Under the pieces are notes generated by a model, which worked only from the letters and a program-made list of their open reading frames with translations, did no database searches and was not told the origin of the DNA. The translations under genes were made by a program, and so were the position numbers. Of a stretch of 64,000 nt of DNA, positions 1 to 64,000 are shown in pieces (position 1 is the stretch's first letter; every line of letters begins with the position of its first letter). Source of the DNA: Nitrospira sp. (GTDB lineage Bacteria > Nitrospirota > Nitrospiria > Nitrospirales > Nitrospiraceae); the NCBI GenBank assembly GCA_029194675.1, contig JARFXP010000003.1, positions 62,001 through 126,000 of the forward strand, in the 5' to 3' direction.

Positions 1-2
1 CT

Positions 3-1160
3 CAGCTCATCCATCTCGCCGCGTTTTTTCTCGCATCCCATCCCACCCCGGTACGCGAAGCGATCGAAGGGCATCGCGCCGGCCTGGACGCGGATCCCAT
101 CGGCTATTGGTACCAACACGAAGAGAAGCAAGAAGCGAAGGTGCTTCAGGCAGCTGCCGACTATCTGGATGCGGACCCTCTCGATATCGCCTTGACCGAC
201 AGTACGACGATGGGGTTGGGTTTGCTCTATGGCGGCTTGGCGCTTCGCCAGGGACAGGAAATTCTAACGACGACGCACGACCATTATTCGACAGAGACTG
301 CTCTGCGTCTTCGAGCCGAACGGACTGGTGCTACCGTGCGGCAGATCCCTCTCTATCGTTCGATCAAAACGGTATCTCGCGACGAGCTGGTCGATTCCCT
401 ACAAAAAAGCATCACCCCCGCGACACGTATCGTGGCCGTCACCTGGGTCCATTCCAGCACGGGACTCAAACTGCCGATTCGTGAGATGGCAGATGCAATC
501 CAATCCCTCAATCGCTCGAGGGACGAGCAAGATCGGGTCATCTTCTGTGTGGATGGGGTTCATGCCTTAGGGGTGGAGGACTTTCGGCTCAGCCGGCTCG
601 GCTGTGATTTTCTGATCGCCGGAACCCACAAATGTATGTTCGGCCCTCGTGGAACCGGTCTCGTTTGGGGCCATCCTCAGGCCTGGCCCGTTGCCCAGCC
701 GATCATTCCGACGTTCGACACGCAAGCATTTGACCAGTGGCTGAAGAACGGTTCTACGCATGGCCTTCCACAAGCCACTTATATGACACCCGGCGGGTTC
801 CATTCATTCGAACATCGCTGGGCGCTGGACGAAGCCTTCAACTTTCATCAAGCCATCGGGAAAGCTAAAGTGACGCAGCGCATCTACGAACTGAATCAGC
901 AGCTGAAGCAAGGCTTGGCAGCCATGCCCCATGTCACCCTGCACACACCGATATCGCAGGATCTTTCGGCCGGGATCGTCTGCTTCGAGGTGGCTGGAAT
1001 GACTCCTCGTCAGATCGTGGAGAAGCTGCGACAGCGTAAGATAGTCGGCAGCGTGACACCGTACGCGACGCAGTATGCCAGGCTCGCGCCGAGTCTCCTG
1101 AACTCACCACAGGAAATCGAAAAGACCTTGGGAGCGATCCGACATCTTCGTTCGTCGTAG
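3..1160 (+). CDS. Class V aminotransferase family protein, 5' end outside window
   Basis: The reading frame is open from the first complete codon of the window, so the true start lies upstream. A GTG at 141 is only an internal candidate. The sequence fits the PLP-dependent class V aminotransferase / isopenicillin-N-epimerase-like family. A conserved Asp sits in the segment FCVDGVHALG, and the Schiff-base lysine is in GTHKCMFGPRG (codon at 630-632). The C-terminal small domain ends in a normal stop at 1160. Substrate cannot be told from sequence: family members act as epimerases, cysteine desulfurase-like enzymes or aminotransferases. No partner gene is visible on its strand. Confidence 0.85.
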   Translation, partial: QLIHLAAFFLASHPTPVREAIEGHRAGLDADPIGYWYQHEEKQEAKVLQAAADYLDADPLDIALTDSTTMGLGLLYGGLALRQGQEILTTTHDHYSTETALRLRAERTGATVRQIPLYRSIKTVSRDELVDSLQKSITPATRIVAVTWVHSSTGLKLPIREMADAIQSLNRSRDEQDRVIFCVDGVHALGVEDFRLSRLGCDFLIAGTHKCMFGPRGTGLVWGHPQAWPVAQPIIPTFDTQAFDQWLKNGSTHGLPQATYMTPGGFHSFEHRWALDEAFNFHQAIGKAKVTQRIYELNQQLKQGLAAMPHVTLHTPISQDLSAGIVCFEVAGMTPRQIVEKLRQRKIVGSVTPYATQYARLAPSLLNSPQEIEKTLGAIRHLRSS

Positions 1161-1207
1161 ACAGGAACCATCAGGCACAAGACCAGTGATATTGGAAGTG
1201 CCTCTTT

Positions 1208-3463
1208 TCAACGCCGATGATAGGGAACACAGAAGCGGTTGGAACAGTGGGCCACTTTCAGGTCGCCGTTCGTGGCGTCGTAGTAGCTGACCAAGGGTCG
1301 GCCATCCGTGCCGATCGTAATCGTCGTGAACTGGCCGACATCGTCCCAGCTCTGGACAGCCGCGTGGGTGACCGTTTCACAGCCAACATCGGCGCAGCGA
1401 GCGACTCGTAAGTCCCCGTTCGTTGCATCATAATAGCTGATCAACCCCCGTTCATCAGCACCAATAGTGATCGAAGAGAATCGACCGATGTCGTCCTGGC
1501 TGTGAAGTGTGCCGACTCTGGACGAGCGACAGACAAGATCTGCGCAGTGGGCCACTTTCAAGTCACCGTTTGTCGCATCGTAGTAGCTGATTAAACCAAA
1601 CCCGTCGGCCCCAATCACAACGGAGCCATACTGGCCGACATCGCCCCTACTATCCACCGTGCTTTCTGTCGCAGAACCACAGGCAACATCGACACAATGT
1701 GCTATTTTCAGGTCCTGGTTGGTGACGTCATAGTAGGTGATGAGCGCCAGGCCATCGGCACCGATCGTGATCGAGGTGAACTGACCGACGTCGTCCTTGC
1801 CGGCCAAGGTGGTCACCGTGGCTGAGCTACAGACGAGATCATCACAATGCGCCACTTTCAGATCTCCATTCGTGGCGTCGTAGTAGCTGATGAGACCTCG
1901 GCCGTCAGTCCCGATCGTCACCGACGTAAACTGACCGACCTGACCTGCCTGGTCTAACGCATAGGACATCGCGGAGATGCAGATCAGATCCTGGCAGTGC
2001 GCCACTTTCAGATCCCCGTTCGTCGCATCGTAATAGCTGATGAGAGGAAGCCCATCTGCGCCGATCGTCACGGAACTGTATTGACCAACATTGTCCTGGC
2101 CCTGAACGGTCGTCACCGTGGCAGAGGCGCAGGTCAGGTCAGCGCAGTGGGCCACCCTGAGGTCGCCGTTCGTCGCATCGTAGTAGCTGATCAATGCCTT
2201 GCCGTCGGATCCAAGGACCATCGAGGAGGATGCGCCGACGTTAATAGCTGCTCCGTCCAACTGGGTCACAGTCGCCTCGGTGCACCCCACATTGCCACAA
2301 TGAGAAATCTTCAGATCGCCGTTGGTGACGTCGTAATAACTGATGAGCGGTAGACCATCTTTCCCGATGGCAACGGACGTGTACGAGCCGACGTTACCGG
2401 TACTGTCCGGCGCGGCAAGGGTAGCGGAGGTACAGGCGACATCGCCACAGTGGGCCACCTTCAAATCCCCGTTCGTCACGTCGTAGTAACTGATGAGGCC
2501 CAGCCCATCGGCTCCAATCACGATGGACGTGTACTGGCCGACATTGCCTTCGCTCTCAAGAACGGTGCGCGTCGGGGAGACGCACAGGACCTCCTCGCAG
2601 TGGATCACTTTGAGATCGCCGTTCGTCGCATCGTAGTAGCTGATGAGGGGCCGACTATCCGTCCCGACCGTCACGGAGCTGTACTGGCCCACATCGGCGG
2701 TTTTATCGGGGGTCGTCGTGAGAGTCGGTTCAGTGCAAGCTAAATCAGGACAGAGGGCTGACTTCAGGTAGTGGTCGGTCGCATCGTAATAGCTGATGAC
2801 GCCCTGGCCCATAGCGATAGTAACCGACGTGTACAGGCCGACGTTCCCCTCTGCCTGCAGAAACGTGAGAACGGTAATCGTCGCGGCCTCACAGGCCACA
2901 TCGGTGCAATGCGCGGCCTTTAAATCTCCGTTCGTGACATCGTAGTAGGTGATGAGGGGCAGCTTGTCGATGCCGATGGTCAAGGAACTGTACTGTCCGA
3001 CGTTCCCAGCATGGTCGAGAGTCTTGAGCGTGGCCGAAGTACAGGCGAGATCAAGGCAATGGGCAACCTTCAGATCTCCGTTCGAGGCGTCGTAGTATGT
3101 GATAAGCCCTCGATCGTCGCTCCCAAGCGCGACAGAGGTGTACTGCCCGACGTCCCCCGTGCGGTCCAGCGAGCTGATCGTCGCGGATGTGCACAGCTGG
3201 TTCGAACAGTGCGCCACCTTTAGATCTCGGTTGGTCGCATCATAGTAGCTGATGAGGCCGAGGCCGTCGGCACCGACGGCAACCGAGGTGAACTGACCGG
3301 CATCGCCGGAGCCATCCCTGGTGATCAGCGAGAATCCCGGGCGCTCCAGACCTGTATCGTCCGCTCTGGGGCCCTGGCTCAGCTGTAGGCCGGACAGAAG
3401 CGGGATGAGGGCACCAAGAACGATCAGCCGCTCCATCGATTTCTTGCCTGGTCGAACCTTCAT
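1208..3463 (-). CDS. Secreted protein of 14 tandem ~50-residue repeats
   Basis: The start at 3463 is preferred because GGCGGG lies about 8 nt upstream; an ATG at 3481 lacks a ribosome site. A basic N-terminus and a hydrophobic stretch (LIVLGALIPLLSGL) look like a signal peptide. The rest is 14 near-identical units. Each has the core LISYYDATNGDLKVAHC, then a second Cys five residues later (C-x4-C), then a variable stretch and a VGQYTSV-type strand. The family is not one I can name. The regular beta-rich pattern suggests a propeller or solenoid, and the paired cysteines suggest one disulfide per unit in an extracytoplasmic protein (inference). No anchor or sorting signal is visible at the C-terminus. 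Confidence 0.85.
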   Translation of the reverse strand: MKVRPGKKSMERLIVLGALIPLLSGLQLSQGPRADDTGLERPGFSLITRDGSGDAGQFTSVAVGADGLGLISYYDATNRDLKVAHCSNQLCTSATISSLDRTGDVGQYTSVALGSDDRGLITYYDASNGDLKVAHCLDLACTSATLKTLDHAGNVGQYSSLTIGIDKLPLITYYDVTNGDLKAAHCTDVACEAATITVLTFLQAEGNVGLYTSVTIAMGQGVISYYDATDHYLKSALCPDLACTEPTLTTTPDKTADVGQYSSVTVGTDSRPLISYYDATNGDLKVIHCEEVLCVSPTRTVLESEGNVGQYTSIVIGADGLGLISYYDVTNGDLKVAHCGDVACTSATLAAPDSTGNVGSYTSVAIGKDGLPLISYYDVTNGDLKISHCGNVGCTEATVTQLDGAAINVGASSSMVLGSDGKALISYYDATNGDLRVAHCADLTCASATVTTVQGQDNVGQYSSVTIGADGLPLISYYDATNGDLKVAHCQDLICISAMSYALDQAGQVGQFTSVTIGTDGRGLISYYDATNGDLKVAHCDDLVCSSATVTTLAGKDDVGQFTSITIGADGLALITYYDVTNQDLKIAHCVDVACGSATESTVDSRGDVGQYGSVVIGADGFGLISYYDATNGDLKVAHCADLVCRSSRVGTLHSQDDIGRFSSITIGADERGLISYYDATNGDLRVARCADVGCETVTHAAVQSWDDVGQFTTITIGTDGRPLVSYYDATNGDLKVAHCSNRFCVPYHRR

Positions 3464-3563
3464 GAGACACCCGCCGTCCATAGTGTGAATGACATAAACC
3501 TAAGAGACAAGGGGCAGAAGAATCGAATTGGAGGCAAAGGGTCAAAGAGCAAAGGGCAGAGGG

Positions 3564-4787
3564 TTAGGGCTCAATGTCCTGGGCAAGGCGGAAACCGATG
3601 GTGTCGAGCCGGTAGACGGCGCTGTACCTGAGCCGGGCCGAAGCACGCAGGTACACCGGTTCGTAGTTCCAGGAACCGCCGCGGATCGCGCGCTGGCCAT
3701 GACCGTCATACCGGTCCGCGCACCATTCCCAGACATTGCCCGCCATGTCGTAACACCGATGGGGGCTCACCCCGTTGGGATACTGGGTCACCGGGGTCGT
3801 ATGACCAATCCCAGACTGTGAACTGTTACATAGATTCTCGTCGAATCCCTCGCCCCAGGGATACTGGCGTCCGTCTTCGCCCCGGGCGGCCTTTTCCCAT
3901 TCCTGCTCAGTGGGGAGGCGCTTGCCGGCCCAGGTGGCATAAGCCTCCGCTTCGTAGTAACTGACACCGACAACAGGATGATCCCCCTTGTTCCATTTCA
4001 CATCATTCCAATAGGCGGGACCAGTGATGCTATTCGCGACCTTCCATTTCCACCCGTCATCTGACCAGTACTGCCGATTCTTATAACCACCCGCTTTAAT
4101 GAAGGCTCGATATTTCTTATTGGTCACGGGATACCTGTCGATCCAATAGTCATGGTCGATCGTTTCGCGGGTCTTCTCGTGGCCATACAGAAATGGCCCT
4201 TTGGGCACTTTCACCATGTCCGCTGGTGCGTTACCTGACGGTCGCCCAGCCGACGGAGCCTTTTCCACGTCCTCACCAACCGCCCGCACTGCCTGTCCCG
4301 GTATCTTCTGACTTTCTTGCTGACCCTGAATCACTCGCTTTAGAGACGCGATTAACTGATTCATGTCGTTGCGAAAATCAGCGCCGGATCGTAGTGCAAG
4401 GCCATGCCGATACGCTAAATCCTGAATGGTTGTCGGAAGCTGCTGGGCTGGTGGGATCGAGGCCCCTCTCACGAACACGGGAATTACAGGAATCTGACGT
4501 TTCAAAGCCGACTCAACTTCAAGCCGCACGAAATCTCCCGGGTCTTCAAGTCTGGTCTTGCCCTGGCTATCTCTTGGCCCCATCCAGTCTGGCCCGATCA
4601 CGGCGAGGAATACCTCACATTTGGCCACCTGCTCATCCAGATACTTGCGAAAGTCAACGCCATGGGGGATGGAATCCACGTCTAAGAAAACGGCCTGGCG
4701 CCCAAACTCCTGGACAAGCCGCTCATCGATACGATCGATGGCATAGGCGCTATCTTCACGACGATACGAAATCAGGATCTTGCTCAT
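3564..4787 (-). CDS. TIR domain fused to an FGE/SUMF1-like domain
   Basis: The start at 4787 places the protein directly at MSKILISYRRED, the usual beginning of a bacterial TIR domain. Upstream in-frame codons look non-coding. Residues 1-110 form the TIR domain, with acidic residues in the segment around E90-E92 where TIR NADases carry a catalytic Glu. Residues ~110-190 are a linker. Residues ~190-405 are a formylglycine-generating-enzyme/sulfatase-modifying-factor fold (DMAGNVWEWCADRY, AIRGGSW, GFRLA). The cysteine pair that true FGEs carry after GGSW is absent (N-Y and Y-L occupy the sites), so it is unlikely to make formylglycine and more likely binds a ligand or protein (inference). It lies between the repeat protein and the Sel1 gene, all on the minus strand. 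Confidence 0.85.
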   Translation of the reverse strand: MSKILISYRREDSAYAIDRIDERLVQEFGRQAVFLDVDSIPHGVDFRKYLDEQVAKCEVFLAVIGPDWMGPRDSQGKTRLEDPGDFVRLEVESALKRQIPVIPVFVRGASIPPAQQLPTTIQDLAYRHGLALRSGADFRNDMNQLIASLKRVIQGQQESQKIPGQAVRAVGEDVEKAPSAGRPSGNAPADMVKVPKGPFLYGHEKTRETIDHDYWIDRYPVTNKKYRAFIKAGGYKNRQYWSDDGWKWKVANSITGPAYWNDVKWNKGDHPVVGVSYYEAEAYATWAGKRLPTEQEWEKAARGEDGRQYPWGEGFDENLCNSSQSGIGHTTPVTQYPNGVSPHRCYDMAGNVWEWCADRYDGHGQRAIRGGSWNYEPVYLRASARLRYSAVYRLDTIGFRLAQDIEP

Positions 4788-4967
4788 GGTTGCACCACAC
4801 GAAGCCCAAGCCTTCCAGCCATCCCGATGGGTCTTCGCGCCAGATTCTACGCATTTTTCCGACCAACGCAAGACCGAGAAACTGGCTCTCGATTGCAGCG
4901 GTAATTACGTGCTTGGCGGAGTTAGGTAGGGTTGGGGAGAGGCGATTTCAGTTCTGTGGCAAAAACC

Positions 4968-5489
4968 CTACTTTTCGTCGCATTTCTGGAGCTTCGACTC
5001 TAAGCATCGCTGGGCCATCTCCTGCGCTTTCTGAATCTGAGCCGGAGTCATACGTGATGCCACCTTTTCTCGATCCTTCGCCAGCTCTTGTTTCGACCCA
5101 CCGCCTAACGATTCCCCCGCGATGCTGTACCACATATAGGCACGAACATAGTCCTGTGGAACGCCTTGTCCATTGGTATACATTTGCGCCAATTCGTTTT
5201 GCGCTCCCGCGTGACCCTGCTTCGCGGCCATGCGATGCCATTTCAACGCTGCCTGGTAGTCCTGCGTCACACCCAGACCGCTGGCATAGAGCAGTCCGAG
5301 ATTGTACTGCGCTCGTGCATCTCCTCTCTCCGCCAGAGGGTAAAAGAGTCCCGCCGCGAGCCTGTAGTCTCCCCGCTGCAAAGCCTCATACGGTTCCTCT
5401 CCGGAGAGTGCTGCCACCGCTGCCGAACTATGGACAACCAATACAACCGCGAGCAGAAATGACCACATCGTTGACCTGCCTTTCAGCAT
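4968..5489 (-). CDS. Sel1-repeat (SLR) protein with signal peptide
   Basis: 173 residues. An N-terminal hydrophobic stretch (MWSFLLAVVLVVHSSAAVA) looks like a cleavable signal peptide. A second start at 5468 (MWSFLL) has AAGGCAGG upstream and may be the real one. Residues ~33-140 hold Sel1-like TPR units, recognised by ARAQYNLGLLYASGLGV, GAQNELAQMYTNGQGVPQDY and related helices. The C-terminal tail is charged and contains two cysteines. Sel1 proteins are protein-interaction scaffolds; the partner here is unknown. It lies upstream of, and on the same strand as, the TIR-FGE gene with a 180-bp gap. Confidence 0.85.
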   Translation of the reverse strand: MLKGRSTMWSFLLAVVLVVHSSAAVAALSGEEPYEALQRGDYRLAAGLFYPLAERGDARAQYNLGLLYASGLGVTQDYQAALKWHRMAAKQGHAGAQNELAQMYTNGQGVPQDYVRAYMWYSIAGESLGGGSKQELAKDREKVASRMTPAQIQKAQEMAQRCLESKLQKCDEK

Positions 5490-5848
5490 CGTAAATAGCC
5501 TTGCCTTAGAATGCTCTACGCCCGACTACAATACAACCATTGCCTGCATGTCTGCTACTCCGACAGGGCACCGTTCGGTCGCCCTCCTATTATTGACTAA
5601 GATCGAGGGATCATCAACCATCGTTCTGCCGCGAGTTTCGGCGACCTCATCGGGCAGAACCAATGCCGTCGCCTCGCTCACTTGCGCATTCCTACGGAAC
5701 TCAGAGTGCCTGCCGCTCGTTTCTATGCCCCCTACTTTGGCATGAGGCCTTTTGAGTTGTCGCAATTGGTTTGCTCTGATATGTAAACCGATCAAGCAAG
5801 GGCGCGGTCGGAGAAACCTTGCTCGATGCACAGCGATCGAGGTGAGCC
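5490..5848. other. Intergenic, no supported gene
   Basis: This stretch separates the divergently read Sel1 gene (minus) and methyltransferase gene (plus). Short frames exist on both strands, but none has a convincing ribosome site plus protein-like composition. I see no RNA gene or repeat in it. Promoters for both flanking genes presumably lie here. Confidence 0.5.
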
Positions 5849-6682
5849 GTGCCGACGACGTACCAAGAACGATTCGGGAATAACGACGACCTCATCCATG
5901 CCTACGCCGATGATAATTCTCCTCGCGCGTCCGAGATTCAATATCTCTATGACGCGATAAAGCGTCTCAAAGCCCGACGGGTCCTCAACGTTCCTTTCGA
6001 AGGCAGCCTGATAAGGAGCGTGGCGACAAATGAGCAGGTCACCTTCGCGGATTTCGTTGTGCCGGCTACGTTGCACAGGTGGAATATTCTCAAAACAGAC
6101 TTCAACTTGACCGACATACGGAGAAACTATTTTGATGCGGTGATCTCCATCGCAGGAATACATCATCTTACGAATCAGGAACAGTTTGAGTTCCTTGTAG
6201 CCACCCGAAAGACACTCAGGGTCGGAGGACGGCTGCTAATGGTAGAGGTGACGCCTGATTCGCCCACGAGCCGTTTCCTTGACGGCTTTGTCGGAAAAAA
6301 TACTCCTACGGGACATGTCGGCAACTACCTCAAAAATGACTTCGTCCGCATGGTAGAACAGGCTGGATATCAAACGATCCGGAGGAGGACCGTGGTCCAT
6401 GAATGGCTGTTTCGGAACCAAGAACACCTGCATGCCTGGATGACCAAGTTTTTTGGTGTCTCTGTCCCCAAACCGGATCTCATTGCTCAGGTCGACGGCA
6501 TCTTGGGGATCAACAAGCGAAAAGACTGTTTGACGGTGAATTGGCCGCTGGACTTTGTCGGCGCGCAGGCCGAAAGAACACCTCTGAAAATATCTTCTCC
6601 CCATCGGCTGGATAAAATCGGCCGATCCCGCCTGCGGGCAAATTCGTCAGTTCGCCGAAAAGCACCCGCTTGGTATCGGTAA
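5849..6682 (+). CDS. SAM-dependent methyltransferase (class I, Methyltransf_11-like)
   Basis: 277 residues starting at GTG 5849, with GAGGTGAG upstream. The central part DAVISIAGIHHLTNQEQ followed by LRVGGRLLMVEV is the motif IV to post-IV segment of small-molecule and tRNA methyltransferases (UbiE and the yeast Trm9/AlkBH8 type have this H-H-L region). The N-terminal part, with FGNNDDLIHAYADDN, also resembles the tRNA wobble-uridine methyltransferase group, so a tRNA target is possible but unproven. The last ~57 codons overlap the convergent TupA-like gene. The C-terminal tail looks low-quality, as if the original 3' end had been replaced. Confidence 0.7.
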   Translation: MPTTYQERFGNNDDLIHAYADDNSPRASEIQYLYDAIKRLKARRVLNVPFEGSLIRSVATNEQVTFADFVVPATLHRWNILKTDFNLTDIRRNYFDAVISIAGIHHLTNQEQFEFLVATRKTLRVGGRLLMVEVTPDSPTSRFLDGFVGKNTPTGHVGNYLKNDFVRMVEQAGYQTIRRRTVVHEWLFRNQEHLHAWMTKFFGVSVPKPDLIAQVDGILGINKRKDCLTVNWPLDFVGAQAERTPLKISSPHRLDKIGRSRLRANSSVRRKAPAWYR

Positions 6683-7472
6683 AAAAGTCCACTCTTATAT
6701 AGGTGAACTCAGCCGACAGAATTCGCGATTGGCTCAACAGGCCCGGCAAGAAGTCCCAGCTGGCCGGCTCGAATTCTTTCAGGGGATAATACAAGCTTAC
6801 TCCCAAAGGTGTTCCAGCTATATCGAAAGTCTGCCGCGCCTTGGTGTATCGATCGATCAGGCTGACGAGCTTCGGCTCCCCCCTCAGACAGTGAACCGAT
6901 CCTTCGAGCGAAAAAGAGTCGTCGATGTATTCCTCAATGATGACTTTCCGTTCAAGGGTGGCATAATTCTTTTCCAGATCGGACACAAAATAGTCCTCGT
7001 GAAACCAATTCTTGATTCTGGGCAGGGCCTCAATGTACTCGGTTTTGGAGCGCGCGATGATTACCCTTCCGGAGCTATTGGTCGGCTTAATCACGCAAGG
7101 AAACGCTGGTGGCCTATACCGCTCAACCTCGTCCGCAGTCCGCAAGACACAGATCGTTGGAGTGGTAGTTCCCGCACCGATCCTCTCCTCCGTGTACAGC
7201 TTGCAATATTCCTTGTCCGACACACGTCTTCGTAATGGGCTTTCCAGCTCAGCCCCTGACTTCACTTGAAAGAGGAAATCATTGAACAACCGGTCCGGTT
7301 TCATCGGGAGCCTGTGATGCACGACTACAAACTGAAAGAGATACGTCGGATACAGGACGACATTGAGAATTGAGGACGAGACGTGTCTTCTGTAGAGCGC
7401 CAACGAAACCCGTCGCAAGCGCCCATAGAGACGAGCAGCGACTTTCACAAGGACAGCGGAGGATTGTCTCAT
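6510..7472 (-). CDS. TupA-like ATP-grasp protein
   Basis: 320 residues. The segment FPCVIKPTNSSGRVIIARS is the ATP-grasp nucleotide-binding lysine/loop region, followed by VIIEEYIDDS and VDFFTDTKRVLFGELTNLPAGG, the metal-binding acidic region. This layout matches the TupA-like family, which ligates amino acids or acidic sugars in teichuronopeptide or capsule synthesis. The N-terminus is basic and hydrophobic (VSLALYRRHVSSS, VVLYPTYLFQFVVV) and may sit at the membrane. The 3' end overlaps the convergent methyltransferase gene by 173 bp. No other glycan genes are in view, so the substrate is open. Confidence 0.75.
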   Translation of the reverse strand: MRQSSAVLVKVAARLYGRLRRVSLALYRRHVSSSILNVVLYPTYLFQFVVVHHRLPMKPDRLFNDFLFQVKSGAELESPLRRRVSDKEYCKLYTEERIGAGTTTPTICVLRTADEVERYRPPAFPCVIKPTNSSGRVIIARSKTEYIEALPRIKNWFHEDYFVSDLEKNYATLERKVIIEEYIDDSFSLEGSVHCLRGEPKLVSLIDRYTKARQTFDIAGTPLGVSLYYPLKEFEPASWDFLPGLLSQSRILSAEFTYIRVDFFTDTKRVLFGELTNLPAGGIGRFYPADGEKIFSEVFFRPARRQSPAANSPSNSLFAC

Positions 7473-7773
7473 TGCAGAAGCGCGATTCGTGAATTCTCGC
7501 GTTTGTTCTTCGTCGAGCCGCCAGCTCTTTTGATTGAAACATTCCTGGCGTGTCGGCTGACCGTCGGTCAGCAGCTATACTACAAGGTCGTCGAAGATAC
7601 CTGGCCTACGTCTTCCTTTACTCTCCATTGCCGTTGCATCTTCGATCATATTTTTTGCTTTCCTGAGACAAAGCAGCGACTGGAGGCTCAGGTCTGAACA
7701 GACGGTAGAGGAGATGCCAGCAGATTTTAAGAATGGCGACTCGGAAAAAAGCCTTGGGACAAGCTGAAGAAGT
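7473..7773. other. Intergenic, chromosomal flank of island
   Basis: This 300-bp stretch lies between the TupA-like gene start and the left att-like repeat. The frames present are not protein-like and I see no RNA gene. A short palindrome (CTGACC-GTC-GGTCAG, near 7557) is the only structure noticed. Confidence 0.4.
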
Positions 7774-7791
7774 TGGTGCCGAAGCCGGGAT
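7774..7791 (+). repeat. Left att-like direct repeat (copy of tRNA-Leu 3' end)
   Basis: TGGTGCCGAAGCCGGGAT is identical to the complement of the tRNA-Leu 3' terminus, including the CCA triplet, at 15289-15306. It marks the outer boundary of the island. Confidence 0.8.
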
Positions 7792-7894
7792 AGCAAAAGT
7801 GGGAATCGCTGAAACCATTGATGGGAGCGGCGATTCTCGCTTATCTCCTTGATACATGCGGACTTTGTCTTTGTGTATCTTTGTTTGTCCTTGT

Positions 7895-7966
7895 CTCTCT
7901 CTGGTCCGACTCAGCTCAATCTGTAGTCGAGTGTAACACCCTAATAACACCTGGCGGAAGCCCCCC
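7895..7966 (+). repeat. Element-end repeat, copy A
   Basis: This segment shares two blocks with sites inside the island. The block ctctctggtccgactcag recurs at 10754 onward, and taacaccctaataacacc recurs near 10793 and 13702. Copies A (7.9 kb) and C (13.7 kb) both lie ~120-150 bp inside an att-like repeat and are flanked by similar pyrimidine-rich sequence, so they look like homologous left ends of related integrative elements. On the minus strand, A resembles a decayed relative of the small gene at 10616-10885. Confidence 0.55.
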
Positions 7967-8206
7967 GGCATGTTCGGCAGCTGGGGCGTGGCTCCTCTAG
8001 CGCATAGCCTTGCATCTCCTGCGCAGGTCGCCCCTGGCCTATCCCGGACCTCCGTTCTTCACCTCAATTCACAAGGGGAACTCACCAGAAGGGTGGCTGA
8101 GCCCCACAGATGCAGGATTGGGTCTCGTGTAGGTTAGGGCAAGATGGACGCACCGGCTCATGGGTCAAACCCCTGTGCTTATCACTCGCACGGCAAGGAG
8201 GCGACG

Positions 8207-8467
8207 ATGTTCATGTTTATATACCCCCAAGAGGGCCACGAGCTTCACACTGGATATAGAGGTCCTCTCGCGCTCGGCGCGTTGCTGTGGCTGATCCTGT
8301 CGCTGATTGGCTGTTCCTCGTCACGAAAGGAATACGTTGTGGATTATACCCGTGGGAACGATGCAACAGCCCAGGGTTCACGCGATCGCCCATGCCAGAC
8401 CGAGGGGCACTGTCGGATGCTGGCTGAGCGTGACGGGGTGCGTTCGTATTGGATGGTGTATCAGTGA
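8207..8467 (+). CDS. Small lipoprotein-like membrane protein
   Basis: 86 residues. The start at ATG 8207 is chosen because a strong AAGGAGG lies 7 nt upstream. A hydrophobic stretch (LALGALLWLILSLIGC) ends in LIGC, a possible lipobox, so Cys ~37 could be lipidated. The N-terminal region before it is long for a lipoprotein signal, so a simple membrane anchor is the alternative. The mature part is charged and has two more cysteines. No recognised family. Confidence 0.5.
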   Translation: MFMFIYPQEGHELHTGYRGPLALGALLWLILSLIGCSSSRKEYVVDYTRGNDATAQGSRDRPCQTEGHCRMLAERDGVRSYWMVYQ

Positions 8468-8753
8468 GGGCACCAACGGCTTGAGCGGTGGTCACGGAGG
8501 CTAGTTGGATGAGCGTGCAGGAGAGTCGCTAATGGCCGCTCCGTCCGGTCGCGTGAGTCACATGATTGCGGACCCCAGCAGCCGACGAGCCCTGGTCCCG
8601 CGTGCTAGGAATCCGGCAGGAAATATCCCTAGGAGATTGACACGCTCGCACCCCAGACCCCCCCCGGCCTTCCAACGATACACCAGCACCAGGATTAAAG
8701 GACGAGCGTTGCAATGCAGGCTTGGAACCGGTATCCTTAATCAAAGCAGGCAC

Positions 8754-8900
8754 ATGATGATGAAGTTCCTCCAAGCCCTTTCCATCACGGCACTACTCCT
8801 ACTTATCAAGCGCCTCCTGGTACGGAAGCCTCCATCACGGCCGTACCGCCACCCAGAGGACGAGCGGTCCAAGATTCGTGGATACAGGCGGCCTTCATAG
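8754..8900 (+). CDS. Possible small membrane protein with basic tail
   Basis: 48 codons from an ATG run at 8754. A single hydrophobic helix (FLQALSITALLLLIK) is followed by a strongly basic tail (RKPPSRPYRH, RSKIRGYRRPS). The ribosome site (AGCAGG) is weak. It resembles many unannotated single-pass small proteins but belongs to no family I know. It could be a chance frame. Confidence 0.3.
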   Translation: MMMKFLQALSITALLLLIKRLLVRKPPSRPYRHPEDERSKIRGYRRPS

Positions 8901-9009
8901 GTCAGCGCCTCGTAAGTCCATCGCAGTCCCCATTTTTAGTGCGTCGTCCCTAATGTCACTCTCGACCGCTCGTACGGGGGTCGGATACGAGGACCAGGTT
9001 GCCAACAAA

Positions 9010-9648
9010 TCAATTCATTCCTCCCAGGTGCCCATCTCGTCGGGCATCCATGACGAATTGAGCGGTGGTTGATTTCACAGCGTCTTCAAGGCTGTAGGTG
9101 AAGACGTTCATCCAGGAGAAGGGGAGTAGTCCAGCCCAATAAAGCTGTCTCGCCGTCATGTCGTAGGTGTACGTCTTGGTAAGCATCTCCCGATGAGTGA
9201 CGCGGTAGGAAAATTCCCAGCCGCCTTCGTTAATGTAACAGGGAATGACAAAGGACGTCATTGATGAGAGGTGTCCGAGAATCTCGCCGTACCAATGCCA
9301 CGGATACGGTTTTTCCCGCACCGTGATCACGACTTCCGTCCTAGGCCATGTCGTGGAGACGAGATCGCTGCTACAGCCTGCGGCATGTTCCAGCGCGGCT
9401 TGCAGGGCATCAGCGATACCCGGCGGGGAGAACACGCCACTATAGGTCCACTGGTACGTTCCTCCCCATGTCGACGCATCACTCCCTCCCTCACTGAGAC
9501 CATAGGAAAACTGAATCGTCAGATGACACGGAGCAGGCGTGGTAGAACTCGTGGGAAGAGAATTGGCAATGGGGAAGTCACGATACGTCACGAGACAACC
9601 TGAGAGGGGAATGAGGAGTATCAGAACGATGAGGCCGCGCCTTGTCAT
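9010..9648 (-). CDS. Hypothetical lipoprotein
   Basis: The start at ATG 9648 gives MTRRGLIVLILLIPLSGC, a textbook lipoprotein signal with lipobox LSGC, so the mature protein would begin at Cys 18. A GTG at 9669 is an alternative start. About 212 residues. The mature part contains GTYQWTYSG and RTEVVITVREKPYPWHWYGEILG, and near the C-terminus a hydrophobic WAGLLPFSWMNVFTYS. I recognise no domain. It lies inside the tRNA-Leu island, transcribed opposite to its small neighbours. Confidence 0.65.
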   Translation of the reverse strand: MTRRGLIVLILLIPLSGCLVTYRDFPIANSLPTSSTTPAPCHLTIQFSYGLSEGGSDASTWGGTYQWTYSGVFSPPGIADALQAALEHAAGCSSDLVSTTWPRTEVVITVREKPYPWHWYGEILGHLSSMTSFVIPCYINEGGWEFSYRVTHREMLTKTYTYDMTARQLYWAGLLPFSWMNVFTYSLEDAVKSTTAQFVMDARRDGHLGGMN

Positions 9649-9804
9649 AGCGTCTGTCCGTTTCGTCACTCTCTCGGAACGGCGTCTACGGCGATAGAGA
9701 AGAGGGCCGTGACGAGGTGCTTCTGTATTGAACCACCTTGAAGATCCTAACGGATCCTGAGTGGAGGGTCCACGAGGAAATAAGGGAGCGGGGACAGGAG
9801 ATCT

Positions 9805-10137
9805 ATGAGTCGGAATTGGAAAGCCGGGACAGAGGGCCGGGGATCGGAGTCCTGCAATCATTGGTCGTCCATGCCCTCGTTAGCCGAACAGCATCAACGA
9901 ATGGAATCATTCACGGCATCCTTTCCGGTGCTGCGGCTGTTGACGTCGTTGAAGATGTCCTATGAAGCTGCCAAGAAACGAGCGAAGCCCTATAACAGGA
10001 TTGTCGGGGGGCTAGCGGAGATGCGACGGGACACGGTGGAGTTTGTGCAAAGGGCAATAGCCGATAACCGGCGAGCCTCCGTGATCGTGAACAATCGATA
10101 TGAGGGGATTCCTTGTTAACGATTCAGGCCTGAAGAA
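9805..10137 (+). pseudogene. Remnant of a DUF72 (YecE-like) gene, 3' part
   Basis: The segment ending RRASVIVNNRYEG resembles the C-terminal end of DUF72 proteins, where VNNR-EGNAPLTIQ is conserved. Directly after it the frame breaks: LLTIQA appears in another frame before a stop. The upstream part shows YEAAKKRAKPYNRIVGGLAEMRRDTVEF, also in keeping with the family's last helices. The catalytic-barrel N-terminal part is missing. This is therefore read as a truncated, frameshifted remnant. The family assignment is from memory of the motif and is moderately sure. Confidence 0.45.
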
Positions 10138-10206
10138 TGTGCTGCAAGGCGGAGAGCAGTGACCACTTGTCGACCTTCAGCGTGTGTCTGTCCCGCCGCA
10201 GGAAAA

Positions 10207-10530
10207 CTACGAAAGATTTTTCTCTTCGACGGTGATGTCCCTATACTTCGAAATCTGAATTCGCTTCCCGGGATTCTGATGGACTTTCTTAATGACCTTG
10301 TCTTCTACGAATCGCCGCAACTCCTCGATGGAAATGTGACCGGCTAGAAACTCCTCGTTCATGACAAGGTGCCAGGACACCTTGCCGATGTCACTGCTAA
10401 AGATAAATGTCGGTCTCATATTCTGACTGAACTTCACGTCTACAAATTGCTTTTCGAGACATTCCCGTATGGTCCGAATTGTGACCGGATCAATTCCACC
10501 GTTACCACTGTCCATGGATTTTGCCATCAC
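10207..10530 (-). CDS. Hypothetical island protein (107 aa)
   Basis: Starts MMAKSMDSGNGGIDPVTIRTI; the second Met (10527) is equally possible. The protein mixes predicted helix (IRECLEKQFV, SIEELRRFVEDKVIKKV) and strand (RPTFIFSSDIGKVSWHLVM) and has no membrane segment. No family recognised. The size, soluble character and island location would fit an accessory or regulatory protein, but nothing specific supports a function. Confidence 0.5.
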   Translation of the reverse strand: MMAKSMDSGNGGIDPVTIRTIRECLEKQFVDVKFSQNMRPTFIFSSDIGKVSWHLVMNEEFLAGHISIEELRRFVEDKVIKKVHQNPGKRIQISKYRDITVEEKNLS

Positions 10531-10615
10531 TTATCCAGATAATTGTTCTGACCAAAATGCTGACGCGGCCACTTGCGCAGGGAGGGCTCCTCATACTGTG
10601 TGGGGCGAGCTCCGA

Positions 10616-10885
10616 TTACTTCCCCTTCGGCAGCTGTCCCTTCTTTTCCAGTTCCGCCCAGTGCGCCTCGACCAGTTGGACTATATAGGCCTTAACCGAA
10701 AGGCATTCAAGCGCCGCCCCAATCTTAGCTTTAACGACTGCATCGCGAGGCAGTCTCTCTCTGGTCCGACTCAGCTCAATCTGCCGCCCAATGTAACACC
10801 CCAATAACACCAGGCGGAAGACCCCATCCGAGGTTGCGTCATATACCGCTACCGCCCGCCATATAGAGCCCTCCACGACTAGCAT
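10616..10885 (-). CDS. Hypothetical small basic protein, relative of the island-end repeat
   Basis: 89 residues. The C-terminal half, AKIGAALECLSVKAYIVQLVEA followed by HWAELEKKGQLPKGK, reads like a compact helical, ribbon-helix-helix-sized domain. The middle block FRLVLLGCYIGRQIELSRTR is nearly repeated in decayed form on the minus strand at 7900-7970. The start is uncertain: ATG 10885 lacks a clear ribosome site, and the conserved part begins later. The same block recurring at element ends suggests a gene carried by this island family. Confidence 0.4.
   Translation of the reverse strand: MLVVEGSIWRAVAVYDATSDGVFRLVLLGCYIGRQIELSRTRERLPRDAVVKAKIGAALECLSVKAYIVQLVEAHWAELEKKGQLPKGK
10754..10826 (+). 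repeat. Element-end repeat, copy B
   Basis: Shares ctctctggtccgactcag and, shortly after, a taacaccccaataacacc block with copy A at 7895. Unlike copies A and C it has no att-like sequence next to it and overlaps an apparently open reading frame on the minus strand (10616-10885). Confidence 0.5.
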
Positions 10886-11110
10886 GATCTGTCCACGATA
10901 TGGCAGCGGGCCAGTAAGCCTCCAGCCTGGGCATGGTTACAGTATGACGAGCTAAGGTCAAGATGGTAGAACTGAGGAGGGAATGGACCGAGTATACTTC
11001 TAGGTTTGTCCGTTGATCCTTGTGGGTGGAGTTTCCTACAATACCGGCCACTGCCACTCATTACCTAGTGTATTAGCACATGAGCAAATTGAGCTTGGAC
11101 GTTGAAGAAC
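10886..11110. other. Short intergenic stretch, nothing recognised
   Basis: About 220 bp between a minus-strand and a plus-strand gene. No tRNA, repeat or protein-like frame seen. The base composition becomes more AT-rich here and stays so through the next gene. Confidence 0.3.
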
Positions 11111-11788
11111 ATGGGTAGTCCCAAGGACCGAGTACTCCTAAGAACACAGAGGAATTACTTGTTCACCCGGCTACAAGAACGGAGCTTCTCCCCATCCGAT
11201 TTTGAGCTTACGGAGAAGTCGAACGATGCTTGTCTGCGCCATCGTTCAACAGACTACTTCTTTATCATTGAAATCAATTATAGCGGAGAGTACTCAGCGT
11301 CCTTCTCGCCTGGTGAAAATATAATCAAAGAAGTCAGACCAAGCCTTAACTGGATGGGGGTTGAAATCCACTTCACGAGATGGATGGACAATCTTAAGGA
11401 GGAAATTGAGGCACTGGACTTATGGGCAGCTATTTCAAGTGATACCCAACTAATAAAATCTGCCTCCGATCAGGACAACCGACCGTTCACACCCGACGAA
11501 CAGATTCAGTTTAAGAAGGCTCTTAACGAGATCAAAGCCTATCTCATCAAGAGCCACAGCCTCACTGGTGCTAGGCTCGAAACTATTGAAGGTCGATTGA
11601 GCTACCTGGAAGAAGCTGTCACACGAATGGGACGAAAGGATGCCATTCACATTGCCATAGGTGTGCTTGCGAATATCGCCACTGGACTAGCACTAGATGC
11701 TAGCAGTACCCGTGAGCTTTTTCAGTTCGCAGGACAAATCTTCAAACAGCTTCTTGGAACAGTGCTGTATTTGGCCGGACCACATTGA
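11111..11788 (+). CDS. Hypothetical island protein with C-terminal hydrophobic segment
   Basis: 225 residues from ATG 11111; a TTG at 11102 is an alternative. The N-terminal ~110 residues are mixed alpha/beta with aromatic strands (DYFFIIEINYSGEYSASFSP). A helical middle (FKKALNEIKAYLIKSHSL, GARLETIEGRLSYLEEAV) looks coiled-coil-like. The end is hydrophobic (IHIAIGVLANIATGLAL, GQIFKQLLGTVLYLAG), suggesting one or two membrane helices. It is AT-richer than the flanking chromosome, consistent with transfer. No family recognised. Confidence 0.65.
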   Translation: MGSPKDRVLLRTQRNYLFTRLQERSFSPSDFELTEKSNDACLRHRSTDYFFIIEINYSGEYSASFSPGENIIKEVRPSLNWMGVEIHFTRWMDNLKEEIEALDLWAAISSDTQLIKSASDQDNRPFTPDEQIQFKKALNEIKAYLIKSHSLTGARLETIEGRLSYLEEAVTRMGRKDAIHIAIGVLANIATGLALDASSTRELFQFAGQIFKQLLGTVLYLAGPH

Positions 11789-11799
11789 AAGTATCTTCC

Positions 11800-11962
11800 A
11801 TGACCACCACGCCACACCAACAACCTTTACACTCGCTGATTACGTTGAACTCCATCATCTATTTTCTGATGGTGATATCACGAAATCAACAAAGGCAGAA
11901 CTGGAACGTTTTGCCGTCATGCCATCTCGCCCAGACGCACACGTTAAGTTTGGTTGGACTAG
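11800..11962 (+). pseudogene. Possible small gene broken by the IS5-type insertion
   Basis: Downstream of the preceding gene, one frame reads FTLADYVELHHLF and ITKSTKAELERFAVMPSRPD before the IS junction. An ATG at 11800 is in a different frame, so a frameshift would be needed. Joining across the IS (removing one CTAG copy) keeps this frame open for about 30 more codons. However, the opposite strand there better fits a recombinase remnant, so this is a weak call. Confidence 0.2.
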
Positions 11963-11971
11963 GGCGTGTCA

Positions 11972-12394
11972 TCAATTAAGCCATGTCATCGAAGCAGCGA
12001 GATAGATGGCACCGAGGAAATTGGCGGCGCGTTTATCATAGCGGGTGGCGATGGCACGGAATTGCTTGAGTCTCGCGAAAAAGTTCTCGATCAGATGGCG
12101 GGCTCGGGAGAGGTCTTGATCGTATTCACGTGGGGTTGTTCTGTTGGATTTGGGTGGGATGACGATGGTCTTCCCTGCTTTTCGCAGCGGTTCAATCACC
12201 CGTTCATCGGCATCGAAGGCTTTATCGGCGATGACGGTATCCGCCTCAATGCCGGGTAGCAAGACATCGGCGCCCTCCAGATCATGCGCCTGTCCTGGGG
12301 TGAGATGAAACCCGGTCGGATTACCCAGCGCGTCACAGGTGGCGTGGATTTTCGTGGTCAGGCCCCCCTTGCTGCGTCCGATGGCTTCCTGCAC
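11972..12394 (-). CDS. IS5-family transposase, second frame (orfB, DDE domain)
   Basis: 140 codons overlapping the end of orfA in another frame. It begins near IGRSKGGLTTKIHATCDALG, then VIADKAFDADERV gives the second catalytic Asp, and RARHLIENFFARLKQFRAIA gives the catalytic Glu with its Y/F-R-K-like helix. It ends just inside the left terminal repeat. It is probably expressed only as a frameshift fusion with orfA. Confidence 0.85.
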   Translation of the reverse strand: MQEAIGRSKGGLTTKIHATCDALGNPTGFHLTPGQAHDLEGADVLLPGIEADTVIADKAFDADERVIEPLRKAGKTIVIPPKSNRTTPREYDQDLSRARHLIENFFARLKQFRAIATRYDKRAANFLGAIYLAASMTWLN

Positions 12395-12732
12395 TTGGTG
12401 CCCCCTTTTGCCCCAGCGCTGTGCTGGTGGGCACGGACGATGGTGGAATCGATCATCGCGTATTCATTGTCGAGATCCTCGGCCAGACGCGCAAACACCC
12501 GTTGCCAGACGCCGCGTCGACTCCAGCGCGTATGGCGCGTGTGGATCACTCGGAAATCTCCGAACCGCTCCGGCAGATCCCGCCACGGGATTCCCGCGCG
12601 ATACCGGAACAACACCGCTTCCACAAATAGCCGGTTGTCCTGCGCGGTCACCCCCACCGTGCCTTCACGCCCAGGCAACAGGGTTTCAATCTTCTCCCAC
12701 TGGTCATCCCGCAACCCGTACCGTCTCACCAT
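12358..12732 (-). CDS. IS5-family transposase, first frame (orfA)
   Basis: The start at ATG 12732 is chosen for AGGAGGGG about 8 nt upstream and gives MVRRYGLRDDQWEKIETLLPG, the usual start of IS427-group transposases (DUF4096-type N-terminal domain). DSTIVRAHQHSAGAKGG near the end carries the first catalytic Asp. The frame ends 36 bp inside the second frame, so a -1 ribosomal shift in this overlap probably makes the full DDE protein, as is usual in this group. Confidence 0.85.
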   Translation of the reverse strand: MVRRYGLRDDQWEKIETLLPGREGTVGVTAQDNRLFVEAVLFRYRAGIPWRDLPERFGDFRVIHTRHTRWSRRGVWQRVFARLAEDLDNEYAMIDSTIVRAHQHSAGAKGGTKCRKPSDAARGA

Positions 12733-12820
12733 CCGCAGGCCCCTCCTTCGGCCTGGGACGGAGTGAATCACACCACGATGGCTTTGTGAACCTAGAAAAT
12801 TAATTGATGACACGCCCTAG

Positions 12821-13469
12821 TTTTCCTCAGGTGTGTGAAACCGTCCGAACGCTTCTGATGGTCCGCTTGAGGTTTGGGCACATGGGGAGAAGGAACACCG
12901 GGTAAGTCCGCTGTCGCTCGGGGCAGCTCCGTGTACAGTCCCTCCCATCGATCCATTCGATCCTGGCGTAGTTCTGCTTGACTCTCAGTAATCTCCTACA
13001 CAGTCGGCCATACTCGGCTGAATCGTGATCGAGAAGTGGGAGACCAGCTGACTTTAGTAACTCATCTGCTTCCTTCTCAATTCGGCTAAAGTCATTCGAA
13101 AGTAAGTTATCTGCCGCGTCTTCTAGTTGATCGTGAAGGACAAGAAAGACTCCTACGTTGGTCATCTGAGATGGGACGCAAGCTTGCACGATAGTCCTCT
13201 GCCTCTTCAAGAGGCGTATCCAGCCAGCGAGCTATGAGGCAATCAATTTGTTCTGGGGTCATCGAATGTCCATGTCTTTTGAGCGTGAGGAAGACCCGCT
13301 TCGCTTGACTTTCCAACAGGTGAGCACGCCAACGAGCCTCTTCTTTGTTAAGAGTCTTGAGGCTTCTCAAGACCTCTGCACGACCATGGAAGAATGGCCG
13401 AAGAGCCTTCGGAATCCAGATGCGATGATAGAGGGATTTGCGTTTGCGAGAAAGAAAAACAGTAAACAT
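12821..13469 (-). pseudogene. Tyrosine recombinase, N-terminal part, frameshifted
   Basis: A strong AAGGAGG precedes ATG 13469. The first ~95 codons (YHRIWIPKALRPFFHGRAEV, RSLKTLNKEEARWRAHLLES) match the DUF6538-type N-terminus of phage/island integrases. The match then moves to a second frame (IEKEADELLKSAGLPLLDHD, RLCRRLLRVKQNYARIEW), and then to a third frame (DRWEGLYTELPRATADLPG) that runs to the IS5-type insertion. Two frameshifts plus the insertion make it non-functional. No catalytic domain follows on the far side of the IS. Confidence 0.65.
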
Positions 13470-13554
13470 GGCTGCCTCCTTGGACTGTAGATTTGGCTAC
13501 AGTTCTCAAGAAGGCTGTCTGTGAATCGGCTCTGGTGGGCGATCAGGGGATGGT

Positions 13555-13573
13555 TGGTGCCGAAGCCTGGATT
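13555..13573 (+). repeat. Internal att-like repeat
   Basis: TGGTGCCGAAGCCTGGATT matches the tRNA-Leu 3' end with one mismatch (T for G). It lies just upstream of the N-terminal recombinase remnant and is followed by element-end sequence like that after the left att repeat. It probably marks the junction of two tandem elements. Confidence 0.65.
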
Positions 13574-13701
13574 ATATCAGGGAGGGTTGCCGAAGTTATT
13601 GATAATATCGGCAATCCTCTCAATCCCCTCAGCAGCAGCTCGGCTCATTTGTTTCTCTTTGTCTGTCTTTGTTGCTCTCTCCATCGATCTGTCGATAAAA
13701 C

Positions 13702-13735
13702 TAACACCCTAATAACACCTGGCGGAGCCCCCCGG
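13702..13735 (+). repeat. Element-end repeat, copy C
   Basis: taacaccctaataacacctg and the following ggcggagccccccgg match copy A at ~7935-7967 almost base for base. Further similarity continues downstream (both copies reach ctctag and catagcc). It sits ~150 bp inside the internal att-like repeat, as copy A does inside the left one. Confidence 0.55.
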
Positions 13736-13994
13736 GCCTTTGTCGGTTGGCGGGGCGCCTCTTGGAGTCCTCTAGGACATAGCCATTCATCCATAGCGTT
13801 ACTGTTCCCAGACAGGAGTGATCTCCAAAACGCAAATGAAGCCCCCTAGTACGGCTTGCGTGCAGTTCGTCCCCTGTGGTACTGCTCCTTCCGACCTGTG
13901 AAGTCTCCAAGGTAATCCCATAAGGGGGAATAGTGAAGCGATTGTGCGAATGCCGCTCGATGGGTGGTGGCGGATCTTACGCCGGGAGGTCTGA

Positions 13995-14087
13995 ATGCTA
14001 GTCGAATGGATTTATCCTGTAATGATCCTCCTGGCTATTTCCATCATTATGATGATGGGGACGCTATTCATAACCCCCCATGTTTAA
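13995..14087 (+). CDS. 30-residue single-pass membrane protein
   Basis: ATG at 13995 with GGGAGG 6 nt upstream opens a 30-codon frame. Nearly all of it is one hydrophobic helix (MLVEWIYPVMILLAISIIMM, then MGTLFITPHV). The 3' end overlaps the end of the broken recombinase on the other strand. The ribosome site and the clean helix support translation; no family is known to me. Small membrane proteins of this kind are often toxins or regulators, but nothing here shows which. Confidence 0.4.
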   Translation: MLVEWIYPVMILLAISIIMMMGTLFITPHV

Positions 14088-14666
14088 TTTTTTCATTGCT
14101 TCGCCTTGCGCCGCGAGGTCGAAATGCGCGTATTCTGGCGTCGTTTGGACTTGGCTATGGCCCGCGAGTTTTTGCACGGCGAATAGCGGCACCCCGTTTT
14201 TCAGCGCATCCGTAATTCCACTATGTCTGAATCTGTGGCTGCTCAGTCTTATCCCCGCGCGGACGCCAATGTTGTCCAGCCGGTGGGCTAGTGCGTCCTT
14301 TGTCATTTGCTTCCCGTCCGGTCCAGGGAAGACATGCTCGCTTTCTCCCGCACAGTGCTTTGCGGACGCTAGGGTTTTGGTCAGCACGGGTGTTACTCGC
14401 AGGATCTTTTTTCGCTGCTCCTTCGGCTGTCTAAATTCCAATGTCCCCGCTTGGTAGTCCACGTCTGACCACTCTAGCCCCCGGAGTTCGGACGCCCGGC
14501 GGACTGTCGCTCTCGTCAAGGGTTTAGTGTGCCGGCACCGAGAAATAGCTAGGGCAAAATGGGCAGTCGGGATACCATGGTATGCGGCGCTAGACCAGGA
14601 TAATACAGCTATTCTGGGCGTGCGTCCGGGGTGCAGCGGGCCCACTACGCCGTGGCTTGTACCCAA
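14064..14666 (-). pseudogene. Tyrosine recombinase, catalytic C-terminal part
   Basis: RASELRGLEWSDVDYQAGTL carries the first catalytic Arg. SSHRFRHSGITDALKNGVPL gives the H-x-x-R box, LAGHSQVQTTPEYAHFD gives the His and the nucleophilic Tyr. The segment before RASELRG has lost similarity and no core-binding domain precedes it, so the gene is 5'-truncated or frameshifted. It lies between the internal att copy and tRNA-Leu, as expected for the integrase of the inner element. Confidence 0.75.
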
Positions 14667-14738
14667 CGAACGCGGGGGCGTTACGCTGATGTTCCCAGAG
14701 GACTACTAGTAAACTTCTAAAGACGAATAGGAGGCCCT

Positions 14739-14936
14739 ATGGCGTTTGACGCCGCATTCCGTGCCCGGTTTATGGCAGGCCAAGCCGACGAGGCGGAGAT
14801 CCTCGAAGCTATAGCCGACGGACTACGGACCGGCATGGTCTGGTCCGCCAGAGGGTACTATAGGCGCCTGGCGCAGACGATGATAGATGGCGGATGGGTC
14901 ACAGCACGCGGGGACATCATCCGCCGGAGGAGTTAA
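14739..14936 (+). CDS. Small hypothetical protein (65 aa)
   Basis: ATG 14739 is preceded by AGGAGG at good spacing. The protein is soluble and helical (MAFDAAFRARFMAGQADEAE, ILEAIADGLRTGMVW, YYRRLAQTMIDGGWV). It is followed within 16 bp by another small gene, so the two probably form a short operon near the right end of the island. No known family. The size and position fit phage-type accessory genes. Confidence 0.55.
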   Translation: MAFDAAFRARFMAGQADEAEILEAIADGLRTGMVWSARGYYRRLAQTMIDGGWVTARGDIIRRRS

Positions 14937-14952
14937 CCATAAGGAGTTAGTG

Positions 14953-15150
14953 ATGTCTGATTTTAACCACAAAGATGAGCGGATCTATAAGATGTATCCC
15001 CGTGGTTTGAGCATTGCGCAAATAGCACGAAAAATCGGTACGCCCGATAATACCCTAAGTGTTCTAGTTGGATTGCAGCGAAAGGGGGTAACACATGCCC
15101 GATCAAACATACCATTAGGCGTCCTGATTTCGGTGCTAACGATTTGCTAA
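14953..15150 (+). CDS. Small helix-turn-helix-like protein (65 aa)
   Basis: ATG 14953 has AAGGAG 7 nt upstream. RIYKMYPRGLSIAQIARKIG followed by TPDNTLSVLVGLQRKGV looks like a homeodomain-like/resolvase-type helix-turn-helix, so DNA binding is likely. The tail is hydrophobic. It could be a regulator or excision factor of the inner element (inference from its place next to the att site). Exact family not recognised. Confidence 0.5.
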   Translation: MSDFNHKDERIYKMYPRGLSIAQIARKIGTPDNTLSVLVGLQRKGVTHARSNIPLGVLISVLTIC

Positions 15151-15288
15151 CGATCTGTGTCGAAAACGGCGACAAATGACCCGTTCCAGTAAGAACTACA
15201 CCAAACTCCACGAATCGGGGAGGGTATACCTTAACTGGCGTATCTCCCATTTTTATTGCCTTTTTTCGTGTTTTCAGTGGGTTAGGGG

Positions 15289-15375
15289 TGGTGCCGAAGC
15301 CGGGATTTGAACCCGGACACCCGTGAGGGCGCTAGACCCTGAATCTAGTGCGTCTGCCAGTTCCGCCACTTCGGC
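15289..15375 (-). tRNA. tRNA-Leu (anticodon CAG)
   Basis: 87 nt with encoded CCA. Acceptor stem GCCGAAG pairs with CTTCGGC. The anticodon stem CTAGA/TCTAG encloses loop TTCAGGG with anticodon CAG. The long variable arm typical of tRNA-Leu and the GGTTCAAATCC T-arm are present. Its 3' end is the integration site of the island to its left. Confidence 0.95.
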
Positions 15376-15381
15376 CTCAGG

Positions 15382-15502
15382 GGATGTTGAAAAAGACCGT
15401 CAGCTTCATTCTCGTTTCGCTCAAGGTCTCGACGTACCGGCGAAGGGTACGACTCAACCTTTCGCTCACTGCGGCCTCGTTCAAGACCATTTTTGAGCGT
15501 GC
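15382..15502 (+). repeat. 121-bp palindromic intergenic repeat, copy 1
   Basis: Begins GGATGTTGAAAAAGACC and ends with the near-complement (GACCATTTTTGAGCG...), enclosing cgtaccggcgaagggtacg, itself a hairpin. It matches in layout and much of its sequence the element between gyrB and gyrA (27916-28036, opposite orientation). Both copies are about 121 bp. It looks like a MITE- or REP-type non-coding repeat. Confidence 0.65.
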
Positions 15503-15580
15503 CAAGACGTCGGCCTCTAAAGGAGTCGGATTATGCTGAATTCTCGTTACCCACGTCAAGCAAGTGTCAGGGGCTGCTGC

Positions 15581-17077
15581 TCAATGTGCGGTACGGGTGG
15601 CTGCCTGAGGCGGAGCCCATTGTCCCGCGGCAGCGATGTCACGTGGATCGCCGCTGACGATAATGCGTTCACGTGCGAGCCCGGCCGCAGCCAGAAGTGA
15701 AGGGACGGCGATCCTCGGGGCCTCATCGACCATTAAGACGTCGAAACGCACCCGGCTGAACAAAGGATCGCTCGCGACTCGCGTGGGCGTGACGGCAACA
15801 ACTCGTCGATTCTGCAGGAAGGCCTGGCGGTTCGGATTTTCCTCAGCAGCCATCAGCTCACGAACCTTTTTCGTACCACCGAGTTTTGCGATGTGCTCCT
15901 TGAGTGCGTCAAACTCGGCTCGCATCCCTCTGGGAACGGCCGCCTCCGGAGCCAGCTGCTGAATGCTCACCTTGGCGACATCGAGTTCTTTGTTCAGTTG
16001 GTCCATCTGATCCTGATACAACGCGCAGTACTGTTTGAGGGATTCCGCATTCTTCCCCACCGCCTGCATCGTCAGCCGTTGAAACAGGGGTAGGTTTTCG
16101 AATTCCTCGAGCGTCTTCCGGGCATCGGCCATTCTCACTTGAAGATCTCGCACTTGTGTGACGAGGCGCCATTCCAACAGGCGGAGTTCGTCCAGGTCTT
16201 GCTGTTTCGCTTCTTTCTGAGACAAAAAAGGTGCGAGCGCTCGGAAGCGGTCGTACTTGTGTTTCAAGGAGGCCTTGTCGCCTTGTGACTTGGCATAGAA
16301 TTGATGCATTTGCGCTTCGAACCCCAGTTCGTGAAGGTCGATGCCTCCGGCTTGCGAAGCAATCGGGAGTTCATACCGAGTGATCCACGTTTTGTGGTTC
16401 AGTCCGCCGGCCTTCACGGTACGCCCCACTATCCCTACAATCTCATCGCATTCTTGGTGATCCGGACTGATCAGGAGAATGCGTTTGTTGGTGCGAATGA
16501 GTTCCATCGCCAGGTCAGCGAGCTTCTGACGCCGGAATGACCGGTCATCCGACCACATTGCGGTGAAGACGGATGAGGCGGAGGGGAATGTTGCGACCTG
16601 ATCTTCCTGCATCTGTAACAGCGACGTTAACCGCTCGGCCGGCCCGAGGTGATAGAGGTCCGGCTTCGCCAGCATTTCTTTCAGACGGAGGGCTGACATA
16701 CTGACCAGACCGGCCTGATCTGGAATGAGAGTGACAGAAGAAACTTCGGCTCCAAGAGCATCGACCAGCTGGACAAGGATGCTGTTCCCCGTCTGCCGGA
16801 GCACTATTCCTTCCGTCGTGTCCGCTTCGTTGGCGGGGACGACAGACACCGGAAGATCGACGCATAGCGTGACCTCAGAAGGCACCATAAACTCGTACAG
16901 CTGGAACCCCCCGATTGTTTGCACCAGGCGACCTTGCGACGCCGCGACAGGAGCATCCTGCTCTGTTTCAGACAGGCGGACTTGTCCCGCTTCAAGGCGG
17001 CTGATCCATAATTCGATGAGGTCTGTTGCAGTCATCAGGACTGAGCTCATCTGCATTTCACGGGAAGGAAGGGTCAT
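15581..17077 (-). CDS. Degenerate superfamily-1 helicase/AAA-like protein
   Basis: 498 residues. The C-terminal part RFDVLMVDEAPRIAVPSLLA followed by RERIIVSGDPRDIA matches motifs II and III of UvrD/DNA2-NAM7-like helicases (DEAP box, then SGDP). NRRVVAVTPTRVASDPLF precedes it, in place of the usual motif Ic region. Motif I (GxGKT) is not recognisable: the region near residue 175 (PSASSVFTAMWSDDRSFRRQ) occupies its place. Residues ~270-390 form a long charged coiled coil. The helicase C-terminal half (motifs IV-VI) is absent. It is therefore probably not an active helicase; a structural or regulatory role is possible. Start at ATG 17077 has AGAGGGC upstream. Confidence 0.6.
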   Translation of the reverse strand: MTLPSREMQMSSVLMTATDLIELWISRLEAGQVRLSETEQDAPVAASQGRLVQTIGGFQLYEFMVPSEVTLCVDLPVSVVPANEADTTEGIVLRQTGNSILVQLVDALGAEVSSVTLIPDQAGLVSMSALRLKEMLAKPDLYHLGPAERLTSLLQMQEDQVATFPSASSVFTAMWSDDRSFRRQKLADLAMELIRTNKRILLISPDHQECDEIVGIVGRTVKAGGLNHKTWITRYELPIASQAGGIDLHELGFEAQMHQFYAKSQGDKASLKHKYDRFRALAPFLSQKEAKQQDLDELRLLEWRLVTQVRDLQVRMADARKTLEEFENLPLFQRLTMQAVGKNAESLKQYCALYQDQMDQLNKELDVAKVSIQQLAPEAAVPRGMRAEFDALKEHIAKLGGTKKVRELMAAEENPNRQAFLQNRRVVAVTPTRVASDPLFSRVRFDVLMVDEAPRIAVPSLLAAAGLARERIIVSGDPRDIAAAGQWAPPQAATRTAH

Positions 17078-17181
17078 GATAAATGCCCTCTGCGATACCT
17101 GTCCACCATTGTGACCGAGAAGTTGCCCTTGTCTTCACGACCAGATCTTGTCTAGAATGAGCGCCTTCTGTGGAGGAACCT

Positions 17182-17451
17182 GTGAAGGGCTTACGGTTTG
17201 AGCGGATTGCCAAAGGACGGCACTACAACGTGGTCTTCCATATCGGCAGCACCTACATACCCGTGAGTGACGACACGGTAGAAGAACTCAAAGAGCAAAG
17301 CCTGCTCCCGACCGAACGATTTTTGGACGTCCTCATCGACCGTGTCGGCTATTCATCCTACCTGAAGGACCAGATCCGCAATGAACTGAAGGCGACGGGC
17401 GATCCCACCACGCAGATCACCGTGCTGCAGGGTGCCATCCGCGAGCTGTAA
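17182..17451 (+). CDS. Conserved small hypothetical protein (89 aa)
   Basis: Start GTG 17182 is preferred because GGAGG lies 5 nt upstream; a GTG at 17170 has no ribosome site. The protein is compact (RIAKGRHYNVVFHIGSTYIP, SDDTVEELKEQSLLPTERFL) and probably alpha/beta, with no membrane segment. No family recognised. It stands alone, divergent from the helicase-like gene and convergent with the TPR gene. Confidence 0.65.
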   Translation: MKGLRFERIAKGRHYNVVFHIGSTYIPVSDDTVEELKEQSLLPTERFLDVLIDRVGYSSYLKDQIRNELKATGDPTTQITVLQGAIREL

Positions 17452-17504
17452 GGTATGGCTTCGCCGTTCGTGAAGCGCACTCGGCGAGCCCCGGCCCTAT
17501 TCCT

Positions 17505-18536
17505 TCAATCCCCTACCTGCCCTTCCTGGAACAGCTGGTTCATGATCTGATTCTTTTTTTCGGGATCGCGATAGTACTTCAGCGCCTTGGTGTAGTTTTC
17601 CATCGCGCTCTGGCGCTTGCCGCGCAGAGCATAGATTTCAGCGATGCCGTGATAGGCTCGCGCATCTTCCTCATTGCACTTGAGCGCCCGGTTGAACATG
17701 TCCGTCGCTTCCTGAAGTCTACGCTTGCCTAATGCCAGCCACCCGAGCGCGGAATGGGCGGGGCCACAGTCAGGATCGGCGTTGAGCGCCTCTTGATAAC
17801 TCTTGTGCGCTAGGTCCATGCGTCCCCGCACTTCGTAGAGTCCGCCCAGCGCGAAGTGGACTTCGGCATCCTGTGGGTTCAGTTTCAAGGCAGTCTTGTA
17901 GGATTGCACCGCCGGCTCCATCTTCCCCTGCTCTGCGAGAGCACAGGCGAGATTGGAATGTGCTGCCGAATCGTTGGGCGTAAGCTTCACCACCTCCCGG
18001 TATTCTTTGATCGCCATTTCCAGGCGCCCTTGATCTTGATACGCGACTCCTAGATTCATCCGTGCCGGCGCGTAGTCCGGGGCGAGACGGACGGCTTCAC
18101 GATACCCCTTGATCGCCATTTCAAGATGGCCGGCACGTTCGTGAATCTGTGCTAAAAAGTAATGCGGATGGGCAGATTGCGGGAGTAACCGAGCGGCTTC
18201 TGCGTATGGCCTCATGGATTGCTCCGATTGACCCGATTGCGCCAGAAATATTCCCATGACCAAATAGCAGTAGCCATTGTCCGTCTGCCGATCGAGCAGA
18301 TCCTTCACCCAGGTTCCTACGGCCGCGATGTCCTTCTCAGCTTCGAGGCAGAGCGCATGGGCTTTCCAGGCATCCGCAAACCGACCCTGCAAGAGATACA
18401 CGACGTTTCGTGCGAAGAGAGGACGTGGATCCTTTGCCCCGTCCGGATCTCGGCTCCAATCCAACGACTCGCCGAACAGCGTGTCCCAGGCTCCCGCCAC
18501 GATGGCGGCTTCGCATTGTTGCTGATGGGTGCTCAT
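17505..18536 (-). CDS. TPR-repeat protein
   Basis: 343 residues, with at least six tetratricopeptide units from about residue 90 to 325 (for example HPHYFLAQIHERAGHLEMAI, ARMNLGVAYQDQGRLEMAIK, VHFALGGLYEVRGRMDLAHK). The N-terminal ~80 residues are helical without clear TPR consensus. There is no signal peptide, so it is cytoplasmic. The gene begins 16 bp after the ThyX-like gene ends and is on the same strand, so the two are likely co-transcribed. TPR proteins are scaffolds; the partner is unknown. Confidence 0.85.
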   Translation of the reverse strand: MSTHQQQCEAAIVAGAWDTLFGESLDWSRDPDGAKDPRPLFARNVVYLLQGRFADAWKAHALCLEAEKDIAAVGTWVKDLLDRQTDNGYCYLVMGIFLAQSGQSEQSMRPYAEAARLLPQSAHPHYFLAQIHERAGHLEMAIKGYREAVRLAPDYAPARMNLGVAYQDQGRLEMAIKEYREVVKLTPNDSAAHSNLACALAEQGKMEPAVQSYKTALKLNPQDAEVHFALGGLYEVRGRMDLAHKSYQEALNADPDCGPAHSALGWLALGKRRLQEATDMFNRALKCNEEDARAYHGIAEIYALRGKRQSAMENYTKALKYYRDPEKKNQIMNQLFQEGQVGD

Positions 18537-18552
18537 GTCCGATGCGAGGATC

Positions 18553-20040
18553 TTATCGAGTCAGTGCGTCTTCGACATCCGGCGGTGTTGCCTGGATACC
18601 TTCGCCGAGGAAGGGAAATTTCCTGGCCAGCTGCTGCTTCATCTGCCAGGCGACCGTTCTGTACGACCAATGGCCTTTCACACCGGACCGGAGTTTGGCG
18701 ATATACTCCGCCTCGGCATAGTCCATCTTGAACAAACAGCGCACCTTGAACCCGAACGGAATGGCGTAGAGTGATGCTTCCTGATCCTTATTCTTGAGCG
18801 ACTCGATATCCTGACGCACGGCATCCATCGCCTGCCGATACTCTTGATCCAGCCCTGCCTCAATAAGCGGCGGCGGAACGTCATAGCCGTGAAGAGTCGT
18901 GAAGTTTTGCTGGACTTGCTGGCACCGCCGATGGCGGTGCATATCCCGCCAGGCCCCGATGTCCATCAGGATATCGAAGTTGAATGCATAGCCGCTGCGG
19001 AACTCTTTGATGAGTTCATCGTATGGCCCGCGCTGTCTTGTGGCCACTTCGATGGTCTCTTGTTTGTCCTTCTCAGACCACTCTTTCACGACCTCGAGTA
19101 TCTTCCGGTACGGGGCCTGCGACACGCGATAGAGGAGCGTCGTGACGATTTCGTCGAGCGGATGATGTGGGTCAATAAGCTCGACCGACTCCACGGCACC
19201 CCACGTACCGGGCTGATCCAACCCTGTGCCGCGTAATGCGGCTTTGGCATGGCGGGCTAAATCGGAGTAGACCGATTCTTGATAGGCATTCGCCTTCGCA
19301 TGCCGTGCCAATGTTGGAGCCAGAGGATCGTTCAATCCTGAGGTCTGACCACAGAGTTCGCTCCACAGATTCACCGGCGGCCGTTGGCAGGCCTCTTTCA
19401 AATCCTCACCGATCGCCCGCAGTTCCGGCAATTGCGACGACAACAGGCGCGTCATCTGTTTTTCCAAGGTCCGGATGCTGACGACTTGCCCTACGTTGGT
19501 CTTTGCTGCAAGAGGAAGCAGGTAACGAGTGACATCAAAGGCGCGTGCCCCGATTGTCCTCTGGTAATCGGCCTGTTTCATGGACTCCGGACGAGGCTCC
19601 CGTTCAGAGAGGTATGCGATCAAGGGATCGTGCAGCAATCGATAAATCTCTGACAGACTGCGGAGAATGCCTTCATAGAGGGCTTCGGTTTCGCTGCCTC
19701 GGATCTGGCCCGGCACAAACCACCGGCTCGAGGCAAAATTCTGATAGCGGCTCGATTTCGCCTGGCCGTCCCAGAGCGCCTCGTCCTCCAAGCGAATGGC
19801 GGCGAGTTCCGAGATGTCTTCAAAACAGATGATGACGTGGCCGAGGTCGGCGATCGACGCATGACCGTAATCGAAGTAAAACTGTTCCCAGAACTTTTCC
19901 GAGGAATGTCCATGAACCCACCGGATGCTTTGTTCGATGGAGTCCGGCGACCGGCTGTAGCGGGCCAGCGCATAAGCAGATTTCTCCGGGGGCATGGGAG
20001 CGATGGCCACGACCCGGCGACCTGATTGATCCTGACTCAT
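18553..20040 (-). CDS. Two-domain ThyX-like (FAD-dependent thymidylate synthase family) protein
   Basis: 495 residues, about twice a normal ThyX. The first half has the ThyX-like beginning (SIEQSIRWVHGHSSEKFWEQ, YGHASIADLGHVIICFEDIS, WDGQAKSSRYQNF). The second has DILMDIGAWRDMHRHRRCQQ with the RHR flavin/nucleotide motif. ThyX normally reads RHR-x7-S; here the eighth residue after RHR is Asn. That may weaken or change thymidylate synthase activity. Double ThyX-like proteins are known in several phyla and are usually annotated as alternative thymidylate synthase. No thyA is in view. Operon with the downstream TPR gene. Confidence 0.75.
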   Translation of the reverse strand: MSQDQSGRRVVAIAPMPPEKSAYALARYSRSPDSIEQSIRWVHGHSSEKFWEQFYFDYGHASIADLGHVIICFEDISELAAIRLEDEALWDGQAKSSRYQNFASSRWFVPGQIRGSETEALYEGILRSLSEIYRLLHDPLIAYLSEREPRPESMKQADYQRTIGARAFDVTRYLLPLAAKTNVGQVVSIRTLEKQMTRLLSSQLPELRAIGEDLKEACQRPPVNLWSELCGQTSGLNDPLAPTLARHAKANAYQESVYSDLARHAKAALRGTGLDQPGTWGAVESVELIDPHHPLDEIVTTLLYRVSQAPYRKILEVVKEWSEKDKQETIEVATRQRGPYDELIKEFRSGYAFNFDILMDIGAWRDMHRHRRCQQVQQNFTTLHGYDVPPPLIEAGLDQEYRQAMDAVRQDIESLKNKDQEASLYAIPFGFKVRCLFKMDYAEAEYIAKLRSGVKGHWSYRTVAWQMKQQLARKFPFLGEGIQATPPDVEDALTR

Positions 20041-20198
20041 AGAAAGGCTTTCACGTCGTACTGAACCATAGGCCGCGCACTATACCTATCACGCCAGCAT
20101 GGCGCAAGTTGCCGGTCCGTTGACTTGCCTCGAAAGCCGTCGCTATAGTCCGCACAAACTCTGTTATGTAACACATATCCTCGTATGGAGGTGACTGG

Positions 20199-21467
20199 AT
20201 GTCCCTGATCAAGGGCATCAAAGGTGTCAAAGATCTGTTGCCGGAAGAGACGCCCCGTTGGCGCCTCATCGAAGAGGCTGCCAGGCGGTGGGCCGACCGC
20301 TATGGTTTTCATGAAATTCGCATTCCGATCTTTGAAGTAACGACCTTGTTTGCACGGAGCATCGGTGCGTCGACCGATATTGTCGAGAAGGAAATGTACA
20401 CGTTCCAGGATCGGGACGGTACCTCACTAACCCTTCGACCAGAAGGAACCGCCGGGACAGTCCGAGCCTATATCGAACACAATCGGGCCTCTATCCCTGT
20501 TCCTCAGAAGTATTTTTATTTCGGACCTATGTTTCGTCACGAGAGACCTCAGGCAGGCCGCCTGCGGCAATTTCATCAATTTGGCGTCGAATCGCTTGGT
20601 ATGGCTGATCCTCAGGCCGATGTCGAGGTCATTGCCCTCCTCTGGCGAATCCTGTCTGACCTCGATCTACCCGGTCTCACCTTGGAGATTAACAACCTCG
20701 GCTATACCGCTGATCGAGACACCTATCGGCCCCACCTCGTGAGTTACCTCAAACAGCATGAATCCGGCCTTTGTGCAAATTGTCGACATCGCATCGAAGC
20801 GAATCCTCTGCGCGTCCTCGACTGCAAAGTTCCTGAGTGTCGGGCGATTACGGAGATCGCTCCGCGGTTAACCGACTCGCTTTCCGAGGCAGCTCGTTCG
20901 TACTTCACGCGAGTCTTATCTGGTCTTGATGTTGTTAAGATTCCCTACTCGTTGAATCATCGGCTCGTTCGAGGCCTTGATTACTACAACCTCACCACCT
21001 TCGAGGTTACCACGACCAACTTGGGTGCTCAGAATGCTGTAGGGGCAGGTGGACGGTACGATGGATTGGTTGAAACGCTCGGAGGACCGTCTACCCCGGC
21101 TGTGGGTTTTGCCGTCGGTCTTGAAAGAGTGACGATGTTGTTGCCTGAGTCCGCGGTCAAGAAAATTCCACATGATGTGACTGTCTATGTCGCCGGCTTC
21201 GGCGGTTACGGTGCTGTGGCTGGTCTCACAGCTCTCGAAGAACTTCGTCTTGCCGGGCTACACGCTGTCTCCGATTTTCGATCCATAACCTTGAAGGCTC
21301 ACTTACGGCAAGCAGATCGCCTGGGGTGTCGGTTCACTCTCATCATCGGCGATGACGAAGTCGCGAAACGGTCGGGTATTCTTCGCGATATGGAGACCAA
21401 GGTACAGCATGATGTGAGTCTCTCCACCCTAAGTCCTCAGATTCACTCTCTCGTTACCGGCTCCTGA
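20199..21467 (+). CDS. hisS: Histidyl-tRNA synthetase
   Basis: 422 residues, normal length. Class II motif 2 (MFRHERPQAGRLRQFHQFG), the histidine-A motif LVRGLDYYNLTTFEV, and motif 3 (VGFAVGLERVTMLL) are all present, with the C-terminal anticodon-binding domain (GLHAVSDFRS to the end). Charges tRNA-His in the cytoplasm. Start ATG 20199 has GGAGGTG 7 nt upstream. It is divergent from the ThyX-like gene and followed by the three DsrE/F/H-like genes. Confidence 0.97.
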   Translation: MSLIKGIKGVKDLLPEETPRWRLIEEAARRWADRYGFHEIRIPIFEVTTLFARSIGASTDIVEKEMYTFQDRDGTSLTLRPEGTAGTVRAYIEHNRASIPVPQKYFYFGPMFRHERPQAGRLRQFHQFGVESLGMADPQADVEVIALLWRILSDLDLPGLTLEINNLGYTADRDTYRPHLVSYLKQHESGLCANCRHRIEANPLRVLDCKVPECRAITEIAPRLTDSLSEAARSYFTRVLSGLDVVKIPYSLNHRLVRGLDYYNLTTFEVTTTNLGAQNAVGAGGRYDGLVETLGGPSTPAVGFAVGLERVTMLLPESAVKKIPHDVTVYVAGFGGYGAVAGLTALEELRLAGLHAVSDFRSITLKAHLRQADRLGCRFTLIIGDDEVAKRSGILRDMETKVQHDVSLSTLSPQIHSLVTGS

Positions 21468-21561
21468 AGCGCCCATCTTTCAGGTTGACTTTCTGCCAAA
21501 AACCACTTATTCTCCAATGACATTGAAAACTATAACTATATAAAATTAATCGTAAATTCCT

Positions 21562-21882
21562 GTGAATTCAAAGAAGATAGGTTTCCTCCTGGCTCTTCCC
21601 CCATCACACAGTAGTGCTGAGACTGTTCACGGGCTTGCGCGCGCGGCCCTCGATGCCGGCCATGATGTCTATCTCTATCTTATTGATGAAGGCGTGAAGA
21701 ACATCCACACCGAACACTACCGAGAGCTCGCCCAAGCAGGGGCCCGCGTTTTTGCATGTGCCTATGGGTGTCAACAACATCATGTTCCAACGGCGACTAT
21801 TGATCCGAAGATGTCACTCTGCGGCCTCGTCGTGCTGTCTGGAATTATTGATGCCTGTGATCCGTTTTTGTCGTTTACCTGA
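21562..21882 (+). CDS. DsrE/TusD-like sulfur-relay protein
   Basis: 106 residues from GTG 21562. KIGFLLALPPSHSSAETVHG followed by LARAALDAGHDVYLYLIDEG is the Rossmann-like DsrE fold. The region with Cys residues (FACAYGCQQHHVP) covers the place where TusD/DsrE carry the active cysteine. It is the first of three small genes with DsrE, DsrF and DsrH character, close together and on one strand. The family passes persulfide sulfur in tRNA thiolation or dissimilatory sulfur metabolism; which applies here is unknown. Confidence 0.65.
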   Translation: MNSKKIGFLLALPPSHSSAETVHGLARAALDAGHDVYLYLIDEGVKNIHTEHYRELAQAGARVFACAYGCQQHHVPTATIDPKMSLCGLVVLSGIIDACDPFLSFT

Positions 21883-21893
21883 TTAACTTCACT

Positions 21894-22235
21894 ATGGCAA
21901 AAAATATAGCCGTTGTTATTCAGGAAGATCCTCGAAAGACGCATAGGCCAGTCGAAGCCTTGCGTATTGCGCTCGGTCTTGCGGCGGGATCTCATACGAC
22001 AACGGTTGTTCTTCTTGGGGAGGCTGCTCGTCTTCTCTCGGAGGAGGCTGACGACATCATCGACGCCGACATCCTCGAAAAGTATCTTCCCTCGATCGAG
22101 CAGCTCGAAATCCCGATTGTTCTGCAAGACACATCAGACCAGATACAGGTTCGGGACGAATTCTCTACCAGACGGGAAAATGATGAAACGATCAGCTCCT
22201 TTGTACGATCCATGGACTGCACCCTCGTTTTTTGA
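21894..22235 (+). CDS. DsrF/TusC-like small protein
   Basis: 113 residues from ATG 21894, 11 bp after the preceding gene. KNIAVVIQEDPRKTHRPVEA followed by LRIALGLAAGSHTTTVVLLG and a repeated helical arrangement matches the DsrF/TusC-type fold. The later segment has a single Cys near the end (MDCTLVF). Likely a structural partner of the neighbouring DsrE-like protein in a heteromeric complex. Confidence 0.6.
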   Translation: MAKNIAVVIQEDPRKTHRPVEALRIALGLAAGSHTTTVVLLGEAARLLSEEADDIIDADILEKYLPSIEQLEIPIVLQDTSDQIQVRDEFSTRRENDETISSFVRSMDCTLVF

Positions 22236-22251
22236 TTCGGGAGTTTCTTCT

Positions 22252-22470
22252 ATGTCGTCGCTCGTCTATGTTGTTCGTTCTCCGCTTCATAGTCTGTCCC
22301 ATGCACTCCTCCCTGAGGACGGTTCTGCAGTGGTGCTCTCGCTAGAAGATCCCCTTCTTCCAGGAAAAGTATTGCGTGCGGCGACTATCCCCCGATTAAC
22401 AGAGGGGGAGCGGTTGTCCTATGAACAGGTGTTGACAATAGTCCTTGAGAGCAAGGTTGTGACTCTATGA
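22252..22470 (+). CDS. DsrH/TusB-like small protein
   Basis: 72 residues from ATG 22252, 16 bp after the previous gene. SSLVYVVRSPLHSLSHALLP followed by GSAVVLSLEDPLL has the size and strand order of DsrH/TusB. There is no cysteine in the usual position, so any sulfur-carrier role would need another partner. It ends the small cluster just before the probable replication origin. Confidence 0.55.
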   Translation: MSSLVYVVRSPLHSLSHALLPEDGSAVVLSLEDPLLPGKVLRAATIPRLTEGERLSYEQVLTIVLESKVVTL

Positions 22471-22800
22471 CTCCGAAGTCTTTCCGTAAAGAAAATTCGT
22501 AGTCGTGGGAGTAAGAGTAGAAAAGTGAATAAGGAGTAGAAGTATAACGGTATTGATTTTATTAATGAAATATAGACGCGTAAGGAAGGATAACCCTGTG
22601 GATTATGTCTTTATGGAAGAGGTGGAACCTGTGAAGAGTTTGTGAAGGGGAGCAGAGTGCTGAGAGAGGTGTCTTCATAAGTCTCGACATCACCCAGTGT
22701 GGCATGGTATTCACCGTCGCTTTTTATCAACCATGTAACGGATGAGAAGATGGTTATTCACAGGTGTGAATAATCCTGTGCATAAGGATTTTGACAGGTT
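22471..22800. other. Probable chromosomal origin region (oriC)
   Basis: This 330-bp gene-free stretch lies directly upstream of dnaA. Near dnaA are three perfect matches to the DnaA box TTATNCACA: 22754-22762 (plus), 22765-22773 (minus) and 22777-22785 (minus). A one-mismatch box (TGTGGATTA, 22597-22605) lies further upstream. An AT-rich stretch at ~22545-22580 could be the unwinding element. The dnaA-dnaN-gyrB-gyrA order downstream fits an origin or a dnaA autoregulatory region. Confidence 0.7.
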
Positions 22801-24144
22801 ATGAGTTTTGATACCGTGTGGCAGGAGGTGCTGCAGTATATCCAAGAGAAGGTCCCGAAGCAGGTGTATGACACATGGTTCCTACCAGTTCGTCTAGATC
22901 GGATTGAGAACTCGACGGCGCATATTGGAGTTCCGAATAAATTTTTTGGAGAATGGTTGAATACTCATTATGGATCCCTGCTGGCGGAAGCCATGACCAC
23001 GGCTCGTGAGGGAGAGGTGATGACCGTTGCATTTACCGTCCGTGAGAATGGAGCTCAGCTGCAGAGCGAATCCCAAGCCATCAGGAACGCGCCTCGGAGC
23101 CCAACTCAGGCCAAGCCTCGACGGGGAATCCAGCTGAACCCAAAATATACATTCAAAAACTTTGTCGTTGGTGCGGGGAATCAATTTGCTCATGCAGCAT
23201 GTATGGCAGTGGCGGAACAACCTGGACAGACCTATAACCCGCTCTTTATTTACGGTGGTGTGGGACTTGGAAAGACGCATCTTTTAAACGCGATAGGGAA
23301 TCATGTGGCTGAAAAGAGCGATTTGCGCATTGCCTACTTGACCACGGAACAATTTACCAACGAGGTGATCAACTCCATCCGCTATGACAAGATGATGGAT
23401 CTGCGGAAGCGCTATCGCCATATCGATATGCTGATGATCGACGACATTCAGTTCTTGGTCGGAAAAGAACGGACACAGGAAGAGTTCTTTCACACCTTCA
23501 ATGCCCTGTACGAAGGCCATAAACAGATCGTGCTCTCGAGTGACCGGTTTCCGAAGGACATGCCTGACATCGAAGAACGTCTACGTTCCCGTTTCGAGTG
23601 GGGATTGATCGCCGATCTGCAACCTCCGGACGTCGAGACCCGGATCGCGATTTTGAGAAAGAAGTCGGAGGATGAGGGAGTCAAGCTGCCGGAAGACGTG
23701 ATCCAGTTCCTCTCCACGACGATGAAGAGCAATGTCCGCGAGCTGGAAGGCAGTCTTGTCCGATTGGGCGCCTATGCGTCGTTGACGGGGCAAGTCATTA
23801 CCCTCGATCTGGCCAAGAGCGTCCTCCGTGATTTGATCGGAGACAAGAAGAAGATCGTGACGATGGACGATATTCAAGAGGCGGTGTGTACCCAGTTCCA
23901 TGTAAAACTGACCGAACTGAAATCGCGCCGGCGGAGTAAGACCCTCGTTCATCCTCGGCAAATCGCGATGTACCTATGTCGAGAGCTGACCGACGCATCG
24001 TATCCTGAAATCGGGCGGCAATTCGGCGGCAAGGACCATACGACGATCATTCATGCTTGCCGTCAGGTTGCGAAGTCTAAGGAGAGCGACACGACCTTGC
24101 AAGCGACGATTGAAACACTGAAAGAGCAAATTCTTCGGAGCTAA
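22801..24144 (+). CDS. dnaA: Chromosomal replication initiator protein DnaA
   Basis: 447 residues. Domain I at the N-terminus (WQEVLQYIQEKVPKQVYDTW), a linker of ~30 residues, then the AAA+ core with Walker A GGVGLGKTHLLNAIGNHV and Walker B MLMIDDIQFLVGKE. Domain IV follows, with the DnaA-box-binding signature GGKDHTTIIHACRQV. Starts at ATG 22801, immediately after the DnaA-box cluster, which suggests autoregulation. It leads a run of dnaA, dnaN, gyrB and gyrA. Confidence 0.98.
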   Translation: MSFDTVWQEVLQYIQEKVPKQVYDTWFLPVRLDRIENSTAHIGVPNKFFGEWLNTHYGSLLAEAMTTAREGEVMTVAFTVRENGAQLQSESQAIRNAPRSPTQAKPRRGIQLNPKYTFKNFVVGAGNQFAHAACMAVAEQPGQTYNPLFIYGGVGLGKTHLLNAIGNHVAEKSDLRIAYLTTEQFTNEVINSIRYDKMMDLRKRYRHIDMLMIDDIQFLVGKERTQEEFFHTFNALYEGHKQIVLSSDRFPKDMPDIEERLRSRFEWGLIADLQPPDVETRIAILRKKSEDEGVKLPEDVIQFLSTTMKSNVRELEGSLVRLGAYASLTGQVITLDLAKSVLRDLIGDKKKIVTMDDIQEAVCTQFHVKLTELKSRRRSKTLVHPRQIAMYLCRELTDASYPEIGRQFGGKDHTTIIHACRQVAKSKESDTTLQATIETLKEQILRS

Positions 24145-24165
24145 GACATCGGGGAGAATGTTTCC

Positions 24166-25293
24166 ATGAAGGTACGGATGGGGAGAGATGAATTGCTGAC
24201 CGGGCTTCAACGGGTTCAAGGCGTCGTTGAGAAACGGAACACGATGCCGATTCTATCGAACATCCTCTTTGAGGCAAAACAGGATGGGGTAGAAATCGTC
24301 GCGACCGACCTCGAGATCGGGGTGCGAGGCCTCTATAAGGCGACCGTCGTCGAGACGGGAGGGGTCACCATTTCGGCCAGAAAGCTGTTCGAAATCATCA
24401 AGGAAGTGCCACCCGGTGAAGTTGAGCTCACGTCTGCCGACAACAACTGGACCACCATTCAGGCCGGGAAGAGCCAATTCAAAGTCGTGGGGTTGCCCAA
24501 TACGGAGTACCCGGCGTTGCCGACGATCGAGCGCGAGGGATTGACGCCGCTTTCTGGAGAAGGCCTGCTTGAATTGATCCGAAAGACTCTCTTCGCCGCA
24601 GGAGATAATGATGCTCGGTATATCTTGAATGGGCTCCTCGTCACCCTTCTCGCCACCGATAGAAAAACGTCGCTTCGCTTAGTGGGCACGGACGGCCACC
24701 GTCTCGCCGTGTCGGAACAGGAAATCGGAAAGGCCGGCACGAAAGGCGTCCCGCAGGAAATCAAGGCGATTATTCCGAAGAAGGCCGCACACGAAATCCG
24801 GCATCTCTTGGAAGAGGGAGGAGACAGCGAACCACTGATCGGTTTTACGAAGAACCTCATGATTTTTCGAAAAAGCGGCCTCCTACTCACATCGCGATTG
24901 ATGGAAGGCAACTATCCCAACTACCAACAGGTCATCCCTAAAGAGAACGGCAAGAAGATCAGCGTGAACCGGGCTGAACTGGAAAGCGCGCTACGGCGAG
25001 TCTCGGTCTTATCGAAGGATAAAGCCAGCGCGGTGAAAGTTTCGTTCGCGTCCGGCACGATGACTCTGTTTACCAGCAGTCCGGACTACGGGGAAGCCTC
25101 GGAAGATGTGCCTGTTCGATACGAGGGGGATTCACTCAGCACCGGCTTTAATGCCCGCTATCTTTTGGATGTCTTCAGTGTGATGGACGGAGAAAGCATC
25201 TCTATGCAGATGGAAACCCCTTTGAGTCCCTGTCTGATCCAGGAACCGGAGAACCCGGGGTTCAAGTGTGTGGTGATGCCGATCAAGATCTGA
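24166..25293 (+). CDS. dnaN: DNA polymerase III sliding clamp (beta subunit)
   Basis: 375 residues, the usual length. Three repeated clamp domains are visible: MKVRMGRDELLTGLQRVQGV at the start, FAAGDNDARYILNGLLVTL in domain 2, and YLLDVFSVMDGESISMQMET in domain 3. The C-terminal end GFKCVVMPIKI corresponds to the M-P-M-R-like hydrophobic pocket strand. Start ATG 24166 follows dnaA by 21 bp, so it is likely co-transcribed with it. It holds the replicative polymerase on DNA. Confidence 0.98.
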   Translation: MKVRMGRDELLTGLQRVQGVVEKRNTMPILSNILFEAKQDGVEIVATDLEIGVRGLYKATVVETGGVTISARKLFEIIKEVPPGEVELTSADNNWTTIQAGKSQFKVVGLPNTEYPALPTIEREGLTPLSGEGLLELIRKTLFAAGDNDARYILNGLLVTLLATDRKTSLRLVGTDGHRLAVSEQEIGKAGTKGVPQEIKAIIPKKAAHEIRHLLEEGGDSEPLIGFTKNLMIFRKSGLLLTSRLMEGNYPNYQQVIPKENGKKISVNRAELESALRRVSVLSKDKASAVKVSFASGTMTLFTSSPDYGEASEDVPVRYEGDSLSTGFNARYLLDVFSVMDGESISMQMETPLSPCLIQEPENPGFKCVVMPIKI

Positions 25294-25383
25294 ATGGCTC
25301 CGATAGCAGGGCGTCCAACATGCACACCGAGAATTCTGTTTTCGCCTCACAGCCGACGAATCATATGACCGTATGACGATTGA

Positions 25384-27864
<2,481 letters not shown>

Positions 27865-27915
27865 CTGGTCGGCGAGACCCGTTAGAAACATGAAGCACTC
27901 TGCATTAGTCTTGTC

Positions 27916-28036
27916 GGATGCTCAAAATGGTCATCCGGCAAGGCCGCAAAAAAAAAGGACCGGAGGCGGTACCCTCTGGGGTACGTTGAGGGTCGTTTCG
28001 AGCCGAGAACGAAGCCGGTGATCATTTTCAGCATCC
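27916..28036 (-). repeat. 121-bp palindromic intergenic repeat, copy 2
   Basis: Lies between gyrB and gyrA. The ends are inverted copies of each other (GGATGCTCAAAATGGTCATCC-like; left 27916-27936, right about 28017-28036, ~18 of 21 match). Inside is the smaller hairpin ggtaccctctggggtacg. In inverse orientation it matches copy 1 at 15382-15502. It ends 9 bp before the gyrA start, so it may affect gyrA translation or mark transcription processing. Confidence 0.7.
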
Positions 28037-28045
28037 GAGGGAAGA

Positions 28046-30523
28046 ATGCCTCCCGATGAACGACTAGAACATATCGATATCGAAGACGAAATGCGCTCGT
28101 CGTACTTGAGCTACGCGATGAGCGTGATCGTGGGACGCGCACTGCCCGACGTCCGCGACGGGCTCAAACCGGTTCATCGCCGCATCTTGTTCGGTATGAA
28201 TGAAATGGGCCTCGCCTCCAACCGGGCCTACCGCAAATCGGCCAAGATCGTCGGCGAAGTCATGGGGAACTATCATCCACACGGGAACATGCCCATCTAC
28301 GACGCGCTCGTCCGGATGGCGCAAGACTTCAACATGCGCTACCCGCTCATCGACGGTCAGGGGAATTATGGTTCGATGGATGGCGATCCTCCGGCCGCAG
28401 AACGGTATACCGAAGCTCGCATGACGAAGCTGGCTGAAGAGATGTTGGCCGACATCGACAGGGAAACCGTGGATTTCGGGCCGAATTACGACGAATCGAG
28501 GCAAGAACCTCTGGTTCTACCGACCAAGGTGCCGAATCTCCTGATCAATGGAGCGGGCGGCATCGCGGTGGGCTATGCCACGAACATCCCGACGCACAAC
28601 ATCGCTGAGATCATCGATGGCTTGCTTCTGTTGTTGGAGAGCCCAGAAGTCACGATCGCCCAACTGATGAAGAAGATCCCCGGCCCTGATTTCCCCACGG
28701 CCGGGTTCATCTACGGCATGAGCGGCATTAAGGAGGCTTACGAGACTGGCCGGGGTCTCCTGACGCTGCGGGCGAAAGTGGTCGTGGAAACCGACCAGCG
28801 TACCGAGCGCGAGCGCCTGATCGTCACGGAGGTTCCGTATCAAGTTAACAAGGCGAAGTTGATCGAGAAGATAGCCGAATTGGTTCAAGAGGATCGAATC
28901 AAGGGTATCTCCGATCTGCGGGATGAGTCATCAGACCGCGAAGGGGTGCGGGTGGTGATCGAGCTGAAGCGGGGTGAAATCCCCTTGGTGGTGTTGAACA
29001 ACCTGTATAAGCACACCCAGCTTGAAGCCACGTTCGGCGTCATCATGCTCGCGTTGGTCAACAATCGCCCGGAAATCCTGAACTTGAAGCAGATCTTGGG
29101 TCACTTCCTCGAGCATCGTCGCGAAGTCGTGGTGAGGCGGACGGCTTTCGAGCTACGAAAAGCCGAAGAGCGGGCCCATATTCTGGAAGGGCTTAAGATC
29201 GCACTCGACCATCTCGATGCCGTCATCGGGCTCATCAGACGGTCCCAATCGCCCGACGAAGCGCGGGCTGGGCTGATACGGCAGTTCGACCTCACCGAAA
29301 TCCAAGCCACCGCGATCCTCGATATGCGGCTCCAGCGTCTGACACAGCTCGAGCGAACCAAACTCGTCGACGAATACCAGGAGGTGCTGAAGCAGATCGA
29401 ATATCTCAAGTCGGTGCTCGCGAGCGAGGCGCTGGTCCGGACCATCATCAAAGACGAGCTGGCCGAAATTCGTGAGGCCTATCAGGACGAGCGGCGCACC
29501 CAGATCGTCAAGGAAGAGGCGGAGATCAGCCTCGAAGATCTTATCGCAGAAGAAGAGGTGGTCGTCACGATATCTCATGCCGGATATATCAAGCGAAATG
29601 CCGTATCGCTGTATCGCGCGCAGCGACGAGGCGGTAAGGGTAAGATCGGGATGGGTATCAAAGAGGAAGATTTCGTCGAACATCTCTTTACCGCCTCGAC
29701 CCATGATTCACTCCTCTTTTTCACGGACGCCGGAAAGGTGTATTGGCTGAAGGTGCATGAAATTCCGGAAGCCAGCCGCGCCGCGAAAGGCAAAGCTCTT
29801 GTCAATCTGCTCGCTCTGTCCGGCAGTGAAAAGGTTACGGCCATCTTGCCGGTCAAAGAGTTCCGGGCTGACCGGTATGTCATGATGGCCACGAAGAACG
29901 GCATCATCAAGAAGACGGAACTGTCTGCCTTCGGCAACCCGAGGCAAGGGGGGATCATTGCGCTCGGATTGGAACCGGGCGATAGGCTCATCGAAGTCCA
30001 ACTGACCGACGGACAGCGGGAGATTCTTCTTGGAACCAAACAGGGCATTACCATTCGATTCAAAGAGGATGACGTGCGACCGGTAGGTCGGGCGGCTTAT
30101 GGCGTGAAAGGGATCACGCTTGAAGAGGGAAATGAGGTGATTGGGATGGAAACCATCACCCCCGATTCCACCACATCGATTCTGACCGTCACGGAAGGTG
30201 GCTACGGCAAGCGAACGCCGGTGGGCGAATATCGGGTACAGGGTCGTGGAGGCAAAGGCATCATCAGTGTCAAGACGACCGAGCGAAACGGACCGGCCGT
30301 CGGATTCCTGCAAGTACGAGATGGCGACGAAATCATGTTGATCGCCGCGCAGGGCAAAGTGCTTCGTTGCAAGGTGGACGACATTCGCGAAATCGGTCGG
30401 AATACCCAAGGGGTTCGCATTCTCGACCTCGATGGCGAGGGGGATCGAGTCGTAGGTGTCGCGAGACTGGCGGAAGCGGTCGAACGAGAGGACGCTGGTC
30501 CGGGAGAGATCCCCGAAGCCTAA
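28046..30523 (+). CDS. gyrA: DNA gyrase subunit A
   Basis: 825 residues. The catalytic Tyr is residue 121 (AERYTEARM). The GyrA box QRRGGKG, which distinguishes GyrA from ParC, is present in VSLYRAQRRGGKGKIGMG. The beta-pinwheel C-terminal domain follows. In the quinolone-resistance region the sequence is YHPHGNMPIYDALVRMAQ, so the positions equal to E. coli D82 and S83 are Asn and Met, while the D87 equivalent is kept. Start ATG 28046 is 9 bp after the palindromic repeat. Confidence 0.97.
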   Translation: MPPDERLEHIDIEDEMRSSYLSYAMSVIVGRALPDVRDGLKPVHRRILFGMNEMGLASNRAYRKSAKIVGEVMGNYHPHGNMPIYDALVRMAQDFNMRYPLIDGQGNYGSMDGDPPAAERYTEARMTKLAEEMLADIDRETVDFGPNYDESRQEPLVLPTKVPNLLINGAGGIAVGYATNIPTHNIAEIIDGLLLLLESPEVTIAQLMKKIPGPDFPTAGFIYGMSGIKEAYETGRGLLTLRAKVVVETDQRTERERLIVTEVPYQVNKAKLIEKIAELVQEDRIKGISDLRDESSDREGVRVVIELKRGEIPLVVLNNLYKHTQLEATFGVIMLALVNNRPEILNLKQILGHFLEHRREVVVRRTAFELRKAEERAHILEGLKIALDHLDAVIGLIRRSQSPDEARAGLIRQFDLTEIQATAILDMRLQRLTQLERTKLVDEYQEVLKQIEYLKSVLASEALVRTIIKDELAEIREAYQDERRTQIVKEEAEISLEDLIAEEEVVVTISHAGYIKRNAVSLYRAQRRGGKGKIGMGIKEEDFVEHLFTASTHDSLLFFTDAGKVYWLKVHEIPEASRAAKGKALVNLLALSGSEKVTAILPVKEFRADRYVMMATKNGIIKKTELSAFGNPRQGGIIALGLEPGDRLIEVQLTDGQREILLGTKQGITIRFKEDDVRPVGRAAYGVKGITLEEGNEVIGMETITPDSTTSILTVTEGGYGKRTPVGEYRVQGRGGKGIISVKTTERNGPAVGFLQVRDGDEIMLIAAQGKVLRCKVDDIREIGRNTQGVRILDLDGEGDRVVGVARLAEAVEREDAGPGEIPEA

Positions 30524-30548
30524 CCCGACCGAGCCGCGCAGTTGTTCA

Positions 30549-31160
30549 ATGTACCATCGGATTTCGACTCCCATTCCTCCCACTGGTCCCAAGACCGAGA
30601 AGCCGCTCGATGTTGTCGTCAAGTTTGCGCTCAGTGTCTTCGTGGGATCCTTCGCCTTGATCTGGGGAGGGATGTATCTCAGTCGCCCCGATCGCTCGAT
30701 TCCTCCCTATACTGTCGGTGCTCAGTCCAGCTATCTCGTGGCGACGGATGTTCCTTCAGGGACGCAAGATGACCAGGTCGAAAAACTGGTTAAGCGGTTT
30801 CGAAAGATCGGCCATCAGACGCGCGATTTCGGTCCCATGAAGATCTATCCGACAACTCCAGGCGATCCGGAAGGCCGGTACAGACATATCGTGATTTACG
30901 TGTTTGATGATCACAGGCGGACTGATCCAGAAGTCCTGGCGAAATATCTGGCCGGAGACGCGACAGTCGTTAACGACTATGAAAGATCGATGCGCGGATA
31001 CTATCGACTCCAGGATCAGGATGAAGAAGGAGGAATAGGCCCTATCCTCAAGAATGGGCAGGTCACCAGCGACACACGGATCCTCTTCAAGGGACTTGTG
31101 ACGGCCCCTTTGCCGGTTGAGGCGGAAGCTGAGCAGGGTATCTCGATATCACCTCTCTAA
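30549..31160 (+). CDS. Single-pass membrane hypothetical protein
   Basis: 203 residues from ATG 30549, 25 bp after gyrA on the same strand, so probably part of its transcript. One transmembrane helix (FALSVFVGSFALIWGGMYL, residues ~24-42) and a soluble C-terminal part with YRHIVIYVFDDHRRTDPEVL followed by DYERSMRGYYRLQDQDEEGG. No domain recognised. The 3' end overlaps the convergent DUF721 gene by 74 bp. Confidence 0.65.
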   Translation: MYHRISTPIPPTGPKTEKPLDVVVKFALSVFVGSFALIWGGMYLSRPDRSIPPYTVGAQSSYLVATDVPSGTQDDQVEKLVKRFRKIGHQTRDFGPMKIYPTTPGDPEGRYRHIVIYVFDDHRRTDPEVLAKYLAGDATVVNDYERSMRGYYRLQDQDEEGGIGPILKNGQVTSDTRILFKGLVTAPLPVEAEAEQGISISPL

Positions 31161-31590
31161 GCCGCTCGCGGATAGTCGGATCTTGAATCATGGCGGTCTG
31201 CGATACCAGCTCAGCCCAAGATTTCTCTGACTGAGCGGACCCGAGGTCGGTGGCGAGGCTTGCGGGGGAAACCTCCCTTTCACCGGGAATCTCTCCGACG
31301 CGAAAGGCAATGTCCGTGACAGACCCCGTTCCTGACTCTGCCTGCAGCTTAGCTAAGAGTGCTGGTTTGAGGAACGTCAACTGCTGTAGCCAGACGGAAT
31401 TCCTAACGATGAGGTAAAGCTTCTTGAATCGAATCTGGGCCGGCCAGGTGTGGGAAGCCATGGGTTCGCCCACGATGTCCCACCAGCGACGCTGCAAACG
31501 AAGTTCCACTAGTCTCGATTCAAGGCCGAGTCGCTTGGAAAGCCCTGAGAGGATGCTGCCGAAGGGATCGAGTGTACCTGGGCCGGTCAT
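31087..31590 (-). CDS. DUF721 / DciA-like protein
   Basis: 167 residues. RLQRRWWDIVGEPMASHTWP followed by KKLYLIVRNSVWLQQLTFLK is the DUF721 domain, the family of DciA, the ancestral loader/operator of replicative helicase DnaB. Its location next to gyrA and near dnaA fits that role. The C-terminal ~70 residues are unstructured. It runs opposite to its neighbours and overlaps the end of the membrane-protein gene. Confidence 0.8.
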   Translation of the reverse strand: MTGPGTLDPFGSILSGLSKRLGLESRLVELRLQRRWWDIVGEPMASHTWPAQIRFKKLYLIVRNSVWLQQLTFLKPALLAKLQAESGTGSVTDIAFRVGEIPGEREVSPASLATDLGSAQSEKSWAELVSQTAMIQDPTIRERLREVISRYPAQLPPQPAKGPSQVP

Positions 31591-31641
31591 GTGGCATCAT
31601 AGGCGGTAGGGGAGAAATAGATCAAGGCGGGGTGTCGGGTC

Positions 31642-32115
31642 ATGGCTAAAGAGACGGAAGATCATCGGAAAGTCGTGGCCACCAATCGGAAAGCCTACCA
31701 CGATTATTTTATCGAAGAAAAGTTCGAGGCCGGGATTGTCCTCAAGGGCACCGAGGTGAAATCCCTTCGGGACAGACGAGTAAACTTACAAGACAGTTAT
31801 GCGGACGTCAAAGATGGGGAGGTCTTTCTCCATCACTGCCACATCAGTCCCTATAGTCACGGCAACATTATGAACCATGATCCGATCAGGACCCGCAAAT
31901 TGCTCCTTCATCGAAAGGAGATCAACAAGCTCCTCGGTAAAACCCAGCAGAAGGGGCTCACCCTGATCCCGCTCCGAATCTATTTTTCTGACCGAGGTCA
32001 GGCTAAGGTGGAGCTTGGATTAGCCAAAGGGAAGAAACAGCATGATCGCCGAGAATCGATCAAAACTCGGGAAGCCAGCAGAGAAGTGGAACGGGCGATC
32101 AAAGAACGGAAGTAG
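31642..32115 (+). CDS. smpB: SsrA-binding protein SmpB
   Basis: 157 residues, normal size. [20 protein letters not shown] followed by [20 protein letters not shown] is the SmpB OB-fold core. The basic C-terminal tail ([20 protein letters not shown]) that folds into the ribosome A site is present. Binds tmRNA for trans-translation. I could not find tmRNA (ssrA) next to it. Start ATG 31642. Confidence 0.97.
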
Positions 32116-32327
32116 GACCGAAGTTCATATTCGTTCACACCGCAGTGACGATCGAGAAGCTTCCTCCTCATGTATCTCTACGAACTCGACTGACAACAAG
32201 GAAGCTGCGCCGTGTCGCCGTTCGTGGACGACGCTGCGGGACACGGCGCGCATCGAAGTGCGTACCCTCGGGCTACCGATGGAATGATGACGTCCCTGCT
32301 CTAGCCGTGAGAGGAGAACCGTTCTAT
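32116..32327. other. Intergenic region with a strong hairpin
   Basis: Between smpB and the first small membrane-protein gene. It contains a perfect 10-bp inverted repeat (32207-32216 and 32240-32249) but no coding frame I trust. See the hairpin entry. Confidence 0.4.
32207..32249. terminator. Hairpin downstream of smpB
   Basis: GCGCCGTGTC (32207-32216) pairs perfectly with GACACGGCGC (32240-32249) around a 23-nt loop that can itself pair. No U-rich tract follows on either strand, so it is not a classical intrinsic terminator. It could still end either of the two convergent transcripts, or be a structured RNA. Confidence 0.45.
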
Positions 32328-32414
32328 TTACTTTTCACCGTCAAGGAACACCGCCTTATACATAAATCCAAAAACAGCGGTCAGCGCGAGCAAGGCAAAA
32401 AATATAGTCGTCAC
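32328..32414 (-). CDS. Small membrane protein 1 of palindrome-linked set (28 aa)
   Basis: GTG start at 32414, with GGGAGGTG about 6 nt upstream. The 28 codons read as a hydrophobic helix (TTIFFALLALTAVFGFMYK) followed by a short charged tail (AVFLDGEK). Too short for ordinary gene calling. A TATACT box lies ~30 bp upstream of the start, and the TGAAGA-NN-TCTTCA palindrome is 68 bp upstream of the start. KdpF-like subunits are similar in size, but no kdp genes are nearby. Predicted single-pass inner-membrane protein of unknown role. Confidence 0.55.
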   Translation of the reverse strand: MTTIFFALLALTAVFGFMYKAVFLDGEK

Positions 32415-32472
32415 GGTACGTCACCTCCCTTCACTCAATGGGGAGTATACCGCTCAAAGATGAATGATTGAT

Positions 32473-32509
32473 GATGAGATCGTGAAGAAATCTTCATCAT
32501 TCAACGATC
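32473..32509 (-). promoter_or_regulatory. Palindromic operator-like element, site 1
   Basis: The core TGAAGA-AA-TCTTCA (32483-32496) is a perfect palindrome. Flanking GATGAGATC on one side matches site 2 exactly. On the minus strand it lies upstream of small membrane protein 1, with its likely -10 box between. The adjacent two-component system is the natural candidate regulator (inference). Confidence 0.6.
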
Positions 32510-32905
32510 CTGACTACTCTACCCGATTGAATTGGTCCGTATGAAACAGGTGGTCGATGTCTGGAAACCTTCAAGGAAGAATTGGTCGGTACAAATGGGA
32601 GAGTCCAATGAGCGCGCTTCTTATGTTTTGGAAGGACTTGGAAGATGGTGTGGAGCAGCCTCAGGCTTCACGAACCTCCGGATTGGAAGTAAGAAGCCCC
32701 AATCCAATACCGACCAGATCTCACGATGTTGCACTTATGACCAATTTACACTGCACCACAACATCAAGAACCAAGCGGAAGACGCTTTCTCTGCAGTGGG
32801 CGATCCCGATCACCAACGCGTGGTTTTCGACAGGATCTTCTATGCCGACTTCCAGTTACACCCTACAACCCGTCGTTCTACGGCATCGCCCATAGCCAGG
32901 TTCTG
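32510..32905. other. Gene-free stretch, nothing supported
   Basis: About 395 bp between site 1 and small membrane protein 2. Frames on both strands lack ribosome sites and family features. It may hold decayed coding sequence, but I cannot name it. Confidence 0.35.
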
Positions 32906-32986
32906 TCACCTTCGGGCGAGCTGCAACATTGTGTACAGTACTCCGAATATTCCGGCCACTATGAAGACTTCGATGAGGGAAATCAT
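32906..32986 (-). CDS. Small membrane protein 2 of palindrome-linked set (26 aa)
   Basis: ATG at 32986 with AAAGGAGGTGA a short distance upstream, one of the strongest ribosome sites in the window. The 26 codons give a hydrophobic helix (MISLIEVFIVAGIFGVLYTM) and a basic end (LQLARR). Its upstream region carries a perfect TGAAGA-NN-TCTTCA palindrome 71 bp before the start, almost the same spacing as for protein 1. Single-pass inner-membrane protein, N-out/C-in by the positive-inside rule (inference). Confidence 0.55.
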   Translation of the reverse strand: MISLIEVFIVAGIFGVLYTMLQLARR

Positions 32987-33047
32987 GCTAGAAGCTCACC
33001 TCCTTTTACTTTCCTCATTAGGTACGCTTTCAAGATGAAAACTCCAT

Positions 33048-33083
33048 GATGAGATCATGAAGACTTCTTCATTATTGGCGATT
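33048..33083 (-). promoter_or_regulatory. Palindromic operator-like element, site 2
   Basis: The core TGAAGA-CT-TCTTCA (33058-33071) is a perfect palindrome with the same GATGAGATC flank as site 1. On the minus strand, both sites continue GATCTCATCAT, then after 7-8 nt a second TCATCTT. The element is upstream of small membrane protein 2. Confidence 0.6.
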
Positions 33084-33219
33084 CTCAGGAAATTCGATAT
33101 TCTCGTTAAGGAGAATAAGACCCCCAATATGTAGGCATCTTAAAAGAAGGTGAAGCGAACAGTCGGATTTTCCCATCGGATATTCCAGCCACATCCCTCG
33201 TCCGGTCCGTTGAAGGTTC

Positions 33220-33456
33220 TCAACGCGGTGTAAATATGGGACACCCGGGTATGAAGCAAACCGTGCAGCGTGTATCTTCTTTGCGTGATGCCATAACGCT
33301 CTCGTCAAATGTCGTGAGAGAGATCACCCGACCTGCGGTCTCGCCGGTGTCACGAACTGCTCTTCCGGCCAAATGCGTTCCCACGATGATCGCTTGTCCG
33401 AGTCCCACAATGATATACGGAAAACAAACCATTGAAGCAGCGATGATATTTGCCAT
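33220..33456 (-). CDS. Small membrane protein 3 of palindrome-linked set (78 aa)
   Basis: ATG 33456 is preferred, with AAGGAGG upstream; an ATG at 33501 has no ribosome site. It has an N-terminal hydrophobic helix (IIAASMVCFPYIIVGLGQAI, extending into IVGTHLAG), a soluble middle (RAVRDTGETAGRVISLTTFD) and a cysteine-bearing C-terminal end (RCTVCFIPGCP). The C-x2-C plus C pattern could bind metal or form disulfides. It is preceded by a palindromic element of the same type as proteins 1 and 2. No known family. Confidence 0.5.
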   Translation of the reverse strand: MANIIAASMVCFPYIIVGLGQAIIVGTHLAGRAVRDTGETAGRVISLTTFDESVMASRKEDTRCTVCFIPGCPIFTPR

Positions 33457-33506
33457 TACTTTGGAATCCTCCTTAAAAAGAAAATAACCAATTAACAGCA
33501 AGACAG

Positions 33507-33553
33507 GATGAAGTCAAGGTGAAGAGCTTTTTATGTGAAGAGCTCTTCATCCC
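33507..33553 (-). promoter_or_regulatory. Palindromic operator-like element, site 3 (double)
   Basis: The core TGAAGA-GC-TCTTCA (33536-33549) is a perfect palindrome. A second, imperfect copy (TGAAGAGCTTTTTA, 33520-33533) lies 16 bp closer to the gene. Then, on the minus strand, CTTCACCTTGACTTCATCC forms a direct repeat of CTTCA with 11-bp period, as is usual for OmpR-family binding. It is upstream of small membrane protein 3 and downstream of the sensor kinase gene. Confidence 0.55.
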
Positions 33554-33559
33554 GCTCGT

Positions 33560-33895
33560 GGGGAATCATGCTGCCGATGTTGTCTCGTTGTGTCACGTCG
33601 CATCGCTTCCCATCTCTCTTCAATGGGAAAGCAGTTCAGCAGTTGCGGCGAGAGGCCATTACCGAGTGACCCGGTGCAGCTTATGGAGAGAACGTTTCGC
33701 GTTGGTTTCTGTCATGTGAATTGTGTGCGAAGGATGGTGCGATGATCATAATGAGTGGAGTGCTACGGCAAAGTTTGCAGGGGAAAGTCGTTCTGGAAGA
33801 GAAGCATTCACTTGGCAAGACAAAATGCCGGGTAGGAGACGAGTTAAAATGGAGTCCGAACGTAGGTGGGACGAGGCCAAAATGCCTTGAGAACT
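33560..33895. other. Gene-free stretch between site 3 and the kinase gene
   Basis: About 335 bp. The frames here are short and not protein-like; I see no RNA gene. It separates the kinase stop codon from the third palindromic element, which suggests the small genes are transcribed separately from the kinase. Confidence 0.35.
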
Positions 33896-35314
33896 CTAAG
33901 CAGGAACCGTCTGCTGGGCGAGGGCTGGTAAACGCAGGGTGAAGACAGAGCCTTTGTTGACTTCGCTGGTGACGGAAATACTACCTCCATGAGCATCCAT
34001 GATTTCTTTCACGATGGGCAATCCAAGGCCGGTACCGGCGGAATCTTTCGCTCGGGCCCAATCAGTGCGGTAGAATCGCTCGAACAGATGGGGAATATGC
34101 TCCGGTTCGATGCCATGCCCCGTGTCCTCGACGGCCACGGTGACCTTGGAACTGATTGTTTGTAGGCGAACCGTGACGGAACCGCCGGATGGGGTGTACC
34201 GCAGCGCATTGTCGAGCAGATTGATCAGCGCCTGTTTGAGCCACTGTACATCGCCGAGGACGGACGGGACCGGTTGGGACTCGAATGTCAGGGCAATCCG
34301 GTGGTCATCCGCCAAGAGCATCAGTTCATCCACGATCTCTTGAATCAGCGGCTCCAAGGCTAGCGGGACAAGATTGACCGGCGGTTTGCTACTGGTAAAT
34401 TTCGCCAAAGTCAACAATGGGCGAGTCAAGGCGATGAGCCGATCCACTTGCTGGAGGTTGTTGAGCAGCACCTCGTGATATTCTTCGACGGTCCTCGCTT
34501 TCATGAGCGCGACCTCCAGGTTGCCCCGCAAGATGGTCAAGGGGGTTTTCATCTCGTGTGCGGCGATTTCGCAGAAGTTCCGTTGAACTTCGCTGCCTCG
34601 CTGGAACCGATCCAAGACGGAGTTGACCGCCTGGGTCAGTCGACGAAATTCGCGGTGAGGTGAATCCACCGCCAGCCGTTTTCCGAGATCGGCTTCCGAC
34701 ATCGTTTCGGCGCCCGCGCATAAGGCCTCGATCGGGGCCAGCACCTTCTTTGACAGCCAGAGGCTTCCGACCCAGGCGACAAAAAGAGTGGCCCCGGATC
34801 CCAGAGCCAGCAGAAACACCAGACCGTTCAGAGTTTCACGATAGTGGAGCAATGAGGCTTCGGCTTGCAATACGTACCGCCGTTGACCGCCTTGTGCGAC
34901 GGACAGAAACAGTTGTCGAGCGGGGACGCTGGTCGAGTCGACAGTTTCGAACACTGCGTGGTCACGCTGGAGTCGCTGCAGGACGTCGGCAGAAATCGAC
35001 GACTGCGTCTCGGCATGGGAACTTTTCCAGAGGAGCCGACCATCTATGGAGAAGACGCGAAGCGAATGAGGAACTTCAGGCAGCTCATATGACCGCCGCA
35101 CGTCTGCCCGCAGGCCATCCTGGCTGCCCTGATCGATAAGATCAGGATGCCGCTTCACAATATCGGCAAGCGTCTCTGCCAACGCGAAGAGCCGTCCGTC
35201 CACAAAACGATGCAACAATACCTCGCTGACGGCGTACACCAGCGCCGAAAACACGAGGAGCCCCGCCAGCAAGACGAAGGCGGACCAGCTGATCAAGCTG
35301 CGGAGCGATTTCAC
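33896..35314 (-). CDS. Two-component sensor histidine kinase
   Basis: 472 residues. TM1 at ~11-33 and TM2 at ~163-187 enclose a periplasmic sensor of ~130 residues. HAMP at ~188-240. The HisKA phospho-acceptor is His253 (EIAAHEMKTPLTILRGNLEV). HATPase_c has N box NLLDNALRYTPSGGSVTV and G boxes DTGHGIEPEH and GTGLGLPIVKEI. The layout resembles CusS/heavy-metal and OmpR-coupled kinases; the signal is unknown. The start codon overlaps the stop of the response-regulator gene by 4 bp (translational coupling). Confidence 0.93.
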   Translation of the reverse strand: MKSLRSLISWSAFVLLAGLLVFSALVYAVSEVLLHRFVDGRLFALAETLADIVKRHPDLIDQGSQDGLRADVRRSYELPEVPHSLRVFSIDGRLLWKSSHAETQSSISADVLQRLQRDHAVFETVDSTSVPARQLFLSVAQGGQRRYVLQAEASLLHYRETLNGLVFLLALGSGATLFVAWVGSLWLSKKVLAPIEALCAGAETMSEADLGKRLAVDSPHREFRRLTQAVNSVLDRFQRGSEVQRNFCEIAAHEMKTPLTILRGNLEVALMKARTVEEYHEVLLNNLQQVDRLIALTRPLLTLAKFTSSKPPVNLVPLALEPLIQEIVDELMLLADDHRIALTFESQPVPSVLGDVQWLKQALINLLDNALRYTPSGGSVTVRLQTISSKVTVAVEDTGHGIEPEHIPHLFERFYRTDWARAKDSAGTGLGLPIVKEIMDAHGGSISVTSEVNKGSVFTLRLPALAQQTVPA

Positions 35315-35994
35315 GGAGGCGTTTTCGGCTCTTCGAGCATATATCCCGCGCCGCGGACGGTGGCGATCAAAGGCGGCGAAAAGTCACGGTCGATCTTGGA
35401 GCGCAGGGCCCGAATATGAGTGTCGACGATGTTCGTCATGGGGTCATAGCTGATATCCCACACATGTTCGATGATCGCCGTTCGAGTGAGCACCCGATTC
35501 TTGTTCCGCAGCAAGAACTCAAGCAGGGCATACTCTTTATTCGTCAACGAGATTTCCTGTCCTCCCCGCCAGACGCGGTGAGCAGCAGGGTCCAATCTCA
35601 AGTCGGCCGCCTGCAGGTGAGCGAGCTGCTGGGAACTGCCTCGGCGCAGCAGGGCCCTGATTTGAGCCAGCAGTTCCACGAACGCGAATGGCTTGGGCAA
35701 AAATTGATCCGCTCCGGTATCAAATCCGGAGACTTTGGTCTCCAGCGTGTTGCGCGCCGTCAATAGGAGCACCGGAGTCATGATTCCTTTGTCACGAACT
35801 CGGCGGCAGAGGGTCAAACCGTCAAGCTTCGGCAGCATAACGTCGAGAATCACGAGATCGTAGGGGTTGTTCAGCGCCAACGCCAAGCCTGCTTCGCCGT
35901 CGGCTGCAACGTCCACCGCGTAGTACTCTTCTTTCAATCCTTTTCTTATGAATTGAGCAAGATCCGCATCGTCTTCAACGAGCAGAATTCTCAT
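35311..35994 (-). CDS. OmpR-family response regulator
   Basis: 227 residues. Receiver domain with acidic pair D8-D9, phospho-acceptor Asp51 (LVILDVMLPKLDG) and the conserved Lys in FLPKPFAF. The C-terminal winged helix (LTNKEYALLEFLLRNKNRVL, VDTHIRALRSKIDRDF, TVRGAGYML) is OmpR/PhoB type. First gene of the operon with the kinase. OmpR-family proteins bind direct repeats with about 11-bp period, as seen in part of site 3. It is the likely regulator of the three small membrane-protein genes downstream (inference). Confidence 0.95.
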   Translation of the reverse strand: MRILLVEDDADLAQFIRKGLKEEYYAVDVAADGEAGLALALNNPYDLVILDVMLPKLDGLTLCRRVRDKGIMTPVLLLTARNTLETKVSGFDTGADQFLPKPFAFVELLAQIRALLRRGSSQQLAHLQAADLRLDPAAHRVWRGGQEISLTNKEYALLEFLLRNKNRVLTRTAIIEHVWDISYDPMTNIVDTHIRALRSKIDRDFSPPLIATVRGAGYMLEEPKTPP

Positions 35995-36045
35995 GGTCTA
36001 CCTCATGATAGGACCACGCAGACCGGCAGCAATGGAAGCGGTTGC

Positions 36046-36663
36046 TCAGCAGAGGCTGCTCTTGCAATCCGTGACCACCAGGTTGGTTGCTTTTTCGTCG
36101 GCTTCGAGGTCCATGGTCAGCCAGGCGATTCCCATCGCCCGCTCATCCTGATGGGCTCCACCACTCCCCTCAAGGAGACTGACGACATAATACCGGCCGC
36201 CGGGAACTTTCGTGAACCAAAAATGACCGGTTGGATTGGCTCTCGTCGTACGGAGATAGGGAATCAGACGTTTATCGGTCAGCAGTTGGGCCATGATCTC
36301 CCGAAGGCATTCCACAGGCGACCCCTGAGTCATGAGGGGTTCTGAAGACGAGGCCCCACCTTTGAGAGGGCAGGAGTAATCCCGCACATTCTTATCAAAC
36401 CAATAGCGAGTATATGGAACCATTGGAATCAAGTAGATCGAGGCTCCCGCCTGCGTCACGGCTCTTCCAGAGGGTGTGCGCAAGAACACCTGTCCGGCCG
36501 CACTTCCCCGACCTTTCGCTCTGTAGGCGAAGAATTCTTTCTCGTTGAAGGACGGTGGGCTCGATGAGCCCGACGCCACCGCCTGTGCCGGTGTGACAGG
36601 GAAGCCGCTGATCAGCAACAACCCTGCAAGCCAGAACCTGAGTTGCCTGTCACGCCACGTCAT
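36046..36663 (-). CDS. Secreted hypothetical protein
   Basis: 205 residues. Signal peptide (FWLAGLLLISGFPVTPAQA) then a mature part with GQVFLRTPSGRAVTQAGASI followed by YLIPMVPYTRYWFDK, and GHFWFTKVPGGRYYVVSLLE, the pattern of a carboxypeptidase-regulatory-like (prealbumin-type) beta domain. Two pairs of cysteines may form disulfides. It overlaps the start of its stretch with the FTR-like gene by 4 bp (36660-36663), so the two are co-transcribed, FTR first. Confidence 0.7.
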   Translation of the reverse strand: MTWRDRQLRFWLAGLLLISGFPVTPAQAVASGSSSPPSFNEKEFFAYRAKGRGSAAGQVFLRTPSGRAVTQAGASIYLIPMVPYTRYWFDKNVRDYSCPLKGGASSSEPLMTQGSPVECLREIMAQLLTDKRLIPYLRTTRANPTGHFWFTKVPGGRYYVVSLLEGSGGAHQDERAMGIAWLTMDLEADEKATNLVVTDCKSSLC

Positions 36664-37100
36664 GTCGAGGAAGCCGACGCTGCGGCGGGCTCGTCGGGCA
36701 CGGTTGAAGGCGGGAGGGATTTGTGTTTGAGGGCGCGGCCTTTGTCCGGGGTCGGATCGGTGACAAGACCATACACTTCGCGACCTTCGTGGCCATCCGG
36801 CAAATATTCCGTAATCGGCATCCCATCTTCACGAACAAACAGGAGACAATGACAGTACTTGTAGATCTGCATTTCGTCGCAGGCGCAGATCCAGCGTCGG
36901 AGCTTGGCTTCGGCTTCTTTGTCCTTGTAAAAGTTGCAAGGGCAGAGCGGTTTCCCGAGTTCGTCGATATGGGACGCTAATCCCTTGACCACCGCCTCCG
37001 TCACGGCAGTATTGGGGTGCATCGCGGTTCCGCTTTTTTCAGCAAAACCCTGTACGAACTTCCTGATCTTATCGAGGCTTTCCTGCGTCGGTTCGGCCAT
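36660..37100 (-). CDS. Ferredoxin-thioredoxin reductase catalytic subunit (FTR beta-like)
   Basis: 146 residues. Cysteines are arranged C53-P-C55, 16 residues, C72-A-C74, 8 residues, C83-H-C85, which is the exact spacing of the FTR catalytic subunit (CPC-x16-CxC-x8-CHC). These bind a [4Fe-4S] cluster next to a redox disulfide. The family second motif is CPC; here it is CAC. FTR passes electrons from reduced ferredoxin to thioredoxin. The variable FTR alpha subunit is not in view. In an operon with a secreted protein. Confidence 0.85.
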   Translation of the reverse strand: MAEPTQESLDKIRKFVQGFAEKSGTAMHPNTAVTEAVVKGLASHIDELGKPLCPCNFYKDKEAEAKLRRWICACDEMQIYKYCHCLLFVREDGMPITEYLPDGHEGREVYGLVTDPTPDKGRALKHKSLPPSTVPDEPAAASASST

Positions 37101-37207
37101 GGACTTCTTCCTCCAGCGGTGACGGGCAGTGTCGCTAGTTTACAAGGATAATTCGCTGCTTTACAATCCGTGCTCTCAGCTGATTCTCGTAATAAGTCGT
37201 GAAGGAC

Positions 37208-40195
37208 ATGTCAAGTCGACAGATCTTGCTACAGCGGCTGGTTCCCGAGTTGAGTCCGGCGGTCGCGGAGACCGTGGTGGCTGCTTTGCAACCGGCCACC
37301 GGTAAACCGGATGCTGAGGCACGGGTACTGACCCTGCTGGATGAGCTCCAAGAGTTGTCCGAAAAGGCAGCAGGCTCAGCGGTGGCGGCATTGCCTGAGC
37401 TTAACCGACGGGCCGGCCTCGCGCATATCATTTTGTGGCTCGATCTCGGAGCGGCGCTGGCTCAGTCATCAGGGGCATCCGCGCTCAAATATTTCAAAGA
37501 TAGCCCCTTGGTCCTTGGGCTGATCGAAGAAGGTGATGCGCGCACAGAAGTCTTAACAATCGGTCTGGAAATCGCTGAGCAAGATGCCAACGTGGCGCTC
37601 GAATACATCCGACATGCCCCGCAGATTCTGGCAGAGGTTCCTGCCACACAGTTGCGACCCTGGCTCGAGATCGGCATCGAACTGACTGAGGTCAATGTCG
37701 TCGTCGGTCTTGAGTTTATCCGACAAATCTCCAAGCTGGCTCCCGTGCTGTCTTGGGAGAGTGTGCGTAGTTGGGCCACGGTGGGCATGAAATTGATCGT
37801 GCCGAATAGCCTTGGGAAGCCGGACTATGTGGCCACCATGGAGTTTCTCAGGACCAGCCCATCGATCCTTGGAAATGTCGAAGACCCTCCCGTTCGGGAA
37901 AAGGTGGTATCCCTGTGCCGCCTGTTGGCTGAACATTCACCAGAGTCCAGCCTAACATGGCTCGCAGAGTCACCCACCCTCTTAAGAACGTTGCCGTCGA
38001 TGGATTGGCGGATCCGGCTGTTGCAGTACGGCGCCCTGCTTGCCGAGCAGCACGGTGAAGTGACTCTCGATTACCTGCGTCGTGCCTCTGAACTCGTCGG
38101 ACTCATCGGAAATGGACCTGAAGCCCTCGCGCGATTCGAGAATTGGTTCAAGGCGGGGATGGAAGTAGCGGCCTACAGCCTAGAGGGAGCGCGTGCTTAT
38201 TTTGCAGTGGAGTCAAGAAAAGCGCTGGCTTCGGTCGAACAAGCTTTGAGCGGGGTGCCGTTTCGGCAGGTCGCGCGACGAGTGAAACTGTTCGTCCAGG
38301 GACTCTGTGGAACCGACGTCGCCGTGATGGCCCTGCCAGATTCTGTGACTTCTCCAGCTCGGGCGACGGTCAGTCCCGACGGTCGGAGCATTTCCTTGCC
38401 GGCGCTGCTCCGTCGATATCCGACGGCCGCGGAAAACGAACGTCTCTATCTGGTGATGGCGGCGCATGAAGCTGGACATTTGGAGTTTGGTACCTATGAC
38501 CTCCGCCTTGAATCTCTCGCCGATTTGGTTGAAACCGTACGACGCCGGTATGGTCGATCCAATGAAGCGAGACCAGAGACATTGGCCGCCTTCTTTCAGA
38601 TGTATCCGAACCTCGAGCTGGTGCGGGACCTCTGGACGGTGCTGGAAGATGCGCGTATCGAATTCCTGCTGCAAATCGAGTATCCGGGACTCCGGTGCGA
38701 CCTTGCGCGATACGCTGCTGAAGCCATCGCTCCGCGCGATCCGGCTCATGGAGTGACGGCCAAGGAACTGATCGTCGATGGTCTCCTGAGACTCTCCACC
38801 GGTGAAACGGTAGATACCGCAGTGCCCAAGGCTGTCAGGGAAGAAGTCTCTATCCTCTGGAGCATGTGCCGTTCGGTTCTCAAGACTACGGCCACGGCAG
38901 AAGAAGCGGTTCGTGTGGTCGATGGTGTCTACGTGCGGTTGGAAGAACTGCTGGCGGCTCGCGGCGAGATGATACGCACAGAGAAACGTGAGGAGCCGAA
39001 GGATACGGAAACGGGACGGACGAAACCGGAGCAACCGAGCGACCAATATCGCGCCGTGACCGATGTGGCCTATCGTGGCTCGATGAATCCGGAGTTCATC
39101 ACGTGGACTGAGGAACAATTCGACCAGCAATATGAGTCTGGGGCACAATCGGACGGTCGAACGAAGGAGAAGGTCCGGAGCGGTGAGCAAGCTCCCGGAA
39201 GCAGAGATCTGTTGAGCGAAGGGCGTTCATTGCTATCAGCCGTTGAAGGATGCCTAATGCTTGAAGCTGACACCCAATGGCAACAGGAGCCAACGGCTCA
39301 TGGAGGACGAGCCATCGTCTACCCTGAATGGGATTATCGGATTGGAGACTTTCGGATCAACTGGTGTCGTGTGGTTGAACAACCAGCGGATCTGGGATCC
39401 GACGGCTTCGTCACGGAGACGTTGATCTCCCACCAGAGCACCGTCAAGTCACTGCGCAGGGTTTTTGAAGGTTTGCGTCCACCAGCCTTCCGCCGCGTCG
39501 CGGGGCAACCCGACGGTGAAGAGGTGGATCTCGATGCCGCTGTCCGGCGAACAGCGGAACAGCGGGCAGGCATGGAAGGCGACGATCGGCTGTACATCCG
39601 GCGGGAAAAACGAGAGCGCGACGTGGCGGTGGCTTTCCTCGTTGATGTCAGTGGATCCACAAGCCGAGATCTCGGAACGGGTCGGCGGGTGATCGATGTT
39701 GAGAAGGAGGGCCTAGTATTGCTCTGTGAAGCACTGGATGCCGTCGGCGATCAGTATGGACTCTATGCTTACTCGGGCCAAGGACGAGCGAAGATAGAGT
39801 TTCTCACGATCAAAGACTTTGACGATCGACTTGGGGCGGCGACAGCTCGTCGTCTTGGTGGCCTGGCTCCTCGTCATCAGAATCGCGACGGCGCGGCGAT
39901 TCGGCACGCAACAGCGAGGCTGCTGACACGGGAAGCCAAGAGCCGAATCCTCGTGCTGTTGAGCGATGGAAGACCCTTGGACGACGAGTACAAGGACGAC
40001 TACTCGTTGGAAGATACGAAGGTGGCACTTCGCGAGGCAAGACAACAGGGAATCGAACCTTTTTGTATCACCATCGATCGGGAGGCTGAAAATTATCTAC
40101 GCAGCATGTACGCCGATGCAGGATACTGCGTCATAGACCGCGTCGAGGCCCTTCCGGCGAAGTTGCCTGGAATTTACAGACGATTGACGGCGTAG
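37208..40195 (+). CDS. NorD-like VWA-domain protein
   Basis: About 995 residues. The start could be GTG 37199 or ATG 37208; neither has a strong ribosome site. The N-terminal ~350 residues are helical repeats (VLTIGLEIAEQDANVALEYI, LRPWLEIGIELTEVNVVVGL). The middle has a zinc-protease-like MAAHEAGHLEFGTYDL. The C-terminal VWA domain has the MIDAS motif DVSGSTS. The arrangement matches NorD/CbbO-type activators that work with a MoxR-type AAA+ partner. No such partner is adjacent. The HEAGH motif is notable and may bind metal. Confidence 0.75.
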   Translation: MSSRQILLQRLVPELSPAVAETVVAALQPATGKPDAEARVLTLLDELQELSEKAAGSAVAALPELNRRAGLAHIILWLDLGAALAQSSGASALKYFKDSPLVLGLIEEGDARTEVLTIGLEIAEQDANVALEYIRHAPQILAEVPATQLRPWLEIGIELTEVNVVVGLEFIRQISKLAPVLSWESVRSWATVGMKLIVPNSLGKPDYVATMEFLRTSPSILGNVEDPPVREKVVSLCRLLAEHSPESSLTWLAESPTLLRTLPSMDWRIRLLQYGALLAEQHGEVTLDYLRRASELVGLIGNGPEALARFENWFKAGMEVAAYSLEGARAYFAVESRKALASVEQALSGVPFRQVARRVKLFVQGLCGTDVAVMALPDSVTSPARATVSPDGRSISLPALLRRYPTAAENERLYLVMAAHEAGHLEFGTYDLRLESLADLVETVRRRYGRSNEARPETLAAFFQMYPNLELVRDLWTVLEDARIEFLLQIEYPGLRCDLARYAAEAIAPRDPAHGVTAKELIVDGLLRLSTGETVDTAVPKAVREEVSILWSMCRSVLKTTATAEEAVRVVDGVYVRLEELLAARGEMIRTEKREEPKDTETGRTKPEQPSDQYRAVTDVAYRGSMNPEFITWTEEQFDQQYESGAQSDGRTKEKVRSGEQAPGSRDLLSEGRSLLSAVEGCLMLEADTQWQQEPTAHGGRAIVYPEWDYRIGDFRINWCRVVEQPADLGSDGFVTETLISHQSTVKSLRRVFEGLRPPAFRRVAGQPDGEEVDLDAAVRRTAEQRAGMEGDDRLYIRREKRERDVAVAFLVDVSGSTSRDLGTGRRVIDVEKEGLVLLCEALDAVGDQYGLYAYSGQGRAKIEFLTIKDFDDRLGAATARRLGGLAPRHQNRDGAAIRHATARLLTREAKSRILVLLSDGRPLDDEYKDDYSLEDTKVALREARQQGIEPFCITIDREAENYLRSMYADAGYCVIDRVEALPAKLPGIYRRLTA

Positions 40196-40206
40196 AAGTC
40201 AAGAAC

Positions 40207-40614
40207 ATGACGAATTCGATCGGAAAGCCGGCGATCCCTGCATGGTTGTATAAGCTCTTCACAGGGCATCAGTATCCCTATGTCCGTCGACTGGCCAAGT
40301 TCGGACAGGCCGTGAAGCCGGGTGAAGATCGTCCGGAGCCGACGAAAGAGATGATTGAAGCAAAGTTCTGGGAAGTCTATCCTCGTTGCCGAATAAAAGT
40401 ATTGCAGGAGGTCAAAGAAGGGATGATCGTGGTCTTTCATGACCTGAGTGAGTATTCTCCGGGCGGCTTTCAAGAACTCGTCGACCATCCGGAGGAGTTT
40501 CTGGCAAACACATTCGGCAAGAAGAAGATCAAGGTCAATTTCTACGACGGAGATAATTTTGTCTGTACGATCAACTTCAAAGTTGCAGGCTGGACGGAGC
40601 ACGAACATGCGTGA
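40207..40614 (+). CDS. Conserved hypothetical protein (135 aa)
   Basis: Starts ATG 40207, 12 bp after the NorD-like gene. [20 protein letters not shown] at the start and [20 protein letters not shown] near the end suggest a small soluble alpha/beta protein with a single cysteine in a strand. No domain recognised. It lies between the NorD-like gene and malate dehydrogenase on the same strand, almost without gaps, so the three form an operon. Confidence 0.7.
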
Positions 40615-40628
40615 AGAGTGAGGTGGTC

Positions 40629-41570
40629 ATGATGAAGCGACCGAAAGTCACGGTAGTCGGTGCGGGAAACGTCGGAGGGACGACGGCGCAGCGGTTGGCC
40701 GAGAAGAATCTCTACGACGTGGTGCTGGTCGATATTGCCCAAGGGATTCCACAGGGCAAGGCACTCGATATTTCACAGGCGGGGCCGGTCTGTGGGTACA
40801 GCACGCAGGTGGTCGGCACCAACGATTACGCCGAAACAGCTGGATCATCGATCGCCGTGATCACATCCGGCAAGCCGAGAAAGCCCGGCATGAGTCGAGA
40901 TGAGTTGCTGGCGACGAATGCCAAAATCGTGCAATCCGTCGTCAGGGAATTAGTCTCCCACTCTGCGGACATTATCCTGATCCTCGTCACCAATCCATTG
41001 GACGCCATGGTCCACGTAGCGCGTTCTGTCAGCGGTCTCCCTAGATCGAGAATCATCGGGATGGCCGGAGTGTTGGACTCGGCAAGAATGCGGACGTTCA
41101 TTGCCGCTGAACTGAAGGTGCCTGCCACGGAGGTGCAGGCGATGGTGTTGGGAGGACATGGCGATACGATGGTGCCGCTGCCGCGGTATACAACCGTACG
41201 AGGTAGGCCGGTGTCGGAACTCATGTCGAAGGAGAAACTCGACGCGATCGTCAAACGAACGCGACACGGGGGCGCTGAAATCGTGGGCCTTTTGAAAGCG
41301 GGCAGTGCCTTCTATGCGCCGTCCGCCTCGGCGGTGGCGATGGTTGAATCGATCCATAAGGATGAGAAGCAGGTGATGCCCTGTGCGGTGCTGTGTGAAG
41401 GGGAGTACGGACTCAAAAACGTGGTCGTCGGGGTTCCGGTGAAGCTCGGACGGGGCGGGGCCGAACAGATTCTGGAGTATGAATTGACCAGCGATGAACG
41501 GGCGGCGTTGGAAACGTCGGCCAGCGCGGTGCGAGAACTCTGCGCCGCAGTCGATCGGTTGATGACATAG
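40629..41570 (+). CDS. mdh: Malate dehydrogenase (LDH-like type)
   Basis: About 313 residues. Start ATG 40629 or 40632, with AGGTGG just upstream. The N-terminal [20 protein letters not shown] binds NAD. The substrate-specific loop carries [11 protein letters not shown], in which Arg is the malate-type residue. The catalytic His lies in [10 protein letters not shown]. Part of the reductive or oxidative TCA cycle. It follows the NorD-like gene and the small hypothetical gene. Confidence 0.93.
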
Positions 41571-41576
41571 GGATGG

Positions 41577-41625
41577 GTCAGTGGAAAGAAGACGAGTCCC
41601 TCATCATTGACGAGTGACCACTGAC
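41577..41625. other. Short inverted repeat after mdh
   Basis: GTCAGTGG (41577-41584) and CCACTGAC (41618-41625) can form an 8-bp stem directly after the mdh stop. It may be a weak terminator or processing hairpin; no U-tract follows. Confidence 0.3.
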
Positions 41626-41656
41626 AAGTGAGCGACGATCAGTCCAACCTGGTGGC

Positions 41657-41686
41657 TTGACAAGCGGAGAAAAGCTACAGTACAGA
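41657..41686 (+). promoter_or_regulatory. Candidate sigma-70 promoter
   Basis: TTGACA at 41657-41662 and TACAGA at 41681-41686 with 18 bp between them, 41 bp upstream of the start of the urate-oxidase-like membrane gene. The -35 box is perfect and the -10 box is moderate. Confidence 0.4.
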
Positions 41687-41726
41687 CATCGGACTAGGCA
41701 ATCAACCGTTCAGAGGAGAGGGAGCA

Positions 41727-42314
41727 ATGAAATTTCTTGAAGATCCGATGCAGACGATGGGGGCGGGATTTGCGCTGTCCATCGTATTGATAGTCATATA
41801 TTTGGGCTTAACAGGAATTGGCGCGGGTGAAGCCGAGTGGGCTTCTCTGATCCTTCGCTGGATTCACTTCCTGGCCGGGATCACGTGGATCGGGCTCTTG
41901 TATTTCTTCAACTTGATCAACGCCGCCTTCCTGAAAAGCTTGGATGGTCCCACCAAAAATATCGTGATCCCAAAGCTCATGCCGATGGCACTCAATTGGT
42001 TCCGGCACGGAGCGACGGTGACTGTGCTTGCCGGTGTGTTGTTGTATGGCCACATGTATCATAAAGGCGGAACGGGAGCGGTCGCCTTGGCGATCGGTGG
42101 GCTGCTCGGCATTATCATGATGGGCAATGTCCATGGGATTATCTGGCCGAACCAGAAGAAGATCATTGCTGCCGTCACGGCCGCGGCTCAGGGGACTCCG
42201 GCCCCCCCTGAGATGGCTCAGTGGGGACGGAGCGCATTGCTGGCCTCACGCGTGAATTTCATGCTGTCGATTCCCATGTTGCTTTTCATGGGTGCCGGCA
42301 GCCACTTTAGATAG
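41727..42314 (+). CDS. Urate-oxidase N-terminal-like (PuuD-type) membrane protein
   Basis: 195 residues. Four or five hydrophobic helices (AGFALSIVLIVIYLGLTGIG, FLAGITWIGLLYFFNLINAA, TVTVLAGVLLYGHMY, VALAIGGLLGIIMMGNVHGI). Histidines in RWIHFLAGITWIG, NWFRHGAT, YGHMYHKG and NVHG could bind haem. This is the membrane domain of PuuD-type urate hydroxylase without the cytochrome c end. In organisms like this it may be a quinone or haem protein unrelated to urate. Start ATG 41727 with GGAGAGGGAG upstream. Confidence 0.7.
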   Translation: MKFLEDPMQTMGAGFALSIVLIVIYLGLTGIGAGEAEWASLILRWIHFLAGITWIGLLYFFNLINAAFLKSLDGPTKNIVIPKLMPMALNWFRHGATVTVLAGVLLYGHMYHKGGTGAVALAIGGLLGIIMMGNVHGIIWPNQKKIIAAVTAAAQGTPAPPEMAQWGRSALLASRVNFMLSIPMLLFMGAGSHFR

Positions 42315-42329
42315 AATCTGTACCTTTCT

Positions 42330-42358
42330 TGGCCGGTGGGGGTAAACTCTACCGGCCA
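42330..42358. terminator. GC-rich hairpin after membrane gene
   Basis: TGGCCGGT (42330-42337) pairs with ACCGGCCA (42351-42358) around a 13-nt loop, 16 bp after the stop of the membrane gene. There is no run of U afterwards, so termination is possible but unsure. Confidence 0.35.
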
Positions 42359-42538
42359 GGTTTACATCTCGACTTTATTTCTCCTGCCCTCAAGACCCAG
42401 CCTCGGAGTAGGTCCCCAGCCTTAACTTCTTGAGATTCTGGCCTATTTAAGCCTGTTGCCTTGCCCATTGCCTTGACGGACGAAGAGGTGGAGCCGTATA
42501 GTACGATTTCCACATTGAGGACGTAGATCGGCACAAGT

Positions 42539-43843
42539 ATGTCTACGAGTAAAGAACCACGCCTTGTACAACAGACGGAGGGTGCCCCTTGGGAGATCGA
42601 GGGGTATCTCAAAGTTGGTGGGTATGAAGCCTGGAAGCGTTGTGTCAAAGAATTGAAGGCGGCTCAAGTTATTGATGAACTGAAGAAAGCCGGACTGAGA
42701 GGGCGAGGTGGAGCAGGGTTTCCGACGGGCATCAAATGGGACAAGGTTCTGAACCATCGAGTCCCAGAGCGATATTTTGTCTGTAATGCCGGTGAGCACG
42801 AGCCAGGCACGTTCAAAGACCGGCATCTATTGAAAACATTGCCGCACCAATTGATCGAAGGCTGTCTGATCGCGTCCCATACGGTGCAGGCGAAAGCGTC
42901 CTTCATTTACGTGAATCATGAGTACCATGAAGAGCAGCAGAACCTGAAGAAAGCGTTAGCCCAAGCGAGAGAACGAGGACTTATAGGGAAGAATGTGTTG
43001 GGCAGTGAGACCGATATTGAGCTAGAGGTTTTTGAAGGCCATGGCAGCTACGTGGCCGGTGAAGAGACGGCCATGCTTGAGTCGATGCAGGGCCGTCCGG
43101 CGATGCCACGGCAGAAACCTCCGTTCTATCCGACGGACTTCGGCCTCTATGGCAAGCCGACTCTCGTCAACAATGTGGAGACCTTGTGCAATATTCCTAG
43201 GATTCTTCACAAAGGCGCCGCGTGGTTTACGCAAGTTGGAACGGAGAAGTGTCCAGGAACAATGATGTTTTCATTGAGCGGCGCGATCAATCGTCCCGGT
43301 GTGTACGAGATGCCGATGGGTATAACGATCCGTGATCTGATCGAGCAATGCGGCGGCGGGGTTCCCAATGGTCGCAAGATCAAGGCTGTCTTTCCCGGTG
43401 GTCCGGCGTTTTCCATGGTAACGGCTGATCAGCTCGATCTTCCCATGGATTTCGATTCGTTGAAGAAGGCCGGGACGGGGCTAGGATCGGCCGGTGTGAT
43501 CGTCGTCGATGATGCGACCTGTATGGTGGCCAAGACGCTGCACTTTTCAAATTTTTTCAAGAACGAGAGTTGCGGGCAATGTCCCCCGTGCCGAATGGGG
43601 ACCATCAATTTAGCCGCGCTGATGACCAAGATTGAATCGGGGCAGGGTACTCAAAAAGACCTGGACAGTCTGCTCCAACTGTGTGGATTCGTCAAAGGGA
43701 CTGGGTACTGCACCCTCGTAACCGGAGCCTCAGTATTGGTGCAAAGCAGTTTGAAGCTGTTCCGTCACGAATATGAGGATCATATTCGGCTGCAGAAGTG
43801 TCCCTATCAGGAAGCGCCGGCGGGGATTGGTGCTCATTCTTAG
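42539..43843 (+). CDS. NuoF-like NADH-binding flavoprotein
   Basis: 434 residues, full length for NuoF. FMN/NADH domain with GLRGRGGAGFPTGIKWDKVL and CNAGEHEPGTFKD, then a ubiquitin-like middle (SLOBB), then the [4Fe-4S] motif ESCGQCPPCRMGT. The other Nuo genes are absent around it. Downstream on the same strand are a [2Fe-2S] ferredoxin and an A-type Fe-S carrier. It may be part of an NADH-ferredoxin unit rather than complex I (inference). Start ATG 42539. Confidence 0.9.
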   Translation: MSTSKEPRLVQQTEGAPWEIEGYLKVGGYEAWKRCVKELKAAQVIDELKKAGLRGRGGAGFPTGIKWDKVLNHRVPERYFVCNAGEHEPGTFKDRHLLKTLPHQLIEGCLIASHTVQAKASFIYVNHEYHEEQQNLKKALAQARERGLIGKNVLGSETDIELEVFEGHGSYVAGEETAMLESMQGRPAMPRQKPPFYPTDFGLYGKPTLVNNVETLCNIPRILHKGAAWFTQVGTEKCPGTMMFSLSGAINRPGVYEMPMGITIRDLIEQCGGGVPNGRKIKAVFPGGPAFSMVTADQLDLPMDFDSLKKAGTGLGSAGVIVVDDATCMVAKTLHFSNFFKNESCGQCPPCRMGTINLAALMTKIESGQGTQKDLDSLLQLCGFVKGTGYCTLVTGASVLVQSSLKLFRHEYEDHIRLQKCPYQEAPAGIGAHS

Positions 43844-43851
43844 GAGGAGTC

Positions 43852-44187
43852 ATGCCGCGGGTGACTTTTCTTCATTCGGACGGGCGAAGCGGGGAAGTGG
43901 AAGAGAACATTTCTCTCCTCGATGCTGCAAAAGAAGTGGGGTTCCGGTTGAATCATGACTGTGGAGGAAATGCCTCCTGCACGACTTGCCGAGTGGAAGT
44001 TCAGATGGGGCATGAGCACCTCTCGGAGATCGATTTCGATGAGCAAGACTTGCTGGATCGAGAAGCATTGACAGAGCCGTGGCATCGCCTTGCGTGCCAG
44101 GCACGTGTCTTGGGAGATGTTGTCGTGCGCGTGCCGGAAGCTAAATGGGAGAATCCAGCAGCAGCGGCGACGGAAGCGTGGGGTTGA
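43852..44187 (+). CDS. [2Fe-2S] ferredoxin (adrenodoxin/ISC type)
   Basis: 111 residues. Start ATG 43852 has AGGAGG at the right distance. Cysteines lie in HDCGGNASCTTCRVEV (C-x5-C-x2-C) and in HRLACQARV, the four [2Fe-2S] ligands of the ISC/adrenodoxin group. It begins 9 bp after NuoF, so the two are surely co-transcribed and probably exchange electrons (inference). Confidence 0.92.
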   Translation: MPRVTFLHSDGRSGEVEENISLLDAAKEVGFRLNHDCGGNASCTTCRVEVQMGHEHLSEIDFDEQDLLDREALTEPWHRLACQARVLGDVVVRVPEAKWENPAAAATEAWG

Positions 44188-44263
44188 TATTGGAGGGAGA
44201 GGTGTTAGACTAACCTTCTAACCCGTTGGGGCGGGTTGGACTGACCCATAGAGGAGGAAGACG

Positions 44264-44584
44264 ATGGTTACAATTACGTCGGTGGCGGAACAGAAGATCA
44301 AGGAGTTGATGGCCGAGGAAAAAGACGTCGTCGGATTGCGGGTGTACGTCCGCGGCGGCGGGTGTCATGGCTACCAGTATGGGATGGCCTTTGAATCCAA
44401 AATGGCCGAAGACGATACCGTTATCGAAAAGGGTGAAGTGAAGCTCATTATGGATTCTCAGAGCGCGCCGTTGCTGCAAGGTGCGGAAGTCGACTACGTC
44501 GACAGCGTGCAGGGCTCCGGCTTTTCGATCAAGAATCCTCAGGCCAAAACGACATGCGGCTGCGGCAGCTCGTTCAGCGCGTAA
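44264..44584 (+). CDS. A-type iron-sulfur carrier (IscA/ErpA family)
   Basis: 106 residues. The three ligand cysteines are GGGCHGYQYG and, at the C-terminus, TCGCGSSF (C-x-C). ErpA/IscA carriers deliver Fe-S clusters to apo-proteins, and its place behind NuoF and ferredoxin suggests these are its clients. Start ATG 44264 with GGAGGAAG upstream. Confidence 0.93.
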   Translation: MVTITSVAEQKIKELMAEEKDVVGLRVYVRGGGCHGYQYGMAFESKMAEDDTVIEKGEVKLIMDSQSAPLLQGAEVDYVDSVQGSGFSIKNPQAKTTCGCGSSFSA

Positions 44585-44708
44585 GCTTGCCCGAGGAATC
44601 GTCGCCACGGGATCGCCGTAGAATGCCGGCAATGAACCTCCAGGTGAGGATCGCTCATACCCTGAGCGGTCCTCACCGTTTATTCCACTCCAAGAGACAC
44701 ACAATCGA

Positions 44709-45113
44709 ATGTCACAGGTACATGTGACAAGGCGGTATCGTTTTTGCGCCGCACACAGGCTTCACACTGACCTCCTCTCGGCCGAAGAGAATTGGGCTGC
44801 CTTCGGAAAATGTAATAATCCAAATGGTCATGGGCATAACTATGTTGTGCTGGTCACAATCAAGAGCGGAGCGGAGCATGAATCGCGTGACCTTGATCGA
44901 CTCGACCGGCTGGTTAACGAGAGGATCATCGATCGCTTCGATCATTTGGACCTCAATCGTGACCCTGCGTTTGCCGAACTAACCACAACTGGGGAGAACA
45001 TCGTCAAACTAATTTGGGACATCCTGGAGCCGTTATTGGCTAACGGCTGTCTACAAAAGGTCGGAGTCATCGAGACGAGAGACAACTACTTCGAATATGC
45101 GGGCGTCGCTTGA
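44709..45113 (+). CDS. 6-pyruvoyl-tetrahydropterin synthase / QueD family
   Basis: 134 residues. Zinc histidines in FCAAHRL and in NGHGHNY. The catalytic Cys lies in GKCNNPNGHGHNY, whose sequence is closer to classical PTPS than to many QueD proteins. The conserved Glu is in TTTGENI. It may act in queuosine precursor or pterin synthesis. GTP cyclohydrolase I follows by 17 bp, giving it its substrate. Start ATG 44709. Confidence 0.88.
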   Translation: MSQVHVTRRYRFCAAHRLHTDLLSAEENWAAFGKCNNPNGHGHNYVVLVTIKSGAEHESRDLDRLDRLVNERIIDRFDHLDLNRDPAFAELTTTGENIVKLIWDILEPLLANGCLQKVGVIETRDNYFEYAGVA

Positions 45114-45130
45114 AACGGTGAGGGGACGGA

Positions 45131-45778
45131 GTGAGGAATCAACAGAAGAGAAAGAACAAACGAGAACCAGTTGAGGACATCAGCGGGAGTGGGAAGCCCG
45201 TGGACTTACCGGTGCTCCAATCTCTGGTTACCGAGCTGCTGTTCGCCTTGGGGGAAAAGCCGAGTCGAAACGGTCTGCTCAAAACTCCCGAGCGAGTGGC
45301 CAAAGCGCTGGCTTTCATGACGCAGGGCTATCAACGCGATATCGACCATCTGTTGAACGGTGCGCTGTTTCCGATCGAATACGACGAGATGGTCATCGTC
45401 AAAGACATCGATTTTTTCAGCATGTGTGAGCACCACCTGTTGCCGTTTTTCGGGAGAGCGCATGTCGGCTACTTACCCAACAAGAAGGTCGTCGGCCTCA
45501 GTAAGATTCCTCGGATTGTCGATACATTTTCGAGGCGACTACAAGTACAGGAACGGCTGACCGTCCAGATCGCCGAAACCTTGAGCACCAAGTTGAACGC
45601 GCACGGCGTCGGGGTCGTCGTCGAGGCTCGACATCTCTGCATGATGATGCGCGGGGTGGAAAAACAAAACACCATAGCCGTCACCAGCTCCATGTTGGGA
45701 GCATTCCGCAATCAATCGCAGACTCGGGAGGAGTTTTTAAAGCTGATTCGTCACGGCAGCGTCGGTGATCCAGACTGA
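45131..45778 (+). CDS. folE: GTP cyclohydrolase I
   Basis: 215 residues from GTG 45131, with AGGGGACGGA upstream. [20 protein letters not shown] holds zinc ligands Cys and His; [14 protein letters not shown] holds the second zinc Cys; [20 protein letters not shown] is the family signature. Converts GTP to dihydroneopterin triphosphate, the substrate of the preceding PTPS/QueD-type gene and of folate synthesis. Confidence 0.96.
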
Positions 45779-45808
45779 GTTTTCGGCGGTTTCCCTCTCG
45801 CTCTCCTG

Positions 45809-46636
45809 TTACCTCGTTGTGCTCAAAACAAAAGAGCGGACGGCTTCGGTGAATGGGCGAGGCTGTTCCAGGTTCGAAAGATGGGCGGCTCCCGGAATAA
45901 TGGCCAGGCGAGCGTTGGGAATCCGGTCTGCCAGAAGCTTGGCGTCAGGGGGTGGGGTGGGAAGATCCAGTTCACCGACGATAATTTGGACAGGACAGGT
46001 CATCCTTTCAAGGAGGGGGATGGAATCGGGCCTTTCTGCCATTGCCATTAAGTCGCCCGCTATGCCGCTGACTTGATTGCCCTCGATCATCCTGCGCACT
46101 CGTTGAACCAGCTCTGGTCTTGTCTGGACCGTTTCGGGGCTCAGCAATTTCGGAATCATGATGTCGGCAACGGCACTCGGCCCCTGTTTATACGCGACCT
46201 GAGCCATTTCAAACCGCGCCTGCTTCCCTCCGTCGGTATCTGCCTGGGCTCTCGTATCGGCTAGGACCATACCTTTCACACGGTCGGGATACTTTCGATA
46301 GAACGCGAACAGGAGGTAGCCTCCCATGGAAAGCCCGACGAAGACGGCCTGCTGGATCGACAAGCGGTCAAGCAGACCGCGCACATCATCGGCCGCTTGG
46401 TCCAGGGTATAGCGCCAGAGCGGCGCATCGGATTCGCCATGTCCGCGCAAATCGATGGTGATGACTCGGAACTGGGACGACAGTGTCTCTTCCTGTTCCT
46501 TCCACATGGTGCGGTTGAGCGGGAAGGCATGGAGAAAGATGATGGGAAGCCCTGTCCCTTGATCGGTGAACGCCAAGGTGATGCCGTTGATTTTGGCTTG
46601 CACGGCCCTTTCCCTATTCTGCGGTGTTCGTACCAT
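45809..46636 (-). CDS. Alpha/beta hydrolase (3-oxoadipate enol-lactonase-like)
   Basis: 275 residues. The oxyanion segment LHAFPLNRTMW, the nucleophile elbow AVFVGLSMGGYLLF, the acidic residue around VGELDLPTPP, and the catalytic His in IPGAAHLSNLEQP give a full catalytic triad with a lid domain between. Substrate cannot be told. A start a few codons downstream (near AKINGITL) is possible. It is convergent with folE and divergent from rarA; the shared region holds both promoters. Confidence 0.85.
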   Translation of the reverse strand: MVRTPQNRERAVQAKINGITLAFTDQGTGLPIIFLHAFPLNRTMWKEQEETLSSQFRVITIDLRGHGESDAPLWRYTLDQAADDVRGLLDRLSIQQAVFVGLSMGGYLLFAFYRKYPDRVKGMVLADTRAQADTDGGKQARFEMAQVAYKQGPSAVADIMIPKLLSPETVQTRPELVQRVRRMIEGNQVSGIAGDLMAMAERPDSIPLLERMTCPVQIIVGELDLPTPPPDAKLLADRIPNARLAIIPGAAHLSNLEQPRPFTEAVRSFVLSTTR

Positions 46637-46715
46637 CGGCTGCCTGCACGGTCAAGAGGCTGTTTGCGATCATACGGCACGGCGTATACAATTCCCGCTA
46701 TTCTCAAGGAGTGAG

Positions 46716-48011
46716 ATGACCCGTTCTCGCGATCAAGCTGCTGATCTGTTCACTTCTCCTCGCCGCGAAGACACGGTCCAGGCCCCTCTCGCTGAGCGGA
46801 TGCGGCCGCGGCAGTTTGCGGATTTTGTAGGGCAAGACGATATCACGGCGCCGGATCGGCCGCTGCGACGGGCGATCGAAGCCGATCAGCTCTCGTCCGT
46901 GATCTTCTGGGGGCCACCCGGTTCAGGGAAGACGACGTTGGCTCATCTCATTGCCCGGCATACGAAGGCCCAGTTTGTCCCGTTCTCGGCCGTGACCAGC
47001 GGCGTGCCCGAGTTGCGCACACTCATCAAAGCAGCCGAACAACGCCAGGCGCTGACTGGACAGCGGACCATCTTGTTTGTCGACGAGATCCACCGCTTCA
47101 ACAAGGCGCAGCAGGATGCCTTTCTTCCTCATGTCGAACGTGGCACTATCATTCTAGTCGGGGCGACCACGGAGAATCCTTCCTTCGAGGTTATCAGCCC
47201 GCTACTGTCGCGGTCTTTGGTTGTTGTCCTCAAACCGCTTACTGAGGAGGCGTTAGGTCTGATTCATGATCGTGCGCTAGCCGACGTCGAACGGGGTCTA
47301 GGCAAGTACAAAGCGCAGTTCTCACCGGAGGCCCGGCAGCGGCTGATCTCGTTCAGCAACGGTGATGCGCGGGCGGTGCTCACATCGTTGGACTTCGTGG
47401 TGACGCAAGCGCCGACTGGACCAGATGGCACGCGTGTGATCGATAAAGCGATGTTGGAAGCCGCGCTGGGGAGGAAGGCGCTGCGGTACGACAAGACGGG
47501 CGAAGAACACTACAACGTCATCTCGGCTTACATCAAAAGCCTTCGCGATTCCGATCCGAACGGGGCGCTCTATTGGCTCGCCCGTATGCTGGATGCCGGC
47601 GAGGATCCGAAATTCATCGCAAGGCGTATGGTGATCTTTGCCTCCGAGGATATCGGCAATGCCGACCCCTTGGCTCTGATGGTCGCCATGTCTGTCGCGC
47701 AGGCCGTTCAATTCGTGGGGCTGCCTGAAGCACAGATCAATCTGGCTCAAGGCACGACGTATCTCGCTTCGGGCCCCAAAGACAACGCGTCTTATGTCGG
47801 TCTGTTAGAGGCCCTCCGGGACGTCAAAGCCCATGGAAACCTTGGAGTTCCCCTCCATCTTCGAAATGCCGTGACCTCGCTGATGAAGGGATTAGGCTAT
47901 GGGAATGAGTATCGTTATGTCCATGACGACCCCCTCGCCCAAACGGAACAATCCCACCTGCCAGGACCGCTCAAGGATCGACGGTATTACCGCCCCAAGC
48001 CGCCAGAATAG
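46716..48011 (+). CDS. rarA: Replication-associated recombination protein RarA (MgsA)
   Basis: 431 residues. The start at ATG 46716 is chosen for AAGGAGTGAG directly upstream; the longer frame overlaps the hydrolase promoter. Walker A is FWGPPGSGKTTLAHLIARHT and Walker B is ILFVDEIHRFNKAQQDAFLP. The C-terminal tetramerisation segment (FVGLPEAQINLAQGTTYLAS) is typical. Clamp-loader-like AAA+ that acts at stalled forks. Confidence 0.95.
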   Translation: MTRSRDQAADLFTSPRREDTVQAPLAERMRPRQFADFVGQDDITAPDRPLRRAIEADQLSSVIFWGPPGSGKTTLAHLIARHTKAQFVPFSAVTSGVPELRTLIKAAEQRQALTGQRTILFVDEIHRFNKAQQDAFLPHVERGTIILVGATTENPSFEVISPLLSRSLVVVLKPLTEEALGLIHDRALADVERGLGKYKAQFSPEARQRLISFSNGDARAVLTSLDFVVTQAPTGPDGTRVIDKAMLEAALGRKALRYDKTGEEHYNVISAYIKSLRDSDPNGALYWLARMLDAGEDPKFIARRMVIFASEDIGNADPLALMVAMSVAQAVQFVGLPEAQINLAQGTTYLASGPKDNASYVGLLEALRDVKAHGNLGVPLHLRNAVTSLMKGLGYGNEYRYVHDDPLAQTEQSHLPGPLKDRRYYRPKPPE

Positions 48012-48058
48012 GGCCAATTATCCTCTTTTACATTCTTGTCTAATCGGTTATACTTAGA

Positions 48059-48454
48059 GTGATGAAGCGAACAGAAGGAAAATCGTCAGGTGGCGTGGCT
48101 GCACTGAGCGAACGGAGGAAATTTGTCCGGGCCACCTTGGTCGGCTCCGCCTTGGTGTCGCCGAAAAGCGGCGGACGCGCGAGTACCGCGGTCCTGGATA
48201 ATGTAAACAAGATCGGGGCCGGTCTTCACACCAAAGATCGCTTCCCTCCGAATGAAAAGGTCACTGTTTCGCTTGCCTTCCTCGATTCCGATCGAGTCGA
48301 GCAACAGGAAAAGCTCGACGGAACCGTCGCCTGGGTCAAGCCTTGGGACAAGAAAGGTTTCTTGATCGGAGTGGTGTGGGACGAATTGGTGACGAAAGAG
48401 AAGAACCGTTGGCTGTATTACTACCTCGAGGAAACCCTCAAGGCCTCTGTTTAA
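48059..48454 (+). CDS. PilZ-domain protein
   Basis: 131 residues from GTG 48059 or ATG 48062. The c-di-GMP-binding arginines appear in ERRKFVRATLVG. The second motif (D/N-x-S-x-x-G) is altered to DNVNKIGAGL, so c-di-GMP binding may be weak. The beta-barrel strands follow (GTVAWVKPWDKKGFLIGVVW). Stand-alone PilZ proteins usually act through partners such as pilus or exopolysaccharide proteins; none is adjacent. Confidence 0.8.
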   Translation: MMKRTEGKSSGGVAALSERRKFVRATLVGSALVSPKSGGRASTAVLDNVNKIGAGLHTKDRFPPNEKVTVSLAFLDSDRVEQQEKLDGTVAWVKPWDKKGFLIGVVWDELVTKEKNRWLYYYLEETLKASV

Positions 48455-48521
48455 GGTTCTCTTTCACAACCGCATCGCGCCATTGACGACCACCAGCGTG
48501 CCGACCTATATGGAGGCAGCG

Positions 48522-50369
48522 CTAACCCAGAGATATGAGCTGTTGTTTTACATTGTCCAATTCTGCCGACAGCGATTCCCAGCGTGAGGTCAGTCGTTCG
48601 AGATCGCGCTTCCAATTCTCCTGTTCTTGATGCAGGAGATTCCAACGGTCGAACTCGGCGTAGAGTTGAGGATCGGCCAGCTCCGCTTCACGCGTCTTGA
48701 TCTTGGTCTCAGCCTCGGTAATTTCTGCTTCCGCTCGAGACACTTGCTTTTCCAATCGTGCTTGAGTCTTGGTCAGGTCGCGCCGCTCTCCTCCTCGTCC
48801 TTTTGGCAGTACTTGCTGCTCCATCGCGCGGGTAGGGCCTGAAGCGGCTGGCTGCGCGGCTCCCTTGAGTTCCTCGCTCGTTTCCTTGATCGATTCGAAC
48901 TCCTGAGCCTTCTTCCACAGGTAGTACTCATAATCGCCGATGTAGTTTCGGGCCTGTCCCTCTTCGATCTCAACGACCCGGGTGGCGATGCGCGCCAGAA
49001 ACGTCGGGTCATGGGAAATGAAGATGATGGTCCCAGGGAATTCAGCCAATGCATCTGTGAGCACATCCACCGAGGCCGGATCCAAATGGTTCGTCGGCTC
49101 GTCGAGCAGTAAGGTATTGGCGGGTTCGACCAGCATGCGGGCTAAGGCCACCCGGTTCCGCTCACCACCGCTCAAAGCCTTGATCGGTTTTTTCTGATCC
49201 TGGCCGGAAAACAAGAAGGCGCCCGCGATCCCACGCAGAAAATTCATCTCCGCATGTTTGGTGACTTCTTCGAGAGATTCGAGAATCGAATGCTCGGGGT
49301 TCAGGGTTTCCGCCTGATGTTGGGCGAAGTAGTGCAAGCTCACGCCGTGCCCCACGGTTCTGGTGCCCGTATCGAGAGGAAGCACACCTGCAAGCATCTT
49401 CAAGAGAGTGCTTTTCCCCGCCCCATTTTCACCGACCAGTGCGATACGTTGGCTACGCTCCACGGAAAAATCGAGTGTCTTATAGACCACCTTTTCACCA
49501 TAACGTTTGCTCGCTCCGGCGAGGTCCAATACCTGGCGGCCGCTGGCTGACGGAAGGGGAAACCGGAACTTGACTCGTTTTGGATCTCGTTGGATTTCAA
49601 TCCGCTTGATCTTTTCCAGCTGCTTCAGTCGCGATTGAACCTGACTGGCCTTGTTAGCCTGGTACCGAAAGCGATCGACGAACTTTTGGACTCGGGCGAT
49701 TTCTTTGGATTGGCGAGCTGCAGAGGCGTGCAGCTGCGTATCCCGTTCCATCTTTAGTTTGCGGAAGAGAGTGTAGTTACCTCGATATTCCTCGATCTTA
49801 TGATGCCGTAGTTCCCAGATGTGTGTGACGACCCGATCCAAAAAGGCGGTGTCGTGGCTGATGATCAGAAGCGTCATGCCGGATTGGAGCAGAAACTGCT
49901 CGAACCAGCGCTGTGTCGGTTTATCCAAATGGTTGGTCGGCTCGTCGAGCATCAATACATCGGGGTTGGATAAGAGCAAATGCGCCAGCGCAACCCGCAT
50001 CCGGTAGCCTCCGGACAGTTTCTCGACAAGACGATCGAAATCGACCTCCGTAAACCCCAATCCCATCAAAATGCGCTTCGCTTCGTGCTCAGGATACTCA
50101 TCGCGATGCGCGGCATCGAGGACGGTTTTGCCGGTAATCGTTTCGAGTTCCTGTGGGAGGTAGCCGATCCGAAGCCGAGGCCGCTTGCGAATCGAGCCTT
50201 TGTCCGGCGATTCTTCACCAAGGACCATGCGAAAGAGGGTAGTTTTGCCGGCGCCGTTCGGCCCGACCAAACCGACTCGAGAATTCGGGCGAAGATGCGC
50301 GGAGGCCTCAGTAAGTAGCAGTTTCGTGGAATATTGCTTGCTGATGGATTCAATTTGGAGCATCGGCAC
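48522..50369 (-). CDS. ABC-F family ATPase (Uup/YheS-like)
   Basis: 615 residues with two ABC domains in tandem: Walker A GLVGPNGAGKTT and VGENGAGKST, signatures KLSGGYRMRVALA and LSGGERNRVALA, Walker B MLDEPTNHLDK and LLDEPTNHLDP. The linker is basic and helical (KEIARVQKFVDRFRYQANKA). The C-terminal ~90 residues form a charged coiled coil, a duplex/ribosome-binding tail. ABC-F proteins work on the ribosome. Start ATG 50369 or Met3 (50363). Confidence 0.93.
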   Translation of the reverse strand: MPMLQIESISKQYSTKLLLTEASAHLRPNSRVGLVGPNGAGKTTLFRMVLGEESPDKGSIRKRPRLRIGYLPQELETITGKTVLDAAHRDEYPEHEAKRILMGLGFTEVDFDRLVEKLSGGYRMRVALAHLLLSNPDVLMLDEPTNHLDKPTQRWFEQFLLQSGMTLLIISHDTAFLDRVVTHIWELRHHKIEEYRGNYTLFRKLKMERDTQLHASAARQSKEIARVQKFVDRFRYQANKASQVQSRLKQLEKIKRIEIQRDPKRVKFRFPLPSASGRQVLDLAGASKRYGEKVVYKTLDFSVERSQRIALVGENGAGKSTLLKMLAGVLPLDTGTRTVGHGVSLHYFAQHQAETLNPEHSILESLEEVTKHAEMNFLRGIAGAFLFSGQDQKKPIKALSGGERNRVALARMLVEPANTLLLDEPTNHLDPASVDVLTDALAEFPGTIIFISHDPTFLARIATRVVEIEEGQARNYIGDYEYYLWKKAQEFESIKETSEELKGAAQPAASGPTRAMEQQVLPKGRGGERRDLTKTQARLEKQVSRAEAEITEAETKIKTREAELADPQLYAEFDRWNLLHQEQENWKRDLERLTSRWESLSAELDNVKQQLISLG

Positions 50370-50753
50370 AAACCTTCCGTGTGAAATGAATTGCTTGGAT
50401 CATCCGAAATGAGGTCGACGGAACTAGACAATTAGCGGGTTGGGAGGCGAGGCAACGTGAGGAAAATAAACACAACGAACATTCTAGAATCCGAATTTAA
50501 GACACTTGAGGCGTCTATCCGGGCACGACGATTACGATAAACCTCAAAGGAGCGGCCGGCACGCGCAAGCAGTGAATCAAAAAATATCGACGTGGGTTGA
50601 AGGGCTCTTGCCGATCGCGCCAATGACGATACTACAAAAACCAGCGAACGGTTCAACCGACATATCAGCAAACTGCACAGCACTTGTGGGTCTTATCCGT
50701 CGGCTCAATTATGAAAAACCCCAAATAGCCGACGGTACGCACGAAGTGCGGTT
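50370..50753. other. Intergenic, nothing recognised
   Basis: About 380 bp between the ABC-F gene and tRNA-Ala. No protein-like frame, repeat or further RNA gene was noticed. The composition becomes AT-richer near the ABC-F promoter. Confidence 0.4.
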
Positions 50754-50829
50754 TGGTGGAGCTGGCCGGGATTGAACCGGCGACCTCGTGAATGCCATTC
50801 ACGCGCGCTCCCAACTGCGCCACAGCCCC
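50754..50829 (-). tRNA. tRNA-Ala (anticodon GGC)
   Basis: 76 nt with encoded CCA. The acceptor stem GGGGCTG pairs with the CAGCTCC end through G-U pairs. The anticodon stem CGTGA/TCACG holds loop ATGGCAT with anticodon GGC, and the T-arm is GGTTCAATCCC. It marks the boundary between core chromosome and the transposon-rich region to its right. Confidence 0.94.
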
Positions 50830-50950
50830 ACTCTAGAAGAATCAGAGCTCAAAATTAACATGGAAAATGCAGCATTGAATCGACTCTGGGGATGCTAACA
50901 CGCAGCTTAGAGTCAGTCAACCGACCAATCGCCGACGTGTAGATAGCAAG

Positions 50951-52270
50951 TTAAGTTGTCCGGTTTCTGTAGCACATGATCTGTCCGGTCTTTCTTCTCG
51001 AAGAATTACAGCCGCGCGCCGAAACTTTTTCGCGCACAATTGGCCTAGGATCAACGATCGGTCGGTTGTCCGATCCACGGGTCGGGCTGCGACGACCTGC
51101 GGGAGTCCCGTCCAGCTCGATCACCTGCCCATCCGACTGATACCGCGCCAAGCATCGGGGGCCATGGAACACCGCCAACGTGCCATCCGGATATGCATGG
51201 ACCCGAACCGTGACCTTCACATCATGGAACCGATGCCGGTCGGGGGGAATCTGCACGCTCAGGCCCGGATAGCGCACGGTGTTGTCGTTGGCCACCACCC
51301 GTTCTTCTTGGACACAGAGCATATCGCCCAGGTTCGGGCCAATCCATGGGACGAAGGCCGTCCCCGCTTCAATGGCCGACCCCGCAAACCGCCGGGTGTA
51401 GGCCGGAAGAAACTGCTCGGCGAGATACCGGTTGGCCGCGGCCATCGTGGTGATCCCGACCAGGGCCAACTCTTTGGGCAGCCGATCTTGCAGGGGGCGG
51501 AAGACGCGTTCCGAGCGGCCCCGCGCTTCCGGCGAATAGGCCGGGATCAGAGTGATCCCCAATTGCCGCAAGGCACGATGCACCTGCGTGAGCCGCGTCT
51601 TATCGACCTTGCCTCCGGTCTCTTCCGTGTGCCAGTAATGCGTCCCACGATCCGTATAGAGGGAACTGAACAGGCCCTTCGCCTCAATGACCTCCCGCAG
51701 CCCCTGGAAGCTGCTCATCGTCCCTTCTTCCTCGACAAAGAAGGCGGAGTAGAGCTCGGTGGTCGCATCATCCAGGGTCGCAATGAGATCCCACTGACAG
51801 CCGGGCACCCACTCATGCCGGGAGCCGTCCTGGTGCAGCATCATCCCCGGCAAGGGGTTGCGCGGTCGCTTTTTGCGATGGGCCCCGCGTCGACGAGCAC
51901 GGGTGACGTGGCCAGCCGCTTGTAACCGGTTCTTGGTCCACGTATAGGAGCGTGTGCCGCCGTGTTCCTGGTGCCAGCGCTCGTGGAAATGCTTCACCGT
52001 CCACCCCGTGTAGCGAGTCTCATACAAGGTCACCATCTGCACGACCTCATCCACCGGGGCTGCTCGAGCGGAGGCCCGATTCAGGCGCCGATCCGCTCAC
52101 CCCGCCGCGCCTTCGGCTTCGTAGCGGGTAGTCCAGCGGCGAAACGTCCGTTCCGTGATCCCCAGCATCTCCGCCGCCTCGGCCATCGTGAGTTCCCGGC
52201 GTTGTCGCCGTGTATCCAGCTCTTCAAATCGCATCTGTCTGACCTCCTGTAGGACTGTCGCCCGTGTCAT
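50951..52270 (-). pseudogene. ISNCY transposase with a nonsense codon
   Basis: From ATG 52270 the frame encodes a helix-turn-helix (MAEAAEMLGITERTFRRWTT). It hits TGA at 52097-52099 after 57 codons and then continues in the same frame for ~380 more. The integrase-like catalytic part follows: HQDGSRHEWVPGCQWDLIAT (first Asp), SLYTDRGTHYW (second Asp) and PEARGRSERVF (Glu). The frame runs through the terminal repeat into flanking DNA before stopping. A shorter protein could restart downstream at about 52054 but would lack the HTH. Confidence 0.75.
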
Positions 52271-52320
52271 GGTGGCCCTCCTTGAGGGCCCACCCTAAGC
52301 CGGACAGGTGATGGGCTAGC
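50970..52320 (-). mobile_element. ISNCY (ISDol1-like) insertion sequence, decayed
   Basis: The ends are imperfect inverted repeats: TAGCACATGATCTGTCCGG near 50970 and, inverted at ~52319, TAGCCCATCACCTGTCCGG (16 of 19 match). The transposase frame runs between them and carries a premature TGA. No clear target duplication was found. A second copy of the same end sequence stands alone at ~58671. Confidence 0.6.
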
Positions 52321-52369
52321 TACAGCTGATGACCTGGGTTGTCAATAGTGGACGCCATGAATTGCCGCC

Positions 52370-53230
52370 TCACGCCGCCAGCTGTTGACGAGCCCACTGC
52401 TGGGCAAACACCGCGGGCGAGCAATTTCCCAGCCTGGAATGCCGACGCTGACGGTTATAGAAGAGCTCGATGTACTCCGTGATCTCTCGCCGAGCCTGCT
52501 CCCGTGTTTCATACCGCCGGTGGTGCACCAGCTCATTCTTGAGCGTTCCCCAGAAACTCTCCATCGGCGCGTTATCATAGCAGTTGCCCTTCCGACTCAT
52601 AGACGGGGTCAGGCCGAACTGCCGCAATTGCGCTTGATAGTCCTGGGCACAATATTGAGAGCCGCGATCAGAATGATGAATGAGCCCCGGGGCCGGGCGC
52701 TTGGTGTCGAGAGCGTTCCTGAGCGCCCCCTGCACCAAGTCCGTCGTCATCCGCGCCCCCATCGCATGCCCAACCACCTCACATGTATACAGATCTTTGA
52801 TCCCCGCCAGATACAACCACCCTTCTGCGGTGGGGATATACGTGATGTCGGTGACCCAGGTCTCGTTCGGGCGCGTGGCGACAAACGTTTGGGCCAAGAC
52901 ATTCTCCGCCACCGGCAGCGAGTGCTTTGAATCCGTCGTGGTCGTGAACCAGCGCACCTGTTTGCAACGTAGTCTCAGTTTCTTGCGTAGCCGTTTGATG
53001 CGTCCGACCCCAGCGGGGAACCCATCCTCACGCAATTCCGCTTGGAGACGTTCCGGCCCATAGGTCTGCCGGGTGCGCACATGCGCGGCCTGGATCGCCA
53101 CTTCTAGGCGCGCGTTCTCCTGAGCGCGCTTCGAGGGACGGCGCGTGCGCCAGGCATAGTACCCACTTCGGGACACCTCCAGCACCCGACACAACACACT
53201 CAGGGGATACTGGGGCCGCAGCGTCCTCAT
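52370..53230 (-). CDS. IS3-family OrfB transposase (rve integrase core)
   Basis: 286 residues from ATG 53230. HTH_21 N-terminus (SRSGYYAWRTRRPSKRAQEN), then the DDE core: WVTDITYIPTAEGWLYLAGI (first Asp), IHHSDRGSQYC (second Asp), NAPMESFWGTLKNEL (Glu). All catalytic residues are kept, so this copy is probably active. Confidence 0.92.
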   Translation of the reverse strand: MRTLRPQYPLSVLCRVLEVSRSGYYAWRTRRPSKRAQENARLEVAIQAAHVRTRQTYGPERLQAELREDGFPAGVGRIKRLRKKLRLRCKQVRWFTTTTDSKHSLPVAENVLAQTFVATRPNETWVTDITYIPTAEGWLYLAGIKDLYTCEVVGHAMGARMTTDLVQGALRNALDTKRPAPGLIHHSDRGSQYCAQDYQAQLRQFGLTPSMSRKGNCYDNAPMESFWGTLKNELVHHRRYETREQARREITEYIELFYNRQRRHSRLGNCSPAVFAQQWARQQLAA

Positions 53231-53544
53231 GAGCGCGTACCGGGCAGCTGCGCCTTGGCAAAGTACGCGGTGGCTTTTTTTAAGATGTCGCGCTCCATCC
53301 GCGCCTCGGCCAGGTCGCGCTTCAGCCGAGAGACCTCGGCCTCCAGCTCTGTCACGGGCCGTCGGCTCTCCCCCAGCGTCGCGAGCTGACCGCGCCGGGC
53401 TCGACACACCCAGTTCTCGAGCGTCTTGCCCGACATGGCCAGGCGTCTTGCTACCTCTGGAATCGTCAACTTCTGTTCCAGGACCAGCTGCACCGCTTGC
53501 TCACGGAACTCCTTCGTATACTGCTGTCGCGGAACTCGTTCCAT
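53227..53544 (-). CDS. IS3-family OrfA (HTH protein)
   Basis: 105 residues. YTKEFREQAVQLVLEQKLTI followed by PEVARRLAMSGKTLENWVCR is the helix-turn-helix, and RLKRDLAEARMERDILKKAT is the leucine-zipper end that precedes the frameshift window in this family. It ends with ATGA overlapping the OrfB start, so translational coupling replaces or adds to frameshifting. Confidence 0.92.
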   Translation of the reverse strand: MERVPRQQYTKEFREQAVQLVLEQKLTIPEVARRLAMSGKTLENWVCRARRGQLATLGESRRPVTELEAEVSRLKRDLAEARMERDILKKATAYFAKAQLPGTRS

Positions 53545-53828
53545 CTCACACCTCCAGACCTCAGATCATAGGTTGAAGGCGTCCACTTTTTCGAGCCTAG
53601 CACACTGACGCATCGTCCCCCTATTCTCCGACTAAGTAGGGCGGAGCGCCAGGATGTTGCTACGTGCCAGGGCCAAGATGGCCTGCTGCGCAGCCGTCGT
53701 GAGACGTAAGAGTGTGCGCCGCGCATGCTGAATGACCTTCCCGACCGTGTTGACTGTCAGCGGTCATGCAATAATCCCCAGATGCGGTCAGTGAATTCTC
53801 CCCACCCTTATTAAGAAGGAGGAGGGAG

Positions 53829-55166
53829 ATGGAGCTTGACGAGACCAACGAGACAACGATCATGCGGCCCCAGGTGGATCCCGCTGGGGAGGCATGCATG
53901 GTGGATGAGGCACGGTGGGCAGAGATCCGACGGTTGTTTGACGAAGCACGAGTCTCTATTTCGGAGATCGGGCGGCGCGTGGACTTGGATCGCAAGACGG
54001 TCCGCCGCAGTCTGCGGCAGCCGACATGGCAGCCCTACCAGCGGGCCGTGGTGGCAGCGATCTTGCTGACGGCTCATGCCGACTGTGTGCGGGCCCGGGC
54101 GCCGCAGGTCGGGTACTCGGCGCGGATTCTCTATCAGGCACTGCGGGCGCATCACGGCTCCCCTGGCAGTTATGAGACGGTGAAGCGGTTCGTCGCGCCG
54201 CTGCGCGAAGTCCAGCTGCAAGCGGACCGGGCGTTGCTCCGGTTTGAGACGCCGCCCGGCCAGCAGAGTCAGATTGATTGGGGCCAAGCCACCGTGCCCT
54301 TTCGTGCGGGCCCCGTCGTGATCCACGTGTTCGTGCTCACATTGGGCTTCAGCCGCCGTGGGGTCTATCACGCCTGTGCCGATGAGCGACTGGCGCAATT
54401 TCTGGAAGCCCATGAACGGGCCTTTGCGCATTTCGGCGGCCACACGCGGGAACATCTGTATGACCGGCCGCGGACCGTGTGCTACGCGGATGAGACGGGA
54501 CGACGGATCTGGAACCCCACATTCAACGCCTTTGCCGACGACTGGGGCTTCGAACCCCGTGTGTGTCGGCCCTATCGGGCACAGACGAAGGGCCAGGTCG
54601 AATCGGGCGTGAAGTATCTGAAGCGGAATTTCCTACCGGGACGGACGTTCATCGATGTGGTGGACTTCCAGACCCAACTCGATGAATGGACCGCGACGAG
54701 CGCCGATCAGCGCCTGCATGGCACGACGCATGAGCAACCGATCGTGCGGTTCGAACGAGAACGCGAGCAGCTCGTCCCCCTGGCGGGTCAGCAGAGTTTT
54801 CAGCAGGAAGCCCGTGTCTCCCGGATCGTGGCCGACGACTATCTGGTGAGTCTGGACACGAACCGCTATTCCGTCCCGTTCCGCTTCATCGGGCAGCGGG
54901 TGGAGGTGCAGCGACGGGGCGAGCGGGTGCCTATCTTCTCTCGCGATCGCGAGGTGGCGACGCATCCCGTACTCTCAGGCCACCACCAATTTGGCATCCT
55001 GCCGGAGCATGGCCCCGGCGCCATCGCGCGGCTCCCGCGCCAGCGGCGCTCGACCATACACGAGCCGGGCCCACGTGCTGGGTCGCTGCCCGAGGTCGAG
55101 AGCCGGGATCTGGCCTGCTACGAGGCGCTGTGTGGGAGCGCCGCGGCGCACGAGGTGCAGCCATGA
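53829..55166 (+). CDS. istA: IS21-family transposase IstA
   Basis: 445 residues from ATG 53829, which follows AAGGAGGAGGGAG. An N-terminal HTH (IRRLFDEARVSISEIGRRVD) is followed by the rve DDE core (QIDWGQATVPF first Asp; RPYRAQTKGQVESGVKYLKR the Glu region) and a C-terminal DNA-binding domain. Its last codon overlaps the istB start. Confidence 0.93.
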   Translation: MELDETNETTIMRPQVDPAGEACMVDEARWAEIRRLFDEARVSISEIGRRVDLDRKTVRRSLRQPTWQPYQRAVVAAILLTAHADCVRARAPQVGYSARILYQALRAHHGSPGSYETVKRFVAPLREVQLQADRALLRFETPPGQQSQIDWGQATVPFRAGPVVIHVFVLTLGFSRRGVYHACADERLAQFLEAHERAFAHFGGHTREHLYDRPRTVCYADETGRRIWNPTFNAFADDWGFEPRVCRPYRAQTKGQVESGVKYLKRNFLPGRTFIDVVDFQTQLDEWTATSADQRLHGTTHEQPIVRFEREREQLVPLAGQQSFQQEARVSRIVADDYLVSLDTNRYSVPFRFIGQRVEVQRRGERVPIFSRDREVATHPVLSGHHQFGILPEHGPGAIARLPRQRRSTIHEPGPRAGSLPEVESRDLACYEALCGSAAAHEVQP

Positions 55167-55945
55167 ACGCCGCGCCACTGGACCGGCTCCGTGAACAGCT
55201 GACGCCGCTGCGGCTCTTGCAGAGCCGCGAACGGCTCGACGCCCTCTTACAGGAGGCGGCGACGAAGGAGCTCTCGTATGCCGACTTCCTGGATCAGGTC
55301 CTGGGCGAAGAAGTCGCCGCAAAAGCGGAGAAGAACATCACGATGCGGACCAGTCTCGCCCGCGTTCCGTTCGTGAAGAGCCTGGAGGCCTTCGATTTCG
55401 CCTATCAACCCTCGCTGGATAAGAAGCAGCTCCAGCAGGTGGCGACGTGTCACTGCATTGAGCACGGCGAGAATGTCGTGATCCTCGGGCCACCCGGCGT
55501 GGGCAAAAGCCATCTGGCGATTGGGGTCGGGCTCAAAGCCATTGCGCAGGGCTATCGCGTGTTATTTACGACGGCGGCCGCGATGATTGCCCTGCTGACT
55601 CGCGCGCAGCTAGAGAATCGGCTGGAGGACAAGCTGAAGTTCTACACCATTCCGCGCCTCCTGATCATCGATGCGATTGGCTATTGGCCGATGGACCGCA
55701 CGGGGGCGAACGTGTTTTTCCAACTCATCTCACGCCGCTACGAGAAGGGGCCGATGATTCTGACCAGTCATCAGAATTTCGGCGCCTGGGGGGAGGTGTT
55801 TGGCGACCGCGTGCTCGCGACGGCGATCCTGGATCGGGTCCTGCACCACGCCATCACCATCAATATCCGCGGACATTCGTACCGACTCAAGGACAAACTC
55901 AAAGCCGGACTCGTGCGAATGGAGGAGGCTTCAACGACGACGTAA
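55163..55945 (+). CDS. istB: IS21-family helper ATPase IstB
   Basis: 260 residues starting at ATG 55163 inside the istA stop (ATGA). Walker A is ILGPPGVGKSHLAIGVGLKA and Walker B is LLIIDAIGYWPM. Here DAIG replaces the more usual DE-x-G, so the Glu expected after Asp is Ala. Assists IstA target selection. The truncated or altered Walker B may reduce ATPase activity. Confidence 0.92.
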   Translation: MNAAPLDRLREQLTPLRLLQSRERLDALLQEAATKELSYADFLDQVLGEEVAAKAEKNITMRTSLARVPFVKSLEAFDFAYQPSLDKKQLQQVATCHCIEHGENVVILGPPGVGKSHLAIGVGLKAIAQGYRVLFTTAAAMIALLTRAQLENRLEDKLKFYTIPRLLIIDAIGYWPMDRTGANVFFQLISRRYEKGPMILTSHQNFGAWGEVFGDRVLATAILDRVLHHAITINIRGHSYRLKDKLKAGLVRMEEASTTT

Positions 55946-57250
55946 CCCCAGTGTGGGGAATTTTCGATGACCATAACTGGGCACATTTGGGTGCCCCTTG
56001 ACAGTTGAACACCAGAAACCGTAGCCGCTTGGGCCGAGCCTCCGACAAATCTCTGGGTAAGGCCAGACGCTTCAACGCACTGAGCAGGTTGTAGGTCAGG
56101 ATGTTGAGCCGGAACCAGACGCCGAACTTCTAGCTGGGGAGCGCCGCGGCCGCCAACTCATTCTTCAGGACATGATGGGCGTGTTCGACGATGCCAGCTT
56201 TCTCCCGATGCCAGCGGATCAGCGTCAGGTCGTCTCCCTCTCGGTTCGTCACGATCGCGAAATGTTTCACCCTGCCGCTTGCGGACCCGCACGGCTAGAT
56301 AACGACGGACACAAGGCCGATCCTTCCGATGGTCGCCGTCCTCGGGCACATACGGGACCTCGGCCCACTCGTGGATCGCGTCGGGCTCGTCACGCTCCGG
56401 CTGCCAGACGTGCTCCGGGAGCCGCCCGATCTCGGCTCGCAGTTGTGGACTCATATCGGCACTGATGGCATAGCAGATCCCCCGCGCCGGCTTCTCACAC
56501 CAGGCGAGCACATCCTGCTCATACAACGCGCTGTCACCCCGGACGAAGGTCTGTGTGATCCCGGGCGGCAAGGCGGCGAGGGCCCGCTCCACGACACGCA
56601 CGTTGCCACAGCCGGCTGGCATATTCCCATCCCGGGATTCATCGTGCACAATGACGTCCTGCTCAGCCCAGACCGCGATGACGGGTTGATAGCCTCGTGT
56701 GCTCTCGTACGTCATGGTCGCCGTGTGCTTGTGTGCTTCCAGGATCGTCGCATCCACGTCCAGTGTGGCGGTTCGTTGCGGGGCCGCCAGCTGCACAACG
56801 GCCAGGACGCGCCGGTTCGCGGTCCCGACACCCGCCAGGGCGCGGACTCCTCAGGGATGGCCGTCTTCTCGCCGATGCGCCACAACGGGGGCTCCTCCAC
56901 ATGAAAGGTCTCCAAGAGATCCCGTACCGTCGTGGCCGCGGGCAACTCGTAGCCCAGCAACGTCGTCAAGGCGACATCCACTCGCAGCGTCTTGAGGCCC
57001 TGGCAGCGGTCCCCGCCCGCCGTCCACAACGCGATCAGCGTCTCCACCAATTGCGTGGAGGTCAAGCCGCGCTGCCGCTGTTTGAGGCGGACCTGGGCAT
57101 TGACGACCTGCGCGGCACCGACCTGGCGAAACAGCTCGATCACCAGCGGCACGCCCGTATGCGCGGTGACGAGGCGGGGATCAAACCGGTCATCAATCTC
57201 GAAGGGAAGTTGTTCAGATGGCAGCAGCTCAGGCATCGCGCTCCTCCTTG

Positions 57251-57283
57251 GCGTCAGTGTCACCCACAGGGTGACACTGACGC
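57251..57283. repeat. Perfect 15-bp inverted repeat at the IS1380 transposase start
   Basis: GCGTCAGTGTCACCC (57251-57265) and its exact complement (57269-57283) are separated by ACA. It lies 15-47 bp upstream of the transposase start. It may be a regulatory hairpin or operator, or a relic of the element end. Confidence 0.6.
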
Positions 57284-57632
57284 AATGCCGATGCCATGCG
57301 AGTCCCCGCTCTTCATGAGGTCGGAACCAATCTCGGTCTCTTCCACTCTCGCGTGTAGCCGGAGAAGAGGACCGTACCCTGTCAAGCCCAAATAGAAATG
57401 TCAGGTTTTATGTTTCGGCTGCTGCCGGGTGTGGTCCTCGTTCCGACCGCCATCGCTTGCGCCAGGGATGATCCGCCGCCGGTTCGATCGGGCGCCGCGA
57501 CCGGGACAGCGTCATGCCCACTGCCGTCGCTGTCAGCGCCGATGGTATAAGTCGCCAAATCACCGAACTGAAAGTCCCCTGAAGACCGACGACAATGTCC
57601 CTTCACTGCTCACAACGACAGAGGAGGGACGC
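57284..57632. other. Junction between two IS remnants, no gene
   Basis: About 350 bp between the IS1380 hairpin and the second istA fragment. The frames are not protein-like. This probably contains the outer ends of both elements, but I could not place exact terminal repeats. Confidence 0.35.
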
Positions 57633-58200
57633 ATGCTGCGAAAGGAGGACTTCACGGTGATTCAAGCATTGGCCCAACGGGGGCTCTATCTCTGTGACAT
57701 CACCAACCAGGTCGGAGTGCACCTGCGGACGGTACGCCGGGCCTTGACCCGGGGTGGGGCGCCAGCCCTGCGACCGAGTCGGCGAGGCAGTCGGTTGGAT
57801 CCATACCGAGCCGACATCGACCGACTCCTGGCCGAGGACGTCTGGAACCCGATGGTGATTTTCCGGGACCTGCAGGCCAAGGGGTAGACGGGCCGGCTCT
57901 CGATTCTGCGGGACGATATCCGGCCCAAACGAGCGGGCGCGTTCGGCGGGCGACGATGCGGTTCGAAACGGCCCCGGGCCGGCAGGTGCACAGCGAGTGG
58001 GGCGAGCACCGCACGCTGATTGCCGGCGTCGAGACCACCGTCCACTTCATCGTCAATACGCTGGGCTTCTCGCGGCGGTTCCACTTCTGGTGCACGGACA
58101 GCGAGGACGCGGAGCACACCTATGACGGGCTGATCCGAAGCTTCGAATGGTTCGGTGGCATCCCGGAGGAGATCCTGGTGGACAATCAGGCAGAAGGACT
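57633..58200 (+). pseudogene. istA: Second IS21-type istA, truncated and frameshifted
   Basis: Begins MLRKEDFTVIQALAQRGLYL with an HTH (DITNQVGVHLRTVRRALTRG). A stop comes at ~57885; similarity continues in the next frame from ~57956 (RFETAPGRQVHSEWGEHRTL, then FIVNTLGFSRRFHFWCTD), then LVDNQAEGL, after which the gene is cut off. It is distinct in sequence from the intact IS21 nearby, so it is another, older element. Confidence 0.75.
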
Positions 58201-58207
58201 GGGTGTA

Positions 58208-58549
58208 CTACCGGCGTTGTGCGTTCACCATATTGTCTTCAGCCGTGTAGCCGGATAGATATGCGAATCCGCTAGCCAGCATATAGATCGGACGATTGAT
58301 CCCATAATCGAGCGCTTGGCCAATCGGATGTGAGGCGAATGTGAACCAACGAAGAGGGTGATCGTTGATGGGCGATCCAGCCGCCGGGTCTGAGTAGACC
58401 AGTGCGGTGCTGTCCAGAATGTTGTAAATGCTTGTTGGGGGAGTGTACTCCCTATCGTCGGCGCCTGCGCTCTGTTGGCGTGTCGTGCTACAACCTGTTG
58501 CGACCAGAGCCAACATCATGAATCCGACAACCTTCGCCGTTGCTCTCAT
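58208..58549 (-). CDS. Small lipoprotein surviving between IS remnants
   Basis: 113 residues from ATG 58549, with AGAGGTC upstream. MRATAKVVGFMMLALVATGC is a clear lipoprotein signal with lipobox VATGC. The mature part (YTPPTSIYNILDSTALVYSD, LRWFTFASHPIGQALDYGIN, RPIYMLASGFAYLSG) has no recognised domain. The stop is close to the truncated istA end, so the C-terminus may be partly foreign. Probably the only chromosomal gene left in this IS-rich stretch. Confidence 0.6.
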   Translation of the reverse strand: MRATAKVVGFMMLALVATGCSTTRQQSAGADDREYTPPTSIYNILDSTALVYSDPAAGSPINDHPLRWFTFASHPIGQALDYGINRPIYMLASGFAYLSGYTAEDNMVNAQRR

Positions 58550-58669
58550 AGATGACCTCTTTTGTTTCAACTCCTGTACAAGCTCCTCCAGCCAGATACG
58601 TCCCAATGACACTCAGAAGTGTAAACGAAATCCTTCGTTCTGTCCAGGTCACAGAATTGCCTTGTGTAG

Positions 58670-58690
58670 TTAGCACATGATCTGTCCGGG
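58670..58690 (+). repeat. Solo ISNCY terminal repeat
   Basis: tagcacatgatctgtccgg is identical to the left end of the ISNCY element at 50970. No transposase follows in the right place, so this is the relic of another copy or of a deletion or rearrangement between copies. Confidence 0.55.
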
Positions 58691-58758
58691 TTAGCCCACC
58701 TTCCGCAGTTCGTGAGGTCAGAGTCAGGGATTTCAACGGGTTTCGCCAAAAGTCGGCA

Positions 58759-60529
58759 CTACACGGGGACTGCTGCCGCGACCGACGAGGTCATCCGCAA
58801 GCGGTGTAGCAAGTCCAGGCCCAACCGGTCGAGCAAGGCGGCCTGAGCCCGATCCGGCCGCACGACGCAGCGCAGCCGGACCTCCCGCTCATCGGTCGTT
58901 GGCAACACCACATCGGTGCTCTGAATGGTCCGCAATTCCTCCAAGATGGTCCGCGGGCTGTGGTCCAGGCTGGCCCGCTGCTGCCACTGTTCCAGAGTCT
59001 TCCACAGCACATAGGCCAAGAAGCAGACCAGGATGTGAGCCTGGACTCGGTCAGCGCGTTGATGCCAGATGGGGCGCAGGGCCGGGTCGCTTTTCTAAAT
59101 CCGGAAGGCGGCTTCGGCGTCGGCGGGTTGGACATAGGTGCGCCACAAGTCCTCCGGACTCCAGTCCGGCATGGTGGTGCGCCGCACGTCGCAGCCTTCG
59201 CTGACGCGAGCCCAGTCGTCCCACTCCGGCTGGACGGTCCACGTCACCCGAAGGCCCGCCGCAGTGGTCGGGTCTGCCACCACGTCGATCACGTACCGTC
59301 CGGCGGTGCGGGCATTGTGCGCCAGGAGCCGGCCGATCTGCCGCTCGATAGGGCCTCGGTCCAGGGGATGGCGCGCCTGGCTGAGTCGTCGGGCCAAGCG
59401 TACTACCCCGCCCTCAATGCGCTGCCCGAAGCGCCTGTGCATCGCCTGCTCCGTCTCACGCCGTTCAACCGACCGGACCAACAGGAACGTCTCGGTTCCC
59501 ATGGGGCCAAGGCAGGTGTTCGCGGTCATCCCCTCGCGCACCGTCGTCCAGTCTCGCTTGTCGCTCAGCGCACGTGTCCATTTGCGTGATTCGCTCTTCG
59601 GCGTGCCGAGCAGATACCGGCGGCCACTGGCCCGCAGCCATGCGAGATTCTCCTCACTGGTCATGCCCCGATCCATCACCAGATCCGCTGCGCGAGCCCA
59701 TAGCGGGCTTCCATCGTCCCCACGATCTCTTCGACCGTCGTCACGTCGGGGCGGTTACCGGCGAAGACCTCATAGCCCAGGGGCACGCCTTCTCGCGTGA
59801 CCACCAAGGCGAGGCACACCTGCTTGCAGTCCGGTCGGTGATCCCGGCTGTCACCTCGTTGCGCGAGGGGATTATTGGCCGCGTACCCTTCGAAATAGGT
59901 GCTCGTCACGTCAGAGAGCAGCAGGTCATAGTCCAGCGCGAACAGAGCTCCCGGAGTCGGGCAACCAGGTGAGACTCGAGCGCCCGCTTGTGGGGCAGCA
60001 GGCGATCCAAGGCTCGATAGAGCCGGTCGTCATTGACCACGTCCGCCGGCACGCCCAGCAGATCCTCCAGCGCAGTCTGCCGGTACCAGGTCTCCGCAAT
60101 GTGCAACTCACCGGCCGGTTCACACAGGCGGGCCAGGACCAAGATGGCTGCCATGGTCGCCCAGGGGGCCGCCTCACGGCCTGCGGGCTGCAGCGTCGAG
60201 AATATCGTCTCGAGCCTCACGGCGCGCCACCGTGTCCAGCCCAACCACACGTCGCCGAAGCGGCGGCTCCACTCCCGCCGCACACGATCCAAATGGACCG
60301 GGATGCCTGTGTCCTAGGCGGCCGCCGGCGTGAACAGATTAGGTTGTCTGACACGCTCGATGAGCGCCTGAGCCAGCACCTTCGCACGCGCTCGGCCCTG
60401 CACGTCCCGTTCACCCAACTGCGCCCCCGTCTGCTGGACAACCCGGCAGTCCATCCGCACGGACCGCACCAGTTGCCACTACGTATGGACCTGGCCAGCT
60501 TTGCGGCGTGTCATGTGACGCAGGTACAT
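58759..60529 (-). pseudogene. IS1634-family transposase, multiply broken
   Basis: From about ATG 60529 (MYLRHMTRRKAGQVHT) on the minus strand, similarity passes through several stops and frameshifts: VRREWSRRFGDVWLGWTRWR, TSTYFEGYAANNPLAQRGDS followed by RDHRPDCKQV (typical IS1634 core), DRGMTSEENLAWLRASGRRY, and a C-terminal part [17 protein letters not shown]. At least two stops and three frame changes are visible, so it is dead. No target duplication found. Confidence 0.75.
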
Positions 60530-60804
60530 CGCGAGCCCTTATGCGCCAGAGGCCAGGCCGGGGTCAATGGGGTTGGCCGCCACAACATCGTGGTTTCACG
60601 TAGGTGGCCATTGGGCTGTCACGGGGTTGCCCGAACGCAGCGGGCGAAAAAAGACTCCGCGGTGACCCAACTGCGGAAGTTGGGTTAGGGTGCGCCCTCA
60701 AGGAGATTCCATGAATAGGGCCCCCTTTCAATCGGTTGACAGTCGAGGCCTGATGGGCCAACTGTCCACGGTGAGCGATCACCACCAACGAACGGGGGCA
60801 GCGT

Positions 60805-61196
60805 ATGGTGTACGTCGGATTGGATGTCAGTGGCAAGAGTCTGGTGGGTTATGCGGTCAATGAGCGGAAGCAGCGGGTGTGGATGGGGGAGCAGCCGGCC
60901 ACGCGGGGCCTGTGGGCGCTGGTGCGGCTGCCGGTGAGTGCGCCGTTGCGGCTGATCCTTGAGACCTTCATGACCAGCATCGCAACGCTGGTGACCGCTG
61001 AGCAGCAACTCACCTAGCGGCTGCTGGCGATTGAGGATCGACGCTGTCCGTTGCTGGAGAGCATGCCGGCCATCGGGCCGCTGGCGTCCCGCGTCGTGCT
61101 GAGCGCGGTGGATGAGGCGCGACGCTTTGATGACCAGAAGACCGTAGCCAACTATGGGGCCTTGGCTCCCACCATTTATCCTAGAAACGGCAGTTG
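60805..61196 (+). pseudogene. IS110-family transposase remnant
   Basis: MVYVGLDVSGKSLVGYAVNE is the RuvC-like start of IS110 proteins. It quickly passes to the C-terminal part: a TAG at 61015, then LLESMPAIGPLASRVVLSAV and FDDQKTVANYGALAPTIYPR, the IS110 tail. The middle of the gene, including most catalytic acids and much of the linker, is deleted. Confidence 0.75.
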
Positions 61197-61954
61197 AAGC
61201 AGCGGCCTGCTCCGGGATAGCCTTGCTGGAAGCGGATTGGGGGCATCGTTCTTCGCGCAAAGGGAGTCACCGAATGGGTGAGGCAACACGCAAGGCATTG
61301 GCAGGACAGAACGGGGTGATCGCGCTTGATACCTTCGGAGGGCGAATCCACGTCGAATGGGATCCAGCGGCGGCCGTCACGCCGCTTGGCCAGTTGCCCT
61401 TCTTCATCGAATTTCTCAAGGTGAGCGGCGTATTTGAGGCGTGGGTGGCCGATTGCCCACTGGTCTACCAGAGCAACCATGCGTCGGATAAGCGCGCCGT
61501 GCTCGCGACGTTGCGGCTATCGATCCTCTGTGGCCACCACCGCTATGCGCATATCACAGCGATTCGTCATGACGGCATTCACCCTGAGCTCCTGGGCGTC
61601 GCGCAGCTGGTTTCGGAGGATGCGGTGCGACGCGCACTCGCCCGGATAGATGAGTCGTTGGGCGTGGTCTGGCTCAACCGACATCTGGCGAAGACGACGC
61701 AGCCGTTACTCACTACGCCGTGGATTCTGGACCTGGATACAACGGTGAAGTGCCTGTACGGCAAGCAGGACGGGGCGGTGGTCGGCTACAACCCGAAGAA
61801 ACCAGGGCGCCCCTCGCACAGCTATCACAGCGCGGTGATGGCCACCACGCGGCTCGCGTGAGCGGTGGACGTGCGACCGGGGAATGAGACGGCCTGTGCT
61901 AGGCTCGAAAAAGTGGACGCCTTCAACCTATGATCTGAGGTCTGGAGGTGTGAG

Positions 61955-62272
61955 ATGGAACGAGTTCCGCGACAGCAGTATACGAAGGAGTTTCGGGAGC
62001 AAGCGGTGCAGCTGGTCCTGGAACAGAAGTTGACGATTCCGGAGGCAGCCAGACGCCTCACCATGTCGGGCAAGACCCTCGAGCGCTGGGTGTGTCGAGC
62101 CCGGCAGGGTCAGCTCGCGACGCTGGGCGAGAGCCGACGGCCCGTGACGGAGCTGGAGGCCGAGGTGTCTCGGCTCAAACGCGATCTCGCTGAAGCACGC
62201 ATGGAGCGTGACATCCTAAAAAAAGCCACCGCGTACTTTGCGAAGGCGCAGCTGCCCGGTACGCGCTCATGA
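61955..62272 (+). CDS. IS3-family OrfA (HTH protein), copy 2
   Basis: 105 residues, nearly identical to OrfA of copy 1; differences include PEAARRLTMSGKTLERWVCR where copy 1 has PEVARRLAMSGKTLENWVCR. Same ATGA overlap with OrfB. Confidence 0.92.
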   Translation: MERVPRQQYTKEFREQAVQLVLEQKLTIPEAARRLTMSGKTLERWVCRARQGQLATLGESRRPVTELEAEVSRLKRDLAEARMERDILKKATAYFAKAQLPGTRS

Positions 62273-63129
62273 GGACGCTGCGTCACCAGTATCCGTTGCG
62301 TCTGTTGTGCCGGGTCCTCGACGTGTCCCGAAGCGGGTACTATGCCTGGTGCACCCGCCGCCCCTCGACGCGCGCCCAGGAGAACGCGCGGCTGGAAGTG
62401 GCGATCCAGGCCGCGCATGTGCGCACGCGGCAAACCTACGGCCCAGAGCGGCTCCAAGCAGAATTGCGTGCCGACGGGTTCCCTGCTGGGGTCGGGCGTA
62501 TCAAACGACTGCGCAAGAAACTGGGACTGCGTTGTCAACAAGTCCGCCGGTTCACAATAACCACGGATTCAACGCATGCGCTGCCGGTAGCGGAAAACGT
62601 GTTGGCTCAGACCTTTGCCACCAGGCGACCGAATGAGGCTTGGGTCACCGATATTACCTATGTGCCGACCGTGGAAGGATGGCTGTATCTGGCTGGCGTT
62701 AAGGATCTCTACACCTGTGAGGTGGTCGGCCATGCGATGGACGCCCGGATGACGACGGACTTGGTGCAGGATGCACTGATGAAGGCCATCGACACCAAAC
62801 GTCCAGCCCCGGGGCTCATTCATCACTCCGATCGCGGGGCTCAATATTGTGCCCAGGGGTATCAAGCAACGCTGAGGCAGTTCGGCATGATCCCATCCAT
62901 GAGTCGGAAGGGGAATTGCTATGACAACGCGCCGATGGAGAGTTTCTGGGGAACGCTGAAGAATGAGCTGGTGCATCATCGTCGCTACGAGACCCGTGAG
63001 CAGGCTCGGCGCGAGATCTCGGAGTACATCGAGCTCTTCTATAACCGTCAGCGGCGGCATTCTCGGCTCGGGAATCGCTCGCCCGCTGCGTTTGTCCAGC
63101 AATGGGTCCGTCAACAGCTGGCGGCGTGA
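62269..63129 (+). CDS. IS3-family OrfB transposase, copy 2
   Basis: 286 residues, the same length as copy 1, with scattered substitutions. The DDE residues are kept (WVTDITYVPTVEGWLYLAGV, IHHSDRGAQYC, NAPMESFWGTLKNEL). The two copies differ enough to have diverged since duplication, or to have arrived separately. Confidence 0.92.
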   Translation: MRTLRHQYPLRLLCRVLDVSRSGYYAWCTRRPSTRAQENARLEVAIQAAHVRTRQTYGPERLQAELRADGFPAGVGRIKRLRKKLGLRCQQVRRFTITTDSTHALPVAENVLAQTFATRRPNEAWVTDITYVPTVEGWLYLAGVKDLYTCEVVGHAMDARMTTDLVQDALMKAIDTKRPAPGLIHHSDRGAQYCAQGYQATLRQFGMIPSMSRKGNCYDNAPMESFWGTLKNELVHHRRYETREQARREISEYIELFYNRQRRHSRLGNRSPAAFVQQWVRQQLAA

Positions 63130-64000
63130 GGCTGCAATTCATGGCGTCCACTATTGACAACCGGGGTCAGCCCTGCTGCACAACATGCCCGGGATCTGGG
63201 CGTGGCTGGATGCCTTGCCGAAGGCGGCGCGCCCCGCTGTGCTGCGAGGGGACGTGGCTTTTGGCAACGAGGGGGTGCTGCGTGAGGCCGAGACCCGCGA
63301 CCAGCCGTATCTCACGAAGCTGCGTCTCACGAACAAGGTGAAGGCCCTCATCAAGACACTCTTCCGCTCCACCGCGTGGGAAGAGGCGGGACACAGCTGG
63401 GAAGGAGTCGAGGACACGCTGAGGCTGTCGGGGTGGAGTCGCGCACGACGCGTGGTGGTGTTGCGCCGACCCCTCACCGGCGAGCTGCTCATGACCGAGA
63501 AGGATGACGATCAGGAACGTCTTGCCTTCATTGAGAGTGACGTGCCGACCAAGCGGTACGAGTACGCCGTGCTGGTCACCTCAACCCGGTACGAGATCCT
63601 TGCCCTCGCCCAGCTCTATCGCGAGCGGGCCGATGCTGAAAATCACTTCGATGAGTTGAAGAATCAGTGGGGCTGGGGTGGTTTGACCACGCAGGACCTG
63701 GCGCGCTGCCGGCTCATGGCACGGATGGTGGCACGGATCTACACCTGGTGGACGCTGTTCGTGCGGCTCGCCCAGCCACACAAGCACTTCGAGGCGATCT
63801 CCAGCCGGCCGCTGTTACTGCATGGCGTCGCTACGCACACGCATCACGCGGGACAAACGCGCCTCACGATCACCAGCTTGCACGCCAAGCGCTCGGCCAT
63901 CCAAGCTGTGCTGCCCAACGTGGCGGGCTTTCTGAGGACCCTCAAAGCCACTGCGGAGCAATGGACCGATGCCGACCGCCTGCGGGCGATTCTCACCCGC

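Follow-up and report, generated by a model that had tools for sequence, protein, structure and literature searches.

The window analysed here, a stretch of 64,000 nucleotides corresponding to positions 62001-126000 of contig C3, belongs to a Nitrospira genome assembly of 5.2 Mb that is 99% complete. Judged by gene content, the organism is a comammox Nitrospira, because its genome carries several amoC copies together with nxrA. The minus strand of the window encodes an OmpR-family response regulator of 227 aa (35311-35994), presumed to be an activator, and a sensor histidine kinase of 472 aa (33896-35314) with HAMP, HisKA and HATPase_c domains and a periplasmic sensor region of ~110 aa. Among the regulator relatives collected, the nearest were from Nitrospira MAGs. 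On the same strand, 51 nt upstream of the regulator gene, lies a gene for a 205-aa protein with a signal-peptide-like start (36046-36663), which is syntenic in ~35 relatives and matched no Pfam or NCBIfam family above cut-off. It is probably part of the regulator operon, and its product is a possible accessory sensor. Beside the pair, also on the minus strand, we confirmed the three small open reading frames of the original prediction, which encode a 78-aa protein with a hydrophobic N-terminal half (MANIIAASMVCFPYIIVGLGQAIIVGTH..., 33220-33456), a 26-aa protein (MISLIEVFIVAGIFGVLYTMLQLARR, 32906-32986) and a 28-aa protein (MTTIFFALLALTAVFGFMYKAVFLDGEK, 32328-32414). Each has one predicted helix, a 19-aa stretch with a mean hydropathy of ~2. 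The 78-aa protein ends in a C-x2-C-x5-C tail (CKVCFIPGC) that is conserved in its closest relatives and not conserved in members further away.

The three exact copies of the palindrome TGAAGA-NN-TCTTCA that had drawn attention to the locus are present at 33536-33549, 33058-33071 and 32483-32496, and lie 79, 71 and 68 nt, respectively, before the start codons of the 78-aa, 26-aa and 28-aa genes. As the site itself, however, the palindrome makes up only the upstream third of a box of ~55 bp that also contains two TTCA repeats and a -10 element. Alignment of 74 non-redundant sites gave ATGAAGA-NN-TCTTCAT followed by TTCA at +11 and +22, with 10 nt to the TA of the -10; the search pattern left ATGAAGA and the final T of the -10 unconstrained, and these bases are thus conserved independently of it. 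Box A (32444-32498, minus strand; 68.7 bits), upstream of the 28-aa gene, and box B (33019-33073, minus strand; 62.0 bits), upstream of the 26-aa gene, match the core exactly and carry the 11-bp TTCA repeats, box A with the -10 sequence TATACT and box B with a weak -10. A palindrome does precede each of the three genes, but in front of the 78-aa gene the perfect copy is an off-register tandem duplicate, located 16 bp upstream of the aligned box. This aligned box, box C (33481-33535, minus strand; 27.7 bits), shares the register of the boxes that relatives have before their 78-aa gene, and is itself degenerate. Intact counterparts of box C were found in three relatives. The window scores compare with a maximum of 1.8 bits in 20 Markov-shuffled windows, although they lean upward because the matrix was built partly from window sites; the genome counts do not depend on the matrix. 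In the surroundings of 80 regulator relatives, the usual place of the palindrome is after the kinase gene, ~2.2 kb past the regulator start.

A chance origin, which the original prediction had thought unlikely, was rejected. The genome holds six palindromes, whereas a simple calculation gives expected numbers of ~0.3 there and 0.004 in the window, and the reversed pattern had zero matches in the genome, the genus and the order. One palindrome (C5:4382) falls within a cytochrome gene, lacks the repeats and was taken as a chance match. We also considered a terminator stem, but the two-base loop and the position upstream of the -10 do not fit. The TTCA repeats conform to the pattern expected for an OmpR/PhoB-type regulator, tandem half-sites 10-11 bp apart in front of a promoter; binding by the regulator is here predicted from sequence.

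The boxes extend beyond the locus to slp, an amoC operon and other genes, and the regulon is order-wide. Target names without a Pfam match are our own reading of the sequences. Targets across relatives comprise single-helix proteins of 25-36 aa, the 78-aa protein, Slp lipoproteins, a PAS kinase, a guanylyltransferase-like enzyme, amoC and nxrA. In the window genome they are the three window genes, a gene for an Slp-type lipoprotein on contig C6, a relative of which matches Pfam Slp (E 6e-11), and a gene for a 225-aa protein followed by an intact amoC on contig C4, where the box scores 26.1 bits and its middle repeat is degenerate. Weaker sites lie at C2:1066336 and C2:972674; the latter sits at the 3' end of ureA and points antisense into it, an arrangement seen in four genomes with no clear gene behind the box. 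The C4 region (295229-300551) contains, in order, a broken amoC, amoA, ftsH, the box, the 225-aa gene and the intact amoC, the broken copy being split into two pieces by an in-frame TGA. AmoC matches in the window genome number seven, of which two are the pieces of this broken gene and another is truncated at a contig end; only the intact C4 copy has a box in the flanks fetched.

Boxed amoC genes occur in six genomes including the window genome, one of the others also having a homologue of the 225-aa protein, and boxed nxrA genes in two (L039 and L060), of which L039 matches the nitrite oxidoreductase subunit A structure 7b04 (E 1e-300); a box near nxrA was sought in the window genome and not found. 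Other targets elsewhere include PepSY proteins, lipoproteins, a carbonic-anhydrase-like protein and an RND-like transporter (L229). A large multi-PAS histidine kinase is preceded by a box at five loci, which suggests a regulatory cascade. In genus g14 the box is followed by a gene for a 36-aa helix protein and then by the guanylyltransferase-like enzyme; at a locus in genus g16, two consecutive mini-genes (30 and 29 aa) and then a response regulator gene follow a single box, in one likely operon. The single-helix proteins, Slp, PepSY proteins and lipoproteins would act in the envelope, while several other targets have no assigned function. The leader of slp aligns with the 28-aa gene beyond the box (score 14 versus 2.2 ± 1.4 in 500 shuffles) and carries a decayed copy of it; the slp promoter was therefore probably transferred as a copy of box and mini-gene together. 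Applied to the amoC leader, this test gave a weak score of 6.0 versus 1.9 ± 1.4, with 8 of the 500 shuffles as high.

The regulator combines a receiver domain (Response_reg, E 4.5e-27) with a Trans_reg_C domain (E 3e-27), which places it in the OmpR/PhoB family. By score, the nearest family for both proteins is that of CusRS/CopRS/PcoRS, with cztR_silR_copR (TIGR01387) at 254 bits for the regulator and cztS_silS_copS (TIGR01386) at 249 bits for the kinase. This raises the alternative of a copper/silver response, in which the kinase would detect metal in the periplasm, with the tiny proteins and the cysteine-tailed 78-aa protein helping to manage metal for ammonia monooxygenase and other copper enzymes. 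The boxed amoC copies do encode a subunit of a copper enzyme. Moreover, the CusR box consists of two inverted 6-bp arms around NN, a layout that the palindrome shares, although the 11-bp direct repeats are an addition here. Both family scores are nevertheless below the curated cut-offs (279.2 and 292.55 bits), Cys and Met are absent from the sensor region of the window kinase, where the only conserved His are at positions 83 and 157, and a fold search with its model returned only generic matches to WalK/KinD/CitA-type domains; metal sensing is for these reasons the less likely signal. Metal efflux or chaperone genes were likewise absent from the targets read, except for the one RND-like transporter. 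We regard a copper/silver response as unlikely.

The link between box and regulator was assessed across genomes. The exact core box is present in 65 of 79 genomes of the genus, and the full box including TGAA in 105 of 236 genomes of the order; the reversed pattern had 0 matches in either set. Regulator orthologues of at least 80% identity occur in 59 of the 79 genus genomes, and boxes are found in 58 of these 59 versus 7 of the 20 without one (Fisher, 4e-9), a value made optimistic by the relatedness of the genomes and the incompleteness of many of them. When boxes distant from the regulator gene are tallied by hand, the corresponding counts are 37/59 and 4/20 (P 0.0015, optimistic for the same reasons). 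Conversely, one genome has the regulator and no exact box. The regulator operon is itself preceded by a box at four loci of relatives, while in the window genome no box was found upstream of the regulator/kinase operon. The recognition-helix region TNIVDxHIRxLRxK is near-invariant in the orthologues and in a group of paralogues. Conservation in relatives had been named as the test by which the original prediction could fail; boxes and small frames are both conserved, and the reading of a small regulon of short membrane proteins under the two-component system is supported by this comparative evidence.

The boxes might instead belong to another regulator, with the adjoining pair coincidental or one of several that share the site. 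Four genomes have a box and no detected orthologue, three of these assemblies being in at least 200 contigs, and a paralogue of ~69% identity, whose PepSY-regulator-kinase operons are also preceded by the box, seems to use the same site. Against a separate owner stand the tight co-occurrence of box and regulator, their physical linkage in nearly all relatives and the boxed operons of the regulator itself in several species, which make this explanation decidedly improbable.

The small frames were examined for selection on the encoded protein. For the 26-aa family (~40 distinct relatives) pN/pS is 0.32 in frame versus 0.79 and 1.55 in the other frames; the values for the 28-aa family, which lies 3' of the box in relatives, are 0.20 versus 0.83 and 4.28, and those for the 78-aa family (13 relatives) are 0.40 versus 0.86 and 1.31. 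A 27-aa DANW family gave 0.11 from two sequences only, and a set of 27-aa members with mixed start positions, which is not clean, gave 0.61. With purifying selection only in the stated frame, the tiny frames are, on this comparative footing, real genes. Their mini-proteins consist of a single hydrophobic stretch and a short, mostly charged tail, and those of the window had no match in Pfam or NCBIfam. That the frames are untranslated and the boxes serve as promoters of small RNAs or of leader transcripts, as the box antisense to the ureA 3' end and the decayed gene copy in the slp leader might suggest, is highly improbable given this selection, the ribosome sites conserved before the small frames and the several unrelated sequence families that each encode one helix.

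We therefore favour, with moderate confidence, an OmpR-family system that controls tiny inner-membrane proteins together with envelope and nitrification proteins, acting as an activator through the composite box in response to envelope or membrane stress. The phosphorylated regulator would bind the inverted TGAAGA-NN-TCTTCA and the direct TTCA repeats every 11 bp, and would recruit RNA polymerase to the -10 element 10 nt downstream, leading to activation. Envelope or membrane stress is the most likely signal to the kinase, given targets that include inner-membrane proteins, lipoproteins, PepSY proteins, a sugar-nucleotide-type enzyme and an amoC beside ftsH; targets vary between species, which blurs this reading. 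Of the two stimuli originally guessed, envelope stress or metal, the former fits the target list better, both remaining conjectural. Under such a signal, the tiny single-helix proteins would attach to membrane complexes and modulate them. An extended version, in which they are helper subunits of membrane enzymes, one system coordinates ammonia and nitrite oxidation under membrane stress, and the regulon spread as a box-plus-mini-gene cassette was copied to positions ahead of new genes, seems to us rather improbable.

The proposed stress system resembles several described ones in part. A pho box has direct repeats at 11-bp spacing that end 10 nt before the -10. PhoB-type activators thus share the geometry of the box, which differs in its added upstream inverted half-site, its sequence and its targets. 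CpxAR and PepSY-linked pairs are comparable in their inner-membrane, periplasmic and lipoprotein targets and in the PepSY gene of the paralogous operon, but no CpxP or DegP-type targets were found, and the regulator reaches 132 of the 341 bits required by the CpxR model and is not homologous at equivalog level. MgtS, AcrZ, CydX and KdpF are regulated small single-helix membrane proteins; the mini-proteins are alike in size, in their one helix and in their predicted regulation, and differ in that they have no Pfam/NCBIfam match and that three families share one box type in one locus. OmpR-type regulons are known as a kind, while the box architecture and the mini-protein regulon are undescribed in the papers searched. 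The original prediction had known of no described system, and we found no description of a regulon like this in Nitrospira in those papers, which is weak evidence of absence as most subscription journals lay outside their scope. The same papers offered little on how nitrification genes are regulated in Nitrospira.

The boxed amoC connects the system to nitrification. Comammox genomes have one or more additional non-operonal amoC genes, and in ammonia-oxidising bacteria a gene of this type may have a role in stress (PMC6311188). According to Berube and Stahl 2012, as cited there, the non-operonal amoC3 of ammonia oxidisers is under a global stress sigma factor. The gene described here is similar as a stand-alone amoC copy under predicted stress-type control, but two-component control would apply in place of the global sigma factor. 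The regulator and its box are therefore a candidate switch for the extra non-operonal amoC of comammox Nitrospira. The analysis also adds several families of membrane proteins of 25-36 aa that are conserved across species, with selection shown for part of them and no Pfam/NCBIfam match for those tested. With a defined box and regulator, control of the boxed amoC, of nxrA in some species and of the mini-protein families becomes directly testable.

Follow-up and report, generated by a model that had tools for sequence, protein, structure and literature searches.

Two short genes in a 64-kb stretch of Nitrospira DNA (hereafter the window, meaning the whole stretch analysed) are each preceded by a copy of a common operator-promoter unit of about 55 nt, and a third small gene is preceded by the same elements out of register. 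We estimate a probability of about 0.8, judging from sequence, that this module serves the adjacent response regulator as its operator-promoter and works by class II activation. Comparison of the sites S1 and S2 on the minus strand defines the layout: a palindrome ATGAAG-NNNN-CTTCAT, TCA repeats at +11 bp and again at +22 bp and, 10 nt past TTCAT, a -10 box. All three sites lie on the minus strand downstream of the sensor kinase gene, with one short ORF behind each (Table 1).

Table 1. Positions of the module copies, their parts and the associated genes in the window
Feature	Position	Strand	Basis or remark
Gene 1, type B microprotein	32328..32414	-	28 aa, GTG start, one hydrophobic helix; translation, relatives behind same module
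S1 operator-promoter module	32442..32500	-	54.9 bits to profile R1; leave-own-out matrix 66.1
S1 -10 box	32449-32444	-	TATACT
S1 TTCAT	32464-32460	-	
S1 TCA	32474-32472	-	
S1 palindrome	32483-32496	-	
Gene 2, type A microprotein	32906..32986	-	26 aa, one hydrophobic helix; translation, relatives behind same module
S2 operator-promoter module	33017..33075	-	53.6 bits to profile R1; leave-own-out matrix 65.4
S2 -10-like box	33024-33019	-	TACCTA
S2 TTCAT	33039-33035	-	
S2 TCA	33049-33047	-	
S2 palindrome	33058-33071	-	
Gene 3, type C small protein	33220..33456	-	78 aa, C-terminal CxxCFIPGC motif; translation, 8 other loci
S3	33481..33551	-	18.7 bits with 5-nt gap; matrix 24.5 gapped
S3 candidate -10 box	33486-33481	-	TATTTT, if second palindrome in register
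S3 imperfect palindrome	33520-33533	-	2 mismatches
S3 perfect palindrome	33536-33549	-	
S3 CTTCA repeats		-	11-bp spacing
Sensor histidine kinase, proposed regulator partner	33896..35314	-	HAMP, HisKA, HATPase_c (Pfam); best NCBIfam TIGR01386
OmpR-family response regulator, proposed binder of modules	35311..35994	-	Pfam; best NCBIfam TIGR01387

The first-pass annotation had described S1 and S2 as continuing identically beyond the palindrome, and they do: TGAAGA-NN-TCTTCA is followed by one variable base, by GATCTCATCAT and, after a spacer, by TCATCTT. The spacer, given there as 7–8 nt, is 7 nt in both sites. The AT-rich -10-like box that it noted for gene 1 is found behind S1 as TATACT; the corresponding box of S2 stands in the same register but is weaker. 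Its view of a single promoter architecture present in several copies is supported by the S1/S2 unit and its relatives. Site S3, which it had called differently built, does hold an imperfect palindrome 16 bp nearer the gene and CTTCA repeats with an 11-bp period, but no separate design emerges, as these are the elements of S1 and S2 out of register: a weak copy is in register, and 16 bp above it stands a perfect palindrome.

The register of S3 can be read in two ways. To fit the site, profile R1 needs 5 nt inserted between repeats 1 and 2, and the matrix score is 24.5 for this gapped reading versus 8.0 for the second palindrome read ungapped. Gene 3 is encoded at eight other loci, seven of which carry TTCA-type repeats at its promoter; at L085 (42% identity) none were found there. 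Repeat spacing is ordinary in most of these, and L066 shows just the second arrangement, with the decayed left half seen in the window and, judged by eye, TA where the -10 box is expected. L066 speaks for the second palindrome, yet the matrix speaks for the gapped reading; we lean towards describing S3 as a weak in-register module plus an extra perfect palindrome upstream.

The exact 12-base pattern TGAAGA-NN-TCTTCA occurs three times in the 64 kb, versus about 0.004 occurrences expected by chance (4^-12 arithmetic), and at six places in the whole genome (5.2 Mb, 16 contigs), three of them in the window. With at most one mismatch, the palindrome is found at 28 places, compared with 7 for a reversed-pattern control. 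Scored with a matrix derived from 70 sites outside the window's own genome, S1 and S2 rank first and second in the window, the next best score being 8.9. One exact palindrome, at C5:4382, was rejected as a module and taken as a chance occurrence: it lies inside a cytochrome c ORF, without repeats, and has no profile match. Behind the profile match at C2:972672 (27.6 bits) no convincing gene was found. A terminator or RNA hairpin was discarded, given the position of the palindrome upstream of the -10 box at fixed spacing to it, and a mobile repeat was discarded on account of the fixed register before genes and the small number of exact palindromes in the genome.

To describe conservation, distinct sites from related loci were chosen by the palindrome alone (at most one mismatch), giving 74 sites; L087 +2810, L085 +1348 and +2125, S3, one site before the L119 kinase, a site with an N (L102) and identical duplicates were left out. 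TCA is present at +11 in 72 of the 74 sites and at +22 in 73, and the TA of the -10 box keeps a constant distance (T in 72/74, A in 73/74). In a thinned set of 28 sites with less than 75% identity, the respective counts are 27, 27 and, for TA, 26, whereas the upstream flank from -12 to -5 is nearly free in the 74-site table (0.07–0.28 bits). Because TCA at +11 and +22 is nearly invariant in sites selected by the palindrome, the right half of the palindrome opens a series of three direct repeats that follow at intervals of one helical turn, with the left half as an inverted fourth. The two comparisons that the first-pass annotation had proposed are both favourable to it: homologous loci retain the repeats, with the palindrome downstream of the kinase in 53 out of 58 loci of the comammox type (of the five without it, two offer less than 250 nt of downstream sequence), and the arrangement follows OmpR-type repeat logic with an 11-bp period.

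The neighbouring response regulator has the two parts that define the OmpR/PhoB family, a PF00072 receiver and a PF00486 Trans_reg_C domain, both above cut-off. Its best NCBIfam match, TIGR01387 (CzcR/SilR/CopR), reaches 254.0 bits, below the cut-off of 279.2, and that of the kinase, TIGR01386 (CztS/SilS/CopS), reaches 249 bits, below 292.55. Because the TIGR01387 score falls under the cut-off, we describe the pair as a two-component system that would work like CopR/CusR and CopS/CusS, and not as a filed member of the heavy-metal subfamilies. Little of a conserved His/Met cluster for copper was found in the sensor, where only His83 (55/56) and His157 (50/56) stand out. The profile search found no module upstream of the window's own response regulator operon. 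Upstream of the regulator and in the same direction, positions 36046-37100 (minus strand) encode a ferredoxin-thioredoxin-reductase-like protein (PF02943) and a 205-aa protein with no Pfam match; this gene pair perhaps forms one operon with the two-component system.

Across the genus, a close kinase ortholog (68–89% identity) occurs in 59 of 79 genomes, the window's own counted, being split in G022 into two pieces of 88 and 63% identity; five further genomes carry homologs of 45–47%. The profile search places the module, at E ≤ 1e-4, in 69 of the 79 genomes, including all 59 with a close kinase ortholog, although these E-values are rough and the sites used for building, including many kinase-locus matches, match by construction. 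None of the ten module-free genomes has a kinase match above 31% identity. This co-occurrence is partly built in, because the module usually sits within the kinase locus. A tie to the regulator that is independent of this shared locus is indicated by the five non-comammox genomes with 45–47% homologs, since there the module heads a PepSY-DUF2231-RR-HK operon, whose DUF2231 member is a membrane protein, at six of six kinase loci, about 1.7 kb upstream of the kinase; neither AMO nor AmoC was matched in these five. At two comammox-type loci (L095, L109), a weaker set of repeats precedes the response regulator ORF, and five loci with 50–55% kinase homologs of the N. defluvii type (L113, L114, L115, L117 and L118, the last with just 169 nt downstream) have no palindrome.

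AMO (PF02461) or AmoC (PF04896) is present in 62 of the 79 genomes. Close kinase orthologs occur in 57 of these versus 2 of the 17 others (G026, G032; Fisher p = 3e-10, relatedness ignored), the AMO/AmoC-positive genomes without one being G006, G019, G029, G036 and G043; the genomes are mostly MAGs, and assembly gaps may explain absences. The named records with close kinase orthologs are mostly Nitrospira and include CG24A/B and UW-LDO-01, which we take to be comammox. In the window's own genome, AMO is matched twice and AmoC seven times, in some cases by pieces. At G000:C4:299876-300551, the PF04896 match of the amoC of the amoCA cluster is broken in two, one part containing an in-frame TGA; this gene could be a pseudogene or the result of an assembly error.

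These distributions bear on whether the two-component system is a mere neighbour of a module bound by another regulator, be it an OmpR-family protein encoded elsewhere or an alternative sigma factor. Five genomes with modules yet no kinase match of at least 45% (G006, G029, G036, G043 and G057) are in line with this, as are the poor -10 boxes at S2 and S3 and the fact that TTCAT-N10-TA is readable as a sigma-specific promoter. However, the five are MAGs (completeness 76, 78, 90, 94 and 99%) in which gaps are possible for some at least, the palindrome with its one-turn phasing is operator-like, and the RR-HK operon is itself headed by the module at all six of the non-comammox kinase loci; we therefore consider another regulator unlikely.

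In the window's own genome, the module stands before genes 1–3, the Slp lipoprotein gene on contig C6 (PF03843) and, on C4, an ORF with amoC behind it. Elsewhere in the genus, 60 module regions, sorted by hand among the matches listed after removal of kinase-adjoining sites and 14 other listed sites, lead to a microprotein (31), an amoD-like gene (10), slp (10), a DEAD-box helicase operon (3) or other genes (3), and three are unclear, one of them at a contig end. By coordinates alone, and again among the matches listed, the module lies 0.7–0.8 kb upstream of amoC in at least 10 genomes (the window's own, G004, G006, G056, G058, G063, G064, G066, G074 and G076); at the comammox-type loci L086 and L077, a weaker module directly precedes a singleton amoC adjoining the kinase. 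At L207, L227, L234 and L251, the module is ahead of an operon of a small ORF and a DEAD-box helicase, and at L237 (G006 C15), judged by eye, two modules lead into small lipoprotein-like ORFs and a TonB-receptor-like ORF follows further on.

The C4 ORF matches PmoD (6cpd, E = 2.1e-8), and in its family (11 sequences) C56 and C81 are invariant and the motif Cx9HxnC is kept; the ORF product also retains a C-terminal helix. Because of the PmoD match and the retained motif, it is predicted to be an AmoD-like protein and the operon an amoD-amoC singleton. Its structural model, inspected for a cupredoxin fold and of low confidence (mean pLDDT 60.7), has eight strands and a C-terminal helix, and a Foldseek search with this model returned no match at E ≤ 0.001. 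Between the amoCA genes and this operon lies an ORF (L018 9892-11697, own genome C4) that we take, from its sequence, to be FtsH-like.

The microproteins of types A and B are 24–32 residues long and contain, besides a single hydrophobic helix, a loosely kept GxxY motif, and no match beyond noise was found for them in Pfam, NCBIfam or PDB. In type A (41 sequences, 26 codons), the differences by codon position are 6.6, 3.7 and 10.4 for positions 1, 2 and 3, which points to a coding sequence under selection. The slp leader resembles a decayed type B microprotein by eye at ten loci (L198, L200, L202, L205, L208, L209, L211, L217, L221 and L240), and so does the N-terminus of the AmoD-like protein resemble type B; a gene-start fusion is possible at both the slp and the amoD-like genes. 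S1 and the slp-linked C6 site are 74% identical across 133 nt, extending into the ORF, and for this reason at least one module copy seems to have moved along with its gene start.

Taking the two-component system as the regulator, we infer its binding, activation and use of the targets as one regulon as follows. The partner kinase would phosphorylate the response regulator, one dimer of which would occupy the palindrome, centred at about -53 of a predicted start (computed from the position of the -10 box). A second dimer would bind half-sites that follow in tandem and in phase, TCA at +11 and TTCAT at +22, which would stand in for a -35 box, and RNA polymerase would be recruited at the -10 box just beyond. 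This switch would drive the small envelope-protein genes of the window in comammox Nitrospira and, in the same genome, would also act ahead of the slp lipoprotein gene and the amoD-amoC singleton operon, as one regulon.

The same geometry could instead serve repression, with the regulator covering the -35 region of ordinary sigma-70 promoters and reducing or blocking transcription, as the good -10 box of S1 and the overlap of the repeats with the -35 place might suggest; however, no -35 consensus is seen at the expected place in the 74-site table, and the spacing to the -10 box fits class II activators, among them PhoB. AgrR, in the available text of PMC7380067, fits this spacing as well, and a repressor appears quite improbable. 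That the repeats are leftovers of a recent gene-start duplication, kept by descent under no selection, agrees with the resemblance of S1 to the C6 site and with the slp leaders, but is disfavoured by the flank control, as the flanks are nearly random and the repeats almost invariant in the 28 thinned sites, and the module is carried by unrelated genes, which makes this reading very improbable.

Beyond class II activation by the neighbouring regulator, a wider picture can be offered tentatively, and we regard it as rather doubtful: a regulon extending across comammox, where a single CopR/CusR-like system that responds to copper or to the condition of the AMO membrane would induce both spare AMO parts (amoD-amoC) and single-helix proteins of 24–32 residues, a new family acting as accessory subunits of AMO or the envelope, the microprotein promoter and gene start having been repeatedly copied and fused before slp and amoD. 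That copper, or the AMO/envelope state, is the signal is a guess; copper would fit the family resemblance and the AmoD-like target, but the sensor has no conserved Met/His cluster, which makes it less likely. Little is known about the control of ammonia-oxidation genes in comammox Nitrospira, and the module offers a concrete operator, a candidate regulator and a gene list that includes a singleton amoC. It thereby predicts a regulatory circuit of ammonia-oxidising Nitrospira that extends to spare subunit genes of the ammonia-oxidising enzyme, and it brings to light a conserved microprotein family that has no match in the libraries searched and falls below the usual annotation length.

In the pho box of PhoB, tandem repeats one helical turn apart replace the -35 element about 10 nt ahead of the -10 box. 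The repeat layout of the module is alike, whereas the pho box is not known to contain a palindrome and differs in sequence and targets. The palindromic operators of the heavy-metal response regulators CusR, CopR and CzcR of Pseudomonas and E. coli resemble the module, and TGACAA-NN-TTGTCA of E. coli shares the 6-2-6 layout of TGAAGA-NN-TCTTCA; in contrast, their metal-resistance regulons are very small and tandem repeats go unmentioned in the available part of PMC11195947. The AmoD-like protein shares two cysteines and a C-terminal helix with the copper proteins PmoD and AmoD, but has Cx9HxnC in place of Cx7MxHxnC; in the portion of PMC6189053 at hand, a member with Cx9HxnC binds copper and has no CuA site or features. 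The singleton amoC3 of Nitrosomonas europaea is under stress control by a stress sigma factor, and singleton amoC is said to occur in all comammox genomes, their control not being described in the accessible text (PMC6311188). The likeness lies in a singleton amoC under stress-type control, whereas here a two-component operator is predicted and amoC is paired with an amoD-like gene.

We found no description of the module itself in the open-access literature searched, most subscription papers being outside the scope of the search. Its closest counterpart is the operator of AgrR of Cupriavidus metallidurans, likewise a CopR-type OmpR-family regulator, which binds inverted and in-phase direct repeats, needs both and has been proposed to occupy a type II activator position (available text of PMC7380067). 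The half-site letters differ, the extra direct repeats of AgrR are imperfect and present at some operators only, whereas two near-invariant ones are found here, and its targets are silver/copper resistance genes instead of microproteins, slp and amoD-amoC (PMC7380067). The operator architecture is already known from AgrR, and the comammox regulon and the microproteins appear, within the searches made, to be new.
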